Below, in pieces: positions 1 through 64,000 of a DNA stretch of 64,000 bases. Within the stretch, counting starts at the first letter, position 1; every line of letters starts with the position of its first letter. The position numbers and the translations under genes are program-made. The DNA is from Geovibrio ferrireducens. GTDB lineage: Bacteria; Chrysiogenota; Deferribacteres; Deferribacterales; Geovibrionaceae. The notes under the pieces were generated by a model. That model saw only the letters and a list, made by a program, of their open reading frames with translations. It was not told the DNA's origin and ran no database searches. The stretch spans positions 1 through 64,000 of the forward strand of contig NZ_JAJAPB010000015.1 of NCBI RefSeq assembly GCF_026226615.1, in the 5' to 3' direction.

Positions 1-2
1 AC

Positions 3-2792
3 GGCTGCGGCGGTTCAGGAAGCGGCGGCAAAACTTATATGGAAGAGGATGAGGATAATCGTCCGACACCTCCTTCCATTACTGAAACCACAATCATGGG
101 CGGAACTCCCCACAACTGCGGCGGCCGCTGCGTGAGCAAATACTACGTTAAAGACGGAGTAGTAAAAAGAATCACCACTGACGAAAGAGGCGACAAGGCT
201 ATCAGCGCCGGAGATACCCCCGAATACCGTTCATGCGTACGCTGCCGTTCACGTAAGCAGTGGTTCTACCGTAATGACCGTATCCTTTACCCTCTGAAAC
301 AGACAGGTGAAAGGGGCGACATCAACGGCTTCGTGAGAATCTCATGGGAACAGGCTTTCACTGAAATCGCAGCTAAAATGCAGAATGTTATTGGGAGATA
401 CGGTTCAAAAGGCATACATTCGATCTATTCTTCCGGAGACCAGACAGGCTGGGCGAGAAACTCTCTTCACAGGCTTCTGAACATTCTCGGCGGCTACACA
501 TGGTATTACGGAACATACAGCTATCCGGCTCTGCTTCATGTAGCTTCAATGGTTGAGGGCAAATCACAGGGCACTCCGCAGGGTAATGCGATTCAGGATG
601 CTCTCAGATCTGACAGGATTGTTCTCTGGTCTGCTAATCCCCATGAAATGATCAACTTTACCAACGCGGGCTATTACTTTACCCAGATAAAAGATGCAGG
701 CATCCCCTGCACAGTTATTGACCCCCGCGTTTCAAAATCTGCTGCTGTAATGGCTGATGACTACGTGAATATAATGCCCGGTACAGATGCGGCTCTTGTT
801 CTTGCTATGCTTTATCACCTGCTTAAAAACCATTTAGGCTCGCTGGATATAACATTTATCAGAGATCATCTTTACGGTTTCTTTGACACGGGCAACTCAT
901 TTGTTACGGGTCGTGTGGCGAATGCTGCTTACAACGTTCCCGCTGGCGGTTCACTTTCTGCCTTCATAATGGGAGATGAAAATGATCTTGTTGTTGCAGG
1001 ACTTAACAGTGCAACATCAATCTATCCAGATACTATCGGCTATGAAGTCAACTCCACTGACGAGCTTTACGGCAAAACCGTAAGCATATGGGGACAGAGA
1101 GCCAAAACCCCCGAATGGGCGGAGAAAATAACAGGTATTCCCGCAGCAAAAATACGTGAGCTTGCTGAAATGTACCTGAATGACTATGTAAACACATTCA
1201 TCATCGGAGGATACCAGAGGCATACGGAATCAGAACAGGCGGTATGGATTACCCGTGTACTTTCTGTGGTGACAAAGAACTTCGGTGCAACAGGCAGAGG
1301 TCTGGGCATGCCCGTGAATAACACATCCGCAGCCGTTCCCAGCCAGCTTTTGAGCAACTCTAACGGAGTTTCTCTGACAGATCTTTACGATCTCTCTAAA
1401 GTTACATCAACAGCGTGGCTGCCCACTTCTCAGAGATATAACATGCCTGTGTTTGTGATTCCTGATGCTGTCGACAATGCCGGAACAGGGAAATCCAAAT
1501 GGAACGACGGACAGGTTAAGGCAATTCATGAAGGTTTCGGTAAAATAATTTTCAACCCCGGCGGCAATATTATGGTTAACCAGTCCGGTGATGTTAATTA
1601 CAACTGGGAAATATTTACTGACAAAACCAAGTGCGAAATGATTGTCAACATGGAAAACTTTATGACAGCAACCGCCTTGATTTCAGATTACATTCTGCCT
1701 GCTACAATGCAGGGAGAAAAGCCCGGAGCGCTGAGTACCAGTGACGGCGTTCTTCGTGTTAACAAGGTTCATAACATTCCCGGTGAAGTTATGGACGAGT
1801 ACTCTATCATTGCCGGAATAGCCGACAAACTTGGTGTGAAGACGCAGTATCTCGACGGTTATCCCGAAGGCCAGGAAGGCATGGAAGCAAGGATAAAAGC
1901 CGGCTGGGAAGCTGCCAACCTTACCGCAACATATGGCATGACCTATGACGAATGGGTTGAACAGGGGATCGCAACACTTCAAGAACAGGTCAACTCATCA
2001 AACTACAAGATCAGTTTCTCTGCTTTCAGAACTGACCCGAACGCGAACCCTGTCGCTACCGCTTCAGGTAAATTCGAAGCATATTGCGGAAACATGATTG
2101 AGGACTACGAAGCAAGACACCACAATAACATTGACAGCGTTACAACAGATCCCGGCGGTCAGGATACACTTTACGGCACAGGTGAAATTTACACTGCAGG
2201 TCACGGAAGCAGTGATGCAAGGCGATTTGTTTATCCCATTCCCATGTATATACCCCTTGTGGAAGGCAGACATGCGGTTGATACTGTGGAACCTTCAAAT
2301 GAGCTTGCTCATGATGATCCTCTCGGTCTGAATGCCAAAGGCTACGATTTTACACTTCACACATGGCACCTTATGTACAGGTCTCACTCCACACTGAACA
2401 ACATCGCGTATTTGAACGAATGCTATAAACAGGATGCGGAGGGCAACGCAGCTTTCCTTGATCCGGAACGTGCATGGACAGACGGCGTGTGGGATGACAA
2501 CGTATATGAACCCCTTTGGATTAACCCTGCTGATGCTGTGAAGAAAGGCATTATGCACGGTGACAGACTCCTTGTGAGCAACGACAGAGGCAAAATGTAT
2601 GTTTCTGCTGTTGTTACTCAGAGAGTTCCGGAAAAGATTGCATATATCGGTCAGGGTGCATGGTTTAAGAAAAACTCATCCGGAATAGATGTCGGCGGCT
2701 GCGCAAACACAGTTGTTACTGCAAGACCGTCCAGAATATGCAAAGGCATGACTTCTGCAAATGACACTCGTGTCAAAATCGAAAAGGCGTAG
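3..2792 (+). CDS. Molybdopterin oxidoreductase catalytic subunit, DMSO reductase (DmsA-like) family, 5'-partial
   Basis: Catalytic subunit of a molybdenum enzyme that would reduce a terminal electron acceptor; the substrate cannot be read from sequence. The frame is open from the window edge and encodes GCGGSGSGG before the first ATG at 39, so the true start and probably a Tat or lipoprotein-type signal lie upstream. An N-terminal Fe-S motif (HNCGGRC about 35 residues before SCVRC) is present. GGYTWYYGTYSYPA aligns with the DmsA segment carrying the Ser molybdenum ligand, favouring the Ser-ligated branch. The C-terminal guanine-dinucleotide binding domain (HTWHLMYRSHS, WINPADA, RGKMYVSA) is complete. 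The Fe-S subunit follows 13 bases downstream. Family assignment is firm; the substrate (DMSO, polysulfide, other) is unknown. Confidence 0.88.
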   Translation, partial: GCGGSGSGGKTYMEEDEDNRPTPPSITETTIMGGTPHNCGGRCVSKYYVKDGVVKRITTDERGDKAISAGDTPEYRSCVRCRSRKQWFYRNDRILYPLKQTGERGDINGFVRISWEQAFTEIAAKMQNVIGRYGSKGIHSIYSSGDQTGWARNSLHRLLNILGGYTWYYGTYSYPALLHVASMVEGKSQGTPQGNAIQDALRSDRIVLWSANPHEMINFTNAGYYFTQIKDAGIPCTVIDPRVSKSAAVMADDYVNIMPGTDAALVLAMLYHLLKNHLGSLDITFIRDHLYGFFDTGNSFVTGRVANAAYNVPAGGSLSAFIMGDENDLVVAGLNSATSIYPDTIGYEVNSTDELYGKTVSIWGQRAKTPEWAEKITGIPAAKIRELAEMYLNDYVNTFIIGGYQRHTESEQAVWITRVLSVVTKNFGATGRGLGMPVNNTSAAVPSQLLSNSNGVSLTDLYDLSKVTSTAWLPTSQRYNMPVFVIPDAVDNAGTGKSKWNDGQVKAIHEGFGKIIFNPGGNIMVNQSGDVNYNWEIFTDKTKCEMIVNMENFMTATALISDYILPATMQGEKPGALSTSDGVLRVNKVHNIPGEVMDEYSIIAGIADKLGVKTQYLDGYPEGQEGMEARIKAGWEAANLTATYGMTYDEWVEQGIATLQEQVNSSNYKISFSAFRTDPNANPVATASGKFEAYCGNMIEDYEARHHNNIDSVTTDPGGQDTLYGTGEIYTAGHGSSDARRFVYPIPMYIPLVEGRHAVDTVEPSNELAHDDPLGLNAKGYDFTLHTWHLMYRSHSTLNNIAYLNECYKQDAEGNAAFLDPERAWTDGVWDDNVYEPLWINPADAVKKGIMHGDRLLVSNDRGKMYVSAVVTQRVPEKIAYIGQGAWFKKNSSGIDVGGCANTVVTARPSRICKGMTSANDTRVKIEKA

Positions 2793-2805
2793 GGAGGATT
2801 AAACC

Positions 2806-3423
2806 ATGGCTAAACAGATGGCATTTTACTTTGACCAGAACAGATGCATGGGCTGCCACGCCTGCGTTGTAGCATGCAAAGACTGGAATGACGTTAAACC
2901 CGGCAAGGCAAGCTGGAGAAAACTGAATGTTAAGGAAAGCGGTGCTTTCCCTGATGTTAAGGTTTTCAACCTTGTACTTTCCTGCAACCACTGCGCAAAC
3001 CCTGCATGCACGGCAGCCTGCCCCGTGGGAGCGATTTATAAAAGAAAAGAGGACGGCATAGTAATAGTAGACCGTGACAAATGCCAGAACATCCGTTCCT
3101 GCGCAGTTGCATGCCCCTACGGTGCTCCTCAGTTCGGCGATGATAAATCCGAACCTGTTAAGAAGGCAAGCTGGGCGGTTAAACACCCTGTACAGAAATG
3201 TACCTTCTGCTGGGACAGGCTTGATGACGGCCTTGCGCCTTCATGTGTTGCAGCCTGCCCTCAGAGAGCCCTTGACTTCGGCACAGTTGAAGAGATCAGC
3301 GCGAAATATCCCACAGCACAGAGAACTGCTGTAGGTATGCCCGACTCAACTAAAGACTCCAACGGTAATACTCTTACCTCCGGAGACACAGTACCCTCAA
3401 TTTTCTTTAAACCGAAAAACTAG
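2806..3423 (+). CDS. 4Fe-4S ferredoxin-type electron transfer subunit (DmsB-like) with Cys-to-Ile change
   Basis: Electron-transfer partner of the preceding molybdoenzyme; 205 residues, the usual DmsB length. Four cysteine groups are visible: C14-C17-C20-C24, C60-C63-C68-C72, C93-x5-C99-x3-C103, and a last group around CTFCWDRL and SCVAACP. The third group should read CxxCxxC but is CQNIRSC, with Ile96 (codon ATC at 3091) at the second cysteine position. The same position is Trp in NarH, where the cluster is [3Fe-4S]. GGAGG lies just upstream of ATG 2806. No DmsC-like membrane anchor gene follows; a terminator-like hairpin comes instead. Confidence 0.9.
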   Translation: MAKQMAFYFDQNRCMGCHACVVACKDWNDVKPGKASWRKLNVKESGAFPDVKVFNLVLSCNHCANPACTAACPVGAIYKRKEDGIVIVDRDKCQNIRSCAVACPYGAPQFGDDKSEPVKKASWAVKHPVQKCTFCWDRLDDGLAPSCVAACPQRALDFGTVEEISAKYPTAQRTAVGMPDSTKDSNGNTLTSGDTVPSIFFKPKN

Positions 3424-3488
3424 GGGGGATAGAGACTGTCATGTTCCTCCTTGACAGTACATCCGCAAGATGATTTATCCAAGTACAT

Positions 3489-3526
3489 CTGCCGGGGCGG
3501 CTTATTTCCGCTCCGGCAGTTCTTTT
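3489..3526 (+). terminator. Intrinsic terminator after the molybdoenzyme genes
   Basis: A 12-base-pair stem (CTGCCGGGGCGG with CCGCTCCGGCAG, one G-T pair) with a seven-base loop is followed by TTCTTTT. It sits 66 bases after the stop of the DmsB-like gene and marks the end of that operon, indicating that no membrane anchor gene is co-transcribed. Confidence 0.85.
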
Positions 3527-3530
3527 GAAA

Positions 3531-3558
3531 TTGTTTAATCTTTCCAATTAAGTATAAT
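3531..3558 (+). promoter_or_regulatory. Sigma-70-like promoter for the esterase gene
   Basis: TTGTTT and a perfect TATAAT are separated by 16 bases, directly after the upstream terminator and about 60 bases before the ATG at 3620. Prediction by pattern only. Confidence 0.6.
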
Positions 3559-3619
3559 AGATGAAACTTTCCGAATCCCGCCATGAGGCATATCAGAGGA
3601 TCTTCTGCGAGGTTTCCCT

Positions 3620-4510
3620 ATGTTCAGATATGCTTTTCCGGCTCTGCTCCTGTTTGCTTTTTCCGCTTTTGCTGAGCCTGCTCCCTACAGCTTTGAGACT
3701 CTTAAATTCATCTCCGCGGACGGAGAAAGAAATTACCGTGTAATAGTGGGTGTCCCCTCCTCCCCTGTGCCTGATGGGGGGTATCCTGTTCTGTATGCCC
3801 TTGACGGTAATGCTGCTTATGCGGATTTCAGTGCTGATATTCAGAAGAGGCTCATAAAAGAGGGTGCGCCTGTGACGGTCTTTATCGGTTATGAAACCGA
3901 GGATCGGTTTGAGGTGGATTCCAGAGCATATGACTATACTCCGCCCCGCGGAGATGGAGAGCCCTTTCCTGATGCACTCAATCCCGGACGGAAAAACGGC
4001 GGTGCGGAACAGTTTCTGAGATTTATAGAGAACAGAGTTAAGCCCGCAGCGGAGAAACTCGCGCCTCTGAATAAATCCGGGCAGACACTTTGGGGGCATT
4101 CATACGGAGGTCTGTTTGTGCTTTATGTGCTTACCTCGTCTCCGGACAGCTTTCAGTCATACGCATCCGCCGACCCTTCGCTCTGGTGGAACAGCGGAGC
4201 CATGCTTGAGGCTTCTGCGGTCTTTGCCTCATCCAGGCATGAGTTTACGGGCGCGTCACTCCTTATGATGAAGAGCGGGCAGGAGAGCAGGGCAAGGCAG
4301 TTTGACAGTGAAAAGCGCGAAGCATACGAAGCGAGAGTCAGGGCAGTGAGTTCTGTTCCTGCGGATGCGGCAAAGACGGCGGCTTACCATTTTGCATCAT
4401 TAAAAGGTATTTCTGTACAGTACAGAGAGTACCCGCAGCTTTCCCACGGGCCTCTGTTTCCTGTATCATTTTATGCCGCGCTGAGGCTTGCTCAGGGGTA
4501 TGCGGATTAG
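3620..4510 (+). CDS. Exported alpha/beta hydrolase, siderophore-esterase (IroE/Fes) type
   Basis: Predicted periplasmic esterase of 296 residues. A signal peptide (MFRYAFPALLLFAFSAFA) precedes the mature chain. GHSYGG near residue 160 holds the nucleophile Ser, and ADPSLWWN matches the conserved SPSLWW-type segment of enterobactin-esterase-like proteins. A His near the C-terminus (QLSHGPLF) would complete the triad. Such enzymes hydrolyse ferric-siderophore trilactones or other esters; the substrate here is inferred from family only. A TonB receptor and binding protein occur about 40 kb away, not in the same operon. The gene converges with the SIMPL gene and overlaps its end by four bases. 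Confidence 0.8.
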   Translation: MFRYAFPALLLFAFSAFAEPAPYSFETLKFISADGERNYRVIVGVPSSPVPDGGYPVLYALDGNAAYADFSADIQKRLIKEGAPVTVFIGYETEDRFEVDSRAYDYTPPRGDGEPFPDALNPGRKNGGAEQFLRFIENRVKPAAEKLAPLNKSGQTLWGHSYGGLFVLYVLTSSPDSFQSYASADPSLWWNSGAMLEASAVFASSRHEFTGASLLMMKSGQESRARQFDSEKREAYEARVRAVSSVPADAAKTAAYHFASLKGISVQYREYPQLSHGPLFPVSFYAALRLAQGYAD

Positions 4511-5226
4511 TCCGAGAGGTAATACTCCACTGTGGAGACGACACGGACGCTTTTTATATGCGGGTTGTTGTTGTCGCGGGCGCTTATGCTGAACTGACCC
4601 TGAGAAGCGTTTTTGATTTTGCCCAGTCTGCTGCCCGAATCCTCGGCGAATTTCTGGGCTACTTCACGGGCTGCCTTGGTGGCTTCCTCTATCATCTGCG
4701 GCTTAACTTCGTTGAGGCGGGTGAATATGTATTCTATCTGCGAGTCATAATTATTCCCGGTGAGAACCAGACCCTCTTTACCGAGGTCGGCTGTTTTGGT
4801 CATTATTTCACGCACTTTGTCTACCTTTGATGAATAAACAGTAACCGCCTGACGGGAAGCATAGCGGAATTCCGGTCTGTCCCCTCCGCCATAGAGGTTT
4901 GCGTATGCGTCATTTATTGTCGGCACTGACACGCTGATTTCGCTTTCCTCAAGCCCGTTTGAGATGAGGAAACTGCGTATCATATCCACATTTTTTTCAA
5001 GACCTGCATAAAGGGCGGGTATGCTGTTATCTGCCATGCTGAACTGTATAGGCCATATAACTATGTCAGCAGGGTATTCCCGTTCGGAAAGCCCTTTTAC
5101 ATTGACTGTTCTTTCGAACGATTTGTATTTTATCGCGGCCGTGGCAAGCTGCCAGCCGAGTATGCCGAGCCCCAGCATAATGAATATACCGAGGATTAAC
5201 GCACCTGAATTAATTTTTCCGTTCAT
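4507..5226 (-). CDS. SIMPL (DUF541) domain protein, membrane anchored
   Basis: 239-residue protein of the SIMPL/DUF541 family, periplasmic proteins of largely unknown function. One N-terminal membrane segment (ALILGIFIMLGLGILGW) is followed by the domain opening VNVKGLSEREYPADIVIW and the typical later segment KAAREVAQKFAEDSGSRLG. I chose ATG 5226 because GGAGA lies seven bases upstream; an in-frame upstream codon at 5244 has no such site. Monocistronic by appearance; the 3' end overlaps the convergent esterase by four bases. Confidence 0.85.
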   Translation of the reverse strand: MNGKINSGALILGIFIMLGLGILGWQLATAAIKYKSFERTVNVKGLSEREYPADIVIWPIQFSMADNSIPALYAGLEKNVDMIRSFLISNGLEESEISVSVPTINDAYANLYGGGDRPEFRYASRQAVTVYSSKVDKVREIMTKTADLGKEGLVLTGNNYDSQIEYIFTRLNEVKPQMIEEATKAAREVAQKFAEDSGSRLGKIKNASQGQFSISARDNNNPHIKSVRVVSTVEYYLSD

Positions 5227-5269
5227 GATAAATCTCCATGACAAAGTCTAGCACTGCGGCATATGCATT

Positions 5270-6112
5270 TCACGGTATTTTTCCCAGTGTTTTCAGGGCG
5301 GAGTCAGCAGCTATTTTATCAATCACAGCCTTGATCGCTCCTTCAATGGCTGAGCCTTCGGAGTAGTCCGCCGCGCAGGCAAAGTTAACCCTCCCCTCCG
5401 CTATAAGCTTGTCCGTTTTGGTTTTGGCTCCCTTTTTCTTGGGAGGGAAGACAGCTATGGAGTGTCCGTTCAGCTCCTTAACGAGGCGGAAGCAGGGAAT
5501 ATCGGTCTCTCCGTCACCCACAAAGACCATGTTTTCAAAGGGGACAGGTCGTTCATCCTGCGGCAGATATTCGTTGACCTTATGATCATCATAAACGTTC
5601 AGAACGCCTTTGTTTATGCGGAAGAGGAACTGGGTTTTCGTGGTGTAATTCACCGCCAGCGCAGGCCAGACGGCGACTCCGTTATGGTCGTAAACAAAGG
5701 AGGAGGCATATATCGCCTTAAATTCACCCGCTATGGGTGTTCCCTCAATCATCTCCTTGATGCCGGAGGAGATTATGTAATGCTCAACAGTGATGTTTCT
5801 TGATTTGCCGTAATCGTTTATCCGCCGGAACCAGTCTGTTACCCCTGCAAAAAGGCGTACAGATCTGCCGTAGGTCACAAAGTCTTCCCTCCGGACTGAA
5901 ACCCGCGCCGCCTGTGCCTTGTCCAGCATCTGTTTCATGTATATGAGTATTCTGTCTGCATTGTGCTTTTCGGTTTCCGCGGAGGTTTCCTTCCAGAAAT
6001 CAGCCGTGGTCATGCCCACCTTCGGAACAAAGTCATACTCCTGCATATTTCCCGGAGCGAGGGTTCCGTCAAAGTCATAGGCTATCGCCATTGTTACTGT
6101 CTTTTTCGCCAT
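5270..6112 (-). CDS. HAD-superfamily hydrolase
   Basis: About 280 residues. The N-terminal AYDFDGTLAPGN carries the two Asp of HAD motif I; IISSGIKEMIEG fits motif II (Ser), and FVGDGETDIPCF fits motif IV with its acidic pair. The cap insert between motifs I and II (about 100 residues) is mostly helical by eye. Substrate unknown, probably a phosphorylated metabolite or protein phosphatase. The start is uncertain: ATG 6112 (MAKKTV) puts the DFDGT motif at the usual position, while ATG 6136 would add eight residues without a ribosome binding site. Confidence 0.8.
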   Translation of the reverse strand: MAKKTVTMAIAYDFDGTLAPGNMQEYDFVPKVGMTTADFWKETSAETEKHNADRILIYMKQMLDKAQAARVSVRREDFVTYGRSVRLFAGVTDWFRRINDYGKSRNITVEHYIISSGIKEMIEGTPIAGEFKAIYASSFVYDHNGVAVWPALAVNYTTKTQFLFRINKGVLNVYDDHKVNEYLPQDERPVPFENMVFVGDGETDIPCFRLVKELNGHSIAVFPPKKKGAKTKTDKLIAEGRVNFACAADYSEGSAIEGAIKAVIDKIAADSALKTLGKIP

Positions 6113-6188
6113 GCTGCACCGTAATGAGTTTTGCATTCAGTTTATATGATGAACGAAGGAAAGGGAAGGAGGATGACAGCTTTTGTAT

Positions 6189-7040
6189 TTATCGCTTTTT
6201 CCCTGTCAGGATTATGGCGGCTGACACGAGAGCCAAACCTGCGAGATGCCTGAAAAAGAGCGGTTCCCCAAGAAAAAGAACACTTGTTAATACCGCGCTG
6301 ACAGGCATTACAGCGGTATATGCTGACGCTGCGGATGCCTGAACATGCTTTATCCCCTCCAGCCAGAGCAAATATGCGGCAGCAGTAATGAAAATTCCGT
6401 AATACCCTATTACTGCGTACTCTTTCAGTGTGAGCGGAGCTATTTCCTTTGCGGCGGGAAATGCGAAGAAAAACATTCCTGCAATTGACAGATAAAGTGA
6501 CAGGGAAACAGTGGGAATATTTGTTCTGATAAGTCGCCGCATTATCAGGAAAAGGGACTCGCAAAGCACGGCCGCAAAGACGAAGAGCAGCCCTGCTGAA
6601 TCAGCCTCAAGTCTTCCCGATTCTGTATTAGCCACTATTATCCCTGCCGTTGCTGTACATGCGGCGGCGATTTTCATTTTGTCCGCTTTCTCCCTGAGCA
6701 GAACGAAGGCCAATACTGTAATCATAACAGGCGTAAAGCCGGAGATTATGCCCGAAGCAACAGCAGAAACAGTCTTAAGCCCTCTGAGAAGAAAGACATT
6801 GAATAAGACTGAGCCCAGAAGAGCCTGCAGACAAATCAGAAATACATTTTCCGCAGACAGGCTGGCGGGGCGCTCTTTTCTGAGGAGCATAAAAAGATAA
6901 AGGGCTGCGCTCCCCACTGCAAAGCGGAGAAACATAGACAGGTTTACAGGTGTGTTTACTGCAATGAATCTGCCGGCTGTGATCGAACTGCCGACAATAA
7001 ACATAGCCGAAGCAAGGTAAAGATGATATTTCACGGGCAC
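6189..7040 (-). CDS. EamA/DMT-family transporter (ten membrane segments)
   Basis: 283-residue inner-membrane carrier of the drug/metabolite transporter superfamily with two EamA repeats. The first repeat begins MPVKYHLYLASAMFIVGSSI, the second around GLLFVFAAVLCESLFLIMRR, and the protein ends with a short positive tail (LTGKKR). The family exports amino acids, metabolites or drugs. It lies 25 bases downstream of an AraC-type regulator on the same strand, an arrangement that suggests the regulator controls an exporter. Substrate not predictable. Confidence 0.88.
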   Translation of the reverse strand: MPVKYHLYLASAMFIVGSSITAGRFIAVNTPVNLSMFLRFAVGSAALYLFMLLRKERPASLSAENVFLICLQALLGSVLFNVFLLRGLKTVSAVASGIISGFTPVMITVLAFVLLREKADKMKIAAACTATAGIIVANTESGRLEADSAGLLFVFAAVLCESLFLIMRRLIRTNIPTVSLSLYLSIAGMFFFAFPAAKEIAPLTLKEYAVIGYYGIFITAAAYLLWLEGIKHVQASAASAYTAVMPVSAVLTSVLFLGEPLFFRHLAGLALVSAAIILTGKKR

Positions 7041-7065
7041 TTCTCCTTTAAGAGGAGTATCCGGT

Positions 7066-7902
7066 TTATTTCCCTAAACTTATAGTACGCTGTTGCTGAA
7101 ATGACTTAGGAGTGATGCCGAAGAAGCGGCGGAACCTTTTTATCATGTGGCTTTGATCCGCATACCCCGCTTCGCTTGCGGCCTGAGCCGGAGTGAGCCC
7201 CTCCGTGATGAGCCTTCTTGCATGCTGTGCTTTTCTGATTGCGGAATATTCATGCGGTGTCAGTCCGGTGTCCGCTTTGAATGAGCGTATGAAATGAAAC
7301 AGGCTCAGCCCTGCCGCATCCGCCAGTTCCTGTCCGGTTAAATTTTCTGATATACGGTCATTGATTAGTTCTTTTACTGTGCGAAGCCTGCTGCCCAGAC
7401 GGTAGTTCATTATCCTATGGGGTTTTTTATCCGTATGGGCGATTAAGGATGCCAGAAGCATACACAGGGAAGAATCCAGCTCCAGCGCACTGCTTACCGG
7501 GTCGGCTGAGAGTTCCGTGAAATAAAGTATTTTTGAGGCAAGGTCTCTGTCCTCAATCACTCCGTTTATTATGTAGGGTGTTTTTATTAGAGATGATATG
7601 TCCTGAAAGGCGTTTCTGAATACCTGCTCGCTGAAATAAAGCATCCTGTATGACCATTCCCGGCCGTGAGCAGGGCTGCCGTCGTGAGGTTCATCAGGGT
7701 TTACCGTATTCACAAGCCCTTTTCCGGCAGTCAGGCATTCCCCTCTGTAGCTGAATGAGAGCGCACCGGAGGTGACTACACCCACTCCGAAGCCCTCGTG
7801 AAAATGCTTCGAGAAATGAGTGTTTATCATCCGGGCACTCATTATATCTATACTGCCGTAATGGCTTACTGCTTTTGTGAACAGTACGTCTGCCTTTTCC
7901 AT
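7066..7902 (-). CDS. AraC-family transcriptional regulator
   Basis: 278-residue regulator. The N-terminal part looks like an AraC cupin sensor (HFHEGFGVGVVTSGALSF, then NPDEPHDGSP). The C-terminal 100 residues hold two helix-turn-helix units: LTGQELADAAGLSLFHFIRS and LTPAQAASEAGYADQSHMIK, followed by the signature end RRFFGITPKSF. It is immediately upstream of and probably co-transcribed with the DMT exporter, so the likely inducer is the exported compound. That link is inference. Confidence 0.9.
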   Translation of the reverse strand: MEKADVLFTKAVSHYGSIDIMSARMINTHFSKHFHEGFGVGVVTSGALSFSYRGECLTAGKGLVNTVNPDEPHDGSPAHGREWSYRMLYFSEQVFRNAFQDISSLIKTPYIINGVIEDRDLASKILYFTELSADPVSSALELDSSLCMLLASLIAHTDKKPHRIMNYRLGSRLRTVKELINDRISENLTGQELADAAGLSLFHFIRSFKADTGLTPHEYSAIRKAQHARRLITEGLTPAQAASEAGYADQSHMIKRFRRFFGITPKSFQQQRTISLGK

Positions 7903-7961
7903 AACTTCAGATTTTATCCCTTAACGGGTGTTTTGTCTTGTACGGAATTGCGGTTCAGATG

Positions 7962-9158
7962 CTAAACCAGCCTTGTAACCTCATAAAGCGAGCCGAGGCG
8001 TTCCATTATCTGTTCAATGTGTTCAAAGCCGCGCGTTTCGAGGGATATATTCACCCTGCTGCGGCTGAGGGGGATGTTGTGGTCGTTGCGGATGTGGACT
8101 ATTTCGTGGATGTTCGCGCTGAGGCGGCTTATCTCCCCTGAGAGCGCGGTGAGCGCGCCGGGAACATCAGGAAGGATTATGGAGACTGTCATGAAGCGTC
8201 CGGTGGCTGTCATGCCGCGGCTTATTATGCGGTTTATCGTGGTTACGTCAATATTGCCGCCGGAGACCACAAGCACTGTCTTTTTCCCCGCAACATCAAG
8301 CTTGCCCGCCAGAAGCGCCGCCAGAGGCGCAGCACCGGCTCCCTCCACCACAAGTTTGGCTCTCTCTATGTATTCCAGCACCGCAAGGGCGATTTCGTTT
8401 TCAGATACTGTTATCATCTCATCCACACAGTTCTGACAGCAGCGGAAGGTGAGATCCCCCACCTTTTTGACCGCTATGCCTTCTGCGAATGTCAAGGATG
8501 AGGCAAGGCTAACCACACGCCCTTCGGAAAGGCTGCTGACCATTCCGGCCGCCTCCTCCGCCTGAACACCGATGATTTTTATATCCGGACGGGTATTTTT
8601 GACATATTCGGCGATTCCCGAAATCAGACCGCCGCCGCCCACAGGTACGACTATCTGGTCTATGTCGCTCTTTTCATTGAGTATTTCGTAGGCAACCGTG
8701 CCCTGCCCGGCTATTACGTCTGCATCGTCAAATGGGTGGATAAACCGGAGCTTTCTTTCCTGCGCAAGGCTGACGGCATGTTTGTATGCATCCTCAAACG
8801 AGCGGCCGTGGAGAATAACCTCCGCACCGTGTCCGCAGGTATTGTTCACCTTAACCATCGGGGTGAACTCAGGCATTACTATAACAGCTTTAAGCCCAAG
8901 GCTTTTCGCACTGAATGCCACGCCCTGCGCATGGTTTCCGGCAGAAGCGGCTATTACGCCTTCTCTGCACTTATCGATGTTTTTCAGGATACAGTTGAGC
9001 GCGCCGCGTATTTTGAATGAACCGGTACGCTGGAGATTTTCCAGCTTAAAGTAGATGTCTGCTCCCGTTATCTCAGAGAAATTGTTGGAGTAATACAGGG
9101 GCAGATGTTTGATATAGTTTTTGATTCGTCCGTAGGACTCGTTTATTTCATACAGCAT
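7962..9158 (-). CDS. ilvA: Threonine ammonia-lyase with C-terminal ACT domain
   Basis: PLP enzyme converting threonine to 2-oxobutanoate, first step of the isoleucine branch or of threonine breakdown. 398 residues. SFKIRGA near residue 47 holds the PLP lysine, GGGGLISG near 175 is the phosphate-binding glycine loop, and a single ACT domain starts around residue 325 (TVSIILPDVPGALTALSGEI). The roughly 400-residue, one-ACT layout is shared by many enzymes annotated ilvA or tdcB, so biosynthetic versus catabolic role is open. The first bases overlap a mobile-element remnant zone just upstream (9.19-9.30 kb). Confidence 0.92.
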   Translation of the reverse strand: MLYEINESYGRIKNYIKHLPLYYSNNFSEITGADIYFKLENLQRTGSFKIRGALNCILKNIDKCREGVIAASAGNHAQGVAFSAKSLGLKAVIVMPEFTPMVKVNNTCGHGAEVILHGRSFEDAYKHAVSLAQERKLRFIHPFDDADVIAGQGTVAYEILNEKSDIDQIVVPVGGGGLISGIAEYVKNTRPDIKIIGVQAEEAAGMVSSLSEGRVVSLASSLTFAEGIAVKKVGDLTFRCCQNCVDEMITVSENEIALAVLEYIERAKLVVEGAGAAPLAALLAGKLDVAGKKTVLVVSGGNIDVTTINRIISRGMTATGRFMTVSIILPDVPGALTALSGEISRLSANIHEIVHIRNDHNIPLSRSRVNISLETRGFEHIEQIMERLGSLYEVTRLV

Positions 9159-9185
9159 AGGGGTATTTTAGTTTATACGCACTGC

Positions 9186-9302
9186 TTGGCAAGGGAAAAA
9201 TGGGGGGATGTCAAGAGTACAAAGACTTCAGAGTCAAGAGTTGTAGATATTATACCTATTTTAGATAAATACATCAGGGAGCATAAACAGTACACCTTGT
9301 AA
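9186..9302 (+). pseudogene. Remnant of a tyrosine recombinase (phage integrase)
   Basis: A short frame ending at TAA 9302 reads LAREKWGDV, then STKTSESRVVDI, then PILDKYIREHK. This resembles the integrase beta-strand region between the catalytic Arg and the HxxR box (W.D.....TKT..SR.V.I), with roughly a dozen residues missing between the W-D-V and T-K-T parts. No catalytic Arg, HxxR or Tyr is present, so it cannot be active. It sits between ilvA and a toxin-antitoxin pair close to a tRNA cluster, fitting a decayed integrated element. The match is by eye and short. Confidence 0.4.
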
Positions 9303-9307
9303 ATAAT

Positions 9308-9368
9308 ATCCCACTAAGGCAATCTGTAGTAAATCCCACTTGATATATATTCCCACCCGAACTATTTT
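9308..9368 (+). promoter_or_regulatory. Promoter and short repeats ahead of the toxin-antitoxin pair
   Basis: TTGATA (9340-9345) and TATTTT (9363-9368) are 17 bases apart, 17 bases before the ATG at 9386. The motif A/T-TCCCAC occurs three times at 9308, 9333 and 9350, the last two touching or inside the promoter. This is a plausible operator for autoregulation by the antitoxin; no experimental basis. Confidence 0.45.
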
Positions 9369-9385
9369 ATGTTCAGAGGTGAAAT

Positions 9386-9649
9386 ATGGCAGCAATAAAA
9401 ACTCTTAAACCTGACAGTAAGGGGCGTATTGCTCTTGGAAGTCTGCTGCATGGTGTCAGCAGCGTAAAGGTGACTGTAGATGAGAGGAACAGGATTATTC
9501 TTGAACCCTTCGTAGAAATACCGGCAGCGGAAGCATGGCTGTACCGAAATAAAGAAGCATTTTCAAAAGTGAAGAAAGGACTTGATGATTCCGCAAACGG
9601 CAGATTGCATAACCTTGGCAGTTTCGCCGGCTTTTCAGAGGATGATTGA
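9386..9649 (+). CDS. Antitoxin-like protein of a toxin-antitoxin pair
   Basis: 87 residues. The first half has an AbrB/MazE-like beta pattern (KPDSKGRIALGSLL, SSVKVTVDERNRIILEP); the second half (PAAEAWLYRNKEAFSKVKKG) is helical and would bind the toxin, the usual layout of type II antitoxins. GAGGTG stands seven bases before ATG. Its TGA overlaps the ATG of the next gene by one base, as in co-translated toxin-antitoxin operons. Assignment rests on motif style and pairing. Confidence 0.7.
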   Translation: MAAIKTLKPDSKGRIALGSLLHGVSSVKVTVDERNRIILEPFVEIPAAEAWLYRNKEAFSKVKKGLDDSANGRLHNLGSFAGFSEDD

Positions 9650-9945
9650 TGTTGTTCAGCTTAAAATTTACAGAGCAAGCAAAGTCAGACTATGAAATTC
9701 TTTTAAATGATTCAGGGTTGAGCAAAAGGCTGAAGGCGGTCAGAAAGACGCTTGGGTATCTTGAACTCAATCCTAAACACCCGTCTCTCAATACTCATGA
9801 ATATTCATCAATCAGTGCGCCTGATGGTTCCAAGGTGTTTGAAGCTTATGCGGAAAACAATACTCCGGCTGTATACCGGATTTTTTGGCATTATGGGCCT
9901 GATAAGAACGAAATCACTCTCATTGCCATAACGCCCCATCCTTAG
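9649..9945 (+). CDS. RelE/ParE-like toxin candidate
   Basis: 98 to 99 residues; ATG 9649 shares its A with the antitoxin stop, while a TTG at 9646 is an alternative start. FSLKFTEQAKSDYEILL resembles the first strand and helix of RelE/ParE toxins, and TPAVYRIFWHYGP followed by ITLIAITPHP resembles the terminal strands found in such proteins paired with AbrB-like antitoxins. Expected role is growth inhibition, by mRNA cleavage or gyrase poisoning; which one cannot be told. Located between an integrase remnant and a tRNA cluster. Confidence 0.65.
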   Translation: MLFSLKFTEQAKSDYEILLNDSGLSKRLKAVRKTLGYLELNPKHPSLNTHEYSSISAPDGSKVFEAYAENNTPAVYRIFWHYGPDKNEITLIAITPHP

Positions 9946-10003
9946 AGCTAGCTGTCATTTTTCTGATAGGGAGTTATATAGTAAAATGTGCCAAATACGT
10001 GCC

Positions 10004-10040
10004 AAAAAGAAAGCCAACCACATATGTGGTTGGCTTTCTT
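10004..10040 (-). terminator. Terminator of the tRNA operon, perfect 17-bp palindrome
   Basis: Bases 10007-10040 are a perfect inverted repeat with 17-base arms centred on CATATG. Read on the minus strand it is followed by TTTTT. It lies 12 bases past the end of tRNA-Asp, and could also stop transcription from the toxin gene on the plus strand. Confidence 0.85.
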
Positions 10041-10051
10041 AGGTTTTAAAG

Positions 10052-10125
10052 CGGGGACGAAGGGGCTCGAACCCTCGACCTCTGGCGTGACAGGCCAGCG
10101 TTCTAACCAACTGAACTACGCCCCC
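10052..10125 (-). tRNA. tRNA-Asp (GTC)
   Basis: On the minus strand the cloverleaf reads GGGGGCGTAGTTCAGTTGG at the 5' end, an anticodon loop with GTC, and a T-arm with GGTTCGAGC. The acceptor stem GGGGGCG pairs with CGTCCCC (one G-T) and the discriminator is G. CCA is not encoded. Last gene of a four-tRNA operon. Confidence 0.97.
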
Positions 10126-10138
10126 ATGGTTTGTGGAG

Positions 10139-10211
10139 TGGGCGGTGCAGGGATCGAACCTGCGACCCTCGGCTTGTAAGGCCGATGCTCTCCCAGCTGA
10201 GCTAACCGCCC
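10139..10211 (-). tRNA. tRNA-Val (TAC)
   Basis: Minus strand: acceptor GGGCGGT pairs with ACCGCCC, D-arm TAGCTCAGCTGGGAGAGC, anticodon loop CTTACAA (TAC), T-loop GGTTCGATCC, discriminator A, no encoded CCA. Confidence 0.97.
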
Positions 10212-10233
10212 TGGGAATTATAATCTATTAAAG

Positions 10234-10308
10234 CGTCCCTTAGGGGATTCGAACCCCTGTCGCCGCCGTGAAAGGGCGGTGTCCTAGGCCGGGCTAGACG
10301 AAAGGGAC
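10234..10308 (-). tRNA. tRNA-Glu (TTC)
   Basis: Minus strand: acceptor GTCCCTT pairs with AAGGGAC, anticodon loop CTTTCAC (TTC) on a CCGCC/GGCGG stem, T-loop GGTTCGAATCC, discriminator G, no encoded CCA. Confidence 0.97.
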
Positions 10309-10312
10309 ATAA

Positions 10313-10385
10313 TGAGCCATGTTGGACTTGAACCAACGACCCACTGCTTAAAAGGCAGTTGCTCTACCGACTGAGCTAATGGCTC
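10313..10385 (-). tRNA. tRNA-Lys (TTT)
   Basis: Minus strand: acceptor GAGCCAT pairs with ATGGCTC, D-arm TAGCTCAGTCGGTAGAGC, anticodon loop CTTTTAA (TTT), T-loop GGTTCAAGTCC, discriminator A, no encoded CCA. First gene of the operon, about 35 bases after the predicted start of transcription. Confidence 0.97.
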
Positions 10386-10425
10386 TCTCTGCTCGCAAGT
10401 GCGTTTCTCACAAGCGGGAATTGGT

Positions 10426-10454
10426 TTATAACAAAATCCCCTAATCTTTGTCAA
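10426..10454 (-). promoter_or_regulatory. Promoter of the tRNA operon
   Basis: Minus strand: a perfect TTGACA (10449-10454) and TTATAA (10426-10431) are separated by 17 bases, and tRNA-Lys begins about 40 bases downstream. This is the expected strength for a stable-RNA operon. Between here and the purA terminator (10455-10610) I see no gene. Confidence 0.85.
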
Positions 10455-10610
10455 CGACTTTTTTTAAAAAAATTCAATTATTTTCGAATGATTTTCTGAA
10501 CTCTCTGAAACCACCGAAGACACTGAACTTGAAGGACTAATCTACATCAAACTTATGCTTCTGTCATCAGAAAAAATGTGAAGGGTTGAAAGTTCTTTCC
10601 GCATTTGTGC

Positions 10611-10642
10611 AAAAAAAAGCCGCCCTCTGTTTCGGGGGCGGC
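10611..10642 (-). terminator. Intrinsic terminator of the aminotransferase-hisZ-purA operon
   Basis: On the minus strand a GCCGCCC/GGGCGGC stem with a ten-base loop is followed by eight T residues, 30 bases after the purA stop. Confidence 0.92.
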
Positions 10643-10671
10643 CTGTCATTTTGTATTAATGGTTTGAGAGG

Positions 10672-11967
<1,296 letters not shown>

Positions 11968-11971
11968 TCAA

Positions 11972-13105
11972 TTAAAGGATTTGTCCTATTTCGTAAAACT
12001 CAAGAAATTTATCTTTGTTTTCTTTATTTTCCACATAGAGAACCGATTTCCCCGCAGCTCTCAGTTTTTCCGCCTGAGCCTGATTATCCTTCCCGGTGAC
12101 CATATAGTCAAAGGAAACCTTAACCCCGGTGGGTTTGTCAACGTTTATGATCTCTTCCACGTAGAATGCCATCCCGCAGGCGGGCACGTTGAAGCCGAAT
12201 TTTCCGGCAAGGTTGTCGTACCTGCCGCCTGTGCCGATCTTGGAGCCTATGCCTCCGTGGAGGATTTCAAATGTGAGCCCCGTGTAATAATCGTACCCTT
12301 TGCATTCTGATGCGTCAAACACCAGAGCTTTTTCGGCTATGCCGAGTTCGGTGAGCTTATCGAAAAATCTTTCGATGTATTCGATTCTCCCTTTTATTTC
12401 GCCGTTGGGTGCTGTTGTGCGGAGCTCTTTCAGCACATCCTTTCCGCCGTAAGCGAACGGGATTGATTTAAGGAACTTTTTAGCAGCTTCATCCAGTGAG
12501 GATGAATCGATTATCTGCTTCATACGGTCGAGGTTTTTGGCGGAAAGAGCCTTAAGGAACTCCTCCTTGAAATCACCCGCCAGTTTCAGAAGCTCGGCGT
12601 TAAACTTCATATCGCCTATTACGTACCTGTGACCGTTGAGTTTCAGGGCTTTTATGCCGTTTTCCGCTATGAGAAGGAGCTCAATATCACCCGTCATCTC
12701 CTCAAGGCCGAAAAGCTCGCACCCGACCTGCGTTTTCTCGGACTTTATGCCCTTGTCCATATTAACGTTTCTGAACACCCTGCCCCTGTAGCCGAGGCGG
12801 AGGGGGAGCGGGTAATTGTTCATGTAGTTAGCGGCGTATCTGCACACCTGCGGGGTGAAGTCCGGCCGCAGAACAAGGGACTTGCCCGTGTTGCGGTCTA
12901 TAAAGCGGATGATGTTCTCATCACTGAACCCCTGCGTGGTGGAGGAGAGCATATCATAATAGTCATATATGGGCAGGAAGATCTCAATGCACCCGTAGGA
13001 GGAGAGAACATCCCTGAGAGCCGATTCTATCTCGTTCAGCTTCTTGGAGCGCAGGGGAGCCATATTTGTAACGGCGGAAGCGAGCATGCTTTTTTTCATC
13101 ATCAT
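11972..13105 (-). CDS. hisZ: ATP phosphoribosyltransferase regulatory subunit
   Basis: Histidyl-tRNA-synthetase-like protein that joins the short form of HisG to make a histidine-feedback-sensitive ATP phosphoribosyltransferase. 377 residues, shorter than HisRS and without an anticodon-binding domain. Class II-like segments are visible: FLPIYDYYDML near 43, LVLRPDFTPQVCRY near 75, and LRLGYRGRVFRNV near 102. KGYDYYTGLTFEIL near 270 and GTGGRYDNL match the HisZ/HisS second motif. Its ATG overlaps the aminotransferase stop by four bases, and purA follows 13 bases after the stop. hisG is not in this window. Confidence 0.93.
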   Translation of the reverse strand: MMMKKSMLASAVTNMAPLRSKKLNEIESALRDVLSSYGCIEIFLPIYDYYDMLSSTTQGFSDENIIRFIDRNTGKSLVLRPDFTPQVCRYAANYMNNYPLPLRLGYRGRVFRNVNMDKGIKSEKTQVGCELFGLEEMTGDIELLLIAENGIKALKLNGHRYVIGDMKFNAELLKLAGDFKEEFLKALSAKNLDRMKQIIDSSSLDEAAKKFLKSIPFAYGGKDVLKELRTTAPNGEIKGRIEYIERFFDKLTELGIAEKALVFDASECKGYDYYTGLTFEILHGGIGSKIGTGGRYDNLAGKFGFNVPACGMAFYVEEIINVDKPTGVKVSFDYMVTGKDNQAQAEKLRAAGKSVLYVENKENKDKFLEFYEIGQIL

Positions 13106-14253
13106 TTCCCGATGTAGTTTTCAAGAACGGCTTCGGCGGCTTTCACCCCGCTGCCGAGCTCTATATCCACGCCGAATTTGCGCAGACCCATCTCAAGGGC
13201 GCTTATGCCTATGATGGTGTCGAATACGTCGTGGTAGCCGAGGGTGGATATACGCATTATTCTGCCCTTAAGGTGATCCTGTCCTCCGGCGTAAGTCACG
13301 CCGACCTTCTCACGCATGAACTTGATGAACTTGCCCCCTTCAAACCCTTCAGGCAGGTAAAAGCCTGTGGCTGAATTGGCGGGCATATCCTTGGCGAGAA
13401 GCCTGAAACCGAGAGCCTGAACAGCCGCTCTGGTCGCCTGTCCGTTTATTTCATGTCTTTCATAAACATTTGCAAGCCCCTCTTCAAACATCATGTCCAG
13501 AACCTTGTCCAGCCCGATGATGAGCGATATGGCGGGGGTGTATGCCGTTGTGGAGTCCTTATGCGCCTTAAGCTCTTTTGCGAGGTTAAGGTAGTATCTG
13601 GGGTTTTTCACCTTCTGGGTTCTTGCCCACGCCTTCTGGCTGAGTGCTGTAAGCGCAAGGCCGGGGGGGAGCATGAACGCCTTCTGAGAGCCTGTGACAA
13701 GCACATCTATTCCCCATTCATCCATGCGGGTGTCATAAACGCCCACTGATGTTATTCCGTCCACTATAAAGAGCGTGTCGTCATATTTTCTTATAACTTC
13801 CGCCAGCTCCTTTATGGGGTGGCAGGCGGTTGTGGAGGTTTCGCTCCCCTGAACAAAAACGCCCTTAGTGTCGGGGTTTGCTTTGAGGAAGTCCTCAACC
13901 ATTTCGGGCTTAACAGATGAACCCCACTCAAGCTCTATCTTGTGGACATCCATGCCGAAAGCCCTGCATATATCGCCCCAGCGCTGGCCGAACTTGCCCG
14001 CATCTATTATCAGAACCTTTTCGCCTGTGTTCACTGTGTTGATTATAGCCGCTTCCATGGCTGCTGTTCCGCTTCCGGCAAGCATGAGGACTTCCTCTTT
14101 TGTGCCGAATACTTCGGGAAGGCGTCTGCGTACATTATCAAAAATAGCCGAGAACTCGGATGTTCTGTGGTGAATTATGGGACGAGCCATCTCAAGCAGA
14201 ACAGTTTCAGGAACTGGTGTAGGCCCCGGCGCAAGAAGATATTTTTTAAGCAT
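13102..14253 (-). CDS. Class V aminotransferase, alanine/serine-glyoxylate type
   Basis: PLP enzyme of the alanine-glyoxylate/serine-pyruvate aminotransferase family, 383 residues. It opens MLKKYLLAPGPTPVP, the family hallmark, and carries the PLP lysine in VTGSQKAFMLPPG near residue 193. The substrate (alanine, serine or another amino donor) is not decided by sequence. I start it at ATG 14253 because CGAGG lies five bases upstream; the longer open frame to 14343 adds 30 residues that run into repeat DNA. First gene of the operon with hisZ (four-base overlap) and purA. Confidence 0.9.
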   Translation of the reverse strand: MLKKYLLAPGPTPVPETVLLEMARPIIHHRTSEFSAIFDNVRRRLPEVFGTKEEVLMLAGSGTAAMEAAIINTVNTGEKVLIIDAGKFGQRWGDICRAFGMDVHKIELEWGSSVKPEMVEDFLKANPDTKGVFVQGSETSTTACHPIKELAEVIRKYDDTLFIVDGITSVGVYDTRMDEWGIDVLVTGSQKAFMLPPGLALTALSQKAWARTQKVKNPRYYLNLAKELKAHKDSTTAYTPAISLIIGLDKVLDMMFEEGLANVYERHEINGQATRAAVQALGFRLLAKDMPANSATGFYLPEGFEGGKFIKFMREKVGVTYAGGQDHLKGRIMRISTLGYHDVFDTIIGISALEMGLRKFGVDIELGSGVKAAEAVLENYIGK

Positions 14254-14266
14254 GAAAACCTCGTAT

Positions 14267-14301
14267 TTATTTTCATCAATCCGCGCGTCCTGCCGGATTG
14301 A
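14267..14301 (+). repeat. 35-base direct repeat, copy 1
   Basis: Identical to 14414-14448. Each copy contains TCAATCCG and CGGATTGA as an eight-base-pair hairpin with a ten-base loop. It lies in the leader or promoter zone of the aminotransferase-hisZ-purA operon. Other small hairpins lie between the copies (CAGCCCC/GGGGCTG and CCGGC/GCCGG). Confidence 0.85.
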
Positions 14302-14413
14302 TGTACACACTCGCGGCGGGGTAAACCCACCTTCGTTTCGCACGGCGCAGCCCCGTCCATGGGGCTGTATTTATGTTATCCGGCATTAACGCCGGAAGAT
14401 TCCGATAGTTTGC

Positions 14414-14448
14414 TTATTTTCATCAATCCGCGCGTCCTGCCGGATTGA
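14414..14448 (+). repeat. 35-base direct repeat, copy 2
   Basis: Second exact copy of the repeat at 14267-14301, starting 147 bases further on, with the same internal hairpin. Not part of any credible reading frame. Confidence 0.85.
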
Positions 14449-14481
14449 CCTCTATTTTAAAGATGTTCAACATTCTATTGT

Positions 14482-14626
14482 TTTTTGAAAAAACCTTTCT
14501 TTAGCGGGAAAGAAAGGTTTTCTCAAACTCTTTCCCAAGAAACCGGTTCTCTGCGTTGCAGTGTCAATGTGCGATGTAAGCCGGAGAATCCCCGAACAAA
14601 CGCAAAAATATTGCCTGACTTTCCAA
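14482..14626 (-). ncRNA. Candidate small RNA with own promoter and terminator
   Basis: Between two divergent genes, the minus strand has a promoter (14633-14661) and, about 130 bases on, a perfect 13-base-pair stem (14490-14502 with 14509-14521, six-base loop) followed by TTTTTT. No plausible reading frame lies between. No gene on either strand needs a terminator here, so a free-standing transcript of roughly 140 bases is the simplest reading. I recognise no known RNA family in it. Confidence 0.45.
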
Positions 14627-14632
14627 CACCCA

Positions 14633-14661
14633 ACCATACTACAGCATAACATAATAGTCAA
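14633..14661 (-). promoter_or_regulatory. Promoter of the candidate small RNA
   Basis: Minus strand: TTGACT (14656-14661) and TATGGT (14633-14638), spacer 17 bases. It is back to back with a possible plus-strand promoter starting at 14688. Confidence 0.5.
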
Positions 14662-14687
14662 TCAGACGTGTCCGCAGTCAGATTCAC

Positions 14688-14717
14688 TTGGCAAACTGCA
14701 TGAGAGGGATATATATT
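14688..14717 (+). promoter_or_regulatory. Possible promoter of the thioredoxin-like gene
   Basis: TTGGCA (14688-14693) and TATATT (14712-14717), spacer 18 bases, about 50 bases before ATG 14769. Confidence 0.4.
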
Positions 14718-14768
14718 TATCATATGCCCGTTATAATGGGGTTTGTTTTAAGACTCAGGGAGGATGCT

Positions 14769-15008
14769 ATGCTTATCGAAATTTTCTATGACGGCGAAAC
14801 CGATAAAAAAACACCCGAACTTGCGGAAGACATAAGATACCGCTACGGTGCAAAGGTAGAGGTGCGCCTGATTGACACCTCCGAAGAGCCTGTTCCGCCG
14901 AAATACGGAATAATAAATCCCCCCGTTGTGGTTCTCGGCGGAGACAGAATTATAAAAATCGAAGGACCGAATTCTCTGGAAAATATCGTGACTAAGGCGA
15001 TTTTTTAG
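14769..15008 (+). CDS. Small thioredoxin/glutaredoxin-fold-like protein without a CxxC site
   Basis: 79 residues starting MLIEIFYDGETDKK. GGGAGG five bases upstream decides this start; a longer open frame to 14688 would run through the promoter. The pattern strand-helix-strand (LIEIFYDGE, PELAEDIRYRYG, KVEVRLIDTSE), then a cis-Pro-like NPPVVVLGGD and a final helix matches a thioredoxin-like fold, but there are no cysteines, so no redox role is expected. Function unknown. Confidence 0.65.
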   Translation: MLIEIFYDGETDKKTPELAEDIRYRYGAKVEVRLIDTSEEPVPPKYGIINPPVVVLGGDRIIKIEGPNSLENIVTKAIF

Positions 15009-15074
15009 GCGTTAATGAAATATTATCTCAAGAATTAGACATTTTGGACGATTGTCCATCAGAGAGGTTCGCTG

Positions 15075-16061
15075 ATGGACAGTTTGCGTATTGATATGTC
15101 AAATATAAATCTGACCGGGTCGAAGCCGGCAGATACTCCTGAAATTCGTATTACCGGAATTGAGCGGAAAGAGCAGAGCACTGCTGACAGAATTGATTTA
15201 TCCGGTATTGCGAAAAAGCTTTCCGCAGAAATCAATGCAGTGCGTAAAAGCGACCCAGCACAGACGGTGAAGGATTCTTCCTCAGTTATTGACGCTGATT
15301 ATATCAACAGCCTTATCGAACTCGGCAAGTCCGTTGACAAAAAGGATGAAAATATTGATGACCTTTCGTGGGGACTGACTGTGAAGCTCGGCATGGAGAT
15401 GGGCATCAATGATGCTGACGTGCTGCGTGAGCTGAAAGTTTCCGATGTTGACGCTTATTTTTATGAAGCATCATACAAAAAAGCCGGACTTGAAGCCGGA
15501 ATGAAGACCTACGGCGAAGACGGCGGGGTGAAGATTTACGATACCCCTTCTGATATTTGGAAAGATATGTTCCTTACCGATGAAAACGGCGGCTTTATCA
15601 AGGACGATGAAGGCAATGCCGTGAGGAATGAAAGCTTCACTCAGGCACGCCTGAAGGTGCAGGGATTGAATATCACCAGCCAGATCATTCAGGGAGACAC
15701 GTGGGAACTAGGCGATTACAAAGGCAGGCTTGCGGACGCTCCCGCCGGACTGACCCAGAACCTGCTTCTTGCGGTTAAGAATAATGACCCGTTTATGTAT
15801 CGTTATGCCCGTGAACATGCCACAGACAGAATGCCTGTATGGTCTGCGGAGACGACTGCCGGGATGAGTGACAGCGAAAAAACAGACTTTTATACCAAAC
15901 AATTATCGCACTCGTACAGTCTTTTGAAGTCCTCTATGGTTAATGCCCCGTCAATTGAAAAGCAGATGGCGGAAATAGCCAACCTGCTTAAGGACGCTGT
16001 ATGGGAAAATGTAAAACCTGAAAACGGGTATATAAACCATTTTGTAGGCAGCAGAGGGTGA
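15075..16061 (+). CDS. Uncharacterised soluble protein, 328 residues
   Basis: I do not recognise this protein. It has no signal peptide and no membrane segment, and is acidic and mostly helical by eye. The N-terminal 60 residues look disordered and contain ADRIDLSGIAKKLSAEI, which resembles the DxVxLS...A start of FlgM-type or flagellar-associated proteins; this is only a loose likeness. GATGGA-type spacing upstream is weak, and the start could be at MSNINLTG. Stands alone between the small thioredoxin-like gene and the MntA/HepT remnant. Confidence 0.6.
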   Translation: MDSLRIDMSNINLTGSKPADTPEIRITGIERKEQSTADRIDLSGIAKKLSAEINAVRKSDPAQTVKDSSSVIDADYINSLIELGKSVDKKDENIDDLSWGLTVKLGMEMGINDADVLRELKVSDVDAYFYEASYKKAGLEAGMKTYGEDGGVKIYDTPSDIWKDMFLTDENGGFIKDDEGNAVRNESFTQARLKVQGLNITSQIIQGDTWELGDYKGRLADAPAGLTQNLLLAVKNNDPFMYRYAREHATDRMPVWSAETTAGMSDSEKTDFYTKQLSHSYSLLKSSMVNAPSIEKQMAEIANLLKDAVWENVKPENGYINHFVGSRG

Positions 16062-16156
16062 GATTCTTCACCTAAGTTTTGTGATTTACTAGAATATATT
16101 GCGGTTTAGAGGTGATTTTCTACTGAAGTGTGAAGTTCTCTGGCTTTGCGTTTCAG

Positions 16157-16379
16157 TTAGGGGATGAATTTCTTGATGACACTTTCAACGATCTTAAGAT
16201 CCGCGCCAATACAATCATGTGCTATAAAGTTTCTTAAATCTGTCAATAAGCTCAGGGTCGATTTTGCTTAATGTTTCCCCAACCTGATGAAGAGCCATAA
16301 GTATTGCAGGTCTGCCCTCAACTTCGTCATCAAGTGCAGACTCAGGGCTTCCGTGCCGTGTTACAATCTCTTCAATATT
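16157..16379 (-). pseudogene. Broken HepT-like (HEPN) toxin gene
   Basis: Minus-strand translation in one frame gives NIEEIVTRHGSPESALDD, a short linker, then ILMALHQVGETLSKIDPEL, like the start of HepT/DUF86 proteins. The frame hits a stop near 16222. A second frame then gives RNFIAHDCIGADLKIVESVI and ends at TAA 16157-16159. RNFIAH is the Rx4H catalytic motif of HEPN RNases. The expected middle segment (usually IPW...GMRN) is partly missing at the frame change. It follows the intact MntA gene, the normal partner. The flanking 16062-16156 shows nothing. Confidence 0.7.
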
Positions 16380-16396
16380 TGATTTTCAGTATAAAC

Positions 16397-16735
16397 TCAG
16401 CTCTTGCCGCATCGCCCCTGGCCGACATATTTCATATCCTTCAGAATATATTTTCTGCCTACCTCATTGAGTGAAGTTATTGCGATCAGATCCACTTTGT
16501 TATTAAGCTCTTTCTCAAGCTCGGAGCGTATTTCCGCAATGCGGCTGAAAGCGCCGAATCCGCCGTTGCGGACGGCGAACTCTTTCGGATTCTCCACTTC
16601 ATAAACAAGGTCAATATCACTCGCACAGGTATCGTCTCCTCTAGCGGAGCTGCCTGTAAAGCCTATTATTATGAAGCCCTCCGCCTTGTATTTTTTACGG
16701 AGAGCTTTCAGCCTGTTTAAAGTTGCGGAGTCCAT
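16397..16735 (-). CDS. mntA: MntA-like minimal nucleotidyltransferase antitoxin
   Basis: 112 residues of the minimal nucleotidyltransferase family. GFTGSSARGDDTCASDIDL carries the GSxxRG and SDxDL motifs with the metal-binding Asp pair. Such proteins neutralise HepT toxins by AMPylating them. Here the downstream HepT is frameshifted, so the antitoxin is an orphan. The C-terminal residues YVGQGRCGKS are not typical and may reflect the same decay. GAGG lies four bases before the ATG. Confidence 0.85.
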   Translation of the reverse strand: MDSATLNRLKALRKKYKAEGFIIIGFTGSSARGDDTCASDIDLVYEVENPKEFAVRNGGFGAFSRIAEIRSELEKELNNKVDLIAITSLNEVGRKYILKDMKYVGQGRCGKS

Positions 16736-16742
16736 CCTCCCT

Positions 16743-18095
16743 CTATTTTCCCAATATATCCTTGGCGGCGATAAGGCCTGATACGGATGCCTGAATTATG
16801 CCTCTGGTCAGCCCCGCGCCGTCACCCACGCAGTAAAGGTTTTCCAGATTGGCTGATCTCATTTTTCCGTCCACCTTGATCCTTACCGAATAGAACTTAA
16901 CCTCCACGCCGTAAAGGAGCGTGTTGGGGTCGCTCATGCCGGGCATTACGGTGTTGAGGCGCTCTATTGTCTCCGTCAGGTCGCTTATGTAGCGGTAGGG
17001 GAGAACAAAGGAGAGGTCGCCGGGCATAGCTCCCGGAAGTGTGGGGTGGACAAAGTTTTTCTCAATGCGTTTTTTGGTTGAGCGTCTGCCCCTCGTAAGG
17101 TCGCCGTAACGCTGTACAATGATATTGTCGCCCCCTGCCAGCATGTTGGCAAGGCGTGCTATGTATTCGCCGTATTTCAGCGGTTCATCAAAGGGCTCAG
17201 TGAACTTTGTGGAAACCAGAAGGGCGAAGTTGGTGTTGTCGCTCTTGCGGTTTTTGTAGCTGTGTCCGTTCACTGTGAGCAGGTTGTCCTTGTTGCGCTC
17301 TATGGCCACAAAGCCGCCGGGGTTAACGCAGAATGTGCGCACCTCGTCCTCAAAGCCGTTGGTGTAGTATTTTATTTTAAACTCGTAAAGCTGGTTGGTG
17401 AAGTGATCCGTAACCGAGCGGGGAACCTCCACCCTTACGCCTATGTCAACCGGGTTAAGGTCATAGTTGAGGGCGTATTTACGGACTATTTCCTGCATCC
17501 AGCTGTTGCCGCTTCTGCCCACTGCGGCGATTATTTTGTCATACTCACGCTCAACGGTTTCGCCGTTTTCTATGGTGCGCAGCCCCGTAACCCTGTCGCC
17601 GTCGACTATGAGATCCACAACATCGCTGTTGCAGTGTATTTTTATATGGGGGGACTGCTCAAACATCTCGTACATTTTGCGGATGAAGAGCAGGCAGTTG
17701 TCTGTTCCGAGGTGGCGTATTTTAGCGGGGTAAAGCTTGAGGTTCTGCCTGCTGCATGAATATTCAAGATCCTTAACAGCTTCGTAGTTGCTTTTGGAAT
17801 CAAGCTCAAGAACTCCGCTGACGTTTTTCCATATGTCGTCCGCTTCTTCTATGAGGACTTCCAGTTCCTTTTCGCTCATGTAGTCTGTGAGCCAGCCGCC
17901 GTATTCGGTGGTGAGGGTGAGTTTGCCGTCAGAGTATGTGCCCGCTCCGCCGAAGCCGGACATGACTTCGTTGCGCTGACGGTTATGTATGTTGTTCCCT
18001 TTTTCGTAGAGGTCTACCTGAATTCCCGTTTCTTTAAGAAAATGATAGGCGGCGGTTATGCCCGCGCTGCCTGCGCCTATTATGGCTATGCGCAT
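16743..18095 (-). CDS. FAD-dependent dehydrogenase of the COG2509 type
   Basis: 450-residue flavoprotein. IIGAGSAGITAAYHFLK is the N-terminal Rossmann FAD motif, followed by an acidic residue and GNNIHNRQRNEVMSGFGGAG, and the C-terminal LYCVGDGAGLTRGIIQASVSG closes the FAD site. A later segment contains CNPGGFVAIE. This resembles the uncharacterised FAD-dependent dehydrogenases grouped as COG2509. The substrate is unknown. The phosphodiesterase gene ends five bases upstream, so the two are probably co-transcribed. Confidence 0.85.
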   Translation of the reverse strand: MRIAIIGAGSAGITAAYHFLKETGIQVDLYEKGNNIHNRQRNEVMSGFGGAGTYSDGKLTLTTEYGGWLTDYMSEKELEVLIEEADDIWKNVSGVLELDSKSNYEAVKDLEYSCSRQNLKLYPAKIRHLGTDNCLLFIRKMYEMFEQSPHIKIHCNSDVVDLIVDGDRVTGLRTIENGETVEREYDKIIAAVGRSGNSWMQEIVRKYALNYDLNPVDIGVRVEVPRSVTDHFTNQLYEFKIKYYTNGFEDEVRTFCVNPGGFVAIERNKDNLLTVNGHSYKNRKSDNTNFALLVSTKFTEPFDEPLKYGEYIARLANMLAGGDNIIVQRYGDLTRGRRSTKKRIEKNFVHPTLPGAMPGDLSFVLPYRYISDLTETIERLNTVMPGMSDPNTLLYGVEVKFYSVRIKVDGKMRSANLENLYCVGDGAGLTRGIIQASVSGLIAAKDILGK

Positions 18096-18099
18096 TGTG

Positions 18100-18588
18100 T
18101 TACTCCTGAATCTGTTTTATCTCCGCCCTGAACCTGCCGTGTTCTATGAACAGGAGGGCGTATGTACCCTGCGGCTGGTATCTGTTTGCCGTGGGGCTGC
18201 CGGGGTTGAGAAAGTGGACATCGCCTATTTTGCCCCAGAAGGGTTTATGGGTGTGTCCGTATACTATTATATCCGCGCCGTCAAATTCGTAAAGGAGTCT
18301 GTTCTCAAGCCCGAAGGGGCTTCCCTCCCCGTGGGTAAGGCCTATTGTTACTTCGCCGAATCTGAGTGTTCTTTTCGCAGGGAGAAGCTCTTCCGTCACC
18401 ATAGTGTCCATATTGCCCCGCACTGCATATGTGGAAGGGTTTATGCTCCGCAGTCCGGTTATGAGCCCAAGGCCGATTATATCCCCTGCGTGCAGAACCG
18501 CATCCGCCCCCTTCGCCTCGGTCAGAACCGCTGCGGGGAGTTTTTCTATTGAATCGGAGTGGGTATCGGATATAATTAAAATTCTCAT
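18100..18588 (-). CDS. Metallophosphoesterase, YfcE/MJ0936 family
   Basis: 162-residue phosphodiesterase with all metal-binding motifs: ISDTHSD (DxH), HAGDI (GD), RGNMD (GNxD), THGEG, and YGHTHKP (GHTH). Enzymes of this family hydrolyse phosphodiesters in vitro; the cellular substrate is not known. Divergent from cca across 74 bases. Confidence 0.92.
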   Translation of the reverse strand: MRILIISDTHSDSIEKLPAAVLTEAKGADAVLHAGDIIGLGLITGLRSINPSTYAVRGNMDTMVTEELLPAKRTLRFGEVTIGLTHGEGSPFGLENRLLYEFDGADIIVYGHTHKPFWGKIGDVHFLNPGSPTANRYQPQGTYALLFIEHGRFRAEIKQIQE

Positions 18589-18662
18589 ACGGGGATAAGT
18601 TTATTTTACTTGTCCCCCTTTCGTCAATAAATAACGGCTCCTGCGCCGTTTGGGATGGTATT

Positions 18663-19847
18663 TTGCTTTTTCAGACCGATCTAAAAAGGATTCCTCATAT
18701 AAATAAAATATTACAGGCCGCCGCTAATGAAGGCGTGGAGCTGTATTTCGTGGGCGGATGCGTACGGGATATGCTTCTGGGAAGAGATGTCAAGGACGTT
18801 GACATGGTTCCCTTTGGCACTGATTATGAAAAATTTGCCTTTAAGCTGGCAAAAAAGCTGAAAACAGCGGCAGTTAAGTTTAAGGAGAATGTTCGCCTTG
18901 CGGGAGGCGGGGCTGAGTTTGATGTTTCCGCTCCCAGAGGTGCGGATATTTATGAGGATCTCGCCAAAAGGGATTTCACCATAAACAACCTTGCCCTCTC
19001 TGCTGACGGTAAGGTGATAGGTGATGATGCGGACATACGTGCGGGCGTGATCCGCGCAGTCCATGACGGTGTGTTTGATGATGATCCTCTGCGTGTGCTG
19101 CGGGCTTACAGGTTTGCCGCCCAGTTGGGGTTCGGGATAGACGGGCATACGGCAGAGCTCGCTGCGAACAAAGCGCCTATGCTGCAAAACATAGCTGCGG
19201 AGCGTATTTTTGCGGAGATGCAGAAGCTCTCGGAAGGGGCGCACGCTGCGGAAGTTCTCACAAGGCTTGTTAAGGGCGGAGTTCTCCGCATTTTCGCAGA
19301 TACCTCAGAAGCTGAGGAAGAACGCCTGCTGAAAGCCATAGGTTCCATGAGTGCGGATGATCTGTTTGTAAAGGTCAGTGCGTTCGTATACGGCTTCCGG
19401 AAGGGCGCGCTCAGGGTTATGGACAGGCAGTGCTATCCGGTGAAGCTCGCCAAGCGCACGGCAAATGCGGCGCAGGCTTACCTTATGCTGGAATCGTTTT
19501 CAGCTTACAGTGTGGATAACCTTATGAAATACATTTATACTTACAGAGAGGACTGGAGCCTTGCGGCGGATATGTTCACCGCCGTTAACAGCGGCAGCGG
19601 GCTTAAACCGAAACTGAAAGCCGCCTTTACACTCATGCGCTTTGAGAATGAAACACTCATAGACGGCAAGGCTCTGGCAGAAATGGGCGTACCTGCCGGA
19701 AAGCTGATGGGGGAGATTATCAGAGACACTTCCTTCCGCCTTGTGAGCGGCAGCCTGAGAGACAAAGAAGATGCTGAAAATTATATAAAAAATACTTACG
19801 GAGAGCGGATAGATGAAGCTGCTGAGATTCAGAACGGGAAAGGTTGA
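18663..19847 (+). CDS. cca: CCA tRNA nucleotidyltransferase / poly(A) polymerase family
   Basis: Class II nucleotidyltransferase of 394 residues. FVGGCVRDMLLGRDVKDVDM has the GGxVRD loop and DxD catalytic pair; RDFTINNLALS and DDPLRVLRAYRFAAQLGF are the next conserved motifs. Likely adds CCA ends, consistent with the four tRNA genes here lacking encoded CCA, though poly(A) polymerase activity cannot be excluded. The start is TTG 18663 preceded by a GGGATGG sequence. The 3' end overlaps the next gene by 35 bases. Confidence 0.88.
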   Translation: MLFQTDLKRIPHINKILQAAANEGVELYFVGGCVRDMLLGRDVKDVDMVPFGTDYEKFAFKLAKKLKTAAVKFKENVRLAGGGAEFDVSAPRGADIYEDLAKRDFTINNLALSADGKVIGDDADIRAGVIRAVHDGVFDDDPLRVLRAYRFAAQLGFGIDGHTAELAANKAPMLQNIAAERIFAEMQKLSEGAHAAEVLTRLVKGGVLRIFADTSEAEEERLLKAIGSMSADDLFVKVSAFVYGFRKGALRVMDRQCYPVKLAKRTANAAQAYLMLESFSAYSVDNLMKYIYTYREDWSLAADMFTAVNSGSGLKPKLKAAFTLMRFENETLIDGKALAEMGVPAGKLMGEIIRDTSFRLVSGSLRDKEDAENYIKNTYGERIDEAAEIQNGKG

Positions 19848-20571
19848 AAAAAAAGGGGTGCTGATTGACGGAAAAATCAGGCGCATACAGGGCTCAATGT
19901 TTGAGGATTTCGTTGTGACTACCGAAACATATGAGCTTGGCGAGGTTGAGATTCTTCCGCCTGTGCTCCCGTCCAAGATTGTCTGTGTGGCGAGAAACTA
20001 TGCCGCACACGCAAAAGAACTGGGGAACGATGTCCCCACGACTCCGCTGATATTCATAAAGCCCTCCACATGTCTCACTGCGCACGAAGGGGACGTTATT
20101 TACCCGCCTTCATCAAAGCAGGTGGATTACGAAGGGGAACTTGCCGTGGTTATCGGCAAGCACTGTAAGAATGTTAAACCTGAAAAAGCGGAGGAGTTTA
20201 TCCTCGGTTATACAATAATGAACGATTTCACCGCACGGGATATTCAGAAGGAAGAGAACAAATTTACCCGCGCAAAATGCTTTGACACATTCGCACCCTT
20301 GGGCCCTGTGATAGAGACTGATCTCAACTGGCGTGGAATCTTCGTGAAAACAAGGGTAAACGGTGAAACAAGGCAGGACGGAACAACGGACATGATGATA
20401 TTCGACATCCCAACGCTCATATCATTTATTTCGGAAGTGATGACACTCCTCCCCGGTGATGTTATCGCCACAGGCACGCCTCCCGGAGTGGGGGCGGTTA
20501 AGCCCGGCGATGCTGTTGAGGTTGAGGTGGAGAATATAGGCGTGCTGCGTAACTATGTGCGGGAAGCCTGA
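19813..20571 (+). CDS. Fumarylacetoacetate hydrolase family protein
   Basis: 252 residues; a short linker-like N-terminus then the FAH domain. The metal site is visible as DYEGELAVVIGK (E-x-E type ligands) and NDFTARDIQ; VARNYAAHAKELG and ATGTPPGVGAVKPGD are family signatures. Members are acylpyruvate hydrolases, oxaloacetate decarboxylases or 2-hydroxyhepta-diene-dioate isomerases; which of these applies is unknown. The ATG lies inside the end of cca (35-base overlap), and it overlaps the next gene by 17 bases, so the four genes cca to coaE form one operon. Confidence 0.9.
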   Translation: MKLLRFRTGKVEKKGVLIDGKIRRIQGSMFEDFVVTTETYELGEVEILPPVLPSKIVCVARNYAAHAKELGNDVPTTPLIFIKPSTCLTAHEGDVIYPPSSKQVDYEGELAVVIGKHCKNVKPEKAEEFILGYTIMNDFTARDIQKEENKFTRAKCFDTFAPLGPVIETDLNWRGIFVKTRVNGETRQDGTTDMMIFDIPTLISFISEVMTLLPGDVIATGTPPGVGAVKPGDAVEVEVENIGVLRNYVREA

Positions 20572-20806
20572 TAACAAAATAGAGTGTACAATGTGCGGCG
20601 CATGCTGCATCGCCTTTGATATAAGCGTACTGGGCAAAAAAGCGGGCGAGCCCTGTGCGCATCTCACGGCGGGCAGGCAATGCGGCATATATGAAAACAG
20701 ACCGTGGGGATGCAAGGGCTACAGGCCGGACGAGCTCTGCATATTGTTCTCCTCCCTTTCGGAGGAGGACAGGGTGCGTCTTCTGCGGAAAATATACGGA
20801 GTTTAA
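20555..20806 (+). CDS. YkgJ-family cysteine cluster protein
   Basis: 83-residue protein with the family cysteine pattern CTMCGACC, then a distant C-A-H-L and CGIYENRPWGC. The cysteines probably bind zinc or an Fe-S cluster. Function unknown in this family. Small for the family. The start ATG 20555 overlaps the FAH gene, and coaE follows two bases after its stop. Confidence 0.85.
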   Translation: MCGKPDNKIECTMCGACCIAFDISVLGKKAGEPCAHLTAGRQCGIYENRPWGCKGYRPDELCILFSSLSEEDRVRLLRKIYGV

Positions 20807-20808
20807 TT

Positions 20809-21429
20809 ATGTATCTTGGACTTACAGGAAACATAGCCGGCGGGAAGACCACAGTCGCAAAAATGTTCGAGCGTCTGGGCTGTTACACAATCGATACAGA
20901 CATTCTCAGCAGGAGAGTCATGTTCCCAGGCGGCATGGCTTACCCTATGGTGGTGGACGCTTTCGGTGTGGATATTGTGGATAGCGAAGGGAACATAGAC
21001 AGAGCCGTCCTTCGGAAGATTGTTTTTAATGATGATGCCGCCCGCAAAAGGCTGGAGGAGATAGTTCATCCGGCAATACTGAAAACAGAAGCCAGGCTTG
21101 TGGGTGAAATAAAAGGGAAGGATGACAGGGCGATCATCCTCACTCAGGCTGCCCTCTGTGTGGAAACCGGGGCATACACACGGTTTGACGGGCTGATTGT
21201 TGTTTACTGTGAGCCTGAGGAACAGCTCAGGCGTTTGATGAACCGGGATAATATCACAAGGGAAGAAGCGGAGAAAATCATCCGCACTCAGATGCCCATA
21301 GATGAAAAGCTGAAATACGCTGACTTTGTGGTGAATAATTCCGGTACTCAGGAAGAGACTGAAAAAGACGTTAAGCGGGTCTTCGATCTGATTATTTTAA
21401 TGAAGCAGGCAATGAGGCAGAAAAGCTGA
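20809..21429 (+). CDS. coaE: Dephospho-CoA kinase
   Basis: Last step of CoA synthesis, phosphorylating dephospho-CoA with ATP. 206 residues. GLTGNIAGGKTT is the P-loop; DTDILSR (substrate-binding Asp), HPAI near 88 and NRDN near 146 are the usual motifs. I start it at ATG 20809 with GGAG upstream, two bases after the YkgJ stop; a longer frame to 20704 overlaps that gene and adds no conserved residues. End of the cca operon. Confidence 0.94.
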   Translation: MYLGLTGNIAGGKTTVAKMFERLGCYTIDTDILSRRVMFPGGMAYPMVVDAFGVDIVDSEGNIDRAVLRKIVFNDDAARKRLEEIVHPAILKTEARLVGEIKGKDDRAIILTQAALCVETGAYTRFDGLIVVYCEPEEQLRRLMNRDNITREEAEKIIRTQMPIDEKLKYADFVVNNSGTQEETEKDVKRVFDLIILMKQAMRQKS

Positions 21430-21440
21430 GTAGCCCCAAG

Positions 21441-21522
21441 GCAGGGGCTGCACCCCTGCGGAGTTCGCAATGACAACAATACTGTCACTGCGAGGAGTGT
21501 AAGCGACGCGGCAGTCTTTATT
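21441..21522 (+). repeat. Intergenic hairpin and dispersed-repeat-like element
   Basis: Between the coaE stop and the mltD stop. A GCAGGGG/CCCCTGC stem with five-base loop (21441-21459) may act as the coaE terminator. Next comes TGTCACTGCGAGGAGTGTAA and GCGACGCGGCAGTCTTT, which resembles the widespread CATTGCGAG...GCAATCT dispersed repeat seen between genes in many bacteria. Only one copy is in the window. Confidence 0.45.
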
Positions 21523-21549
21523 GGAGGGGCGGAGAGAGTTTAATTTTCT

Positions 21550-23175
21550 CTAATCCGTAATTATCAGCACTTTGCCCGGAAGGATCTGAGAGCCGGAGAG
21601 TTTGTTGCTTTTCTTTATGGCATTTACGGTTGTTCCGTATTTCTGTGCTATAGCCCAGAGAGATTCGCCGCTTTTAACCACATGGCGTTTCTTTTTTGCT
21701 GCGGCTGCGGTGTCATATTTCTTATATTTTGTTGTCTGTGCAACGTATCTTTTGTCGCTTCTTTTGTAGTCCACTGAAACTATAAGGTTTTGTCCGGGCT
21801 GTATTTTGTTTGGTTTGATCCCTTTGTTCATTGCCATTATCTCATTAAGTCCGAGACCATACTTGCGGGCGATCGCCGAGAGATTTTCGCCTTTTTTAAC
21901 AACGTGAACCTTGGGGTTGTAAGGTTTCAGAACCTTCGCGAACTCTTTGTCCAGAGAAGGATCATGGTATTTTTTAACAGGGATAAATATAGGCGTGTCG
22001 TTATAAAGCTTTGTATGCAGCAGACCGTTGGATGATTTTATATCATTAAGGCTGACGCTGTATTTTTTTGCGATATTATCAAGATGCTCGCCTCTTTTGG
22101 CATTGTAGATTCTGTACATCAGAAGCTCGTCCGAGGGCATCTGAGCAATTTGCTGGTTCAGGTTCTCCGCTGTTCCGTATGGAACTCTGATGGTATAAGA
22201 ATCTGCCGGGGGGGTAATCGGTGTTTTGAGTTCCGGATTAAGTTCCTTAAGAACGTTATAGCTTGTTCCTGTGAGTCTGGCTATGACATAGAGATTCACC
22301 TGTCTGTCAACCGTGAGGCGGTCAAATATCAGCGGTGTTTCCACAGGGGTTTCAAACCCGAACTCCTGATAGTTGCAGAATATATGACGCAGTGCCAGAT
22401 ACTTAGGCACGTAATCCTTTGTTTCCTGCTTGAGGTAGCCGTATTTTGCGAGGGTGTAGAAGTCTCTGGATTCGTACATCCTGATTGCGCGGATGATTTT
22501 GCCCATTCCGGCGTTGTAAGCGGCAAGAGCCAGATGCCAGTCGCCCAGATCTTCATAAAGATCACGCAGATGTCTGGCTGCTGCTGTGGTGGCTTTCTCA
22601 AAATCCCTGCGTTCATCAACCCAGAAGTTATCATCAAGATTATAGCTTTTGCCTGTGCCTTTCATAAACTGCCACATGCCGCTTGCTCCGGCGTGGGAGA
22701 TGGCTGTGGCGTTGAAGCCGCTTTCGGTGAAGGGGAGATAAGCAAGCTCATCCGGCACTCCTTCCCTGCGGAGAATGTCTTTAACAATGTATAAGTATTT
22801 GTTTGATCTGTTGAGCCAGTTCTGGAAAACGTTGGGGATGTCCTGCGTGAAGCGTTTCACATAGTATTCGTACCTGTCCTCCTCAACGAGAGGGATAACA
22901 TCGTATACATAACGGGTCTGTATTATATCATCGAAGTGGAATTCAGGTTTGGAGGGGAGAAGCCCGTAGTTAAGCTCTCTCTTCGATATTTCGTCTTTAA
23001 GGAATACCGGAGAGAAGGCTTCAAGCTGCACAGAGTAGGCAGTTTCCTGCGTTTCCGACTCTTCCGCCGCCGAAGGCTCCTGCACCAGTGAGGAGTATTT
23101 CGGGCCTGCGGGCTGAGTGCCTGCGCATGATACAACAAAAAGAAATGCGGGTATAATTGCTAAATATTTTTTCAT
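21550..23175 (-). CDS. mltD: Membrane-bound lytic murein transglycosylase with LysM repeats
   Basis: Peptidoglycan-cleaving lipoprotein of 541 residues. The N-terminus has a lipobox (FLFVVSC), so it is anchored in a membrane from Cys17. The SLT domain spans roughly 120-290: PFTESGFNATAISHAGASGM holds the catalytic Glu, then MWQFMKGTGKSY and ALAAYNAGMGKI. Three LysM domains follow near 350, 425 and 497 (for example VVKKGENLSAIARKYG and VVKSGESLWAIAQKYG). The architecture matches MltD. No operon partner. Confidence 0.93.
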   Translation of the reverse strand: MKKYLAIIPAFLFVVSCAGTQPAGPKYSSLVQEPSAAEESETQETAYSVQLEAFSPVFLKDEISKRELNYGLLPSKPEFHFDDIIQTRYVYDVIPLVEEDRYEYYVKRFTQDIPNVFQNWLNRSNKYLYIVKDILRREGVPDELAYLPFTESGFNATAISHAGASGMWQFMKGTGKSYNLDDNFWVDERRDFEKATTAAARHLRDLYEDLGDWHLALAAYNAGMGKIIRAIRMYESRDFYTLAKYGYLKQETKDYVPKYLALRHIFCNYQEFGFETPVETPLIFDRLTVDRQVNLYVIARLTGTSYNVLKELNPELKTPITPPADSYTIRVPYGTAENLNQQIAQMPSDELLMYRIYNAKRGEHLDNIAKKYSVSLNDIKSSNGLLHTKLYNDTPIFIPVKKYHDPSLDKEFAKVLKPYNPKVHVVKKGENLSAIARKYGLGLNEIMAMNKGIKPNKIQPGQNLIVSVDYKRSDKRYVAQTTKYKKYDTAAAAKKKRHVVKSGESLWAIAQKYGTTVNAIKKSNKLSGSQILPGKVLIITD

Positions 23176-23272
23176 AAGATTTCAGTTTATATTTTGATGA
23201 TAAAGTTATCGTCTTCTTTAGCTTTTTATACAGAATAAATTTAAAATAGCAAGAAATTACTTTAAAGTACGC

Positions 23273-24046
23273 TCATTCTTTGTTTAAGCCTGATTTAACA
23301 ATCTGTTCTTTTCTCTGTATCTCCCCTAAAACAGCGGTTTGCCATTCGGGAGGTAAATCTTTGCAGTTAAGGCAGAATTTGCGGAGGGAATCAAGCCTGA
23401 CCGACTCTATATGGTTTATGGAGGCGCTTAACTGATCGTTTGTGACTGATCTTTTTATGATACATTTTTTTTCGCTGTAGCTTACTTCATACAGCGCAGC
23501 GATGCGCAGGAACAGGTCATAGTCTTCACATACCCGCATGGTTTCATCAAACATTCCGGCGTGTTCAAATACCTCCTTCGCTATGATGACTGATGAATCG
23601 CTTATTCTGCATATGTCCAGAATCCGGGGGAAGATGTATCCGCCGTAGCGGGCGTGTTTTTTACTCTGGTTTATGAACTTGACCTGTCTGTACCAGAACT
23701 CGTTAGTGTGGCAGACCTTTGTGCCTTCCCTTCTGAGAATCTCCGTCTGGTGGCTTATCTTGAAAGGGAGCCATACATCATCAGAATCCAAGAATGCGAT
23801 GAAATCCCCCTGAGCGGCTTTTATCCCCTCGTTTCGGGCGCGGCTCACGCCGTGGTTCCTCTCCAGCCGGATGAAGCGTATCATATTCATGTACGGTTTC
23901 AGGGGAATTGTAAGGTCTGTCTCGGAACCGTCATCAACAACGATGATCTCAATCTTCGGGTAATCCTGAAACAGAACGGATTCCACAGCGTCTTTCAGGG
24001 TTTCCGTTCTGTTGTAGACAGGTATTACGGCGCTTATTTTTATCAA
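23273..24046 (-). CDS. Glycosyltransferase family 2
   Basis: 257-residue GT-A enzyme. SAVIPVYNRTETLKDAVESV opens the nucleotide-sugar domain, IIVVDDGSE follows, and FIAFLDSDDVW carries the DxD metal site near residue 90. NHGVSRARNEGIKAAQGD is the usual donor loop. The sugar and acceptor are unknown. The ATG overlaps the upstream Lrp gene stop by four bases, so it belongs to the nth-Lrp-GT2 operon, an odd pairing with no evident shared function. Confidence 0.88.
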   Translation of the reverse strand: MIKISAVIPVYNRTETLKDAVESVLFQDYPKIEIIVVDDGSETDLTIPLKPYMNMIRFIRLERNHGVSRARNEGIKAAQGDFIAFLDSDDVWLPFKISHQTEILRREGTKVCHTNEFWYRQVKFINQSKKHARYGGYIFPRILDICRISDSSVIIAKEVFEHAGMFDETMRVCEDYDLFLRIAALYEVSYSEKKCIIKRSVTNDQLSASINHIESVRLDSLRKFCLNCKDLPPEWQTAVLGEIQRKEQIVKSGLNKE

Positions 24047-24498
24047 AGCAGCCTTGAGCGGTCGAGTATGGTGGAGAAAACAAGGATTGTGTTGGTTTTG
24101 GTAACGCCGGGGGTGTTGCGGAGTTTTTTGATCAGTGTGCTGAGCGCTTCGGTATTTTTTACTATAACTTTGATAAGCATAGTGTATTCACCCGTCACGT
24201 GGTGGCAGCCGATTATCTCCTTGCCCAGTTTTTTAAGGTGGTGTTCAAAGTCTGCTATGTTGTCGGCATTGTCGATGAAAATGCCGATGAAAGCGAGGAT
24301 GTCGTAACCGAGTTTTTTGTAGTTTATCTGTGCTGTGTAGCCGGTGATAATCCCTTCCGTCTCAAGCCACTTTATGCGCTCAATTACCGAAGGGGACTTC
24401 ATGCCCACTGCTTTTGCGATGTCTGCGTAGGAAATACGGGAGTTTTCCGCCAGCAGGTTCAGGATCTGTACATCTGTTTCATCAATACGGTGCGCCAC
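24043..24498 (-). CDS. Lrp/AsnC-family transcriptional regulator
   Basis: 151 residues. An N-terminal helix-turn-helix (DVQILNLLAENSRISYADIA and the next helix KSPSVIERIKWLETEGII) is followed by the ligand-binding ACT-like domain (GCHHVTGEYTMLIKVIVKN). Regulators of this family respond to amino acids. Three bases separate it from nth upstream, and it overlaps the glycosyltransferase gene. Targets unknown. Confidence 0.92.
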   Translation of the reverse strand: MAHRIDETDVQILNLLAENSRISYADIAKAVGMKSPSVIERIKWLETEGIITGYTAQINYKKLGYDILAFIGIFIDNADNIADFEHHLKKLGKEIIGCHHVTGEYTMLIKVIVKNTEALSTLIKKLRNTPGVTKTNTILVFSTILDRSRLL

Positions 24499-24501
24499 AG
24501 C

Positions 24502-25164
24502 TTACCTCCTTGTGGTGACGCCGACTTTAGCACAACTGTCAGAAAGCCCGCAAGCGGAACAGAAAGGGGAGATGGGGCGGCATATGTATTTGCCGTATGT
24601 CACCATCATTTCGTTCAGCTTGATCCAGTATTTCTGCGGGAGCTTTTTTCTAAGCTCAGTCTCTGTTTTGTCGGGGTCTTTGGTGCTCAGGTATCCCAGC
24701 CTGTTGAAAATCCGGTGGACGTGGATGTCCACACAGACTGCGGGTATCTGAAAACCTTCTACCAGTACGAGATTTGCGGTTTTTCTTCCTACGCCCTTGA
24801 GCCTGACCAGCTCATCAATATCGGCGGGGACACTGCCTGCGTATTTTTCTATGAGTATAGCACTTATGTCCTTTATTGTCCGGGTTTTGTTGCGGTAGAA
24901 ACCTGCGGGGTAAATAAGCTTTTCCATCGCCTCCGTGTCAAGCGCCAGCACCTTTTCGGGAGTGTCGGCAGCTGCGAACAGGCGTTCAGAGGCGGCTATT
25001 GTTACCTCATCTTTTGTGCGCAGTGAGATTATAGTGCTCACCAGAACACGGAACGGGTCGCGCTTTTTCTCTGCTATTGCCGTTACCGATGGCTTCTCCA
25101 GCCGTTCGTATTCCTCTGCCAGCACATCATAAACATGGTCAATGTCCACTGCTTTTTTTCCCAT
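24502..25164 (-). CDS. nth: Endonuclease III
   Basis: Base-excision repair DNA glycosylase/AP lyase for oxidised pyrimidines. 220 residues. The helix-hairpin-helix LVRLKGVGRKTANLVL contains the catalytic Lys, VDIHVHRIFNRLG has the catalytic Asp, and the C-terminal Cx6Cx2Cx5C of the [4Fe-4S] cluster is complete (CRPISPFCSACGLSDSC). The first 15 residues are extra. Heads the nth-Lrp-GT2 run; a small unknown gene ends eight bases upstream. Confidence 0.95.
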   Translation of the reverse strand: MGKKAVDIDHVYDVLAEEYERLEKPSVTAIAEKKRDPFRVLVSTIISLRTKDEVTIAASERLFAAADTPEKVLALDTEAMEKLIYPAGFYRNKTRTIKDISAILIEKYAGSVPADIDELVRLKGVGRKTANLVLVEGFQIPAVCVDIHVHRIFNRLGYLSTKDPDKTETELRKKLPQKYWIKLNEMMVTYGKYICRPISPFCSACGLSDSCAKVGVTTRR

Positions 25165-25172
25165 TCTTTTTC

Positions 25173-25424
25173 CTAGTCCGCGCTTTCTATGGCTTCTCTG
25201 GCTTTTGGGCTTATATAAAGATCAGCGAGGTCAAACTTTTTGATCGCCTCCGCTATGACAGCGGTCTTATAGTGCGGATCTGCTGATTTATCAATGATTA
25301 TGAGAAACTGTTCCCCTTTTTTGCAGAGTCCGCCCCTTGCCTTCGTGCGTTCATAGCGCACCTTGATGTTCAGCTTGGCTGCGACTTCCTCAAGTTCCTT
25401 AAGAAGGGTGTTTGTTTTGCTCAT
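25173..25424 (-). CDS. Small conserved-looking protein of unknown function
   Basis: 83 residues, not recognised. It begins with a helical stretch (TLLKELEEVAAKLNIKVRYE), then GGLCKKGEQFLIIIDKS, then a helix and YISPKAREAIESAD. The pattern of a basic core and acidic end with one Cys is unlike a spurious frame, and it is closely spaced to nth, so it is likely a real gene. Confidence 0.65.
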   Translation of the reverse strand: MSKTNTLLKELEEVAAKLNIKVRYERTKARGGLCKKGEQFLIIIDKSADPHYKTAVIAEAIKKFDLADLYISPKAREAIESAD

Positions 25425-25476
25425 GCGGTATCTGCCGTCTCCTTAAAATCTCAGAATATTATAGCCTATTCCGTAT

Positions 25477-26628
25477 TTACTGCAACTTATCTGTCTTCAT
25501 AAGCATGAGCAGAGGTATGGAGAGAGCGCAGAGTGCTGCCGTGACAGTGAACACGCCTGCGCTGCCGCTTATGTCATATGCTATGCCCGAAATGAACGAA
25601 CCGCCCACGGAGCCGAGCCCGAAGCCGAGGCCTGAGTATATGCTTTGTGCCTTAAGCTGTCTGTCTGCCCCGAAAACACGGCGGAAGTAAGTGAGTGCCG
25701 CCACATGAAACGAGCCGTATGTGAAGCCGTGGAGCATGTTGGCGAGAAAAAGCACGGTGAGCGAAGGGCTGAAAGCTGTGAACAGGTAGCGTATCACCGC
25801 CATTATGACGGAGAAGAGCATCACCTGCTTTGCGCTGAATTTTTTCAGCAGGCTGTCAGTGAAATAAAGAAGGACTATTTCGCACAGTACACCCGCTGCC
25901 CACATATACCCCGCCAGTGTCTGCGAGCCGCCCGCCTCACTGACTTTTATGTTGAAAAAGTTTCCGTGGAACGCATTGGAGGAGAGATACACCACAAGCA
26001 TCACCGTCATGATCACTGTGTTGCGGTCAAATATTATGCTTTCCGCCTTTCTGTGGAGCCTTGTCCAGTGTTCAAGGCGGATAAGCCCCGCGGGCAAAGT
26101 GCAGAGAAGCCCCATGAGGGTAAACTGTATTATGAATGCGGAGGCTCCGAAACGGTCAATAATAAGGCCTGAAACAACAGCGGAGACAGTGAAGCCCAGC
26201 GAGCCGTAAAGCCGCATTCTGCCGTACGGCGTTCCGTTCTCCTCCGCAAAGCCCATGGCGGCGTTATCCATAACTGGGATGATGCCCACCCTGAACAGAG
26301 AGAAGAGTGCGAGACACACCAGCGCAGCGGGGAAACCGTGGAGGAAAAAGAGAGGGAGCATCGAAACTGATGAAAGAACCGCAGCCGCGCGGACGAAGAA
26401 GGTTTTATGACGGGCTCTGCTGTATGTTTCTGTCCACATGGAAGTGGCGAGAAACTTCATAACGGGGAAAACTGCAAGGAGTATGCCTATCTCTGTGCCA
26501 GAAAAATCCCGTGATTTGAAGAAATAACCCGCATAGGGGAAAATTGCCCCAAGGGTGGAAAAGTGGAGAAAGTAGAAGGAGATTAAGCCGGCACGGACTG
26601 TGCGCCGGCTTTCAGCCTTTATATTCAC
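25477..26628 (-). CDS. MFS transporter, 3-phenylpropionate-transporter-like
   Basis: 383-residue permease with about 12 membrane segments. Opening SFYFLHFSTLGAIFPYAGYF and GIGILLAVFPVMKFLA-type segments resemble the MFS group that includes HcaT/PPP-family and LacY-like carriers. FMNARV-type loop motifs are poorly conserved. Substrate unknown. It starts five bases after the cysteine desulfurase stop and so is probably the last gene of the cysE-iscR-nifS operon. Confidence 0.85.
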   Translation of the reverse strand: MNIKAESRRTVRAGLISFYFLHFSTLGAIFPYAGYFFKSRDFSGTEIGILLAVFPVMKFLATSMWTETYSRARHKTFFVRAAAVLSSVSMLPLFFLHGFPAALVCLALFSLFRVGIIPVMDNAAMGFAEENGTPYGRMRLYGSLGFTVSAVVSGLIIDRFGASAFIIQFTLMGLLCTLPAGLIRLEHWTRLHRKAESIIFDRNTVIMTVMLVVYLSSNAFHGNFFNIKVSEAGGSQTLAGYMWAAGVLCEIVLLYFTDSLLKKFSAKQVMLFSVIMAVIRYLFTAFSPSLTVLFLANMLHGFTYGSFHVAALTYFRRVFGADRQLKAQSIYSGLGFGLGSVGGSFISGIAYDISGSAGVFTVTAALCALSIPLLMLMKTDKLQ

Positions 26629-26632
26629 ATTG

Positions 26633-27784
26633 TCAGCCCAGAGGCGACATTGCTCTGAGTTTGTTTGCGCTGGTGCAGATCATGTCCACTGCCGTTTTCA
26701 CTTCCTCTTCGGTGGTGAACCTGCCGAAGCTGAAGCGGAGTGAGCCGTGCATGTCCACAGGGTCAACTTTCATCGCGTAAAGCACATGGGAAGCGTCAAC
26801 ACTGTCAGATGTGCATGCACTGCCTGTGGAGCAGCAGACTTCGCTGGCGTAAACCATGAGCGCCTCGCCCTCAATGTATCTGAAAGCGATGTTTGAAACA
26901 CTGCATACTCTGTCAGCACCTGCGCCGTTCACATATGTATCGGGCACGCGTGAAAGCACTTCCTGCTCAAACATATCGCGGAAGGCACGGATGCGTTTAA
27001 CTTCCTCTTCCCCTTCCTGCTCAAGTATTTCAATGGCTTTTGCAATGGCAGCTATATTGGCAACATTTTCCGTGCCTGCGCGCAGACCGTATTCCTGACT
27101 TCCGCCGCAGACTATGGGGATAATGAGGTCTTTTAAGTTTTCATCAATGTAGAGAACGCCTATTCCTTTGGGAGCGTTGAACTTGTGCCCGGAGAAGCTC
27201 ATAAGCTGAACGCCCAGTTCGCTGACATCCGTGGAAAGTTTGCCCACAGCCTGAACAGCGTCCGTGTGGACTATGATCCCTTTCTCTCTTGCTATGGCGG
27301 CTATTTCCTTAACCGGCTGGATCGTGCCGACTTCGTTATTTACGAGCATTACGGAAACAAGGATTGTGTCCGGCCTGAGAGCGTTTCTGAAATCATCCAC
27401 GGAGATAACCCCGGCTTTGCTCACCGGAAGGTAGGTTACGTCAAACCCTGACTTCTGGAGGGATTTGCATGTTTCAAGAACAGCTTTGTGTTCTATGGAA
27501 GTTGTGATGATATGCTTGCCTTTATGTTTCAGCGCCTCAGCCATGCCTTTGACGGCGAGGTTGTCTGACGAGGTTCCGCTGGCGGTGAATACGATTTCGT
27601 GTGGTTCGCATTTGATATAGGAGGCAACAACGGCTCTGGCGTTTTCAACGTCTTCCCGCACTTCTCTGCCGAGAATGTGGATGCTTGAGGGGTTGGCGTA
27701 TTTTTCCGTCAGAAACGGAATCATAGCCTCATAAACCCTTCTATCCACAGGGGTCGTTGCGCTATAATCCAGATAAATGGGCAT
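26633..27784 (-). CDS. Cysteine desulfurase (NifS/IscS type)
   Basis: PLP enzyme releasing sulfur from cysteine for Fe-S cluster and other sulfur pathways. 383 residues. [11 protein letters not shown] opens the protein, SFSGHKFNAPKGIGVLY holds the PLP Lys near 203, and the mobile loop VCCSTGSACTSD has the active-site Cys. GGAGG lies six bases before ATG 27784, which overlaps the iscR end by 23 bases. No IscU scaffold gene adjoins. The upstream cysE makes the precursor of its substrate. Confidence 0.93.
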   Translation of the reverse strand: MPIYLDYSATTPVDRRVYEAMIPFLTEKYANPSSIHILGREVREDVENARAVVASYIKCEPHEIVFTASGTSSDNLAVKGMAEALKHKGKHIITTSIEHKAVLETCKSLQKSGFDVTYLPVSKAGVISVDDFRNALRPDTILVSVMLVNNEVGTIQPVKEIAAIAREKGIIVHTDAVQAVGKLSTDVSELGVQLMSFSGHKFNAPKGIGVLYIDENLKDLIIPIVCGGSQEYGLRAGTENVANIAAIAKAIEILEQEGEEEVKRIRAFRDMFEQEVLSRVPDTYVNGAGADRVCSVSNIAFRYIEGEALMVYASEVCCSTGSACTSDSVDASHVLYAMKVDPVDMHGSLRFSFGRFTTEEEVKTAVDMICTSANKLRAMSPLG

Positions 27785-28199
27785 TTTTTCCTCCGAGAGC
27801 GTGCTTCTTCAAGTCATCTATAGTAATATTTTCAAGGTAATTATCAACATTTTTTTTGAGCCCCAGCCACAGCCAGTTTATGGCGCATGTGCTGAACTTG
27901 GAGCAGTCCTCCCCGTCTGTGCAGTCGACAGGGCTGATGGGGCCGTCCATCGCGACGACAACATCCTTAACAGTTATGCCTGCCGCATCTTTGGAAAGCA
28001 TATAGCCGCCGCCCGCGCCTCTGGAGCCGGTGACGATATTGTACTTCTTAAGCTGGATGAAGATCTGCTCCAGATATTTTCTGGAGATGGTTTCCATCTG
28101 CGCTATCTGGGTAAGGGCAACAGGCTCACGGTCACCGCCGAGAACCACAAGGGCGTATATGGCTCTTATGGCGTATCTGCTTTTAGTCGTAATTTTCAT
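27762..28199 (-). CDS. iscR: Rrf2-family regulator, IscR-like, with three cluster cysteines
   Basis: 145 residues. An N-terminal winged helix ([34 protein letters not shown]) is followed by [13 protein letters not shown], giving Cx5Cx5C as in IscR, and the conserved His in KKHALGG. It probably senses Fe-S status and represses its own operon. It is flanked and overlapped by cysE upstream (17 bases) and nifS downstream (23 bases). Confidence 0.9.
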
Positions 28200-28851
28200 T
28201 TTCTTTCAGCCTTTTTCTTAGCTCCTGAACCTCTTTTTCAAGCTCCACAACCCTTGAAACCACACAGCTTATGGCCTTTGCCACCGGGTCGGGCAGCTTA
28301 TCGTGATCCAGTGCACTGATGTTATCATCCTTCTGCTGACCAACGGCTCTGCCGGGGACACCCACCACAGTTGCATTAGGGGGCACTTCCTTCACGACGA
28401 CGGAATTTGACCCTATTTTGGCATTCTCACCAACGGTAAAGGGGCCTAAAACCTTTGAGCCTGAACCAACTATAACATTATTTTTTAAAGTAGGGTGTCT
28501 TTTTTCTTTCTTGAGGCTAACTCCGCCCAAAGTCACACCCTGATATATAGTTACGTCATCCCCGATCTCTGCTGTCTCACCTATAACCACACCCATTCCG
28601 TGGTCAATAAAGAAGCGTTTGCCGATTGTGGCGCCGGGGTGAATTTCTATCCCTGTGAAAAATCTGCCGATGTGGGATGTGAACCTGCCGAGAAAATAGA
28701 GCTTTTTGCGCCAGAACCAGTTTGCCACTCTGTAAAAGAGCATGGCGTGGAAGCCGGGGTAACAGAAAATGATTTCCGCTGCGCTTCTAACTGCCGGGTC
28801 GCGCTCATAAATTGTCTTTATTTCCTCTTTGAGATATTTAAATACGTTCAT
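28183..28851 (-). CDS. cysE: Serine O-acetyltransferase
   Basis: 222 residues. Makes O-acetylserine from serine and acetyl-CoA for cysteine synthesis. A helical N-terminal domain is followed by the left-handed beta helix, with [15 protein letters not shown] and [20 protein letters not shown], and the end [17 protein letters not shown]-terminal predicted coiled coil ([15 protein letters not shown]) is less usual. Heads the cysE-iscR-nifS run. Confidence 0.94.
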
Positions 28852-28880
28852 ATCCTACTCCGGGTGTAGTATTCTATGTT

Positions 28881-28906
28881 AAAATAAAAGCCCCGGTTCG
28901 CGGGGC
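28881..28906 (-). terminator. Terminator after the ferredoxin gene
   Basis: On the minus strand GCCCCG/CGGGGC with a five-base loop is followed by TTTTATTTT, 20 bases past the ferredoxin stop. It separates ferredoxin transcription from cysE. Confidence 0.85.
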
Positions 28907-28925
28907 AATTATCAGCAAATGTTAA

Positions 28926-29148
<223 letters not shown>

Positions 29149-29288
29149 TACAAAAATGCGTGTTAGAAACGCCTTACTTTCAGGGGTTTCAGGAGAAATT
29201 TGAAAACACATTGAATTATTGTGCAAAAGCATATACTAAATAAGCAGACCGGAAACGTCAAAATAAGCTTAAAAGGTACGGTGCAGTT

Positions 29289-29630
29289 ATGGAAAATATT
29301 AAATTTGTCAAGCTGGTAAGCGGAGATACATGCATAGGCGTAAAAGATGACGAGAACAATGTTCTCAGGGATGTGGCCGTGGTTCAGGCTGTTCCCATGG
29401 GCGGTTCAGGCATCCAGATAGCGATACTTCCCTTCGGTTTCCCCTATGAGGACGAAATCGGCGGAGAAATAGGCTGGGACAAGGTTATGTATGTTTATGC
29501 CGAGTTCCCTGAGGACATCAAAAACAAATATATCGAAGCCAAAAGCGGAATACGCATGGCGGGCGGCGGAATGGGCGGCCTCGGCGGAGCAGCACCCAAA
29601 GGCAGAAGCGACAGCGGGATTATCCTCTAA
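29289..29630 (+). CDS. Small protein of unknown function with Gly/Met-rich tail
   Basis: 113 residues, not recognised. The first 75 residues look like a compact beta domain (KFVKLVSGDTCIGVKDDEN, then IQIAILPFGFPYEDE and VMYVYAEFPEDI), loosely like small Sm/Hfq-type barrels. The tail GIRMAGGGMGGLGGAAPKGR is probably disordered. A weak promoter (TTGAAT, 17 bases, TACTAA) precedes it at about 29211-29239. The Nudix gene starts on the next base after its stop, so they share a transcript. Confidence 0.7.
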   Translation: MENIKFVKLVSGDTCIGVKDDENNVLRDVAVVQAVPMGGSGIQIAILPFGFPYEDEIGGEIGWDKVMYVYAEFPEDIKNKYIEAKSGIRMAGGGMGGLGGAAPKGRSDSGIIL

Positions 29631-30170
29631 ATGAAAAGCCGCTGGCGGTTTTTAAGAACAGAGAAAAAATTTGCCGACCGTGTTCTCTCTGTGGAACACA
29701 GGCATTATCATTTTGACGGTGCGGGGGCTTCCATGCCCTTCACTGTCGTAAATATCAAAAACTGGGTGATAACAGTGCCCGTCACGGCGGAGGGGAAGCT
29801 TGTGCTTGTCCGTCAGTTCCGTGTGGGGACAGACAGCGTAACCTATGAATTTCCCGGCGGTGCTGTGGATGACGGCGAAATTACGGCGGATGCCGCGCTG
29901 CGTGAGCTTGCCGAAGAAACAGGCTACAATGCCGAATCAGCCCGCAGTCTGGGGCTTATGCACCCCAACCCTGCCTTCATGACCAACTCATGCCACTGTT
30001 TTCTGGCGGAAAACTGCACAAACGGCGGAACCATGCACCACGACCTGTTTGAAGAGACCGAACCTGCGGAATTTACCAGAGCAGAGGTTCTCGCAATGGT
30101 GAAAAGCGGTGAAATAACCCACAGCATAACCATAGCCGCAATAGGCCTCTGGCTTGTGGATCAGGGGTGA
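29631..30170 (+). CDS. Nudix hydrolase, ADP-ribose pyrophosphatase-like
   Basis: 179 residues. The Nudix box GGAVDDGEITADAALRELAE and the following ETGY match Gx5Ex7REUxEExGU near residue 83. ESP-like flanks (VRQFRVGTDSVTYEFPGG) resemble ADP-ribose pyrophosphatases, which hydrolyse ADP-ribose or other nucleoside diphosphate derivatives. It starts directly after the stop of the preceding small gene, and its end overlaps the convergent ankyrin gene by ten bases. Confidence 0.9.
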   Translation: MKSRWRFLRTEKKFADRVLSVEHRHYHFDGAGASMPFTVVNIKNWVITVPVTAEGKLVLVRQFRVGTDSVTYEFPGGAVDDGEITADAALRELAEETGYNAESARSLGLMHPNPAFMTNSCHCFLAENCTNGGTMHHDLFEETEPAEFTRAEVLAMVKSGEITHSITIAAIGLWLVDQG

Positions 30171-31177
30171 GAGGTTCGGTAGTCCTCTGCGGTTTTCCCG
30201 TGAATGTCTTTCAGTAAAGGATTTGCCCCGTTTTTCAGCAATACCGCCTCAATATCGGGACGGCTGTTTTTTACCGCTGCCATAAGGGGCGTTGAAAGGT
30301 CTTTAGTGCTTCGCTGATTCGGATCTGCGCCTTTTTTAATCATTTTCAGTACATCATCCGCTTTGATTCCGGTATTTGCTGCTGCCGCTCCGAGGGGCGT
30401 TATCTCAGCCGGAGTATTGTCAAACCTTGTGCCTGTATTCAGGAAGAAATCTATTGTTTTTCTTGAGGATGAAACATTGAGCACTTCGGCGAAGATATGA
30501 TTCCCCGCTTCGGTTCGTGCGTTCGGGTTTGTTATGGGAAGAATGCGCTCAACCAGCTTGAGCTTGTTGCTTTCTGAGGAGAGAGCCTGCACGAGATACC
30601 GCTCCCCTCTGTCGATGAATATTCCCAGTTCAAGGAGCCTGTCTATATCCTCATCAAAGAGATAACCTTTCTGCTCCAGAACTATCTGAACCGGGTCTTT
30701 TTCCTTTCCGTCCACGGTGATGCTTCTGCGCAGGTCTGCCCCGTGGGCGATCAGCACCTCCGCTGTGTCGAAATCCATATTTTTCAGCACAGCGGACAGA
30801 TGTGTCACGCCGTTCCGGTCAGGCATGTTCAGGGCAAGGGGATTCACTCCGGATTCGAGATACGCCTTCACTGCCTTTGTATCGCCGATTGCGCAAAGGG
30901 CGGCAAGAGTATTTACACCCGCCTCCGCCTCGATCTCTCTTATTCCTTCGCGCTGGATTTCCGTGATCACCGCTTCCCATGTTCCGCCCTGTTCGGATGT
31001 TTTGATTCTTATAAATTCATCCGGTTCGCATTCCCCGGCAGACGGAATTCTGATGACCTCCCGCTGAGTCGGAGGGGTCTTGTCCTTTTCGGGTGCAGCA
31101 GGCGTACTGCCGCCCAGAAAGAAGGCAATCGAGCCGGAGGTAAAGAAAAGCAAAGCATTGATGAGGAACTCTTTCAT
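30161..31177 (-). CDS. Membrane-anchored ankyrin repeat protein A
   Basis: 338 residues with one N-terminal hydrophobic segment (FLINALLFFTSGSIAFFLGG), so the repeats probably face the periplasm. Several ankyrin units are visible: GVTHLSAVLKNMDFDTAEVL then IAHGADL; and TPLMAAVKNSRPDIEAVL then LKNGANPLLKD. Shares its layout with the upstream neighbour, including a matching region around AVITEIQREGIREIE and GVN, suggesting a tandem duplication. Role unknown, probably protein binding. Confidence 0.85.
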   Translation of the reverse strand: MKEFLINALLFFTSGSIAFFLGGSTPAAPEKDKTPPTQREVIRIPSAGECEPDEFIRIKTSEQGGTWEAVITEIQREGIREIEAEAGVNTLAALCAIGDTKAVKAYLESGVNPLALNMPDRNGVTHLSAVLKNMDFDTAEVLIAHGADLRRSITVDGKEKDPVQIVLEQKGYLFDEDIDRLLELGIFIDRGERYLVQALSSESNKLKLVERILPITNPNARTEAGNHIFAEVLNVSSSRKTIDFFLNTGTRFDNTPAEITPLGAAAANTGIKADDVLKMIKKGADPNQRSTKDLSTPLMAAVKNSRPDIEAVLLKNGANPLLKDIHGKTAEDYRTSHP

Positions 31178-32310
31178 TTGCTGTCTCCGTATTTTTTAAG
31201 AATATTCCTGAATTTTGCCTGCTCCGCTTCGGGCAGTCTGCTGAGTCTTTTCTGCACTTCCTGATTATCCTCTGCGCCGTTTTCGAGAAGAATCTCAGCT
31301 ACGTCATATCTTCCGGAGGAAACAGCATAAGCCAGAGGGGTGAGACTGCTGTTGCCGACAGAGGCGTTGTTTACACTGAACCCGGCACTGATAAGCCGCC
31401 TTACTGTATCAGCCGGGATGTTGTTATTCATCACCGCAGCGTTCAGCACCGGAAAGTTAGGGTCGTCATTGCTTCCGCTCAGTCCGTTGGCGAGGAGCCA
31501 TTCAGCCGCCCTGCCTGTTTGGTCATACTGAAATATTCTGCTGACAGCGGTTGTTTTGTTCTTATCCGGTGCGGAGGGGATTATGCCGCTTGTAAGATCT
31601 GTATTTTTCAGGATCGCCGGGAGAAATTCGTCCATCATTCCCCCCGTCCGCAATGAATCAAATACATAGCTGTTGCCGTCTGCAAAGTTCATTCCGTTGT
31701 CGAGGAGCCAGCGCACAATCTGCGGGGTATTCTCCGGATTGTTCTGCAATATGGCCAGATTAAGCGGGTCAAGCCTTCTGGGAGGGTTAATCTGCCTGAG
31801 TATCTCGTAACGCGCCTTGGGTTCGTAAGTCACTGCCGAAAAAATGTCCGCTCCGTTTTCATAAAGGAGCCTGATGGTTTCAAGATCATGAAACTTTGCC
31901 GCATAGCCTACGGGGGTCATGCCTGTTATATCTTTTTTGTTGATGTCCGCACGGGTTCTGCGGAGGTAGGTTTTAGCGTTTGTTATGTCTCCTGTCATGG
32001 AAAGGATTTGGAAATAGTTGACCCCCATTTTTCTCTCAAACTCTTCCAGATAGCCTACTTTAACCGCTTCGGCAAATGAATCCCAGTTACTTTCGTTAAT
32101 GACGGCAAAACCGTATTTTCCGGCCGCTTCCGTGATCTCATTTTTGGGACATGCGGTATCTGTTTGCAGGAACACTTCTGCGGCCTCAGCCTGAACGAAG
32201 GGTTGTTCGGAAGGTTGGGGAGATCTGTATTTTTCTGCGGTAAGAAAGCCCAGAGAAGAACCGGCAAGGCACACCAAAAGCATAATGAGATAACGGGAAG
32301 TTGTTTTCAT
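31174..32310 (-). CDS. Membrane-anchored ankyrin repeat protein B
   Basis: 378 residues with an N-terminal hydrophobic segment (YLIMLLVCLAGSSLGFL). Ankyrin units include GMTPVGYAAKFHDLETIRLL then YENGADIF, and SLTPLAYAVSSGRYDVAEIL then LENGAED. Begins the ankyrin pair; its stop overlaps the next ankyrin ATG by four bases (ATGA). The gap 32311-32365 upstream holds no other gene. Role unknown. Confidence 0.85.
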   Translation of the reverse strand: MKTTSRYLIMLLVCLAGSSLGFLTAEKYRSPQPSEQPFVQAEAAEVFLQTDTACPKNEITEAAGKYGFAVINESNWDSFAEAVKVGYLEEFERKMGVNYFQILSMTGDITNAKTYLRRTRADINKKDITGMTPVGYAAKFHDLETIRLLYENGADIFSAVTYEPKARYEILRQINPPRRLDPLNLAILQNNPENTPQIVRWLLDNGMNFADGNSYVFDSLRTGGMMDEFLPAILKNTDLTSGIIPSAPDKNKTTAVSRIFQYDQTGRAAEWLLANGLSGSNDDPNFPVLNAAVMNNNIPADTVRRLISAGFSVNNASVGNSSLTPLAYAVSSGRYDVAEILLENGAEDNQEVQKRLSRLPEAEQAKFRNILKKYGDSK

Positions 32311-32365
32311 GCATTTTTATAGCATAGATGAAGAATGTTTTGCAAACTTAACTTAAGGGGCGCTT

Positions 32366-32728
32366 CTACCTGTTCAGGATATTAGCTGAAACCTTATGAC
32401 ATTCGGAACATTTATCAAGGGGGGCGTGCCAGCCGTTGGCAGGCCACTGATTGTGGCAGTCAAAGCAGCGTGTGCCGCAGCCGTCTGCCGAGGCAACGGG
32501 GAGGAAGGTTTTCTTTTCTGAGGGTTCGTGACACTGGATACAGGTTTTGAGCGCCTGATGTTCCTTGCTGTTTGCGAGGTTCTGGTGGCAGGTCATGCAG
32601 TCCCCGGCGCAGCCCGCATCGGCTTCTTTAACGGGGATCAGCGCTGTGAGGGCTACCATAAAAATTCCGATACAGATTCCGCAAGCAATTCCCCTTTTTC
32701 TGTCAGCGCGATTTTTCCTGTTTTCCAT
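32366..32728 (-). CDS. Small tetraheme c-type cytochrome
   Basis: 120-residue exported cytochrome. A signal peptide (basic MENRKNRADRKRG, then IGIFMVALTALIP, cleavage near EADAG) precedes four CxxCH sites: CMTCH, CIQCH, CFDCH and CSECH. An extra His-rich spacing fits bis-His ligation. Probably carries electrons in the periplasm of an anaerobic respiratory chain. The start at 32728 is needed to keep the basic n-region of the signal, making a 76-base overlap with the end of hemW upstream. Confidence 0.88.
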   Translation of the reverse strand: MENRKNRADRKRGIACGICIGIFMVALTALIPVKEADAGCAGDCMTCHQNLANSKEHQALKTCIQCHEPSEKKTFLPVASADGCGTRCFDCHNQWPANGWHAPLDKCSECHKVSANILNR

Positions 32729-33732
32729 TCCAAAAGACCCTCGCCGATGAGTCGGCTTATTTTTTCATCCAGTTCAGAATCCCTTCGGTTATAAAATGCT
32801 GAAAGGGCGCTGATGTCAACCCCTTCTGTCATCCTCAGGCCGAAAACCATGGACTCTTTAAGAAGTTCTGTCTGCTCCGTCACTGATATTTCATCATAGG
32901 ATGACGGATCAGCAAGGTAAATGTTCACATCTTTCGTTTTGCCTCTGTGGATTCGCTTGTCCGGGTGATTCTCAAGAGACCATGCAGAAGCGCCTATGCC
33001 TGTGAAGTCACCGAGCTTCCAGTAATTTATGTTGTGCCTGCTCTCATGTCCTTTGTGAGCGAAGTTGGATATTTCGTACTTGGCATAGCCTTTTGAGCCC
33101 AGATAATGCTTCACCTCAAGGAACATGCTGTCCGCTGTTTCCCCTTCTTCCGCCAGATAACCTGTGTCAAAGGAATAGGAGTATGCGGAGATGTGCTCCG
33201 GCTGGAGGGCGCATATCTCCTCCATGCTTCTGCGTGCAGCTTCCGGCGGTGCTTTGGGTATGTCGAATATCAGGTCAAGATTTATGTCAGCGTCCGGCAG
33301 GTGCTTTCCGGCAAGATCGTAGGCGGAGAAAACAGCATCACGGTCATGCAGCCTGCCCAGAAGCCTCAGCACATTGTCATCGGTGCTCTGGCAGCCCATG
33401 CTGAGCCTGCCTGCGCCGTAAGCACGGATTGTTCTGAGAAAATCAGCGGACAGTGATTCCGGGTTAGCCTCAACGGTGAACTCGCCCTGAACACTGACAT
33501 TTTTAAACAGTTCCGCGAGAAAGTAATCCAGCATAAGAGGCGGAACGGCGCTCGGTGTGCCGCCGCCTATGTACAGGGTATCAAAGGCGGTTTTGCCAGT
33601 ATGCGCCAGGTCGGCAAGGAGTGCGTCAAAATACCTGCGGATCAGCGCTTCATCGTATACGTCAAGAGACATGAACCCGCAGTAGAGGCACTTTCTGCGG
33701 CAGAAGGGAAGATGTATGTAAAGTCCGCTCAT
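32653..33732 (-). CDS. hemW: HemW-type radical SAM protein
   Basis: 359 residues. LYIHLPFCRRKCLYCGF holds the Cx3Cx2C radical-SAM cluster, followed by YIGGGTPSAVP. It is short and lacks the HemN-specific extra cysteine (Cx3Cx2CxC), which favours HemW, a heme chaperone, over coproporphyrinogen oxidase. C-terminal winged-helix-like part (LTEKGELLAESVSEF). ATG overlaps the stop of the GT4 gene by four bases, and its end overlaps the tetraheme cytochrome gene. Confidence 0.9.
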   Translation of the reverse strand: MSGLYIHLPFCRRKCLYCGFMSLDVYDEALIRRYFDALLADLAHTGKTAFDTLYIGGGTPSAVPPLMLDYFLAELFKNVSVQGEFTVEANPESLSADFLRTIRAYGAGRLSMGCQSTDDNVLRLLGRLHDRDAVFSAYDLAGKHLPDADINLDLIFDIPKAPPEAARRSMEEICALQPEHISAYSYSFDTGYLAEEGETADSMFLEVKHYLGSKGYAKYEISNFAHKGHESRHNINYWKLGDFTGIGASAWSLENHPDKRIHRGKTKDVNIYLADPSSYDEISVTEQTELLKESMVFGLRMTEGVDISALSAFYNRRDSELDEKISRLIGEGLLEWKTGKIALTEKGELLAESVSEFLW

Positions 33733-34793
33733 TTCAGGAGGTTTTTGTACAGGTCTATATATGAGAGAACCATTTTCTCCGCAGAAAAGTCATAAGCCCG
33801 TCTGAGAGAGTTTTCAGCCATGGTGCTTCGCAGGGCTTCATCATCCAGAAGTCTGCCGTATGCCGCAGCCAGCGCCGCATCATCCCCAACATCGCAGAGA
33901 AAGCCCGTTTCCCCGTCACTCACAAGCTCAGGTATGCCGCCCGCCCTTGTTGCCACAGTGGGCAGGGATGCGTTCATGGCATCAATTATGGATGTGCAGA
34001 GCCCTTCCGTCTTTGAGGTCATGGTGAAAATGTCCATCAGGGAGAGTATCTCCGGTATGTTCGCACAGAAGCCTGTGAAGACTATGTTTTCCCTGCATTT
34101 CAGCGTATCTGCGTATGCTTTTATTTCCCCGAACATGGGGCCGTCCCCAACGGGAAGGAGGATTACATCCTGTCTTTGTGCGTATAGTCCGTCAAAAGCT
34201 CTGAGGAGCGTGGGATAGTCCTTGTGATCTGAAAAGTTTGCCACGGTTCCGATTACCGTCTTTCCCTGAGGATTCAGCCTTGCCCGAAGCTCCGCAGCAA
34301 GCACAGTGTCCACCGCATTCGGCTTGTCCGAGCCGCTGTAGATCAGGCTGATTTTTTCTTTCGGTATGCCGCTTGAAGCCATAATGCTCTGTATTGCCCT
34401 GCTTATGGCAACAAGGTTTACCCGGCTGCTTCTGTACTTATTAAAAAGTTTCTTTTTCAGCGGGAAATCCACCCTGCGGGTATGGACAAGCTTAAAGGAG
34501 CTGTTCAGCCATGATGCGGCAATGCAGGGGGTCAGCGAATGACTGTCGTGGGAGTGTACAATATCCGGCCGGAAACGCTTTATGACAGAGAGCAGACGGA
34601 GAATATATGCCGGGTCTGCCTCGCTGCGGAAAGAGAGCGGTTCAGTGTTCTCCGCCCGTTTTATCAGCTCCCCTTCGGGGCTGCATACCATGAGGCTTTC
34701 GTGTCCGTGTGCAGTCAGTCCGTTATGGAGGAAGAGCGCCTGTCTCTGGCCTCCCCTCCACTCTTTTCCTGTATCTACATGCAGTATTCTCAA
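33729..34793 (-). CDS. Glycosyltransferase family 4
   Basis: 354-residue GT-B enzyme. The N-terminal RILHVDTGKEWRGGQRQALF and IVHSHDSHS, and the C-terminal sugar-nucleotide site FTMTSKTEGLCTSIIDAM then GGIPELVSDGETG, are typical of GT4 retaining transferases. Sugar and acceptor unknown; may act in lipopolysaccharide or capsule synthesis. Overlaps MscS and HemW genes by four bases each. Confidence 0.9.
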   Translation of the reverse strand: MRILHVDTGKEWRGGQRQALFLHNGLTAHGHESLMVCSPEGELIKRAENTEPLSFRSEADPAYILRLLSVIKRFRPDIVHSHDSHSLTPCIAASWLNSSFKLVHTRRVDFPLKKKLFNKYRSSRVNLVAISRAIQSIMASSGIPKEKISLIYSGSDKPNAVDTVLAAELRARLNPQGKTVIGTVANFSDHKDYPTLLRAFDGLYAQRQDVILLPVGDGPMFGEIKAYADTLKCRENIVFTGFCANIPEILSLMDIFTMTSKTEGLCTSIIDAMNASLPTVATRAGGIPELVSDGETGFLCDVGDDAALAAAYGRLLDDEALRSTMAENSLRRAYDFSAEKMVLSYIDLYKNLLK

Positions 34794-35617
34794 GCTTCTT
34801 CTTCCGTTTTATGAATATAAACGTCCATCTGCGGAAAGGGTATTTCCACGCCGCCGTTTGTGAGATTGACCTTGATGTTTTCCAGCAGATCGGCCTTTGT
34901 CGCCCACCAGTCGCCAGTTTCAACCCATGAACGGGCAAAGAGGTTGACAGAACTGTCCGCCAGTTCAAGGACACCCGCTGTCGGTTCTGGGTCTTTGAGC
35001 ACCTTTTCGTGGCTCCTCATGGTCTCAAGCATTATATCCTTGGCTTTTTTGATGTCGCTGCCGTAGCTTATGCCTATTATAAGAGGGATCATCCTTGTGC
35101 CCTGAAGCGAGAAGTTTGTTATGGTTCCGTTCATCACGCTTGAGTTGGGGATCATTATGGTGAGGTTGTCAAAGGTTTTGAGTATGGTCTGAAAAACCTG
35201 AATAGTCAGCACAGTGCCTGTCTGTCCGGCGAGTGTTACCGTATCGCCCACCTTGAACGGCCGGAGCATGACAATGAGCACTCCCGCGCCGAAGTTCGCC
35301 ACCTGATCCTTGAGAGACAGACCTATGGCGAGACCGGCTGCACCCATTACGGCAACGAGGGAGGTTGTCTGCACTCCCAGTGAGTTGAGGGAGGCTATCA
35401 CCACCACAGCAAAGAGCATGGCATATATAACATTACGCAGAAATCCCGCAAGGGTTTCGTCTATGTTGGTTTTCTTCATTGCCCTGTGGGCAACCCTTGA
35501 GAGAAATTTTGCAATGTATTTTCCGAAATAGAATATAAGAACGGCAGCCAGCAGCCTTAAGGAATAGTCCGCCGCGTGCGCCATAATCTGTTCCAGCAAT
35601 TTTTCGTAATTTATCAA
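34790..35617 (-). CDS. Small-conductance mechanosensitive channel (MscS family)
   Basis: 275 residues. Three N-terminal membrane segments, the last with the Gly/Ala-rich pore helix (VMGAAGLAIGLSLKDQVANF) typical of MscS, then the beta domain (FKVGDTVTLAGQTGTVLTI) and SSVMNGTITNFS. Opens under membrane tension to release solutes. The start is a TTG at 35617, with GGAGG seven bases upstream and the PPK2 stop overlapping by three bases (TTGA); an in-frame GTG at 35641 has no ribosome site. Confidence 0.9.
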   Translation of the reverse strand: MINYEKLLEQIMAHAADYSLRLLAAVLIFYFGKYIAKFLSRVAHRAMKKTNIDETLAGFLRNVIYAMLFAVVVIASLNSLGVQTTSLVAVMGAAGLAIGLSLKDQVANFGAGVLIVMLRPFKVGDTVTLAGQTGTVLTIQVFQTILKTFDNLTIMIPNSSVMNGTITNFSLQGTRMIPLIIGISYGSDIKKAKDIMLETMRSHEKVLKDPEPTAGVLELADSSVNLFARSWVETGDWWATKADLLENIKVNLTNGGVEIPFPQMDVYIHKTEEEA

Positions 35618-37074
35618 AGTTTTTCCTCCATAGCTCTGCACATGGTCTCAAGTATTTTAAGCCGTGCGTATTTTTTGTCGTTTCCGGCTATCAGGTTCCA
35701 TGGTGCATGTCCTGTGCTTGTGCGGGCGATCATCTCGTTTGCCGCCTGCTCATACATATCCCATTTTTCTCTGTTGCGCCAGTCCTCATCGGTTATTTTA
35801 TACTGTTTCCACGGCAGGTTTTCCCGCTCTTTGAAGCGCTTAAGCTGCTCCTCCATATTTATATGCACCCAGAATTTGACAAGGATTATTCCGCTCTCCG
35901 TGAGGTGCTCCTCGAAATCGTTTATCTCCTCAAAGGAGCGTGACCACTCGTTCTCAGAGGCAAACTTCTCCACACGCTCCACAAGCACACGGCCGTACCA
36001 TGAGCGGTCATACACGGTGATAAACCCTGCGGAGGGGATGTGCCGCCAGAAGCGCCAGAGGTAATGGTGCGCCTTCTCCTCGTCAGTGGGCGCTGCGACT
36101 GAGATTACGCTGGCGAGGCGTATGTCCGTGCCCTGAACTATCCTGCGGATTGCGCTCCCTTTTCCTGCCGCATCCCAGCCTTCAAAAACGGCGATGGCAG
36201 AGCGTTTTTTGCTGTAAGCCTTCCACGCGAGGGAGTTAAGCTTTTCCTGCATTTCCGGCATACGTTTTTTATATTCCTCATACTCGGCAGTCAGCGACAG
36301 ATCCACCTTGGAGAGAACAGGGGGAGCGAGGCTCACTGTTTTTTTATCAGCCTTCTGTTTTGCGCCTATGGAGGCCACGGCTGCTTCGAGGGTTTCAACT
36401 ATTATTCGCAGGGATTTCAGGGTTCTGTGGCGTTTATCATCCGCTTCGATGAGATGCCAGCGTGCTTTGGCGTGGTCGGTGAGGCGTATTCCCCGTTCGG
36501 CGGACTTTACTATGGCATCGTACTTTTCCCTGTGCCACATGGCGCGCTCAACAATTTCCCCTTTGCCGTATTTCTTTTTCAGGTCGTCCGTTTTCTTTTT
36601 CGCTGTCTTTTTGCTGAGGTGAAACCAGAACTTTACAAATACCGCTCCGTCATCCGCCAGCATGGATTCAAAAGTGGCAGCGCGCTTCATGCGCCTTTCG
36701 TATTCAGCGGTTTCGGTGTTCCCTTTGGCGGCTTCAAGCATTTCCCCGGCGTACCATGCGCCGAAAAAGAAACCGATATGCCCCCTGTAGGGGAGGCTCA
36801 TCCAGTAGCGCCAGTAGAAGGGTTTTGATTTTTCCGATTCATTCTCCTGCCAGAAGGTTTTTATTATCACGTTGCGCAGATCCATCAGCCCGCCGAGGTA
36901 GTTCATCAGCTCGCCCTTGCCTGCGCCGTCCATTCCGTTTAGTATTATGATGAGCGGGCCCGGATATTTCGCAAAAGCTGTCTGAGCCTGTATCAGCCTT
37001 GTGCGCAGGTCGGGAAGCGCCGCCTCAAATTCATCTTTGTCCACCTTCTGTCCCAGTTCCACAGCTTCAAACAT
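35614..37074 (-). CDS. Polyphosphate:AMP phosphotransferase (two-domain PPK2)
   Basis: 486 residues with two PPK2 domains. Each has a Walker A loop, NGMDGAGKGELMNYL near 47 and EGWDAAGKGSAIRRI near 298, and each a lid (WMSLPYRGHIG; FWRHIPSAGFITVYDRSWYG). This doubled layout is that of class II PPK2 enzymes that phosphorylate AMP to ADP with polyphosphate. GGGGG lies six bases before the ATG. First gene of the overlapped leftward operon with mscS, GT4, hemW and the cytochrome. It is divergent from the racemase gene. Confidence 0.93.
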   Translation of the reverse strand: MFEAVELGQKVDKDEFEAALPDLRTRLIQAQTAFAKYPGPLIIILNGMDGAGKGELMNYLGGLMDLRNVIIKTFWQENESEKSKPFYWRYWMSLPYRGHIGFFFGAWYAGEMLEAAKGNTETAEYERRMKRAATFESMLADDGAVFVKFWFHLSKKTAKKKTDDLKKKYGKGEIVERAMWHREKYDAIVKSAERGIRLTDHAKARWHLIEADDKRHRTLKSLRIIVETLEAAVASIGAKQKADKKTVSLAPPVLSKVDLSLTAEYEEYKKRMPEMQEKLNSLAWKAYSKKRSAIAVFEGWDAAGKGSAIRRIVQGTDIRLASVISVAAPTDEEKAHHYLWRFWRHIPSAGFITVYDRSWYGRVLVERVEKFASENEWSRSFEEINDFEEHLTESGIILVKFWVHINMEEQLKRFKERENLPWKQYKITDEDWRNREKWDMYEQAANEMIARTSTGHAPWNLIAGNDKKYARLKILETMCRAMEEKL

Positions 37075-37157
37075 CTGAAACCCCCTTTTTCTGAGTATAA
37101 TCTAAAAAGTTTCTGCTATTATTTAAAAATGAAGATTTTGTTAAGGTTTGGTGAGTT

Positions 37158-37847
37158 ATGAAGACAGCGGGTCTTATAGGCGGCATGAGCTGGGAATCCA
37201 CAGCTCTTTACTACAAGTATATTAACGAGGGCGTGAAGAAAGCTCTGGGCGGGCTGCATTCCGCCAGAGTGATCATCAACAGTGTGGATTTTGAGGAGGT
37301 GGCTCAGCTTCAGTCAAAGGGCGAATGGGCAAAAGGTGCGCAGATGATGACTGATGAGGCGCACAAGCTCCAGAGAGCAGGGGCGGACTTCATAATGATC
37401 TGCACAAACACCATGCATATTTCGGCGGATGAGGTGGAAAATGCGCTGGATGTCCCCCTTCTGCGGATTACGGATTCCGCTGCGGAGGCTGCTCTTTCTG
37501 CCGGGGTGAAAAAGGCGGGGCTTCTGGGCACTGCCTTCACCATGGAGCGTGATTTTTACAAAGGGCGTATGGAAAGGCTCGGACTTGAGATAATTGTGCC
37601 TGATGCGGCGGACAGGAAATTTGTGCATGATGTTATATATAATGAGCTCTGCCTCGGTGATTTCAGGGATTCCTCAAGAAATAGATTCACAGAGATAATA
37701 GAAAAACTCGGTGCAAACGGCGCGCAGGGGGTAATACTCGGCTGCACGGAGATTCCCCTCCTCGTGGGGCAGAAGGACAGCCCGCTCAGGCTTTTTGACA
37801 CAACAAGGCTCCACGCCGAAGCGGCTGTGAGGATGATGCTGGAATGA
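37158..37847 (+). CDS. Aspartate/glutamate racemase family protein
   Basis: 229 residues. GLIGGMSWESTALYYKYIN opens the protein, CTNTMH near 84 holds the first catalytic Cys, and GCTEIPLL near 193 the second. This matches the aspartate/glutamate racemase (YgeA-like) family, which interconverts L- and D-amino acids. No operon partners; the AT-rich TcmP gene starts 34 bases after its stop, so the insertion edge is close to its 3' end. Confidence 0.92.
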   Translation: MKTAGLIGGMSWESTALYYKYINEGVKKALGGLHSARVIINSVDFEEVAQLQSKGEWAKGAQMMTDEAHKLQRAGADFIMICTNTMHISADEVENALDVPLLRITDSAAEAALSAGVKKAGLLGTAFTMERDFYKGRMERLGLEIIVPDAADRKFVHDVIYNELCLGDFRDSSRNRFTEIIEKLGANGAQGVILGCTEIPLLVGQKDSPLRLFDTTRLHAEAAVRMMLE

Positions 37848-37881
37848 AAATTTAACATTTTGAGTTAATGTTCGATAAGAA

Positions 37882-39036
37882 GTGAAAAAAACCATGGGGG
37901 GTCGAGTGGGTAACGAGGGTTTCTTTGAAGAACAGTCAGCTAACTCAAGGCTTAAAACAAAACTAGTTACTGAATATTTTAAAACATGGGTTTCCATAAT
38001 GACAATGAATGCAAGAAATAAAGGTCTGACAAGGTTGCATTATGTTGATCTTTATGCGGGCAAGGGTGTTTATAAAGATGGTACTCCTTCAACCCCGATA
38101 CAGATATTAGATATTTTATTAAATGATAATAATATTAATCAATTTATAAACTTGACTTTTAATGAAGGGAACCCAAAATTTTATAATGATTTAAAAGAAA
38201 ATATTGAGAGACATCCTGTCTATGAGAAGTTAAAATCGCGTATTCAAGTATATAATAAGGAAGTTGATAGCAATTTTCTTGAAACTTTTAAATTTAGCAA
38301 TGAACCCAAGTTCTTATTTTTAGATCCGTTTGGTTATAAAGGTATAGATGTAAGAACTGTTGGGCGGGCGTTAAAGGACTTCGGCTCAGATGGGATTATT
38401 TTTTTCAATTACAACAGGATCAATCGTGATATAGCAAATAAAAACGTTTCGCCTCTCATAAATTCAATTTTTGGTTCAGAGAAAGCTGAGGAGATCAGGT
38501 GTGAAATGCAGCAGTGCACAGTTGAAAGTCGTGAACAGTATGTTGTTGACAGTTTTGCTGAATCCTTACAACAGCAAGGGTTGAAATATTTGGTACGGTT
38601 TAGGTTTATGCGAGCAGACAAAAATAGTCCTTCGCATTATTTAATTTTTGCATCAAAACATGAAAAAGGTTATGAGGAAATTAAAGAGGTAATTGTAAAA
38701 AACACTTGTGATGAGGATGGCTTTGGTCATTTTGAGTTTAATCCAAAGTTAGGCTCATGCGGTGTCAGCATATATGAAAGATTGACTGAGAGCAACGAAC
38801 AACTCGCGGATGAACTACTTGATAGATTTAAAGGAAGAACTATTTCTGTAAAAAAGATATATCAGGAGCATCATGTGGGGACAAATTTCGTGTTGAAAAA
38901 CTACAGAAAGATATTGAGAATGTTAGAGCTTAATGGAAAGGTGAAAGTTTCTGATATTAATGTGCTAAAAAAAACCAGAAAGGCCCATCACTTAAAAAGC
39001 GGACTTTTGTCTGAGAATGATTTAATAACTTTTTAG
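37882..39036 (+). CDS. Three-Cys-motif partner protein TcmP
   Basis: 384 residues; family named for its constant pairing with the Gp37/Gp68 three-Cys protein. The N-terminal part looks like a class I methyltransferase fold: LHYVDLYAGKGVY near 55 and FLFLDPFGYKGIDV near 150 could bind a SAM-like ligand, though the catalytic DPPY is DPFG. Residues about 320-365 (TISVKKIYQEHHVGTNFV and the following helix) resemble a winged helix. Codon use is extremely AT-rich: the 60 bases from 38101 hold only 8 G/C by my count, against 29 in the 60 from 37201. The start is unsure: GTG 37882, ATG 37894 or GTG 37906. Function not established to my knowledge. Confidence 0.85.
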   Translation: MKKTMGGRVGNEGFFEEQSANSRLKTKLVTEYFKTWVSIMTMNARNKGLTRLHYVDLYAGKGVYKDGTPSTPIQILDILLNDNNINQFINLTFNEGNPKFYNDLKENIERHPVYEKLKSRIQVYNKEVDSNFLETFKFSNEPKFLFLDPFGYKGIDVRTVGRALKDFGSDGIIFFNYNRINRDIANKNVSPLINSIFGSEKAEEIRCEMQQCTVESREQYVVDSFAESLQQQGLKYLVRFRFMRADKNSPSHYLIFASKHEKGYEEIKEVIVKNTCDEDGFGHFEFNPKLGSCGVSIYERLTESNEQLADELLDRFKGRTISVKKIYQEHHVGTNFVLKNYRKILRMLELNGKVKVSDINVLKKTRKAHHLKSGLLSENDLITF

Positions 39037-39049
39037 ATAGGATACTGTT

Positions 39050-39760
39050 ATGGCAACAAAAATAGAATGGACGGAAACAACATGGAATCCTGTAACTGGA
39101 TGTTCAAAAATTAGTGATGGCTGTGCAAATTGCTACGCAGAAAAAATGGCTCGTCGTTTATGTTTAATGGGACAGGAAAAATATAAAAACGGTTTTCAGC
39201 TTACACTACACAGAGATATATTAGCTGAACCAATTGGGTGGAAAAAAGGGCGTATGGTTTTTGTGTGCTCAATGAGTGATTTGTTTCATAAAGATGTCCC
39301 CTATGAATTTACACGTGAAGTTTTTTCTGTAATGCGTATTGCTAATCAACATATTTTTCAAGTTCTTACAAAAAGAAGTGATCGTTTGGCAGAGTTTGCA
39401 TCACTAATAAAGTGGCCTTCAAATGTTTGGGCGGGGGTTACTGTAGAAAATCATAGAGTCATAAACCGGATTGATGATTTAAAAAAGGTTGATGCTCCCG
39501 TAAAGTTTCTTTCTGTAGAACCGCTTATAGGAGCTTTGGGTTCTATCAATTTAAATGGTATTGATTGGGTTATAGTTGGCGGTGAATCAGGCCATGGGGC
39601 AAGACCAATGAAGAAAGAGTGGGTTGATGAGATTAAAGAGCAGTGCTTTAAGACTAATACTCCGTTTTTCTTTAAACAGTGGGGCGGAGTTGATAAGAAA
39701 AAGGCCGGTCGACAGCTTGACTCCAGGACTTATGATGAGATGCCTTTAGTGTTTGCATGA
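39050..39760 (+). CDS. Phage Gp37/Gp68-family (DUF5131) three-Cys protein
   Basis: 236 residues. [20 protein letters not shown] carries the three cysteines as Cx6Cx2C, like a radical-SAM cluster but with wider spacing. Conserved blocks [61 protein letters not shown] and FFKQWGG give a repeating strand-helix pattern like a TIM barrel. The family occurs in phages and bacteria beside TcmP. It starts 13 bases after the TcmP stop, so the two are one transcription unit. AT-rich like TcmP. The reaction is unknown. Confidence 0.88.
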
Positions 39761-39794
39761 GACAGGGAGGGAGGGTACGTACCCCCCCTGTGTC
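39761..39794 (+). terminator. Imperfect hairpin between the TcmP pair and dapL
   Basis: GGGTACGTACCC is a perfect core palindrome extended by imperfect G-rich/C-rich arms. No strong T run follows, so terminator function is only a possibility; it could also mark the insertion edge. Confidence 0.3.
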
Positions 39795-39801
39795 ACCCCG
39801 C

Positions 39802-41031
39802 CTAGAAGACGAATTTATCTTCGCCTAAGCGTCTGTCGATTTCGTTTATTATCCTTGTTTCCTCTTCCAGCGTATCGGCTATGAAGGTGACTGTGAAACG
39901 GAGGAAGTTGCCAGCGTCATCCCAGGGTACTGAGCTGATGTATTTTTCCCTGATCATGTAATCGCAGAACTGCTCGCCGCTTTCGAACTTTTTGCCTGAG
40001 GCTGTTCCCTTGGGGATCTCGAAATAGAGGTAGAAGGTTCCCTTGGGCTCGTTCACGAAGAAGCCGTGTTTGCGCAGAACAGCGGCAAGCGCCTTAAGCC
40101 TGCGGGCGTATTTCTCGGTGATTCTTTCGATGAGTGCGGTGTTTTCCAGAGCGTAGGCGGCTGCCTTCTGAATCGGGATAAACTGGCCTGAGTCATTGTT
40201 GTCCTTAACGGTGGCGAATGCTTTTACAAGGTGCTCGTTTCCGCATACGAAAGCCATTCTCCAGCCTGTCATGTTGTAAGACTTGCTGAGTGAGTGTATC
40301 TCGATACCAACCTCTTTTGCTCCGGGAACGCTGAGGAAGGAGGGCTGTTTTTCGCCGTAGGTGAGTTCGATGTATGCGGCATCGGAGATGACCGCTACAT
40401 CGTTTTTCTTAGCGAACTCAACAACCTTTTCATAGAAGGACAGGGGCGCGAGTGCTCCCGTGGGGTTGTTGGGGTAGTTCATATAAAGGAACTTCGCCCT
40501 TTTCAGTATATCCGCGGGGATAGAGTCCAGATCGGGGAGGAAGTTGTTTTCCTTTGTGAGTTTGAGGTTGTAAACCTCACCGTCGAGGTACTTTGTGATT
40601 GTTCCGGAAACAGGGTAGCCGGGAACAGTCATCAGCGCAACATCGCCGGGGTTGATCAGGCAGAAGGGAACGAAGGCAAGGGCAGGTTTGGAGCCTATGC
40701 TGTGGTTAACTTCCGTGTTCGGGTCTATGTCAACGCCGAAGCGTTTTTTCATATATTTCGCAGCGGCATCCTTGAACTCCTGAATACCGTTGTCGGAGTA
40801 GAATCTGTTTTCCCTTTTTTTCGCTTCAAGGCAAAGGGTTTCAACAACGGATGCATCCGCCATTTCGTCCGGCTCGCCCACGCCCATGTCGATAAGCTCG
40901 ATGTTGGGGTTGGCTTCCATAGCCGCTCTTTTCGCTCTTTTGATCTTCTCAAATTTGTAGATGGTGGTGTCCTTGCCGAACATCTTTCCGCCAAGGCGCT
41001 CTGCAATCATGTTTTCCATGAAAATACTCAT
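39802..41031 (-). CDS. dapL: LL-diaminopimelate aminotransferase
   Basis: Class I/II PLP aminotransferase converting tetrahydrodipicolinate directly to LL-diaminopimelate for lysine and peptidoglycan. 409 residues. MGVGEPDEMAD and FYSDNGIQEFKDAAAKYM are N-terminal DapL hallmarks; SLSKSYNMTGWRMAF near 250 carries the PLP Lys and the substrate Arg. GGGGG lies five bases before ATG 41031. Followed upstream by the CDF transporter gene. Confidence 0.92.
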   Translation of the reverse strand: MSIFMENMIAERLGGKMFGKDTTIYKFEKIKRAKRAAMEANPNIELIDMGVGEPDEMADASVVETLCLEAKKRENRFYSDNGIQEFKDAAAKYMKKRFGVDIDPNTEVNHSIGSKPALAFVPFCLINPGDVALMTVPGYPVSGTITKYLDGEVYNLKLTKENNFLPDLDSIPADILKRAKFLYMNYPNNPTGALAPLSFYEKVVEFAKKNDVAVISDAAYIELTYGEKQPSFLSVPGAKEVGIEIHSLSKSYNMTGWRMAFVCGNEHLVKAFATVKDNNDSGQFIPIQKAAAYALENTALIERITEKYARRLKALAAVLRKHGFFVNEPKGTFYLYFEIPKGTASGKKFESGEQFCDYMIREKYISSVPWDDAGNFLRFTVTFIADTLEEETRIINEIDRRLGEDKFVF

Positions 41032-41044
41032 TAATACCCCCTGA

Positions 41045-41980
41045 TTATTTGCTTTTAAGCCTGTTTATTTCATTTCTGATTTCTGTGTCGCAAAGAGTAC
41101 ATGCCTTATGGGCGCATTCACCTTCGCACGGCTCAATGTGTATCTGAACATCTGCGCCGCCCAAAGTTTCCGCTATATCTTTTTCAATCATGTCCGCTAT
41201 GGTGTGCGCATCCTCAATTGTCAGGTGTCTGTTGACCTGCACGTGAAGATCCGCGAACTTCTCTGTCCCGGCCTTGCGGGTGCGGAGCTTATGCCAGCCG
41301 ACTATAACACAATTATACTGATTTAGTACACCGTGGATTTTCTTTAAGTCATCCTCATCCAGAGCCTTATCCACAAGGTCTTCGGAGACCTCCTTGCCGA
41401 GGACCAGGGCGGAGTAGACAGTCTTTAATGCTATCAGAACAGATATGAACGGGTCAATGGCATTTATACCTGTAACTTTAACAAGCACCAGCCCGGCGAG
41501 AACGCCGCCGCCAGTGAGAAGGTCGATTTCATAATGGAGTGATTCGGTTTTCAGTATGGACGAATTTTCCTTCTTAGCTACCTTCCGCAGGAAGATTACC
41601 AGAAAAAATGTCACCGCGAGGGAGAACAGCATGACCCATATGCCCCCCTCTATGCTTTTCACTGCTTTTCCGCTTTCAAACCGTGCGTAGGCCTCGTACA
41701 GAATATAAAGTCCGGAGAGTGTTATCACCCCTGCCTGAATAAGCGAGGCCAGAGACTCAAACTTTGCGTGGCCGTAACGGTGATCATTGTCCGGCGGCTG
41801 CTCGGACTGCTTAATGGCGAAGTAGTTCACAGTGGAGGAGCCTATATCCAGTATGGAGTCCACAGCAGAAGCAAGGACAGACACCGAGCCTGTCAAAACA
41901 CCGCCGATGAGTTTGACAACGGCAAGCATGAAGGCTGTGTTTACGGAAATCAGGGTGGCAATTTTTTTACCGGGGAGCAT
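41045..41980 (-). CDS. Cation diffusion facilitator with Cys-rich C-terminus
   Basis: 311-residue metal/proton antiporter. Six membrane segments with SVLASAVDSILDIGSS near 35 (DxxxD) and HRYGHAKFESLASLIQAG near 75. A cytoplasmic domain follows (HVQVNRHLTIEDAHTIAD). The end has an extra cluster CEGECAHKACTLC that could bind Zn or Fe. GGAG lies seven bases before ATG 41980; the DUF2232-like gene stops two bases upstream. Metal specificity is not decided by sequence. Confidence 0.9.
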   Translation of the reverse strand: MLPGKKIATLISVNTAFMLAVVKLIGGVLTGSVSVLASAVDSILDIGSSTVNYFAIKQSEQPPDNDHRYGHAKFESLASLIQAGVITLSGLYILYEAYARFESGKAVKSIEGGIWVMLFSLAVTFFLVIFLRKVAKKENSSILKTESLHYEIDLLTGGGVLAGLVLVKVTGINAIDPFISVLIALKTVYSALVLGKEVSEDLVDKALDEDDLKKIHGVLNQYNCVIVGWHKLRTRKAGTEKFADLHVQVNRHLTIEDAHTIADMIEKDIAETLGGADVQIHIEPCEGECAHKACTLCDTEIRNEINRLKSK

Positions 41981-41981
41981 G

Positions 41982-42872
41982 TCAGTTCTCCGTGGTCTCC
42001 TGTTTCGGTTTACCGAAGAAGTTGAACCAGATGCTGAACAGGCCTACAAAGGCAAGTGCCAGCATAAGGGGCGGCTCAGAAAAAATGATTATGTAAATTA
42101 TGGCCTTGAATATTCCCGCAAGTTTGAACCTGTGCACCCAGTGGCGCAGAACCTCAAACCCCTGAATAAGGTAAAGACCGCCGAAGATAAGCAGAGTGTT
42201 GAACGCCACGGAGCGCATGTAAAGGTCATTGGTGAAGAAGAAGGCAAGCCCCGCCAGCATTACCCAGACAAGGTTGTCCGGCAGACGGAATATCTCATGT
42301 TCCGACTTCTTTATTTTATAGAAGAATGTCTTGGTGAAATAAGCAACAAGCACGGAGGTGAGAAATATCATACCCGGAAATATCAAAACAAGAGAGAGGG
42401 CAGCCATGTCCATATTTTTTTCAACAATGGCCGCATATGCTGCGGCTCCGGTTTCGGGGGCTTTCTTTGCCGCATCCACCAGAATCTTAAGCACCTCGGT
42501 CACGTTGCTGATGAGGGATGTGCGTACTCCTTCCGCAAAAAATACAAGAACAGAGGAGAGAACGAATGCCGGTACGGGTGCAGCGGCAACGGGAATCCAG
42601 TTTGATTCCGGCCTGTTCTGCCAGCGGTAAATCATAAATGCGGTGAATATAACCGTGAGCACGTAATACATGCTTATGAACGGTTCGAATGCCGCGCATG
42701 CGCCCACCAGCACCAGAAAGAGAATATCCGAACTTTTCTCCCTCGCCTGGTCTGCAAGATAAAGAAGCAGAAGCAGAGGGGAGAAAGGGATGAACAGCCC
42801 GCCTATTCTCGGAAAGAACAGAACGGCAGCGAAAAGGACTATGCTTGCGACGGGAAGATAAAAAACTCTCAT
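41982..42872 (-). CDS. DUF2232/YybS-like integral membrane protein
   Basis: 296 residues with about eight membrane segments. The overall length, hydrophobic pattern and the segment GLFSIWFNFFGKP near the end fit the DUF2232 (YybS) family, which often sits beside rpsR and rplI. Here it heads a leftward unit with the CDF transporter and dapL, while the rpsF-ssb-rpsR set is 5.7 kb away, on the same strand. Function unknown. Confidence 0.65.
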   Translation of the reverse strand: MRVFYLPVASIVLFAAVLFFPRIGGLFIPFSPLLLLLYLADQAREKSSDILFLVLVGACAAFEPFISMYYVLTVIFTAFMIYRWQNRPESNWIPVAAAPVPAFVLSSVLVFFAEGVRTSLISNVTEVLKILVDAAKKAPETGAAAYAAIVEKNMDMAALSLVLIFPGMIFLTSVLVAYFTKTFFYKIKKSEHEIFRLPDNLVWVMLAGLAFFFTNDLYMRSVAFNTLLIFGGLYLIQGFEVLRHWVHRFKLAGIFKAIIYIIIFSEPPLMLALAFVGLFSIWFNFFGKPKQETTEN

Positions 42873-42975
42873 ATATTTAATGCTCTTTATGTTTATTATT
42901 GTCCGCCTAATGTTAGCCGTAAAAATGTTTAATGTCCATTAAATGATCCTTTTTATCTCTCCGGACTGACATTTC

Positions 42976-43006
42976 TATGTGTTACGAATTGTATCTTATG
43001 TGTTAC
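42976..43006 (+). promoter_or_regulatory. Phased direct repeat upstream of the TonB receptor
   Basis: TATGTGTTAC occurs at 42976-42985 and 42997-43006, 21 bases apart, which is two helix turns. TTGGTGTT follows at 43007 and again at 43029. The 220-base stretch 42873-43094 holds no gene, and I see no clear Fur box or cobalamin riboswitch. A regulator binding site is a guess. Confidence 0.35.
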
Positions 43007-43094
43007 TTGGTGTTGATTTGATTTTGATTTGGTGTTATGAGTTTCATTAATCGTGTTATAGGTGAGATTAAGGTTACATATCATGGAGGAAGTT

Positions 43095-45290
43095 TTGAGA
43101 AGATTTATTATCGGCGTGTGTGCAGCACTTTATTTGGCATGTCCGGCTATGGCGGATGAAAGCCTTATGAGGACAACAATTTACCTGGATGAAGTTTCAG
43201 TAACTGCCGAATCCGCAGCAGATTCAGACTTGAATGTCAGTGAGCAGAAGGTGGCTGAAAAGAACAGAAGCGGCAATATAGCCGACTTTCTTGTAAAAGA
43301 TCCGGAGATTTCCTTCAAGCGCAAGACTGCCTTCGGTGACAGCGGCGACATCATCTCCATCAGAGGGATGGAAAGCAAAAGGATCATGCTTAACCTTGAT
43401 GGCAGAAACATCAGCTCAACAGGGAACGTCGGGGGCAACTATATAGATTTCGGCACTATTCCCCTTGATAATATTGAGAGAATTGAGGTTATAAAGGGCG
43501 GCAGCAGTGCGGAATACGGCAACAACGCGCTGGGCGGCGTGATTAATGCCTATACCAAACGCCCCTCCAAAGAGGCATCCGCATCAATATATGCCACAAT
43601 GGGCGGCTGGGATAATGCGGGTGACTATCATAACATACGGGGCAGCTTTGCAAAAAGCTTCGGCGCATTCGGGGTGAGTCTGGGGATGAGCCATCAGGAG
43701 GCGGACGCATACCTGAGAAACAATGACTATGAATCACTGCATATCAATCCGAAGTTCTATCTGAGTCTGCCTTGGCAGGGGGAGCTTGTTCTTGGGTATA
43801 AGTACAGCAAAACCACAAGAGGGCTCATCCGCTCAAACAGGGATGACGGCAAGCCGTCGTCTGACTCGGATCCGTCTGTTCCGGGCTTTGATACGCCCAT
43901 AGACAGCAATTATCCCACAGCCAGCGGTGAATATTTCGCAGGCGGCTCACCCACCCCCTCAATGAGCGTAATAGGTGACGGAGCATACTGGGATAAGATA
44001 AGGCATATGCTGGATGTTACATACACTCAGCCCATAGGCGACAGGGCCTACATTGAGGCCATGGCTTATAAAAACTATGAAGACCGCTATGAGAAAAACT
44101 ATGCCGATGTTGCCGCAAGGCTCCAGATACTGACTGCGAACCCGAACGATTTTAATCAGGCACTCACGTCTGACGGCGACCTTGTGCTGGATAGAAAAAT
44201 CAAGGTGGACAGGAGCTATGGCTACAAGCTGAAAACCGTTGCGGAACTTGAGAAGCATACCCTCACCGCGGGAGCGGAATCAAAGGCTATGAGATCCGGC
44301 GGCATAGAGGTGCGTTATGTGGACACCAACTACAATAAGGCCGGAGCTAACCAGTGGACAGGAACCATGGCGGGAAGCAGCGGCTCAGAGGCTGATGTTT
44401 ACGGCTTTTTCATTTCCGACAGTTTCAGAGTAACCGACAGGCTCACTGCTGATTTCGGCATGCGCTACGACACATACGATGCCAAAAGCGGCGACAACAG
44501 CTATGAGGACGGCAAAGCAACGCCGAAGGCAGGGCTCACATATGCTCTGACACCGAATGACAAGTTATCGCTGTTTGTTTATCAGAACTACAGAACCCCC
44601 ACTCTGCCTGAACTGTGGTGGAACTCTCAGGCCAGTTCGGGCGACAGCACGGTAAATGTGCCCTATCTCATAGGGAAAAAGCTCAAACCCGAATCCGCCA
44701 CAGGTATAGATGCCGCCTATGCCCACACTTTTCCCGGCAAAGGCAGGGTTAAGCTTTCCGCTTTCTATTATGATATAGAGGACTATATACTGCACAAGGC
44801 GGTTTATGTGAACCGTCCGCAGAGTTATCAGGCATGGGCGGCGTATAATACGGATGCTGAATTCTACGGAACAACGCTGGACGGTTCCTACGATGTAACA
44901 CGCACGCTCAGCGCACGCCTCAGCGGAACATATCAGAAAACAAAGAAAAAGAACGACCCCTCAGACCCGGACAATACTCTTGAGGAAGTGGACTACATCC
45001 CCGATGTAAAGGCCTCTGCAGGATTTAGCTGGGATATAACAAAAAAAATCAGTCTGGATATGGGGCTCAACTATACCGGCAGACGTTTTTACACCGTAAA
45101 CACAGCCACTCTGACAAAAGGGGAGCTTGGCGGCTACACCACTGTTGATGCGAGCCTCCGCTACAGGCTTGATAAGCGTACAGTGCTTGAGATATACGGT
45201 GAAAACCTGACGGATAAGGAATATGAAGAGACATGGGGCTATCCCGCCATGGGGATCAATATGGGAGCAAGCGTAAAATGGACACTGTAG
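43095..45290 (+). CDS. TonB-dependent receptor
   Basis: Outer-membrane active-transport barrel, about 731 residues. Signal peptide MRRFIIGVCAALYLACPAMA precedes a TonB-box-like stretch (IYLDEVSVTAE). The plug has KTAFGDSGDIISIRGMESKR and IERIEVIKGGSSAEYGNNAL, and the barrel ends with a terminal strand closing on MGASVKWTL. I choose TTG 43095, with GGAGG five bases upstream and a clean signal peptide; GTG 43062 would add eleven extra residues. The adjacent methyltransferase and binding protein suggest a chelated-metal ligand (ferric siderophore or corrinoid). Confidence 0.92.
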   Translation: MRRFIIGVCAALYLACPAMADESLMRTTIYLDEVSVTAESAADSDLNVSEQKVAEKNRSGNIADFLVKDPEISFKRKTAFGDSGDIISIRGMESKRIMLNLDGRNISSTGNVGGNYIDFGTIPLDNIERIEVIKGGSSAEYGNNALGGVINAYTKRPSKEASASIYATMGGWDNAGDYHNIRGSFAKSFGAFGVSLGMSHQEADAYLRNNDYESLHINPKFYLSLPWQGELVLGYKYSKTTRGLIRSNRDDGKPSSDSDPSVPGFDTPIDSNYPTASGEYFAGGSPTPSMSVIGDGAYWDKIRHMLDVTYTQPIGDRAYIEAMAYKNYEDRYEKNYADVAARLQILTANPNDFNQALTSDGDLVLDRKIKVDRSYGYKLKTVAELEKHTLTAGAESKAMRSGGIEVRYVDTNYNKAGANQWTGTMAGSSGSEADVYGFFISDSFRVTDRLTADFGMRYDTYDAKSGDNSYEDGKATPKAGLTYALTPNDKLSLFVYQNYRTPTLPELWWNSQASSGDSTVNVPYLIGKKLKPESATGIDAAYAHTFPGKGRVKLSAFYYDIEDYILHKAVYVNRPQSYQAWAAYNTDAEFYGTTLDGSYDVTRTLSARLSGTYQKTKKKNDPSDPDNTLEEVDYIPDVKASAGFSWDITKKISLDMGLNYTGRRFYTVNTATLTKGELGGYTTVDASLRYRLDKRTVLEIYGENLTDKEYEETWGYPAMGINMGASVKWTL

Positions 45291-46039
45291 CAGCGAGAGC
45301 ACAGCAGGAAAAATTCTGGAATAACAAAGCAAAAAACTTCCCCCGTTATGAAGCGGGGGAAGATAATTATGAGTCACGCATGCTGAACATCGCCCGCAGT
45401 CACGGGGTGGTTTTCAAGGATGCGGATATTCTTGATGTCGGCTGCGGAAGCGGCATGTACACCATCCGCCTTGCGAAAGAGGCAAAGCATGTCACCGCTG
45501 CTGATATATCAAGCGAGATGCTGCGCATACTGAAAGATGACGCGGAGGCGCAGGGTATAAATAATATCGTGACATACCTCGGCGACTGGCTTGAATTTAA
45601 ATCCGACAGGAAGTTCGATGTTGTTTTCTGTTCCATGACACCGGCTGTGCAGTCTGAGGAAGGCAGGCTTAAGGTTCTGGAGCATGCAAAAGGCTGGGTT
45701 GTATATATGGGTTTTGCCGGAAGGATGGAGTCATGCATGCTTTCCGGCCTTTATGAGCATTACGGTATTATACCCAAAAAGTTCAACGATGCCCCCGCCA
45801 TGCGTGAGTGGCTTCAGAACAGAAGAGCGGAGTACACGGCATATCCTGTCGAGGGTGAATGGATTGTGCCCAGAACCTATGAGGAGGCAGCTTCAAACTG
45901 CCGTGACATGCTTTCAATATACGGCGTGACACCGGAGGATGACTTGCTGGAAAAACATATCAGGCCTCATCTGGATGAAAGCGGAAAGTACATCGAGCGC
46001 ACCTCATACAGCATAGAGATGATAATATGGCACGTCTGA
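45278..46039 (+). CDS. Class I SAM-dependent methyltransferase in the uptake cluster
   Basis: 253 residues. The SAM site ILDVGCGSGMYTIRLAKEAK near 50 is intact, followed by VTAADISSEMLRIL and FDVVFCSMTPAVQ. It starts at ATG 45278, inside the last codons of the receptor (13-base overlap), and its stop overlaps the binding-protein gene by 13 bases. Because it is locked between uptake genes, it may modify the transported chelate or a product of its breakdown. The substrate is unknown. Confidence 0.88.
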   Translation: MDTVAARAQQEKFWNNKAKNFPRYEAGEDNYESRMLNIARSHGVVFKDADILDVGCGSGMYTIRLAKEAKHVTAADISSEMLRILKDDAEAQGINNIVTYLGDWLEFKSDRKFDVVFCSMTPAVQSEEGRLKVLEHAKGWVVYMGFAGRMESCMLSGLYEHYGIIPKKFNDAPAMREWLQNRRAEYTAYPVEGEWIVPRTYEEAASNCRDMLSIYGVTPEDDLLEKHIRPHLDESGKYIERTSYSIEMIIWHV

Positions 46040-47085
46040 TTATATGTCTTTTCGCCCTTCTGCTTGCTCCTGCCGCATGGGCGAAGGCTATTACCGATGT
46101 TTTCGGCCGCACAGTCAATGTGCCTGATAGGGTCGAAAGGGTGATTTCCATCGGCAGCAGCATGGCATTTGTTACCTATCTCAGGGCACAGAATCTGGCT
46201 GTCGGTGTTGAGGATGTGGAGAAAGCTGCGGATTACACCAAGCCGTATATTCAGGCTAATTTTGAGACGGTGAAGGATCTCCCCGTGATAGGCAAAGCGG
46301 GCGCGGTGCGCATGCCGAACTATGAGAGGATTATAAGCCTCAAGCCTGATGTGGTTTTTATAGTATCAACGGACAGGGGCGAGCCGGATCTTGTTCAGCG
46401 TAAACTGAATATCCCGGTTGTTGCTGTGGGCTACGGTCTGCCGAACTTTGATCAGGATGTTTTCTTCCGTTCGATCAGGATTACTGCCGAGGTTCTCAGC
46501 AGGAAGGAGAGAGCAGAGGAACTCATATCATACATAAAAAGCCTGACAGTTAAGCTGAACCGTGCACCGGAGAAGAAGGCCGAGGCTTATCTGGGCGCTA
46601 TTTCCTATAAAGGGCATCAGGGGCTGAACAGCACTGCGGCGGATTTTCTTCCCATGCAGCTTGCAGGGATAAAAAACACTGCTGACGGAGAGCGGAAAAG
46701 CGGCCAGTTCTTCGTGAACCGTGAGTATGTTCTGGCGAAGAATCCGGAAATAATTTTCATCGACGGAAACGGTTTGCCGCTTATTGCTGATGACGCGCGG
46801 AAGCACCCTGAGTTTTACTCAAGGCTCAGGGCGTTCAGAAACGGGAAGGTCTTTCTGCTTCTCCCCCATACAACCTACTTTACTAACCCAGAGATGCTTT
46901 ATGTAAATGCTTTTCTTATGGCGAAGTCGGCATATCCTGAAATATACGGCGACATAGATCCGGCCGCAGTGGCGGATGAGATTGTATCTGCATTCACAGG
47001 CAAGGGAATATACGGTTTTCTTAAGAAGACAACTGGCGGCTACGGTGTTCTGGAGCTGACCTCTGACGGCATAAAAATCAAATAA
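46027..47085 (+). CDS. Periplasmic metal-chelate binding protein (FecB/BtuF-like)
   Basis: 352 residues with signal peptide MARLIICLFALLLAPAAWA. ITDVFGRTVNVPDRVERVIS and RIISLKPDVVFIVSTDRGEP are typical of type III solute-binding proteins for iron-siderophore or cobalamin import. SSTADF-like and PEIIFIDGN segments lie later. No permease or ATPase gene follows; a terminator does. It presumably delivers to an ABC importer encoded elsewhere. Confidence 0.88.
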   Translation: MARLIICLFALLLAPAAWAKAITDVFGRTVNVPDRVERVISIGSSMAFVTYLRAQNLAVGVEDVEKAADYTKPYIQANFETVKDLPVIGKAGAVRMPNYERIISLKPDVVFIVSTDRGEPDLVQRKLNIPVVAVGYGLPNFDQDVFFRSIRITAEVLSRKERAEELISYIKSLTVKLNRAPEKKAEAYLGAISYKGHQGLNSTAADFLPMQLAGIKNTADGERKSGQFFVNREYVLAKNPEIIFIDGNGLPLIADDARKHPEFYSRLRAFRNGKVFLLLPHTTYFTNPEMLYVNAFLMAKSAYPEIYGDIDPAAVADEIVSAFTGKGIYGFLKKTTGGYGVLELTSDGIKIK

Positions 47086-47112
47086 AAAAGGGAGCCTCCT
47101 GCGGGGGCTCCC
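47084..47112 (-). terminator. Terminator of the second MFS gene (bidirectional position)
   Basis: A ten-base-pair stem GGGAGCCTCC/GGGGGCTCCC with a three-base loop (one T-G pair) is flanked on the minus strand by TTTTTT. It lies between two convergent genes and is nearly identical to the hairpin at 48534. Confidence 0.8.
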
Positions 47113-47134
47113 TGAAAGTTTAAGCTGACACGGC

Positions 47135-48271
47135 TTAACTTTTCATGGTCTTCACCAGCAGGGCGGCGGCAGCAAAAAGCATTACCGCCTGCAGCAGAAG
47201 AATACTGCTGATAAGCTCCGCAGACCCGAACACTCCTGTTATAAACGGCACAGTGAAATACCCAATGCCCCAGAACATGAAGTAAACTCCGGACGAGGCT
47301 CCCGCATGGGAGGAATCCGCCTTAACCTGAAGATACAGCATGGAAGCTATGCTGAATATTCCGAGCCCTGATGTAAGGAGCAGCAACCCTGCGAAAAGCA
47401 GAATCCCGCTGTTGTGTATGATTACCAGCAAGCCTGCCCCCATGGACAGCACTCCTGTCGTAAGTGCCTGTCTGAGGTTCTGTATTTTTACAATCCTCCC
47501 TGAGACGATCTGAATTATCCCCAGAGTAAAAAAGCTGAGAGAAAAGGCGATGTTTGCAAGACCGTGATCCATATTTTTCACCGACAGCACAAATGCCGGG
47601 ATAACGCTGACAATCAGCCCGTATGATGCCCCGTACATAACTATTCCCGCCAGAACAGATTTGTTGAGCAGTCTGATGATGCTCATCATTCCGGCTTTGG
47701 CTTCGATTTTCCTATCTGTCCGGTATTTCGGTGCAGCCAGTGCCAGTATTATGAATCCTCCGGTCACGGATGCGGCGGAAAAGCCGAGGAATGTGGACTG
47801 GGCTCCGAAGACATCCGCAATATATGTGCCCGCCAGAGGGCCAGCGGTGAGTCCGAAGTGGAAGGAAGCCGTGTACCAGCCCATTACCTGTGCCTTATTC
47901 TCAGGGTAAAGAAGCGCCAGCAGTACGGGCGAAAGCGACCAGAGCGGTGCTTCCCCCACTCCCTGAATAACCCTGCCGATGATTAGCCACTGAACCGAAT
48001 CAGCCGAATAATAAACCATGCCGGACACTCCGCACAGAAGAAAGCCTGCTATGATGACCGGTCTGAAACCGAAACGGTCCGCAATTTTTCCGAGCGGGTA
48101 CTGGGAAAGGATATAGGCCAGACCGAAAGCCGAGGCGAGAAAACCGCTCATGGCGGCGGAACCTGACAGCTTTGTCATTTTATCCGGCAGGTAGGTAAAA
48201 CACACTCCGAGACCGAACATAATGACGAATATACTGCTGTTGACAGCAGCCATATAACGTATTGATGACAT
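47135..48271 (-). CDS. MFS transporter preceded by a leader peptide
   Basis: 378 residues with about 12 membrane segments. GLAYILSQYPLGKIADRFG near 50 is the MFS loop 2-3 motif, and LIIGRVIQGVGEAPLWSLSP near 90 is the proton-drug-antiporter style segment. It stands next to the metal-chelate uptake genes, so siderophore export or chelate import is possible. The stretch 48272-48533 upstream holds a 19-codon ORF, a promoter and a palindrome. Confidence 0.85.
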   Translation of the reverse strand: MSSIRYMAAVNSSIFVIMFGLGVCFTYLPDKMTKLSGSAAMSGFLASAFGLAYILSQYPLGKIADRFGFRPVIIAGFLLCGVSGMVYYSADSVQWLIIGRVIQGVGEAPLWSLSPVLLALLYPENKAQVMGWYTASFHFGLTAGPLAGTYIADVFGAQSTFLGFSAASVTGGFIILALAAPKYRTDRKIEAKAGMMSIIRLLNKSVLAGIVMYGASYGLIVSVIPAFVLSVKNMDHGLANIAFSLSFFTLGIIQIVSGRIVKIQNLRQALTTGVLSMGAGLLVIIHNSGILLFAGLLLLTSGLGIFSIASMLYLQVKADSSHAGASSGVYFMFWGIGYFTVPFITGVFGSAELISSILLLQAVMLFAAAALLVKTMKS

Positions 48272-48365
48272 AATAATAACTCCTTGGATAAACGGACAAA
48301 ATCTCAGGAGTACGCTTTAGGTTGCGGTGTTGGTTTAAAACGGACTCCGAATGCCGGTTAAAGAA

Positions 48366-48425
48366 TCAGGCAGCCGGAGGAGGAGGGGTAAGACCGAAAA
48401 GTTTGTGGAAATCTGAGGCAGACAT
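48366..48425 (-). CDS. 19-residue leader peptide ORF with four prolines
   Basis: On the minus strand MSASDFHKLFGLTPPPPAA runs from ATG 48425 to TGA 48366. AGGGG lies eight bases before the ATG. It begins about 18 bases after the predicted transcript start and ends 95 bases before the MFS ATG. The four consecutive prolines would stall ribosomes without EF-P, so translation could control a downstream structure (a GGAGT/ACTCC pairing is possible in the gap). No similar gene is known to me; the ORF could be chance. Confidence 0.5.
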   Translation of the reverse strand: MSASDFHKLFGLTPPPPAA

Positions 48426-48449
48426 TTTTAATTCCCCTGTTTTTTTGTG

Positions 48450-48493
48450 AGTATTACTGCGGCCGGGCGCATTGTCAACATATATATTATATG
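48450..48493 (-). promoter_or_regulatory. Promoter and palindromic operator for the MFS leader transcript
   Basis: Minus strand: perfect TTGACA (48473-48478) and TAATAC (48451-48456), spacer 16 bases. Directly upstream, 48479-48493 is a perfect inverted repeat, CATATA-TAT-TATATG, a possible regulator site. Confidence 0.55.
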
Positions 48494-48533
48494 TGATGTC
48501 CGTTGAGGATACCCGCTGACGGGCACTGCGGGA

Positions 48534-48563
48534 TAAAAAAAGGGAGCCTCTTGCGGGGCTCCC
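48534..48563 (-). terminator. Terminator of the rpsF-ssb-rpsR operon
   Basis: On the minus strand GGGAGCC/GGCTCCC with an eight-base loop is followed by TTTTTTTT, 34 bases after the rpsR stop. Nearly the same sequence as the hairpin at 47084. Confidence 0.88.
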
Positions 48564-48596
48564 TGTCTGTTGTTTTAATTGCGGTTCAGCCTGATA

Positions 48597-48827
48597 TTAT
48601 CTGTCAAGGCTGAAGGGGAGAAGGATGATGGTACGTGCGGTTTTAACAGCAGAAGCGAGTGCTCTCTGGTGTCTTGCGCATGTGCCTGTAAGCCTTCTGG
48701 GCATTATTTTACCTCTTTCGGTTACGAAACCTCTGAGGAGTTTAGCGTCTTTGTAGTCTATATCGATTTTTTCCGCGCAGAACCTGCACACTTTCTTTTT
48801 CTGAAATTTTCTTCTTAAAACAGCCAT
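48597..48827 (-). CDS. rpsR: 30S ribosomal protein S18
   Basis: 76 residues, standard length. [12 protein letters not shown] carries the CxxC of the zinc-type S18, and [22 protein letters not shown] is the conserved C-terminal half. Last gene of rpsF-ssb-rpsR. Binds S6 on the small subunit. rplI, often next in line, is not here. Confidence 0.97.
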
Positions 48828-48855
48828 TTTATATAGTCCTCCGTTTGCTCAGCGC

Positions 48856-49269
48856 CTAAAACGGTATGTCGTCTTCGCTGAAATCGTCGCTGCTGCCGCC
48901 TGAAGAGAAGCCGCCGTCACTGCCTGAATAGTCTCCGCCTTTGTCCCCTTTTCTTGATGAGACAAGCTGGATATTTTCGGCGATCACTTCATGCTTGCTG
49001 CGTTTCTGTCCTTCCTGCTCCCACACATTCTGGGAGAGGCGTCCTTCCACCAGTACAGGGCTGCCTTTCGTGAGGTATTCCCCGCAGATTTCGCCGAGTT
49101 TGCCGAAAGCCACTATGTCGATGAACATTGTCTCTTCCTTGTCCTTGCTTCTTCTGCTGTTTACAGCGAGGCCGAACTTGGCCACTGCGAGATCCCTTCC
49201 GGGAACATATCTTACTTCGGGGTTGCGGGTACAGTTACCCAACAGTACTACCTTGTTGAAAAAGCCCAT
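48856..49269 (-). CDS. ssb: Single-stranded DNA-binding protein
   Basis: 137 residues. MGFFNKVVLLGNCTRNPEVR and VAKFGLAVNSRRSKDKEETM form the OB-fold start; WEQEGQKRSKHEVIAENIQ is the later part. A Gly/Ser-rich tail ends with DFSEDDIPF, the acidic protein-interaction tip that recruits repair and replication partners. Between rpsF and rpsR as in many bacteria. Confidence 0.97.
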   Translation of the reverse strand: MGFFNKVVLLGNCTRNPEVRYVPGRDLAVAKFGLAVNSRRSKDKEETMFIDIVAFGKLGEICGEYLTKGSPVLVEGRLSQNVWEQEGQKRSKHEVIAENIQLVSSRKGDKGGDYSGSDGGFSSGGSSDDFSEDDIPF

Positions 49270-49302
49270 GGTAAATTCCTTATCCGGCGGATATTTATAT
49301 TG

Positions 49303-49743
49303 TTATTCGGAAATCTCTTCCGAGTCAGTCTCTGCAGCCGAGTCATCGCCGTCCTCAAAGGGAGCTCTGTCCTCTCTGGGTTTTCTGGGGTTGACTTTCT
49401 TGCCCTTTCTGTCAGGTCTGGGAGCGGGGTCTTTTCTGGGTTTCAGTTTGAATTTCTTATCGTCGATTTTGACGATGCAGAACCTGAGAACGTCCTCGCT
49501 GTAGCGGTAGCGTTTTTCAAGCTCTTCGTTGTAGTTGCCGCCGGCGTTGTACTGAATAAGGAAGTAGTAGCCTTCGCGGTAGTCTTCAACTTCGTAAGCG
49601 AAAGAAAGTTTGCCCCAGGGCTCAACTTTAAGAATTTCGCCGCCGTTCTGCTCAATGTTCCCCTTGAAAAACTCAAGGTTTGCGTCAATCTCTTCCTGCG
49701 TAAGGTCGGGACGGACGATGAAAATAGTTTCGTAAGTAACCAA
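49303..49743 (-). CDS. rpsF: 30S ribosomal protein S6
   Basis: 146 residues, with a normal S6 domain of about 100 (VTYETIFIVRPDL; FLIQYNAGG; DVLRFCIVKID) and a charged C-terminal extension rich in Arg, Lys, Asp and Glu. The start is a TTG at 49743, with GGAGG five bases upstream. First gene of the operon. Confidence 0.95.
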   Translation of the reverse strand: MVTYETIFIVRPDLTQEEIDANLEFFKGNIEQNGGEILKVEPWGKLSFAYEVEDYREGYYFLIQYNAGGNYNEELEKRYRYSEDVLRFCIVKIDDKKFKLKPRKDPAPRPDRKGKKVNPRKPREDRAPFEDGDDSAAETDSEEISE

Positions 49744-49946
49744 TTTGTCCTCCTTTTGGTTAAAGCCGCAGATTCATCAGCTCTGCAGCAAGGCAGAAGA
49801 TCTTTTTATCAATACCTATGCGGTAAGTCAACCGAAAAGATCCTTTTTTATGGTGGATTCCGGGCATCAGCCCAATATTGTTTGTTACTATTATATACGG
49901 ATGTGTGCTTAAGAGGCAGGGAAGAATTTTTTTCAGGAGGTTTATC

Positions 49947-50675
49947 ATGAAGTACGTGCTGGCTGTGATTATGTTTCTGATGACCGTTTCGGTTTATGCG
50001 GGGGAATCTGTTGTGTATAAGTCCGGCAACGCCGAATACGAAGGTTTTTACTCGCCCGTTTCAGCAAAGGCTCCTCTGGTTCTCATAGTGCATGACTGGG
50101 ACGGCCTGGACGGATATGAGATTAAAAGAGTCGAAATGCTTAACAAATTGGGTTATTCTGCATTTGCAGTTGATATGTTCGGAAAAGGTGTCCGCCCTGC
50201 GGAGATTTCAGAGAGGAGACGGCTCACAGGTGAGCTTTACGCTGACAGGGAAAAGATGAGGAGAATCCTTCAGGCAGGTTTCGACAAGGCTGAATCCCTC
50301 GGCGCGAACACGGGCAACGCAGTGATTATCGGCTACTGCTTCGGCGGAACTGTGGCTCTGGAATACGCAAGGAGCGGCGCGCCGCTTAAATCATTCATCT
50401 CCTTCCACGGCGGAATAGATACCCCGCAGGGGCAGGACTATTCCGGAACAAAGGGCGAAGTGGTGATTTTCCACGGAACGGCTGATGCGGCTGTGAGCAT
50501 GGAGAGTTTTGCAAAGCTTGCTGTACAGCTTGAAAATGAAGGGGTAAGGCATGAGATGACCACCTACAGCGGTGCTCCCCATGCTTTCACTGTTTTCGGC
50601 TCACAGAGCTACCGCAGGGATGCGGATGAAAAATCATGGAAACGCTTCACGGAGTATCTGAAAGAAATTTTTTAA
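49947..50675 (+). CDS. Exported dienelactone hydrolase family protein
   Basis: 242 residues with a signal peptide (MKYVLAVIMFLMTVSVYAG). The nucleophile is Cys in GYCFGG, as in dienelactone hydrolase; HDWDGLDGYE and PHAFTVFGS provide the remaining family motifs with the catalytic His. The Asp is likely in GTADAAVS. I start it at ATG 49947 because AGGAGG lies six bases upstream; a longer frame to 49878 lacks support. Substrate unknown. rluD follows nine bases later. Confidence 0.88.
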   Translation: MKYVLAVIMFLMTVSVYAGESVVYKSGNAEYEGFYSPVSAKAPLVLIVHDWDGLDGYEIKRVEMLNKLGYSAFAVDMFGKGVRPAEISERRRLTGELYADREKMRRILQAGFDKAESLGANTGNAVIIGYCFGGTVALEYARSGAPLKSFISFHGGIDTPQGQDYSGTKGEVVIFHGTADAAVSMESFAKLAVQLENEGVRHEMTTYSGAPHAFTVFGSQSYRRDADEKSWKRFTEYLKEIF

Positions 50676-50684
50676 GAAGGAATA

Positions 50685-51608
50685 ATGAGATTCACAGACG
50701 AAACAGCAGAAGTTATTGAATTTACGGCAGATGATGCAGGGGTGCGGCTTGATGTGCTGCTTGCGGCAAAATCCGGCCGGAGCCGGAGCTTCGCCGCCGA
50801 GGTTATAGAAGAAGGTCTGGTCGAGGTCAACGGGCGGATTCCCGCTAAGTCCCTCAAGGTGAAGAAGGGGGACGTCATCCGCATGGAGATCCCGGTGGAA
50901 GAGGCTCCGAGCCTTGAGCCTCAGCCCGTTGACTTTGACGTGATATTTGAGGACGAAAACATGATTGTGGTGAACAAGCCCGCAGGGGTGACTGTGCACC
51001 CCGCACCGGGGTCTCCGGACAGAACACTGGTGAACGGGCTTCTTTACCGATACCGTATAGAAGACCACAACGACTTCCGGCCGGGCATAGTCCACAGGCT
51101 GGACAGGGACACGTCAGGGCTGATTCTGGTTGCAAGGAACAGGGATGCGAGGGAAAAGCTCTCCTCCCTTTTTTTGAACCGCACCGTGGACAAACGTTAT
51201 CTCGCTTTCTGCTGGGGAACCCCTAAATTTGAAACCCTTATTGTTGACGAACCCATAGGCAGACACCCCGCAGACCGCAAACGGATGGCAGTCAGGGAGG
51301 ACGGGCGTTCCGCAAAGAGCCTTTTTACCGTAAAAGAACGTTATAAAAACGCCTTTCTTGCAGAGGTGCGCATATACACCGGACGCACTCACCAGATAAG
51401 GGTTCATGCTGCTCATATTGGACATCCGATACTTGACGATTCGCTTTACGGCGGAAAACATAACAGGGGTTACAAAATTGAAAGGCAGGCTTTACACTCC
51501 TGGAAACTCACTTTTAAAAGCCCTTTTGTTCAAAAAGAAATGGATTTTTGCGCCCCTTTGCCCCATGAAATGGAGCTTCTGAGGGAGAGGCTCCTGAACG
51601 CTAAATAG
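50685..51608 (+). CDS. rluD: RluD-type 23S rRNA pseudouridine synthase
   Basis: 307 residues. An N-terminal S4 RNA-binding domain (RLDVLLAAKSGRSRSFAAEV, EVNGRIPAKS) is followed by the catalytic domain, with GIVHRLDRDTSGLILVA containing the catalytic Asp. The later TGRTHQIRVHAAHIGHP is typical. Modifies helix 69 of 23S rRNA if it is true RluD; RluC is an alternative. A weak hairpin (GTATAG/CTATAC) follows at 51609-51627. Confidence 0.9.
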   Translation: MRFTDETAEVIEFTADDAGVRLDVLLAAKSGRSRSFAAEVIEEGLVEVNGRIPAKSLKVKKGDVIRMEIPVEEAPSLEPQPVDFDVIFEDENMIVVNKPAGVTVHPAPGSPDRTLVNGLLYRYRIEDHNDFRPGIVHRLDRDTSGLILVARNRDAREKLSSLFLNRTVDKRYLAFCWGTPKFETLIVDEPIGRHPADRKRMAVREDGRSAKSLFTVKERYKNAFLAEVRIYTGRTHQIRVHAAHIGHPILDDSLYGGKHNRGYKIERQALHSWKLTFKSPFVQKEMDFCAPLPHEMELLRERLLNAK

Positions 51609-51690
51609 TATAGAGAAAACCTATACCTTCTATTAGTTTACAATACCCCGAAAACGCCAAATCCTTTGATCTGTAAAACGATGTTTCTTG

Positions 51691-51719
51691 TTGACAGTGA
51701 TGATGCGGTATGATAGACA
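51691..51719 (+). promoter_or_regulatory. Likely promoter of the nuo operon
   Basis: Perfect TTGACA (51691-51696) and a weak TAGACA (51714-51719), spacer 17, 33 bases before nuoA. TATGAT at 51709 is an alternative -10 but lacks a matching -35. Confidence 0.5.
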
Positions 51720-51752
51720 TTGCATACTGTATACAAAATACAGAGGTGTGGT

Positions 51753-52106
51753 ATGAATGAGTATTTGCCAGTCGCAATCCTTATGCTGATTGCAGGCGCG
51801 ATAGGCGCCATCATGATGTTTATGGGCGGTCTTATACGTCCGAAAAAGTACGATAAGGTTAAAAACTCCGTTTACGAATGCGGTATGCCGGAGTTCTCGG
51901 ATGCCAGAAAAAGGTACAACGTCAGGTTCTACATAGTCGCCCTGCTTTTTGTTCTCTTCGATGTAGAAATAGTGTTTCTTTATCCGTGGGCTGTCGCTTT
52001 CGGAGATATAGGGCTTTACGGGCTTGTCGCTATGTTCATGTTCCTGATAATTCTTGTCATCGGATTTCTGTATGAGTGGAAAAAAGGAGCTCTGGAATGG
52101 GTGTAA
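51753..52106 (+). CDS. nuoA: NADH-quinone oxidoreductase subunit A
   Basis: 117-residue membrane subunit. Three hydrophobic helices; [20 protein letters not shown] is the conserved loop with its Cys at the quinone-site side, and [17 protein letters not shown] is the second helix. Start ATG 51753 with GAGGTG upstream; a longer frame to 51720 runs through the promoter. First gene of the operon. Confidence 0.96.
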
Positions 52107-52573
52107 TGACGAATAAGCTGCCGGACAATGTTATCACCACAACGGTGGACAGTGTCATCAACTGGGGAAGAAAATCTTCCCTCTGGCCTGTGACTTTCGG
52201 CCTTGCCTGTTGTGCCATTGAGATGATGGCGACAGGCGCCGCCAAACACGACCTTGACAGGCTCGGTATCATCTTCCGTGCCACACCCCGTCAGGCAGAC
52301 GTGATGATAGTCGCAGGAACCGTTACCCGCAAGATGGCTCCCATCGTGCGCAAAGTGTGGGATCAGATGCCTGAGCCCAAATGGTGTATTGCAATGGGAA
52401 GCTGCGCAACAAGCGGCGGTATTTATGATACATACTCCACGGTTCAGGGTGTCGATGAGATTCTCCCCGTGGATTTTTACGTTCCCGGATGCCCTCCCAG
52501 ACCTGAGGCTCTGCTTGATGCTATTGTTGAGCTTCAGAAAAAAATCATGACAGAAAAAGTGGTAAGGAAATAG
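52097..52573 (+). CDS. nuoB: NADH-quinone oxidoreductase subunit B
   Basis: 158 residues. Carries the N2 cluster: [12 protein letters not shown] (tandem Cys), MGSCATSGG and [10 protein letters not shown]. Delivers electrons to quinone. ATG 52097 has GGAG seven bases upstream and overlaps the nuoA end by ten bases; ATG 52106 is the alternative. Confidence 0.96.
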
Positions 52574-52582
52574 GGGGCGGCA

Positions 52583-53080
52583 ATGAATTTTACCGAATTA
52601 ACCACACAGCTTGAGCAGCTTTTCCCCGGCAAGCTGAACTGTTACACGCAGTTCGGCTGTAATTTTGTCAGGGTTAAGGATGATGCGGTTTATAAAAGCG
52701 TTCTCCGCGCGCTGAAAGAGAAGTTTTCCTTCAGGTACATGGTGGACGTTATCGCCACCCACTGGCCTAAAAAAGCAGACAAGTTTGAGGTCACAAACAA
52801 CCTCTACTCAATCGAGAACAAACTCAGGGTGTTTGTGAAGCTTTCAAGACCCGATCACGTCTTCCCCACGATTACTGATATATGGAAAGGCGCAGACCTT
52901 ATGGAGAGGGAAGAGTACGACCTTATGGGAATCGTATTCGAAGGTCACCCCGATCTGAGAAGAGTTCTTCTCCCCGACTTCTTCGAGGGGCACCCGCTCA
53001 GGAAAGACTTCCCTCTGAAAGAGAGGAAGTGGTTCAACAAGACTGACGAGCAGCGTCTCGGTATCAAGTTCACCAAATAA
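52583..53080 (+). CDS. nuoC: NADH-quinone oxidoreductase subunit C
   Basis: 165-residue peripheral-arm subunit. DLMGIVFEGHPDLRRVLLPD and GHPLRKDFPL are the conserved C-terminal motifs. Separate from nuoD here, unlike the fused nuoCD of enterobacteria. Confidence 0.95.
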   Translation: MNFTELTTQLEQLFPGKLNCYTQFGCNFVRVKDDAVYKSVLRALKEKFSFRYMVDVIATHWPKKADKFEVTNNLYSIENKLRVFVKLSRPDHVFPTITDIWKGADLMEREEYDLMGIVFEGHPDLRRVLLPDFFEGHPLRKDFPLKERKWFNKTDEQRLGIKFTK

Positions 53081-53096
53081 GGGGTTGGAGACGGTT

Positions 53097-54284
53097 ATGC
53101 AGAACATTAACAATAACGTAGCCGAAGTGGTTACCGTCAACATGGGACCCCAGCACCCCAGTACTCACGGGGTTCTGAGGCTTGTTGTCGATCTTGACGG
53201 CGAAACAATAGTAAACGTAACCCCTGATGTGGGTTATCTTCACAGGGGAACTGAAAAGCTTGCGGAAAACAGGACTTACCATCAGTTTATCCCCCTTACG
53301 GACAGGCTGGACTACCTTTCCCCCCTGTCCAACAACCTTGCGTACTGCCTTGCTGTAGAGAAGTTTTTCGGAGTGAAAATCCCCGAAAGAGCAGACTACA
53401 TGAGGGTTATGTACGCCGAACTCGCGCGTATAGCCAGCCACCTTGTGTGGATAGCAACCCACGCTCTTGACATAGGCGCGATGACTGTTTTCCTCTATGC
53501 CTTCCGCGAAAGGGAGCGTGTGCTTGATATGTTCGAGTGCGCCACAGGCCAGAGGATGACAAGCTCATGGATCAGAATCGGCGGCATTCGTGAAGATGCT
53601 CCTGAGGAGTTCTTCAAGCTTGCCAAATCCTTCGTTGATGAGTTTGACGGTTTCGTTGACCTTTATGAAAACCTCCTTACCAACAACAGGATATGGAAAA
53701 TGAGAACCATAGGCATCGGCGTTCTCAACGCTGACGATGCTCAGGACTACGGCACAAGCGGCCCCCTTATGAGAGGCGCAGGTCTTGACTTTGACCTCAG
53801 ACGTGACGAGCCGTACTGCTGTTATGACAAATTCAAGTTCGAAGTTCCCACTCAGCCGGAGGGGGATACTTACGCACGTTATAAAGTGAGAATGAAGGAG
53901 CTTCGTGAGGCAAACAAAATTGTTGCCCAGACTCTTGCATCTCTCCCCGAAGGACCCGTTATGACTGACGACCCCAGAGTGGCAATGCCCTCACATGAGG
54001 ACGTTTATGAAAGAATGGAGTCCCTCATCAGAAGGTTCTACCTGATCTCCAAAGGCTTCCGTCCTCCCAAGGGCGAGACGTATCAGGGAATCGAAGCTCC
54101 CAAAGGCGAGCTTGGCTTCTACATCGTCAGCGAAGGAGAGGAAAGACCCTACAGGCTTAAAATCCGTGCTCCTTCCTATGTGAACCTCGGCGTGCTTAAC
54201 CACATGGCCAAAGGTCACATGCTTGCCGACCTTGTTGCGATCATCGGTACAAACGATGTTGTTCTCGGCGAGATAGACAGGTAA
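53097..54284 (+). CDS. nuoD: NADH-quinone oxidoreductase subunit D
   Basis: 395-residue 49-kDa-type subunit at the quinone site. NMGPQHPSTHGVLRLVVDLD, GYLHRGTEKLAE and the C-terminal APSYVNLGVLNHMAKGHMLA with ATIGTNDVVLGEIDR-like ending are conserved. I choose ATG 53097 with GGAG six bases upstream over TTG 53085. Confidence 0.97.
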   Translation: MQNINNNVAEVVTVNMGPQHPSTHGVLRLVVDLDGETIVNVTPDVGYLHRGTEKLAENRTYHQFIPLTDRLDYLSPLSNNLAYCLAVEKFFGVKIPERADYMRVMYAELARIASHLVWIATHALDIGAMTVFLYAFRERERVLDMFECATGQRMTSSWIRIGGIREDAPEEFFKLAKSFVDEFDGFVDLYENLLTNNRIWKMRTIGIGVLNADDAQDYGTSGPLMRGAGLDFDLRRDEPYCCYDKFKFEVPTQPEGDTYARYKVRMKELREANKIVAQTLASLPEGPVMTDDPRVAMPSHEDVYERMESLIRRFYLISKGFRPPKGETYQGIEAPKGELGFYIVSEGEERPYRLKIRAPSYVNLGVLNHMAKGHMLADLVAIIGTNDVVLGEIDR

Positions 54285-54295
54285 GGGGGCGCGAT

Positions 54296-54820
54296 ATGGC
54301 GGAAGTTAAAGCGGTTGTGGAAGAGGTTCAGGAAAGAACCCCCGAAGAACTTGACTGGACTAAGTGCGATGCGATATGCGCCCAGTACGCAGGTGCAAAA
54401 GGCGCTACAATCCCCGTGCTCCAGAAGGTTCAGGATGCCTACGGCTATCTTTATAAAGAAGTTGTGGAGAGAGTGGCTGAAAACCTCAACATCTCCTCAC
54501 ACACCCTGTACGGCGTAATCACCTTTTACGCGCAGTTCTACACCAAACCCAGAGGCAAATATGTCATCAGGGTTTGCAGAGGTACGGCTTGCCACGTTAA
54601 GGGTTCCGGAAGGATCTCCGAAGTTGTTTTCGAGGAATTCGGAATCAGAAACGGAGAAACCGATGAAGCCAAACTCTTCACCCTTGAAGAAGTTTCATGC
54701 ATCGGAGCCTGCGGAATGGCTCCTGTTATTATGATAAACGATAAAACTCACGGTAACCTCACGCCGGAGGAATCCAGGAAGATATTCAGGGATTATGCCT
54801 CCGGTAAGATGGAAGCGTAG
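54296..54820 (+). CDS. nuoE: NADH-quinone oxidoreductase subunit E
   Basis: 174-residue thioredoxin-fold [2Fe-2S] subunit. All four ligands are present: VCRGTACHVKG (Cx4C) and VSCIGACGMAP (Cx3C). Holds cluster N1a beside NuoF. GGGGGC precedes the ATG by six bases. Confidence 0.96.
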   Translation: MAEVKAVVEEVQERTPEELDWTKCDAICAQYAGAKGATIPVLQKVQDAYGYLYKEVVERVAENLNISSHTLYGVITFYAQFYTKPRGKYVIRVCRGTACHVKGSGRISEVVFEEFGIRNGETDEAKLFTLEEVSCIGACGMAPVIMINDKTHGNLTPEESRKIFRDYASGKMEA

Positions 54821-54829
54821 GGACAGGCT

Positions 54830-56620
54830 ATGAGCGAGTATAAAGTCGAACAGATAGAAGTACACGTGTGTATGGGAACCGCAGGAGTCGCCTCCGGCGG
54901 TGATGCCGTTATGGCAGCCCTTAACAGTGAGTTTGAAAAACGCGGCCTGGTAAACACCGATGTCAAGGAGCGCAACTGCAAAGCCAAACAGACAGGCTGC
55001 AGGGGTCTCTGTGCCAGAGATGTTCTTATCGACGTGTATATCCCCGGAAAGGGGCCTATAACTTACGAACACGTGACGGCGGAAATGGTTCCCACAATAA
55101 TCGAGGAGCACATCATAGGCGGTGAAGTTGTCACCAAATGGGCTGCCAAGAAGGACTATTTCGAATTTTACGATAAACAGAAGCGCTATGTTCTCAATGA
55201 CTGCGGAAAAGTTGACCCCGACAGCCTTGAGGACTATATAGCCCACGGCGGTTATGACGCTCTTAAAAAATCTCTGAAAATGACCTCCGAAGAGGTTATT
55301 GACGAAGTTAAAAAGTCCGGCCTCAGAGGCAGGGGGGGCGGCGGTTTCCCCACAGGGCTTAAATGGACATTCTGCCGCAATTCTCCGGGAGATCTCAAAT
55401 ATCTTATCTGCAATGCGGATGAGGGTGACCCCGGCGCGTTCATGGACAGATCAATCATTGAGGGCAACCCCCACGCTGTTATAGAGGGCATGCTGATAGC
55501 AGCTTATGCGATAGGCTGCACAGAAGGCTACATCTACTGCCGCGCGGAATACCCCCTTGCGATCAAAAGGGTTAAAAAAGCCCTCATAGATGCGGAAAAA
55601 GCAGGCTACCTCGGCGACAACGTTCTCGGAAGCGGCTTTGAGTTTCACCTCAAGCTGAAAGAGGGAGCGGGCGCATTCGTCTGCGGTGAGGAAACGGCTC
55701 TCATCGCCTCCATCGAAGGTGAAAGGGGAATGCCCAGATCCAGACCGCCCTTCCCCGCTGTGAAAGGTCTCTGGCAGAAACCCTCAAACGTTAACAACGT
55801 TGAGACATTCGCCAACCTTCCCGTTATCATCCTTCACGGGGCTGAGTGGTACGCAAACATCGGAACAGAGAAGTCCAAGGGAACAAAAATCTTCGCCCTT
55901 TCAGGCAAGGTTAAGTCCACAGGGCTCATCGAGGTTCCCATGGGGATTACCGTGCGTGAGCTCATTTTCGAGGTCGGCGGCGGCATTCCCAAGAAAAGAA
56001 AGTTCAAAGCGGTTCAGCTCGGCGGCCCCTCAGGCGGGTGTCTGACTGAAGCACACCTTGATACAAAGATCGACTACGACTCGCTCATCGCCGCAGGTGC
56101 GATGATGGGCTCCGGAGGAGTGGTTGTTCTTGATGAAACCAACTGTATGGTGAACGTTGCTCAGTTCTTCCTTACCTTCACACAGAGGGAGTCATGCGGA
56201 AAATGCATCCCCTGCCGTGTGGGAACCAAAACCATGCTGGACATCCTCGACAGGATAACATCCGGCAAGGGAAAGGAAGGCGATATCGAAAGGCTGGAAT
56301 CCCTGGCCAGCGATATTAAAATCGCGTCACTCTGCGGTCTCGGACAAACGGCTCCCAACCCTATTCTTACCACAATCAGGTATTTCAGGGATGAGTACGA
56401 GGCGCACATCTTCAAACAGAAATGCCCCGCAAGGGAATGCCCTGAGCTCATCGAGTTCGTGGTTGTGGATGAAAGATGCAAAAAATGCGGTATCTGCAAA
56501 AAGGTCTGCCCGGTTGATGCTATCACGTGGGAGAAGGGACAGTTTGCATACATCGATAAGGCTAAGTGCGTTAAGTGCCGTGAGTGCATAGTGAACTGCC
56601 CGTTCAACTCAATAGATTAA
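54830..56620 (+). CDS. nuoF: NADH-quinone oxidoreductase subunit F, long form with extra ferredoxin domains
   Basis: 596 residues, longer than the usual 430 or so. Residues 1-90 are a thioredoxin-like [2Fe-2S] domain with C14, C50, C57 and C61, but Gly19 sits at the second-ligand position. The core has the NADH/FMN site (GLRGRGGGGFPTGLKW, CNADEGDPGAFMDRS) and N3 cluster ESCGKCIPCRVGT. The last 70 residues are a 2[4Fe-4S] ferredoxin (CKKCGICKKVCP, CVKCRECIVNCP). This layout resembles HydB/HndC-type subunits of bifurcating enzymes, but here it is within a complete nuo operon with a separate nuoE. Confidence 0.95.
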   Translation: MSEYKVEQIEVHVCMGTAGVASGGDAVMAALNSEFEKRGLVNTDVKERNCKAKQTGCRGLCARDVLIDVYIPGKGPITYEHVTAEMVPTIIEEHIIGGEVVTKWAAKKDYFEFYDKQKRYVLNDCGKVDPDSLEDYIAHGGYDALKKSLKMTSEEVIDEVKKSGLRGRGGGGFPTGLKWTFCRNSPGDLKYLICNADEGDPGAFMDRSIIEGNPHAVIEGMLIAAYAIGCTEGYIYCRAEYPLAIKRVKKALIDAEKAGYLGDNVLGSGFEFHLKLKEGAGAFVCGEETALIASIEGERGMPRSRPPFPAVKGLWQKPSNVNNVETFANLPVIILHGAEWYANIGTEKSKGTKIFALSGKVKSTGLIEVPMGITVRELIFEVGGGIPKKRKFKAVQLGGPSGGCLTEAHLDTKIDYDSLIAAGAMMGSGGVVVLDETNCMVNVAQFFLTFTQRESCGKCIPCRVGTKTMLDILDRITSGKGKEGDIERLESLASDIKIASLCGLGQTAPNPILTTIRYFRDEYEAHIFKQKCPARECPELIEFVVVDERCKKCGICKKVCPVDAITWEKGQFAYIDKAKCVKCRECIVNCPFNSID

Positions 56621-56625
56621 GGGAT

Positions 56626-58881
56626 ATGGATATGCAGATGGTAACCTTGAAAATAGACGGAATACAGGTTGAGGTGCCGAAGGATTACACAATCCTTCAG
56701 GCGGCGGAAAAGGCCGGGGTGCATATCCCCGTTCTCTGCCACGATGCGCGCCTGAACCCCTTCGGTGCATGCAGGGTGTGTCTTATCGAGGCTGTGGGCA
56801 ACCCCAGAATGATGACGGCGTGCACAACGCCCGTCGCCCCCGATATGGACATTCTCACCAACACCGAAAAGCTCCAGAGGATCAGGAAAACTGTGATTGA
56901 GCTTCTGCTTGTGAACCACCCCCTTGAGTGCCCCGTGTGCGATAAGGGCGGCGAGTGTACGCTTCAGGATCTCACTTACGAGGTCGGCCTCACTAAGGTG
57001 CGTTTTGATGCCAAGCCCGCAGATACTCCCGTTGACCACACCAACCCCTTTATAGAAAGGGATGTGGACAGATGCGTACTCTGCGGACGCTGCGTAAGGA
57101 TATGCGACGAAGTGGTGAACATACAGGCGATAAGCTTCATAAACCGCGGTATGGAAACCATGATCGGAACAGCCTTCGATCAGCCATGGAACTGCGAATT
57201 CTGCGGACAGTGCATAAGCGTCTGCCCTGTGGGTTCGCTCAACAACAGAGTTTATCTCTTCAAAAACAGACCGTGGAACCTTGAAAAAACAGATTCCGTA
57301 TGCGGTCTCTGCGGCTGCGGCTGCTACATAGAGCTTGAAACCGAAGGCAGCGAGCTTTACAGAATGGGCGAGCTCCCCGAAAAGGGCGCAAACCACGGCA
57401 ATCTCTGCGCGAAGGGCAGGTTCGGGTTCGAATTTGTCAACAGCGTGAAGCGCGAAACCTCAGCAAAAGTCAAATCAGCGGGAGAACTCGCTGTTGCCGA
57501 CTTCGATCAGGCTGTTGTGACGATTGCTGAAAAAGTGAAGAGCATTAAAGCTCAGCACGGCGCTGACTCAGTTGCGGTTCTCGTTTCACCGAGACTGACA
57601 AACGAGGAGGCCTTCCTCGCGAACAAGCTGGCTAAGGAAGTTATCGGAACAGGCGGCATGTTTGCCCTTGAACCGCACACATCGCTTCCTGAGGCAACAT
57701 ACGCTGATATAGAAACAAGCGACGCAGTTGCTGTTCTCAACATAGACGTAACCGAAGCCAACCCCATTCTCGGTCTCGCGGTGAGAGCCGCCGGGAGAAA
57801 GAACGAGGCTCCGCTTTATGTCTTCTACCCCTCCGAAACCGCACTGAAAAGGGTGATCGAAAAACAGTTCACCGGAACTCCGGATGAGGTTTACGCCAGC
57901 ATGACAAGGCTTGTTGAGGGGCAGGGGGAAGAGGCCGCAGTGCTTGAGGTTCTCAAAAAGGCCGAGAAGCCTGTTGCCGTTTACAACCCTTATAACAAAG
58001 CGGATCTCTGGTTTGTTTCAGAACTGAAAAAACAGGTTCCCGCACTTAAGCTTGCCGCGGCAAGGGCTAAGGCAAACTCACAGGGTGTCGTTGATATGGG
58101 CGCTCTGGATGCTGCGAAGCTGAAAGAAGGAATACAGAACAAAACAATAAAGGCTCTCATTTGCTTCGGTGAAAACCCCGCTGTGAGAACAGGCTGGGCG
58201 GATCTTTCACTGGATTCCCTTGAACTTCTCGCTGTTACGGATCCTTTCATGAGCGAAACCGCTAAGAAAGCTTCCGTGTACATCCCCGTTGCGACATACG
58301 CGGAGAAGGACGGCAGCTTCACCAGCCTTGAAGGAAGGGTTCAGTCGGTTAATAAGGCGCTCTGCAAAGGGCTTAAAACCGATGCCGAGGTCATATCCGC
58401 TCTGGCGGAAAGGCTCGGCGGCAGACTGACTTCCTGCTCATGCGAGGCGAGAGAGCTTATCCGCAAAGAGGTTCCCCTTTACAAAGACGCTGACTTTGAC
58501 GGCGGCCTTATCAGCTACCCCTATGCGGTAAAAGGCGAATTCGAAAAGCCTGCGAAAGCGGCTGCGGGAGAGGGCACACACTACCTCTACCCCTCATCGC
58601 TCAGACTTCATTCAGGCTCATACACCAGATGGTCTCCCGACCTCGCCAAAGTTTACGGCGAAGCCAAGCTTGAGATTTCCCCCGCTGATGCGGAGGCTCT
58701 CGGTCTCGGTGACGGAGCGGCGGTGAGCGTGAGCGCTGCGGGAATCACGAAGACTTTCAAGGTTCATGTGGAAAAACACATAACGAAAGGCTGCGTTGCC
58801 CTGCCTGAGGACTATGCCGACACGGCTGTGATCTTCAGCAACGGCAGATACCCGAAAGTGACTCTGGGTAAAAAAGGTTGA
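56626..58881 (+). CDS. nuoG: NADH-quinone oxidoreductase subunit G
   Basis: About 751 residues. N-terminal [2Fe-2S] ligands CHDARLNPFGACRVCL, then HPLECPVCDKGGEC, two [4Fe-4S] motifs (CVLCGRCVRICDEV, CEFCGQCISVCP), and CGLCGCGCYIEL opening a molybdopterin-type domain without a molybdenum site. The end is a molybdopterin dinucleotide-binding-like fold. Start either 56626 or 56632. Electron wire from FMN to NuoB. Confidence 0.95.
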   Translation: MDMQMVTLKIDGIQVEVPKDYTILQAAEKAGVHIPVLCHDARLNPFGACRVCLIEAVGNPRMMTACTTPVAPDMDILTNTEKLQRIRKTVIELLLVNHPLECPVCDKGGECTLQDLTYEVGLTKVRFDAKPADTPVDHTNPFIERDVDRCVLCGRCVRICDEVVNIQAISFINRGMETMIGTAFDQPWNCEFCGQCISVCPVGSLNNRVYLFKNRPWNLEKTDSVCGLCGCGCYIELETEGSELYRMGELPEKGANHGNLCAKGRFGFEFVNSVKRETSAKVKSAGELAVADFDQAVVTIAEKVKSIKAQHGADSVAVLVSPRLTNEEAFLANKLAKEVIGTGGMFALEPHTSLPEATYADIETSDAVAVLNIDVTEANPILGLAVRAAGRKNEAPLYVFYPSETALKRVIEKQFTGTPDEVYASMTRLVEGQGEEAAVLEVLKKAEKPVAVYNPYNKADLWFVSELKKQVPALKLAAARAKANSQGVVDMGALDAAKLKEGIQNKTIKALICFGENPAVRTGWADLSLDSLELLAVTDPFMSETAKKASVYIPVATYAEKDGSFTSLEGRVQSVNKALCKGLKTDAEVISALAERLGGRLTSCSCEARELIRKEVPLYKDADFDGGLISYPYAVKGEFEKPAKAAAGEGTHYLYPSSLRLHSGSYTRWSPDLAKVYGEAKLEISPADAEALGLGDGAAVSVSAAGITKTFKVHVEKHITKGCVALPEDYADTAVIFSNGRYPKVTLGKKG

Positions 58882-58910
58882 AAGACATTAAAGATATATG
58901 AGGTAGAGGA

Positions 58911-59894
58911 ATGTTGCTCCCTATAGTTTTCACAATAATCAAGATACTGATCATTGTAACTGTAATCCTCCTCGCAGTGGCATACATGACGTATGCCGAG
59001 CGTAAGGTTATAGGTGCAATGCAGGTGCGTCTTGGGCCGATGCATACCGGACCTTACGGTCTTCTTCAGCCCATCGCGGACGCGGTGAAGCTGATCGCAA
59101 AGGAAGACCTTACGCCCGATATGGTTGACAGACCGGTATTCATCCTGGCACCCCTGCTTACGATGGTTCCGGCACTGGCAGGATTTGCCGTTATTCCCTT
59201 CGCCGATAACTTCACCATGTTCGGCATGGAGATAAAGCCCTATATAACAGACCTTAACATCGGTCTTCTTTATGTTCTGGCTATTTCTTCCGTGGGCACT
59301 TACGGCGTTATCATGTCCGGCTGGGCTTCAAACTCAAAATACGCCCTCCTCGGCAGCTTGCGTTCTTCGGCTCAGGTTCTGAGCTACGAAACAGCAATGG
59401 GGCTTGCCCTTGTGGCGCCTGTTCTTCTGGCAGGTTCTCTCTCTCTCAGGGAGATAACCCTCGCTCAGTCAGGCATGTGGTTTGTTGTTCCGCAGATAGT
59501 GGCTTTCATGGTTTACCTTATAGCCGCCATCGCAGAAACAAACAGAGCACCCTTCGACCTTGCAGAAGCTGAGACCGAAATCGTTGCGGGTTTCCATGTG
59601 GAATACTCCTCAATGAAGTTCGCCCTCTTCTTCCTCGGCGAATACGCAAATATGTACCTTGTTTCCACAATCGCCGTTGTTATGTTCCTCGGCGGATGGA
59701 ACGGCCCCTTCCTGCCTCCTCTGGTCTGGTTCGTGCTCAAGGTTCTGTTCATTATGTTTATCTTCCTCTGGCTGAGAGCCACTCTCCCCAGACTCCGCTT
59801 TGACCAGCTTATGAGTCTCGGCTGGAAGGTACTTATACCGATTGCCCTTGCCAACCTTATGATAACGGCAATCGTGGTTCACATTGTCAGGTAG
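58911..59894 (+). CDS. nuoH: NADH-quinone oxidoreductase subunit H
   Basis: 327-residue membrane subunit forming the quinone channel. VAYMTYAERKVIGAMQVRLG and GLLQPIADAVKLIAKED are the conserved N-terminal loops; ETNRAPFDLAEAETEIVAGF near 208 is the acidic signature. About eight helices. GAGG precedes the ATG. Confidence 0.97.
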   Translation: MLLPIVFTIIKILIIVTVILLAVAYMTYAERKVIGAMQVRLGPMHTGPYGLLQPIADAVKLIAKEDLTPDMVDRPVFILAPLLTMVPALAGFAVIPFADNFTMFGMEIKPYITDLNIGLLYVLAISSVGTYGVIMSGWASNSKYALLGSLRSSAQVLSYETAMGLALVAPVLLAGSLSLREITLAQSGMWFVVPQIVAFMVYLIAAIAETNRAPFDLAEAETEIVAGFHVEYSSMKFALFFLGEYANMYLVSTIAVVMFLGGWNGPFLPPLVWFVLKVLFIMFIFLWLRATLPRLRFDQLMSLGWKVLIPIALANLMITAIVVHIVR

Positions 59895-59903
59895 GGGTGA
59901 AGC

Positions 59904-60371
59904 ATGAAAAATATATTCGATACTCTGCTCTTAACTGAAATTTTTCAGGGTCTTGGAATTACCCTGAAACATTTGTTCAAGAAGAAGGTAACGTACAAAT
60001 ACCCTTATGAGGATACCCCGGTATTCCCCAGATTCAGGGGTGTTCAGTACATTAAAACCCATGAAAACGGCGCTACCAAATGTGTCGGCTGCTACCTCTG
60101 TCAGAAGGTATGCCCTTCCGAGTGCATACACATAGTGACAGACTGCGGACCGAACGGCGAAAGGCTTATCCGTAAATACGAGCTGGATCTTTCCCGCTGC
60201 ATTTACTGCGGTTTCTGCGAAGAGGCATGCCCGGTTGACGCGGTTCACATGGGGCGCAACTATCACACAACAGACTCAACCAGAGACAATTATGTGATAA
60301 ACATGAAAACTCTTTCTGAAAACTACAAAAAGGAACTGGCTGACGCACAGGCTAAAGGAGAGCAGTTATGA
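59904..60371 (+). CDS. nuoI: NADH-quinone oxidoreductase subunit I
   Basis: 155-residue ferredoxin-like subunit with CVGCYLCQKVCPSEC and CIYCGFCEEACPVDA, clusters N6a and N6b. The N-terminal amphipathic helix (GITLKHLFKK) contacts NuoH. Its stop overlaps nuoJ by four bases. Confidence 0.97.
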   Translation: MKNIFDTLLLTEIFQGLGITLKHLFKKKVTYKYPYEDTPVFPRFRGVQYIKTHENGATKCVGCYLCQKVCPSECIHIVTDCGPNGERLIRKYELDLSRCIYCGFCEEACPVDAVHMGRNYHTTDSTRDNYVINMKTLSENYKKELADAQAKGEQL

Positions 60372-60871
60372 TGGCGCAAATTGCATTTTACATTCTTGCG
60401 GGTTTGGCCGTGGTTTCAGCTCTCGGTGTCATCACACGTGAGAACCCCGTTCACTCGGCTCTCTGGATGCTCCTTACGTTTTTCAGCGTTGCGGGAATCT
60501 TTGTTCAGCTCGGTGCGGAATTCGTTGCGGCGATTCAGGTTCTCGTCTACGCAGGCGCGATTCTGGTTCTGTATCTCTTTGTGGTTATGCTGCTTAACCC
60601 CCGTTCGGGCGGTTTCATCAGGATGCCCGCGAAATACATAATCGGCTCGGCTGTTTCGGTTGTGGTCTTCTTTCAGATCGCTATCACAATCTGGAGCTCC
60701 GGAGTCTTCAAAAACGGCGCTATCGGACCGCTTCCCTACGTAGAAGGCATGAACAACGTCAGGGCATACGGAAACGTACTGTTCACAAAGTATCTGGTAC
60801 CCTTTGAAATCGCTTCCATACTTCTTCTTGTTGCGATGATCGGTGCCATCGTAATAGCAAGAAAGGACTAG
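60368..60871 (+). CDS. nuoJ: NADH-quinone oxidoreductase subunit J
   Basis: 167-residue membrane subunit with five hydrophobic helices. The conserved ITRENPVHSALWMLLTFFS and LVYAGAILVLYLFVVMLL are present. Part of the proton channel region between NuoH and NuoK. Starts ATGATGGC, overlapping nuoI by four bases. Confidence 0.96.
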   Translation: MMAQIAFYILAGLAVVSALGVITRENPVHSALWMLLTFFSVAGIFVQLGAEFVAAIQVLVYAGAILVLYLFVVMLLNPRSGGFIRMPAKYIIGSAVSVVVFFQIAITIWSSGVFKNGAIGPLPYVEGMNNVRAYGNVLFTKYLVPFEIASILLLVAMIGAIVIARKD

Positions 60872-60880
60872 GAGGGGACT

Positions 60881-61186
60881 ATGGAATTGACGCTGGCTCA
60901 TTACCTTATACTCAGCGCGGTTATATTCGCCCTTGGAATGGCAGGGGTTCTGATAAGGAAAAACCTCATCGTTATGTTCATGTCGCTTGAGCTTATGCTT
61001 AACGCGGTGAACATCAACCTCGCTGCTTTTTCCAACTATCTGCAGGATATGACCGGACAGATTTTCATAGTCTTCGTCATGGCGGTGGCCGCTGCCGAAG
61101 CTGCAGTGGGACTCGCGCTCATTATCAGTCTGTTCAGAAACAAACAGACTATTAATGCCGAAGAACTTAATATCATGAGAGGATAG
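60881..61186 (+). CDS. nuoK: NADH-quinone oxidoreductase subunit K
   Basis: 101 residues, three membrane helices, with the two buried acids of the proton path in [13 protein letters not shown] and [18 protein letters not shown] six bases before the ATG. Confidence 0.97.
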
Positions 61187-61195
61187 GGGTAGGAT

Positions 61196-63109
61196 ATGCA
61201 TTTGGAGGTCTTGATACTTCTCGGGCCGTTGGTTGCTTTTCTTATCAACGGTCTGTTCGGAAGGCTCTACATCAAAAATAACGCGCACTTCGTCGCGATT
61301 GCGGGTGTCGGTCTTTCATGGATTGTGTCAATCATCACTTTTTTCAGAGTGATGGGCGGGCACAGTGTGGATGCCACCCTATATAACTGGGTTGTTGCGG
61401 GCAAATACAGTGTTCCCTTCGGAATACTTGTGGATCCGCTTACTGCAATAATGCTCATAGTCGTTACCACCGTCAGCACGATGGTGCACATCTACTCCAT
61501 GGGCTATATGCATGACGATGAGGGATACTGGAGATTCTTTACCTATCTTTCAGTGTTCACCTTCTCAATGCTCATTCTCGTTATGGGGAACAACTTCCTC
61601 ATGCTTTTCGTGGGCTGGGAGCTTGTGGGTCTTTCTTCTTACCTGCTTATCGGCTTCTGGTTCTATAAAAAGAGCGCTGCGGACGCATGTAAGAAAGCTT
61701 TCGTAATGAACAGGGTCGGGGACTTCGGTTTCTACATAGGCCTTCTGCTCGTTATCATAACATTTAAAGGTCTTAACTACAGCGACGCTTTCCAGTATGA
61801 GTCCATCCAGGCGATAAAAGCCAGCACATATACTGTGTTCGGCATGCAGTTCAGCCTGATAGACCTTATGACGCTCGGCCTCTTCTGCGGCGCTATGGGT
61901 AAATCAGCCCAGTTCCCGCTGCATACCTGGCTTCCTGACGCTATGGAAGGCCCCACACCCGTTTCGGCACTTATCCACGCCGCAACGATGGTTACCGCAG
62001 GGGTTTACATGGTTGCGCGCTGCAACGCTCTGTTCTCAGAGGCGCACATAACCAGCATGCTTGTTGTTTATGTGGGTATGTTCACCGCACTTCTCGGCGC
62101 TACAATCGGTCTTACCCAGTATGACCTTAAGCGCATACTCGCTTACTCAACCGTTTCGCAGCTTGGCTACATGATAATGGCCACAGGTGTGGGCGCATAT
62201 GTTGCGGGTATATTCCACCTGTTTACACACGCTTTCTTCAAAGGTCTTCTCTTCCTCTGCTCAGGTTCCGTTATGCACGCTATGCACGGCGACCTTGATG
62301 TGAGAAAGATGGGCGGTCTGAAAAAGAAAATGCCCATTACATACTGGACTTACCTCATAGGCTGTATAGCCATTGCAGGTATTCCTCCCCTTGCGGGCTT
62401 CTGGTCAAAGGATGAAATCCTCGCCATGACCTTCGCAAACGGTCACATGTTCCCATGGTTCGTGGCGACTGTTGTTGCGGGCATGACGGCTTTCTATATG
62501 TTCCGCTCCTTCTTCCTTGTGTTTGAGGGAACACCCAGAAACCAGCATATGCACGACCATGCTCACGAATCTCCCGTTACTATGACGGGGCCCCTTGTGT
62601 TCCTTGCCATCCTTTCTGTTCTGGCGGGCGCAGTATTCGGCTATCCGCTGGAAAACGGCTTCATACACCACTTCCTCGGACCGGTACTTACTCCTGAGGG
62701 AGCGCATCCGCACCACCTTGAGCATTCAACAGCGCTTATGCTGATGGTACTCTCCATAGTGGTTGCTGCTGCGGGCATATTCATAAGCTGGCTGTACTAC
62801 ATTAAAGTTCCCTCGCTGCCGGGAAAAACTGTCAAGGCATTCAAGCCCGTACATACCTTCTTCTACAACAAGTGGTTCTTTGACGAGCTTTATGACGCGA
62901 TTATCGTTTTCCCCATAGTGACCATCTCCAGATTCCTGTGGAGAGGCTTTGACGTAAACGTAATAGACTTCACCGTAAACGCATTCGGAAAGGTTCCGAT
63001 GTTCATCGGCGGAGTGGCAAGACACCTGCAGACAGGACGCATGCAGACATACATCTTTACGATGGTTGTCGGCGTGATTGTGCTGTTCACAATATTCTAC
63101 ACGGTATAA
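61196..63109 (+). CDS. nuoL: NADH-quinone oxidoreductase subunit L
   Basis: 637-residue antiporter-like proton channel subunit with its long lateral helix at the C-terminus. GWELVGLSSYLLIGFW and GKSAQFPLHTWLPDAMEGPT carry the conserved Glu and Lys; LIHAATMVTAGVYMV follows. A histidine-rich loop (NQHMHDHAHES, HPHHLEHS) lies near 460-510. Confidence 0.97.
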   Translation: MHLEVLILLGPLVAFLINGLFGRLYIKNNAHFVAIAGVGLSWIVSIITFFRVMGGHSVDATLYNWVVAGKYSVPFGILVDPLTAIMLIVVTTVSTMVHIYSMGYMHDDEGYWRFFTYLSVFTFSMLILVMGNNFLMLFVGWELVGLSSYLLIGFWFYKKSAADACKKAFVMNRVGDFGFYIGLLLVIITFKGLNYSDAFQYESIQAIKASTYTVFGMQFSLIDLMTLGLFCGAMGKSAQFPLHTWLPDAMEGPTPVSALIHAATMVTAGVYMVARCNALFSEAHITSMLVVYVGMFTALLGATIGLTQYDLKRILAYSTVSQLGYMIMATGVGAYVAGIFHLFTHAFFKGLLFLCSGSVMHAMHGDLDVRKMGGLKKKMPITYWTYLIGCIAIAGIPPLAGFWSKDEILAMTFANGHMFPWFVATVVAGMTAFYMFRSFFLVFEGTPRNQHMHDHAHESPVTMTGPLVFLAILSVLAGAVFGYPLENGFIHHFLGPVLTPEGAHPHHLEHSTALMLMVLSIVVAAAGIFISWLYYIKVPSLPGKTVKAFKPVHTFFYNKWFFDELYDAIIVFPIVTISRFLWRGFDVNVIDFTVNAFGKVPMFIGGVARHLQTGRMQTYIFTMVVGVIVLFTIFYTV

Positions 63110-63123
63110 GGGGGAGTTAAGAG

Positions 63124-64000
63124 ATGATGGAAAACATCCTTTCAATACTGATTTTCTTCCCGCTGGTAGCCGCTTTTGTCATCTTCCTGTTTCTCAGGGG
63201 CGGTAAAACCACTATGTGGGCGACTTTCATCGCCACAATTATTGAGTTCATCCTCACTATACCGCTGATGACCTCATTTGATAAGACGACTGCGGCAATG
63301 CAGTTCGTTGAAAAGGCGGACTGGATTCCCGCACTGGGCATTCAGTACTATGTAGGGGTCGACGGAATATCAATACTCATGATCTTCCTCACTACCCTGC
63401 TTACGGCTATTGCGGTTCTCGGCTCCTTCACATACATCCAGAAGCGCCAGAGGGAGTTCTATCTCGCTCTGCTTGTGCTGGAAACCGGAATGGTCGGCGT
63501 GTTCCTTGCCCTTGACTTCTTCCTTTTCTACATCTTCTGGGAAGCTATGCTCATACCCATGTACCTTATAATAGGCGTATGGGGCGGAAAAAGAAGGATC
63601 TACGCAGCGGTTAAGTTCTTCCTTTACACCCTTGCGGGTTCAGTGCTGATGATGCTTGCAATCATTGCCCTGTTCTTCAAACACGGTGAAATCACTGGGA
63701 TATACACTTTTGACATTATGGCTATCACCGCTCAGGCTGTTAAATACACTGCGGGATTCCAGACTGTTATATTCCTTGCTTTCTTCCTCGGCTTTGCCAT
63801 CAAGGTTCCCATGTTCCCGGTACATACATGGCTCCCCGATGCGCACGTTGAGGCGCCCACGGCAGGTTCAGTCATACTTGCGGGCGTACTGCTTAAAATG
63901 GGTACATACGGCTTCCTGAGATTCTGCCTCCCGATTACCCCGGCAGCTTCCATAAGCTTTATGCCCTTTGTCGCTATCCTCTCTGTGATTGCGATTGTTT
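63124..64000 (+). CDS. nuoM: NADH-quinone oxidoreductase subunit M, 3'-truncated by the window
   Basis: The frame is open from ATG 63124 to the right edge (292 codons visible). It opens MMENILSILIFFPLVAAF and contains FWEAMLIPMYLIIGVWGGKR and the conserved IKVPMFPVHTWLPDAHVEAP. A GGGGGAG site lies nine bases before the ATG. nuoN presumably follows beyond the window. Third antiporter-like subunit. Confidence 0.95.
   Translation, partial: MMENILSILIFFPLVAAFVIFLFLRGGKTTMWATFIATIIEFILTIPLMTSFDKTTAAMQFVEKADWIPALGIQYYVGVDGISILMIFLTTLLTAIAVLGSFTYIQKRQREFYLALLVLETGMVGVFLALDFFLFYIFWEAMLIPMYLIIGVWGGKRRIYAAVKFFLYTLAGSVLMMLAIIALFFKHGEITGIYTFDIMAITAQAVKYTAGFQTVIFLAFFLGFAIKVPMFPVHTWLPDAHVEAPTAGSVILAGVLLKMGTYGFLRFCLPITPAASISFMPFVAILSVIAIV

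Follow-up and report, generated by a model that had tools for sequence, protein, structure and literature searches.

Small-molecule-sensing leader peptides are known for few gene families and in few lineages. The closest described relatives of the leader examined here are those of the ermC, cat and cmlA attenuators, with which it shares a short leader ORF, a four-stranded RNA in which pairings 1:2 and 3:4 stand against 2:3, and a stand-alone target gene of resistance or efflux type. Unlike them, the leaders described here carry a [hydrophobic]-[S/T]-PP(P) core and not the known Erm, Cat or CmlA arrest sequences, and they occur in two anaerobe-rich lineages without a match in Rfam 15. The known catA86 and cmlA leader peptide sequences differ from these polyproline leaders. 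With leaders of this phenicol type, the polyproline leaders share only the rule of A, S or T at position minus 1 (PMC8987054).

Three further systems resemble the leaders in part. Salmonella mgtL and mgtCBR also have proline codons in a short leader before a transporter gene, on which EF-P could act (PMC6460261, PMC3641672), but there the prolines are scattered through the leader and act on transcription of a Mg2+ ATPase operon, whereas here the prolines are consecutive and peptide-terminal and the switch would act on the Shine-Dalgarno sequence (SD) of an MFS gene. The copper-sensing upstream ORFs CutF and CruR likewise possess a C-terminal proline-rich motif, and a CutF stem-loop hides the SD of the next gene (PMC9973294, PMC9426467). 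CutF, however, is exported and carries a CxxxC metal motif, whereas the leaders here are 13-19 aa long without CxxxC or a signal peptide; none of the ten peptides described below has the two cysteines of a CxxxC/Cys metal-binding motif, which sets them outside the CutF/CruR group. In RAPP-like arrest peptides (monitors of the SecM/ApdA type), Pro-Pro arrest near the C-terminus regulates a downstream gene (PMC10987492, PMC12992588), as may happen here. The leaders nevertheless lack R-A/G before PP, are far too short to emerge from the ribosome and monitor secretion, and precede an MFS target; an Arg-Ala/Gly-Pro-Pro core occurs in none of the ten, the core being [VAIL]-[ST]-PP, and they are not RAPP-like in this sense. 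Our literature search, whose coverage of subscription journals was thin, returned no description of the motif or of polyproline leaders, and none of such leaders tied to an MFS exporter; the polyproline-leader MFS switch therefore appears not to have been described previously. A compact polyproline leader accompanies one transporter subfamily in two phyla, with an RNA switch in most cases, and what the leaders sense and what the exporter handles become directly testable by reporter.

The promoter, leader and transporter unit

The window, a 64,000-nt stretch of a Geovibrio ferrireducens contig, contains on its minus strand a promoter, a leader ORF, a spacer and an MFS gene, with the following features.

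48478-48494, minus strand: inverted repeat ACATATA-ATA-TATATGT (arms of 7 nt around a 3-nt centre), which has one base in common with the -35
48450..48478, minus strand: sigma-70-type promoter TTGACA-17-AATACT, predicted to drive the leader-MFS transcript; kept in G002 with spacer 18 and in G001 with spacer 17
48366..48425, minus strand: leader ORF MSASDFHKLFGLTPPPPAA, 19 codons plus TGA, with the ribosome site AGGGGAA 5' of its ATG
48381..48389, minus strand: Thr-Pro-Pro codons ACC CCT CCT, where the [S/T]-P-P core begins; mostly outside helix 1:2
47135..48271, minus strand: gene for a 378-aa MFS transporter, drug:H+ antiporter-like (PF07690, MFS_1, E=4.9e-45); the putative controlled gene

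The best PDB sequence matches of the transporter are YajR-like proteins, QacA, NorA, VMAT2 and EmrB, which are drug:H+ antiporters and their relatives, and it passes none of the NCBIfam cut-offs. As judged from sequence, the gene is a stand-alone gene of predicted efflux type whose neighbours vary by genome.

We compared the window (G000) with the two other members of the genus set, G001 and G002, whose MFS orthologs have 68% and 81% identity, respectively. All three keep the promoter, the leader ORF and the spacer. The gap between the leader stop and the MFS ATG (48271), originally given as 95 bases, measures 94 nt, and this spacer aligns gap-free across the genus with 81-86% identity, against 41-55% at fourfold-degenerate sites of the MFS gene. 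The promoter had been read as TTGACA-16-TAATAC; its TTGACA (48478-48473) holds, but the relatives conserve AATACT (48455-48450) behind a 17-nt spacer and not TAATAC at 16. The supposed perfect 15-base palindrome abutting the -35 is in fact the 7+3+7 inverted repeat, which shares one base with the -35. We sought this repeat in G002 and G001 and found it absent, with weak, different repeats in its place, and for this reason we reject it as an operator.

The 19-codon ORF with its AGGGG ribosome site and PPPP is present as predicted at 48425-48366 on the minus strand and is conserved in all three genus members. The orthologous leaders, MIASDFHDRFGLTPPPPAA in G002 and MNLNHRFSLTPPPPTA in G001, end in the same C-terminus as that of the window, whereas the N-terminal half varies freely, length included. 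In the L-T-P-P codons, three of four third positions vary across the genus but none of the eight first and second positions does (P about 0.018), and every change is synonymous, a codon pattern from which we infer that the leader is translated. The frame-breaking or random changes that were to count against a leader peptide were sought in these close relatives and not found.

The leader peptide in two phyla

MFS homologs were sought in 385 genomes and then in the family and order of the one further clear homolog that this search returned, G073, from another phylum (full-length identity 32%, E=3.4e-52). Ahead of the G073 gene lie TTGACA and the leader MHLHHLNVSPPPPL. The family and order search added six more homologs, each with a leader (MNLLLWNASPPPPPC, MNVLLWNASPPPPCQ, MIHPLLCVSPPPC, MLFPLLSVSPPPC, MHQHRWTVSPPPPCR and MSSLLFSISPPLR), bringing the subfamily found to ten: three in the window's Deferribacterales genus and seven in one family of the other phylum, at about 30% protein identity. 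Of the ten sequences, three and about five clusters are independent. No subfamily MFS gene was found on a plasmid.

A leader of 13-19 codons, with a ribosome site and an ATG, precedes every one of the ten genes, and each closes with [V/A/I/L]-[S/T]-P-P, as many as three additional prolines and one or two residues before the stop. The seven leaders of the other phylum take the form [VAI]SPP(P)(P)(P)x1-2-stop, and that of G415 has only two prolines (SPPLR). Scanning the 110 nt ahead of the leader ATG at each of the ten loci, we found a single TTGAC[A/C], 51-72 nt 5' of that ATG, the hexamer lying at -54 to -72 in the seven loci of the other phylum. An ORF of the leader form arose in 0.28% of dinucleotide-shuffled upstream regions as against ten of ten real ones; in a control on real DNA, 6 of 738 segments of 420 nt matched, with eight matching peptides, two of them longer-start versions of genuine leaders. 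The lineages use different codons for the S/T residue (TCC, TCT and TCG; ACC, ACA and ACT) and for the hydrophobic residue but keep the class of amino acid, which points to selection on the peptide.

Pattern searches extended this set no further. The strict form LTPPPP[AT]A-stop, searched across the phylum, occurs in the genus only, and the looser PPPP[AT]A-stop gave chance-like matches in 57 of the 385 genomes, where no listed short ORF was a convincing MFS leader. A match in G003 ahead of a cstA-like gene was discarded, as there is no ORF there.

RNA pairings and a candidate mechanism

Four RNA strands and a small hairpin, all on the minus strand of the window, run from the last codons of the leader to the Shine-Dalgarno of the MFS gene.

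48369..48379, minus strand: strand 1, CTCCGGCTGCC, the last Pro-Pro-Ala-Ala codons; base-paired to strand 2 in each of the three genus members (96.7% of cells paired)
48345..48355, minus strand: strand 2, GGCATTCGGAG, directly 3' of the leader stop; its partner is strand 1, or strand 3 once strand 1 is covered
48313..48342, minus strand: small hairpin P2 (CGTTTTA...TAAAGCG), inside the 2:3 helix (95% of cells paired in the genus alignment)
48301..48311, minus strand: strand 3, ACTCCTGAGAT, an anti-Shine-Dalgarno strand that pairs with the SD in G000, G001 and G002
48279..48284, minus strand: strand 4, the MFS Shine-Dalgarno AGGAGT, sequestered by strand 3

RNA folding gives helix 1:2 a probability of 0.99-1.00 in the genus members. 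The helix between strand 3 (genus consensus RCTCCTGAGAT) and the SD is 100% paired in the genus alignment, and the alternative pairing of strands 2 and 3 extends hairpin P2. Although 97% of pairs are kept in this alignment, the changes are one-sided only, with zero double compensatory changes, so that three sequences give no covariation proof of the pairs. In G435, G415 and G731 other sequences form helix 1:2 (CCCCTCCC/GGGAGGGG in G435 and CCTCCTCTT/AAGAGGAGG in G415, for instance), a sign that it is the pairing, not the sequence, that is kept across lineages. A covariance model of the leader RNA found nothing convincing outside the genus when run phylum-wide and no match in G073; RNA sequence similarity therefore does not cross phyla, though the architecture does. 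The best other match of this model (E=0.008) is a weak one in another genus of the order (L072, G021:C131:3034-3122). Rfam gave no match at the gathering threshold, and none up to E=1 for 48200-48600. In G435, G731 and G415 (L087, L091 and L090), where 170-200 nt separate the leader from the MFS gene, a second conserved hairpin (for example GAACCTGTAATGG...CCGGGTTC) lies between strands 2 and 3.

Opening the SD costs 6.5-8.4 kcal/mol in the three genus members and 6.5-13.3 across G000, G001, G002, G415 and G731, in which an upstream strand sequesters it. Covering strand 1 lowers this cost by 2.1 (G000), 3.9 (G002), 3.7 (G001), 4.8 (G415) and 4.9 kcal/mol (G731), by 1.3 (G411) and 0.6 kcal/mol (G435) in the weaker leaders and, under the thermodynamic model, not at all in G073, G386 and G429. 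Shuffled spacers exceeded both measures together in 2 of 100 cases for G000, 0 of 100 for G002 and for G001, 0 of 60 for G415 and 1 of 60 for G731; for G435 they did so in 24 of 60, and its switch is not above shuffles. When the RNA was ended just before the SD with strand 1 covered, 2:3 formed in the MFE structure of all six leaders tested. At equilibrium the SD is still mostly paired with strand 1 covered (some 1-24% free, varying with leader and model), and the mechanism would therefore require kinetic help during transcription or a further effect of the ribosome.

The attenuator architecture is clear in five or six of the ten leaders. Set against the ermC, cat and cmlA attenuators, all ten loci have a conserved short leader ORF, which is probably translated, behind its own promoter; an alternative pairing that would free the SD is found in G000, G001, G002, G415 and G731, and was not seen in G073, G386 and G429. 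On this comparison the leaders match that broad kind in the leader ORF, in SD sequestration and, in half of them, in the alternative pairing, and would share with it an inducer-dependent arrest. The system is very likely a ribosome-operated on/off switch, and we think it likely that it is a leader-peptide translational attenuator controlling a stand-alone MFS gene of efflux type. The original prediction of a translation-sensing leader peptide controlling the exporter thus gains strong support from the cross-phylum leaders and the conserved SD-sequestering RNA; the palindrome and the metal-chelate link do not survive with it, and strong constitutive stalling is unlikely.

Promoter, leader, C-terminal peptide core and the pairings 1:2, 3:4 and 2:3 are established here as conserved elements, and from them we infer an arrest and its signal. 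By default, the ribosome, aided by EF-P, would clear the leader rapidly and leave, whereupon strand 1 would pair with strand 2 and strand 3 would be free to bind the MFS SD, keeping the gene off. Under some inducing condition the ribosome would pause at the [hydrophobic]-[S/T]-Pro-Pro core and cover strand 1, so that strands 2 and 3 would pair while the SD is still to be transcribed, leaving the SD free.

Any such arrest is probably conditional rather than constitutive. Before PPP, Thr and Cys give the weakest stalling, Ser, Ala and Leu are weak, and Arg, His, Lys and Pro are strong (Starosta et al., PMC4176338). Strong constitutive proline stalling is therefore unlikely, since no polyproline context measured in E. 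coli stalls more weakly than PPP after T/S (PMC4176338), and the conservation of a weak-stalling S/T, the reverse of what one would expect in a constitutive staller, suggests that the arrest is meant to be conditional. The four-proline leaders also contain a PPP preceded by Pro, a context that stalled strongly in one reporter (PMC4176338). Chloramphenicol and linezolid arrest ribosomes best with Ala as the penultimate residue, followed by Ser or Thr (PMC8987054); when Pro1 of these leaders occupies the P-site, S/T stands in that penultimate place, which would fit a leader that pauses only with such an inhibitor bound. Our leading guess for the signal is a small molecule at the peptidyl-transferase centre that the transporter removes. 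A wider and more doubtful proposal, which we put forward tentatively, is that the leaders are conditional arrest peptides of a new family. Their fixed Ser/Thr would keep intrinsic stalling low, and arrest would occur only with a small molecule in the peptidyl-transferase centre and switch on the exporter of that molecule (phenicols and oxazolidinones prefer A/S/T as the penultimate residue); the leader-plus-gene cassette would have spread across phyla.

Close behind the small molecule we rank a reduced supply of EF-P or Pro-tRNA. If the leader sensed proline, Pro-tRNA or EF-P through classical control codons, and not a drug, the MFS protein would move a related metabolite in or out. This is a serious alternative, if on balance an unlikely one, because EF-P is encoded in all seven genomes tested and deleting efp in Salmonella increases mgtA mRNA by way of the mgtL Pro codons (PMC6460261). 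It would suit the two to five consecutive Pro codons of every leader, as well as the CCC/U-C codon pairs, which disturb decoding in E. coli (PMC8129111) and are common in the leaders, where the RNA strand may dictate them. Yet the G415 leader manages with just two prolines, the fixed S/T has no role in a pure control-codon scheme, and the transporter resembles drug:H+ antiporters.

Less probable still is control by RNA only, with a CCUCC-rich strand 1 serving as an anti-SD-like RNA, the prolines incidental, and translation of the leader merely unfolding strand 1 without a peptide-specific pause. The CCU/CCC codons do form an anti-SD-like strand in all leaders, and strands 1/3 and 2/4 are near repeats of each other in G435, G731 and G415. 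Strand 1 is nevertheless read in the Pro frame in all ten, the Pro1-Pro2 codons vary only synonymously in the genus although they lie outside helix 1:2, and the [hydrophobic]-[S/T] before PP is kept through different codons.

We also regard transcription attenuation as improbable. Helix 1:2 would here be an intrinsic terminator, or the leader would expose a Rho site, with the leader ribosome setting read-through as in mgtA/mgtCBR, and in Salmonella the Pro-codon leaders of the mgt genes do act on transcription (PMC3641672, PMC6460261). After helix 1:2 come UCCGUUUUAA in the window and CUUUUCC in G435 and G731, but these U-tracts have at most four U, and a terminator scan called none at helix 1:2 in any of the three, which disposes of an intrinsic terminator there; the conserved helix of strand 3 and the SD indicates control at translation initiation. 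Finally, an untranslated chance ORF within a conserved untranslated leader is scarcely credible given its recurrence at ten of ten loci against 0.28% in shuffles, a ribosome site and ATG at each and the third-position pattern in the genus.

Genomic surroundings of the unit

In G002 the leader-MFS unit is syntenic with the window, whereas its G001 surroundings are unrelated and lack the TonB receptor, methyltransferase, binding protein and ssb/rpsF neighbours. The conserved unit is therefore promoter, leader and MFS gene. The surroundings of the seven distant MFS homologs change from genome to genome, with no neighbour common to them. The suggested tie to nearby metal-chelate genes, here the TonB, methyltransferase and binding-protein genes, falls for these reasons.

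Those genes, for a TonB receptor, a SAM methyltransferase and a periplasmic binding protein, occupy 43062-47085 on the plus strand, tightly packed with overlapping ends. This cluster, possibly for metal-chelate uptake, is conserved in G002 and was not found around the G001 MFS gene. On the other side of the unit, a terminator hairpin (48564-48541) ends the gene group with ssb and rpsF (the latter annotated from sequence), so that convergence with the upstream neighbours is prevented. Near-identical terminator hairpins, GGGAGCC...GGCTCCC, flank the MFS gene at about 47090-47115 and 48541-48564, in G002 also but not in G001.

Further away, at 37882-39760 on the plus strand, lies a pair of genes for a 384-aa protein (three-Cys-motif-partner-like) and a 236-aa protein (phage Gp37/DUF5131-like), both assigned by eye. 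G002 lacks the pair at the syntenic site, the racemase and aminotransferase genes that flank it standing side by side there; the difference would represent a recent insertion or loss.
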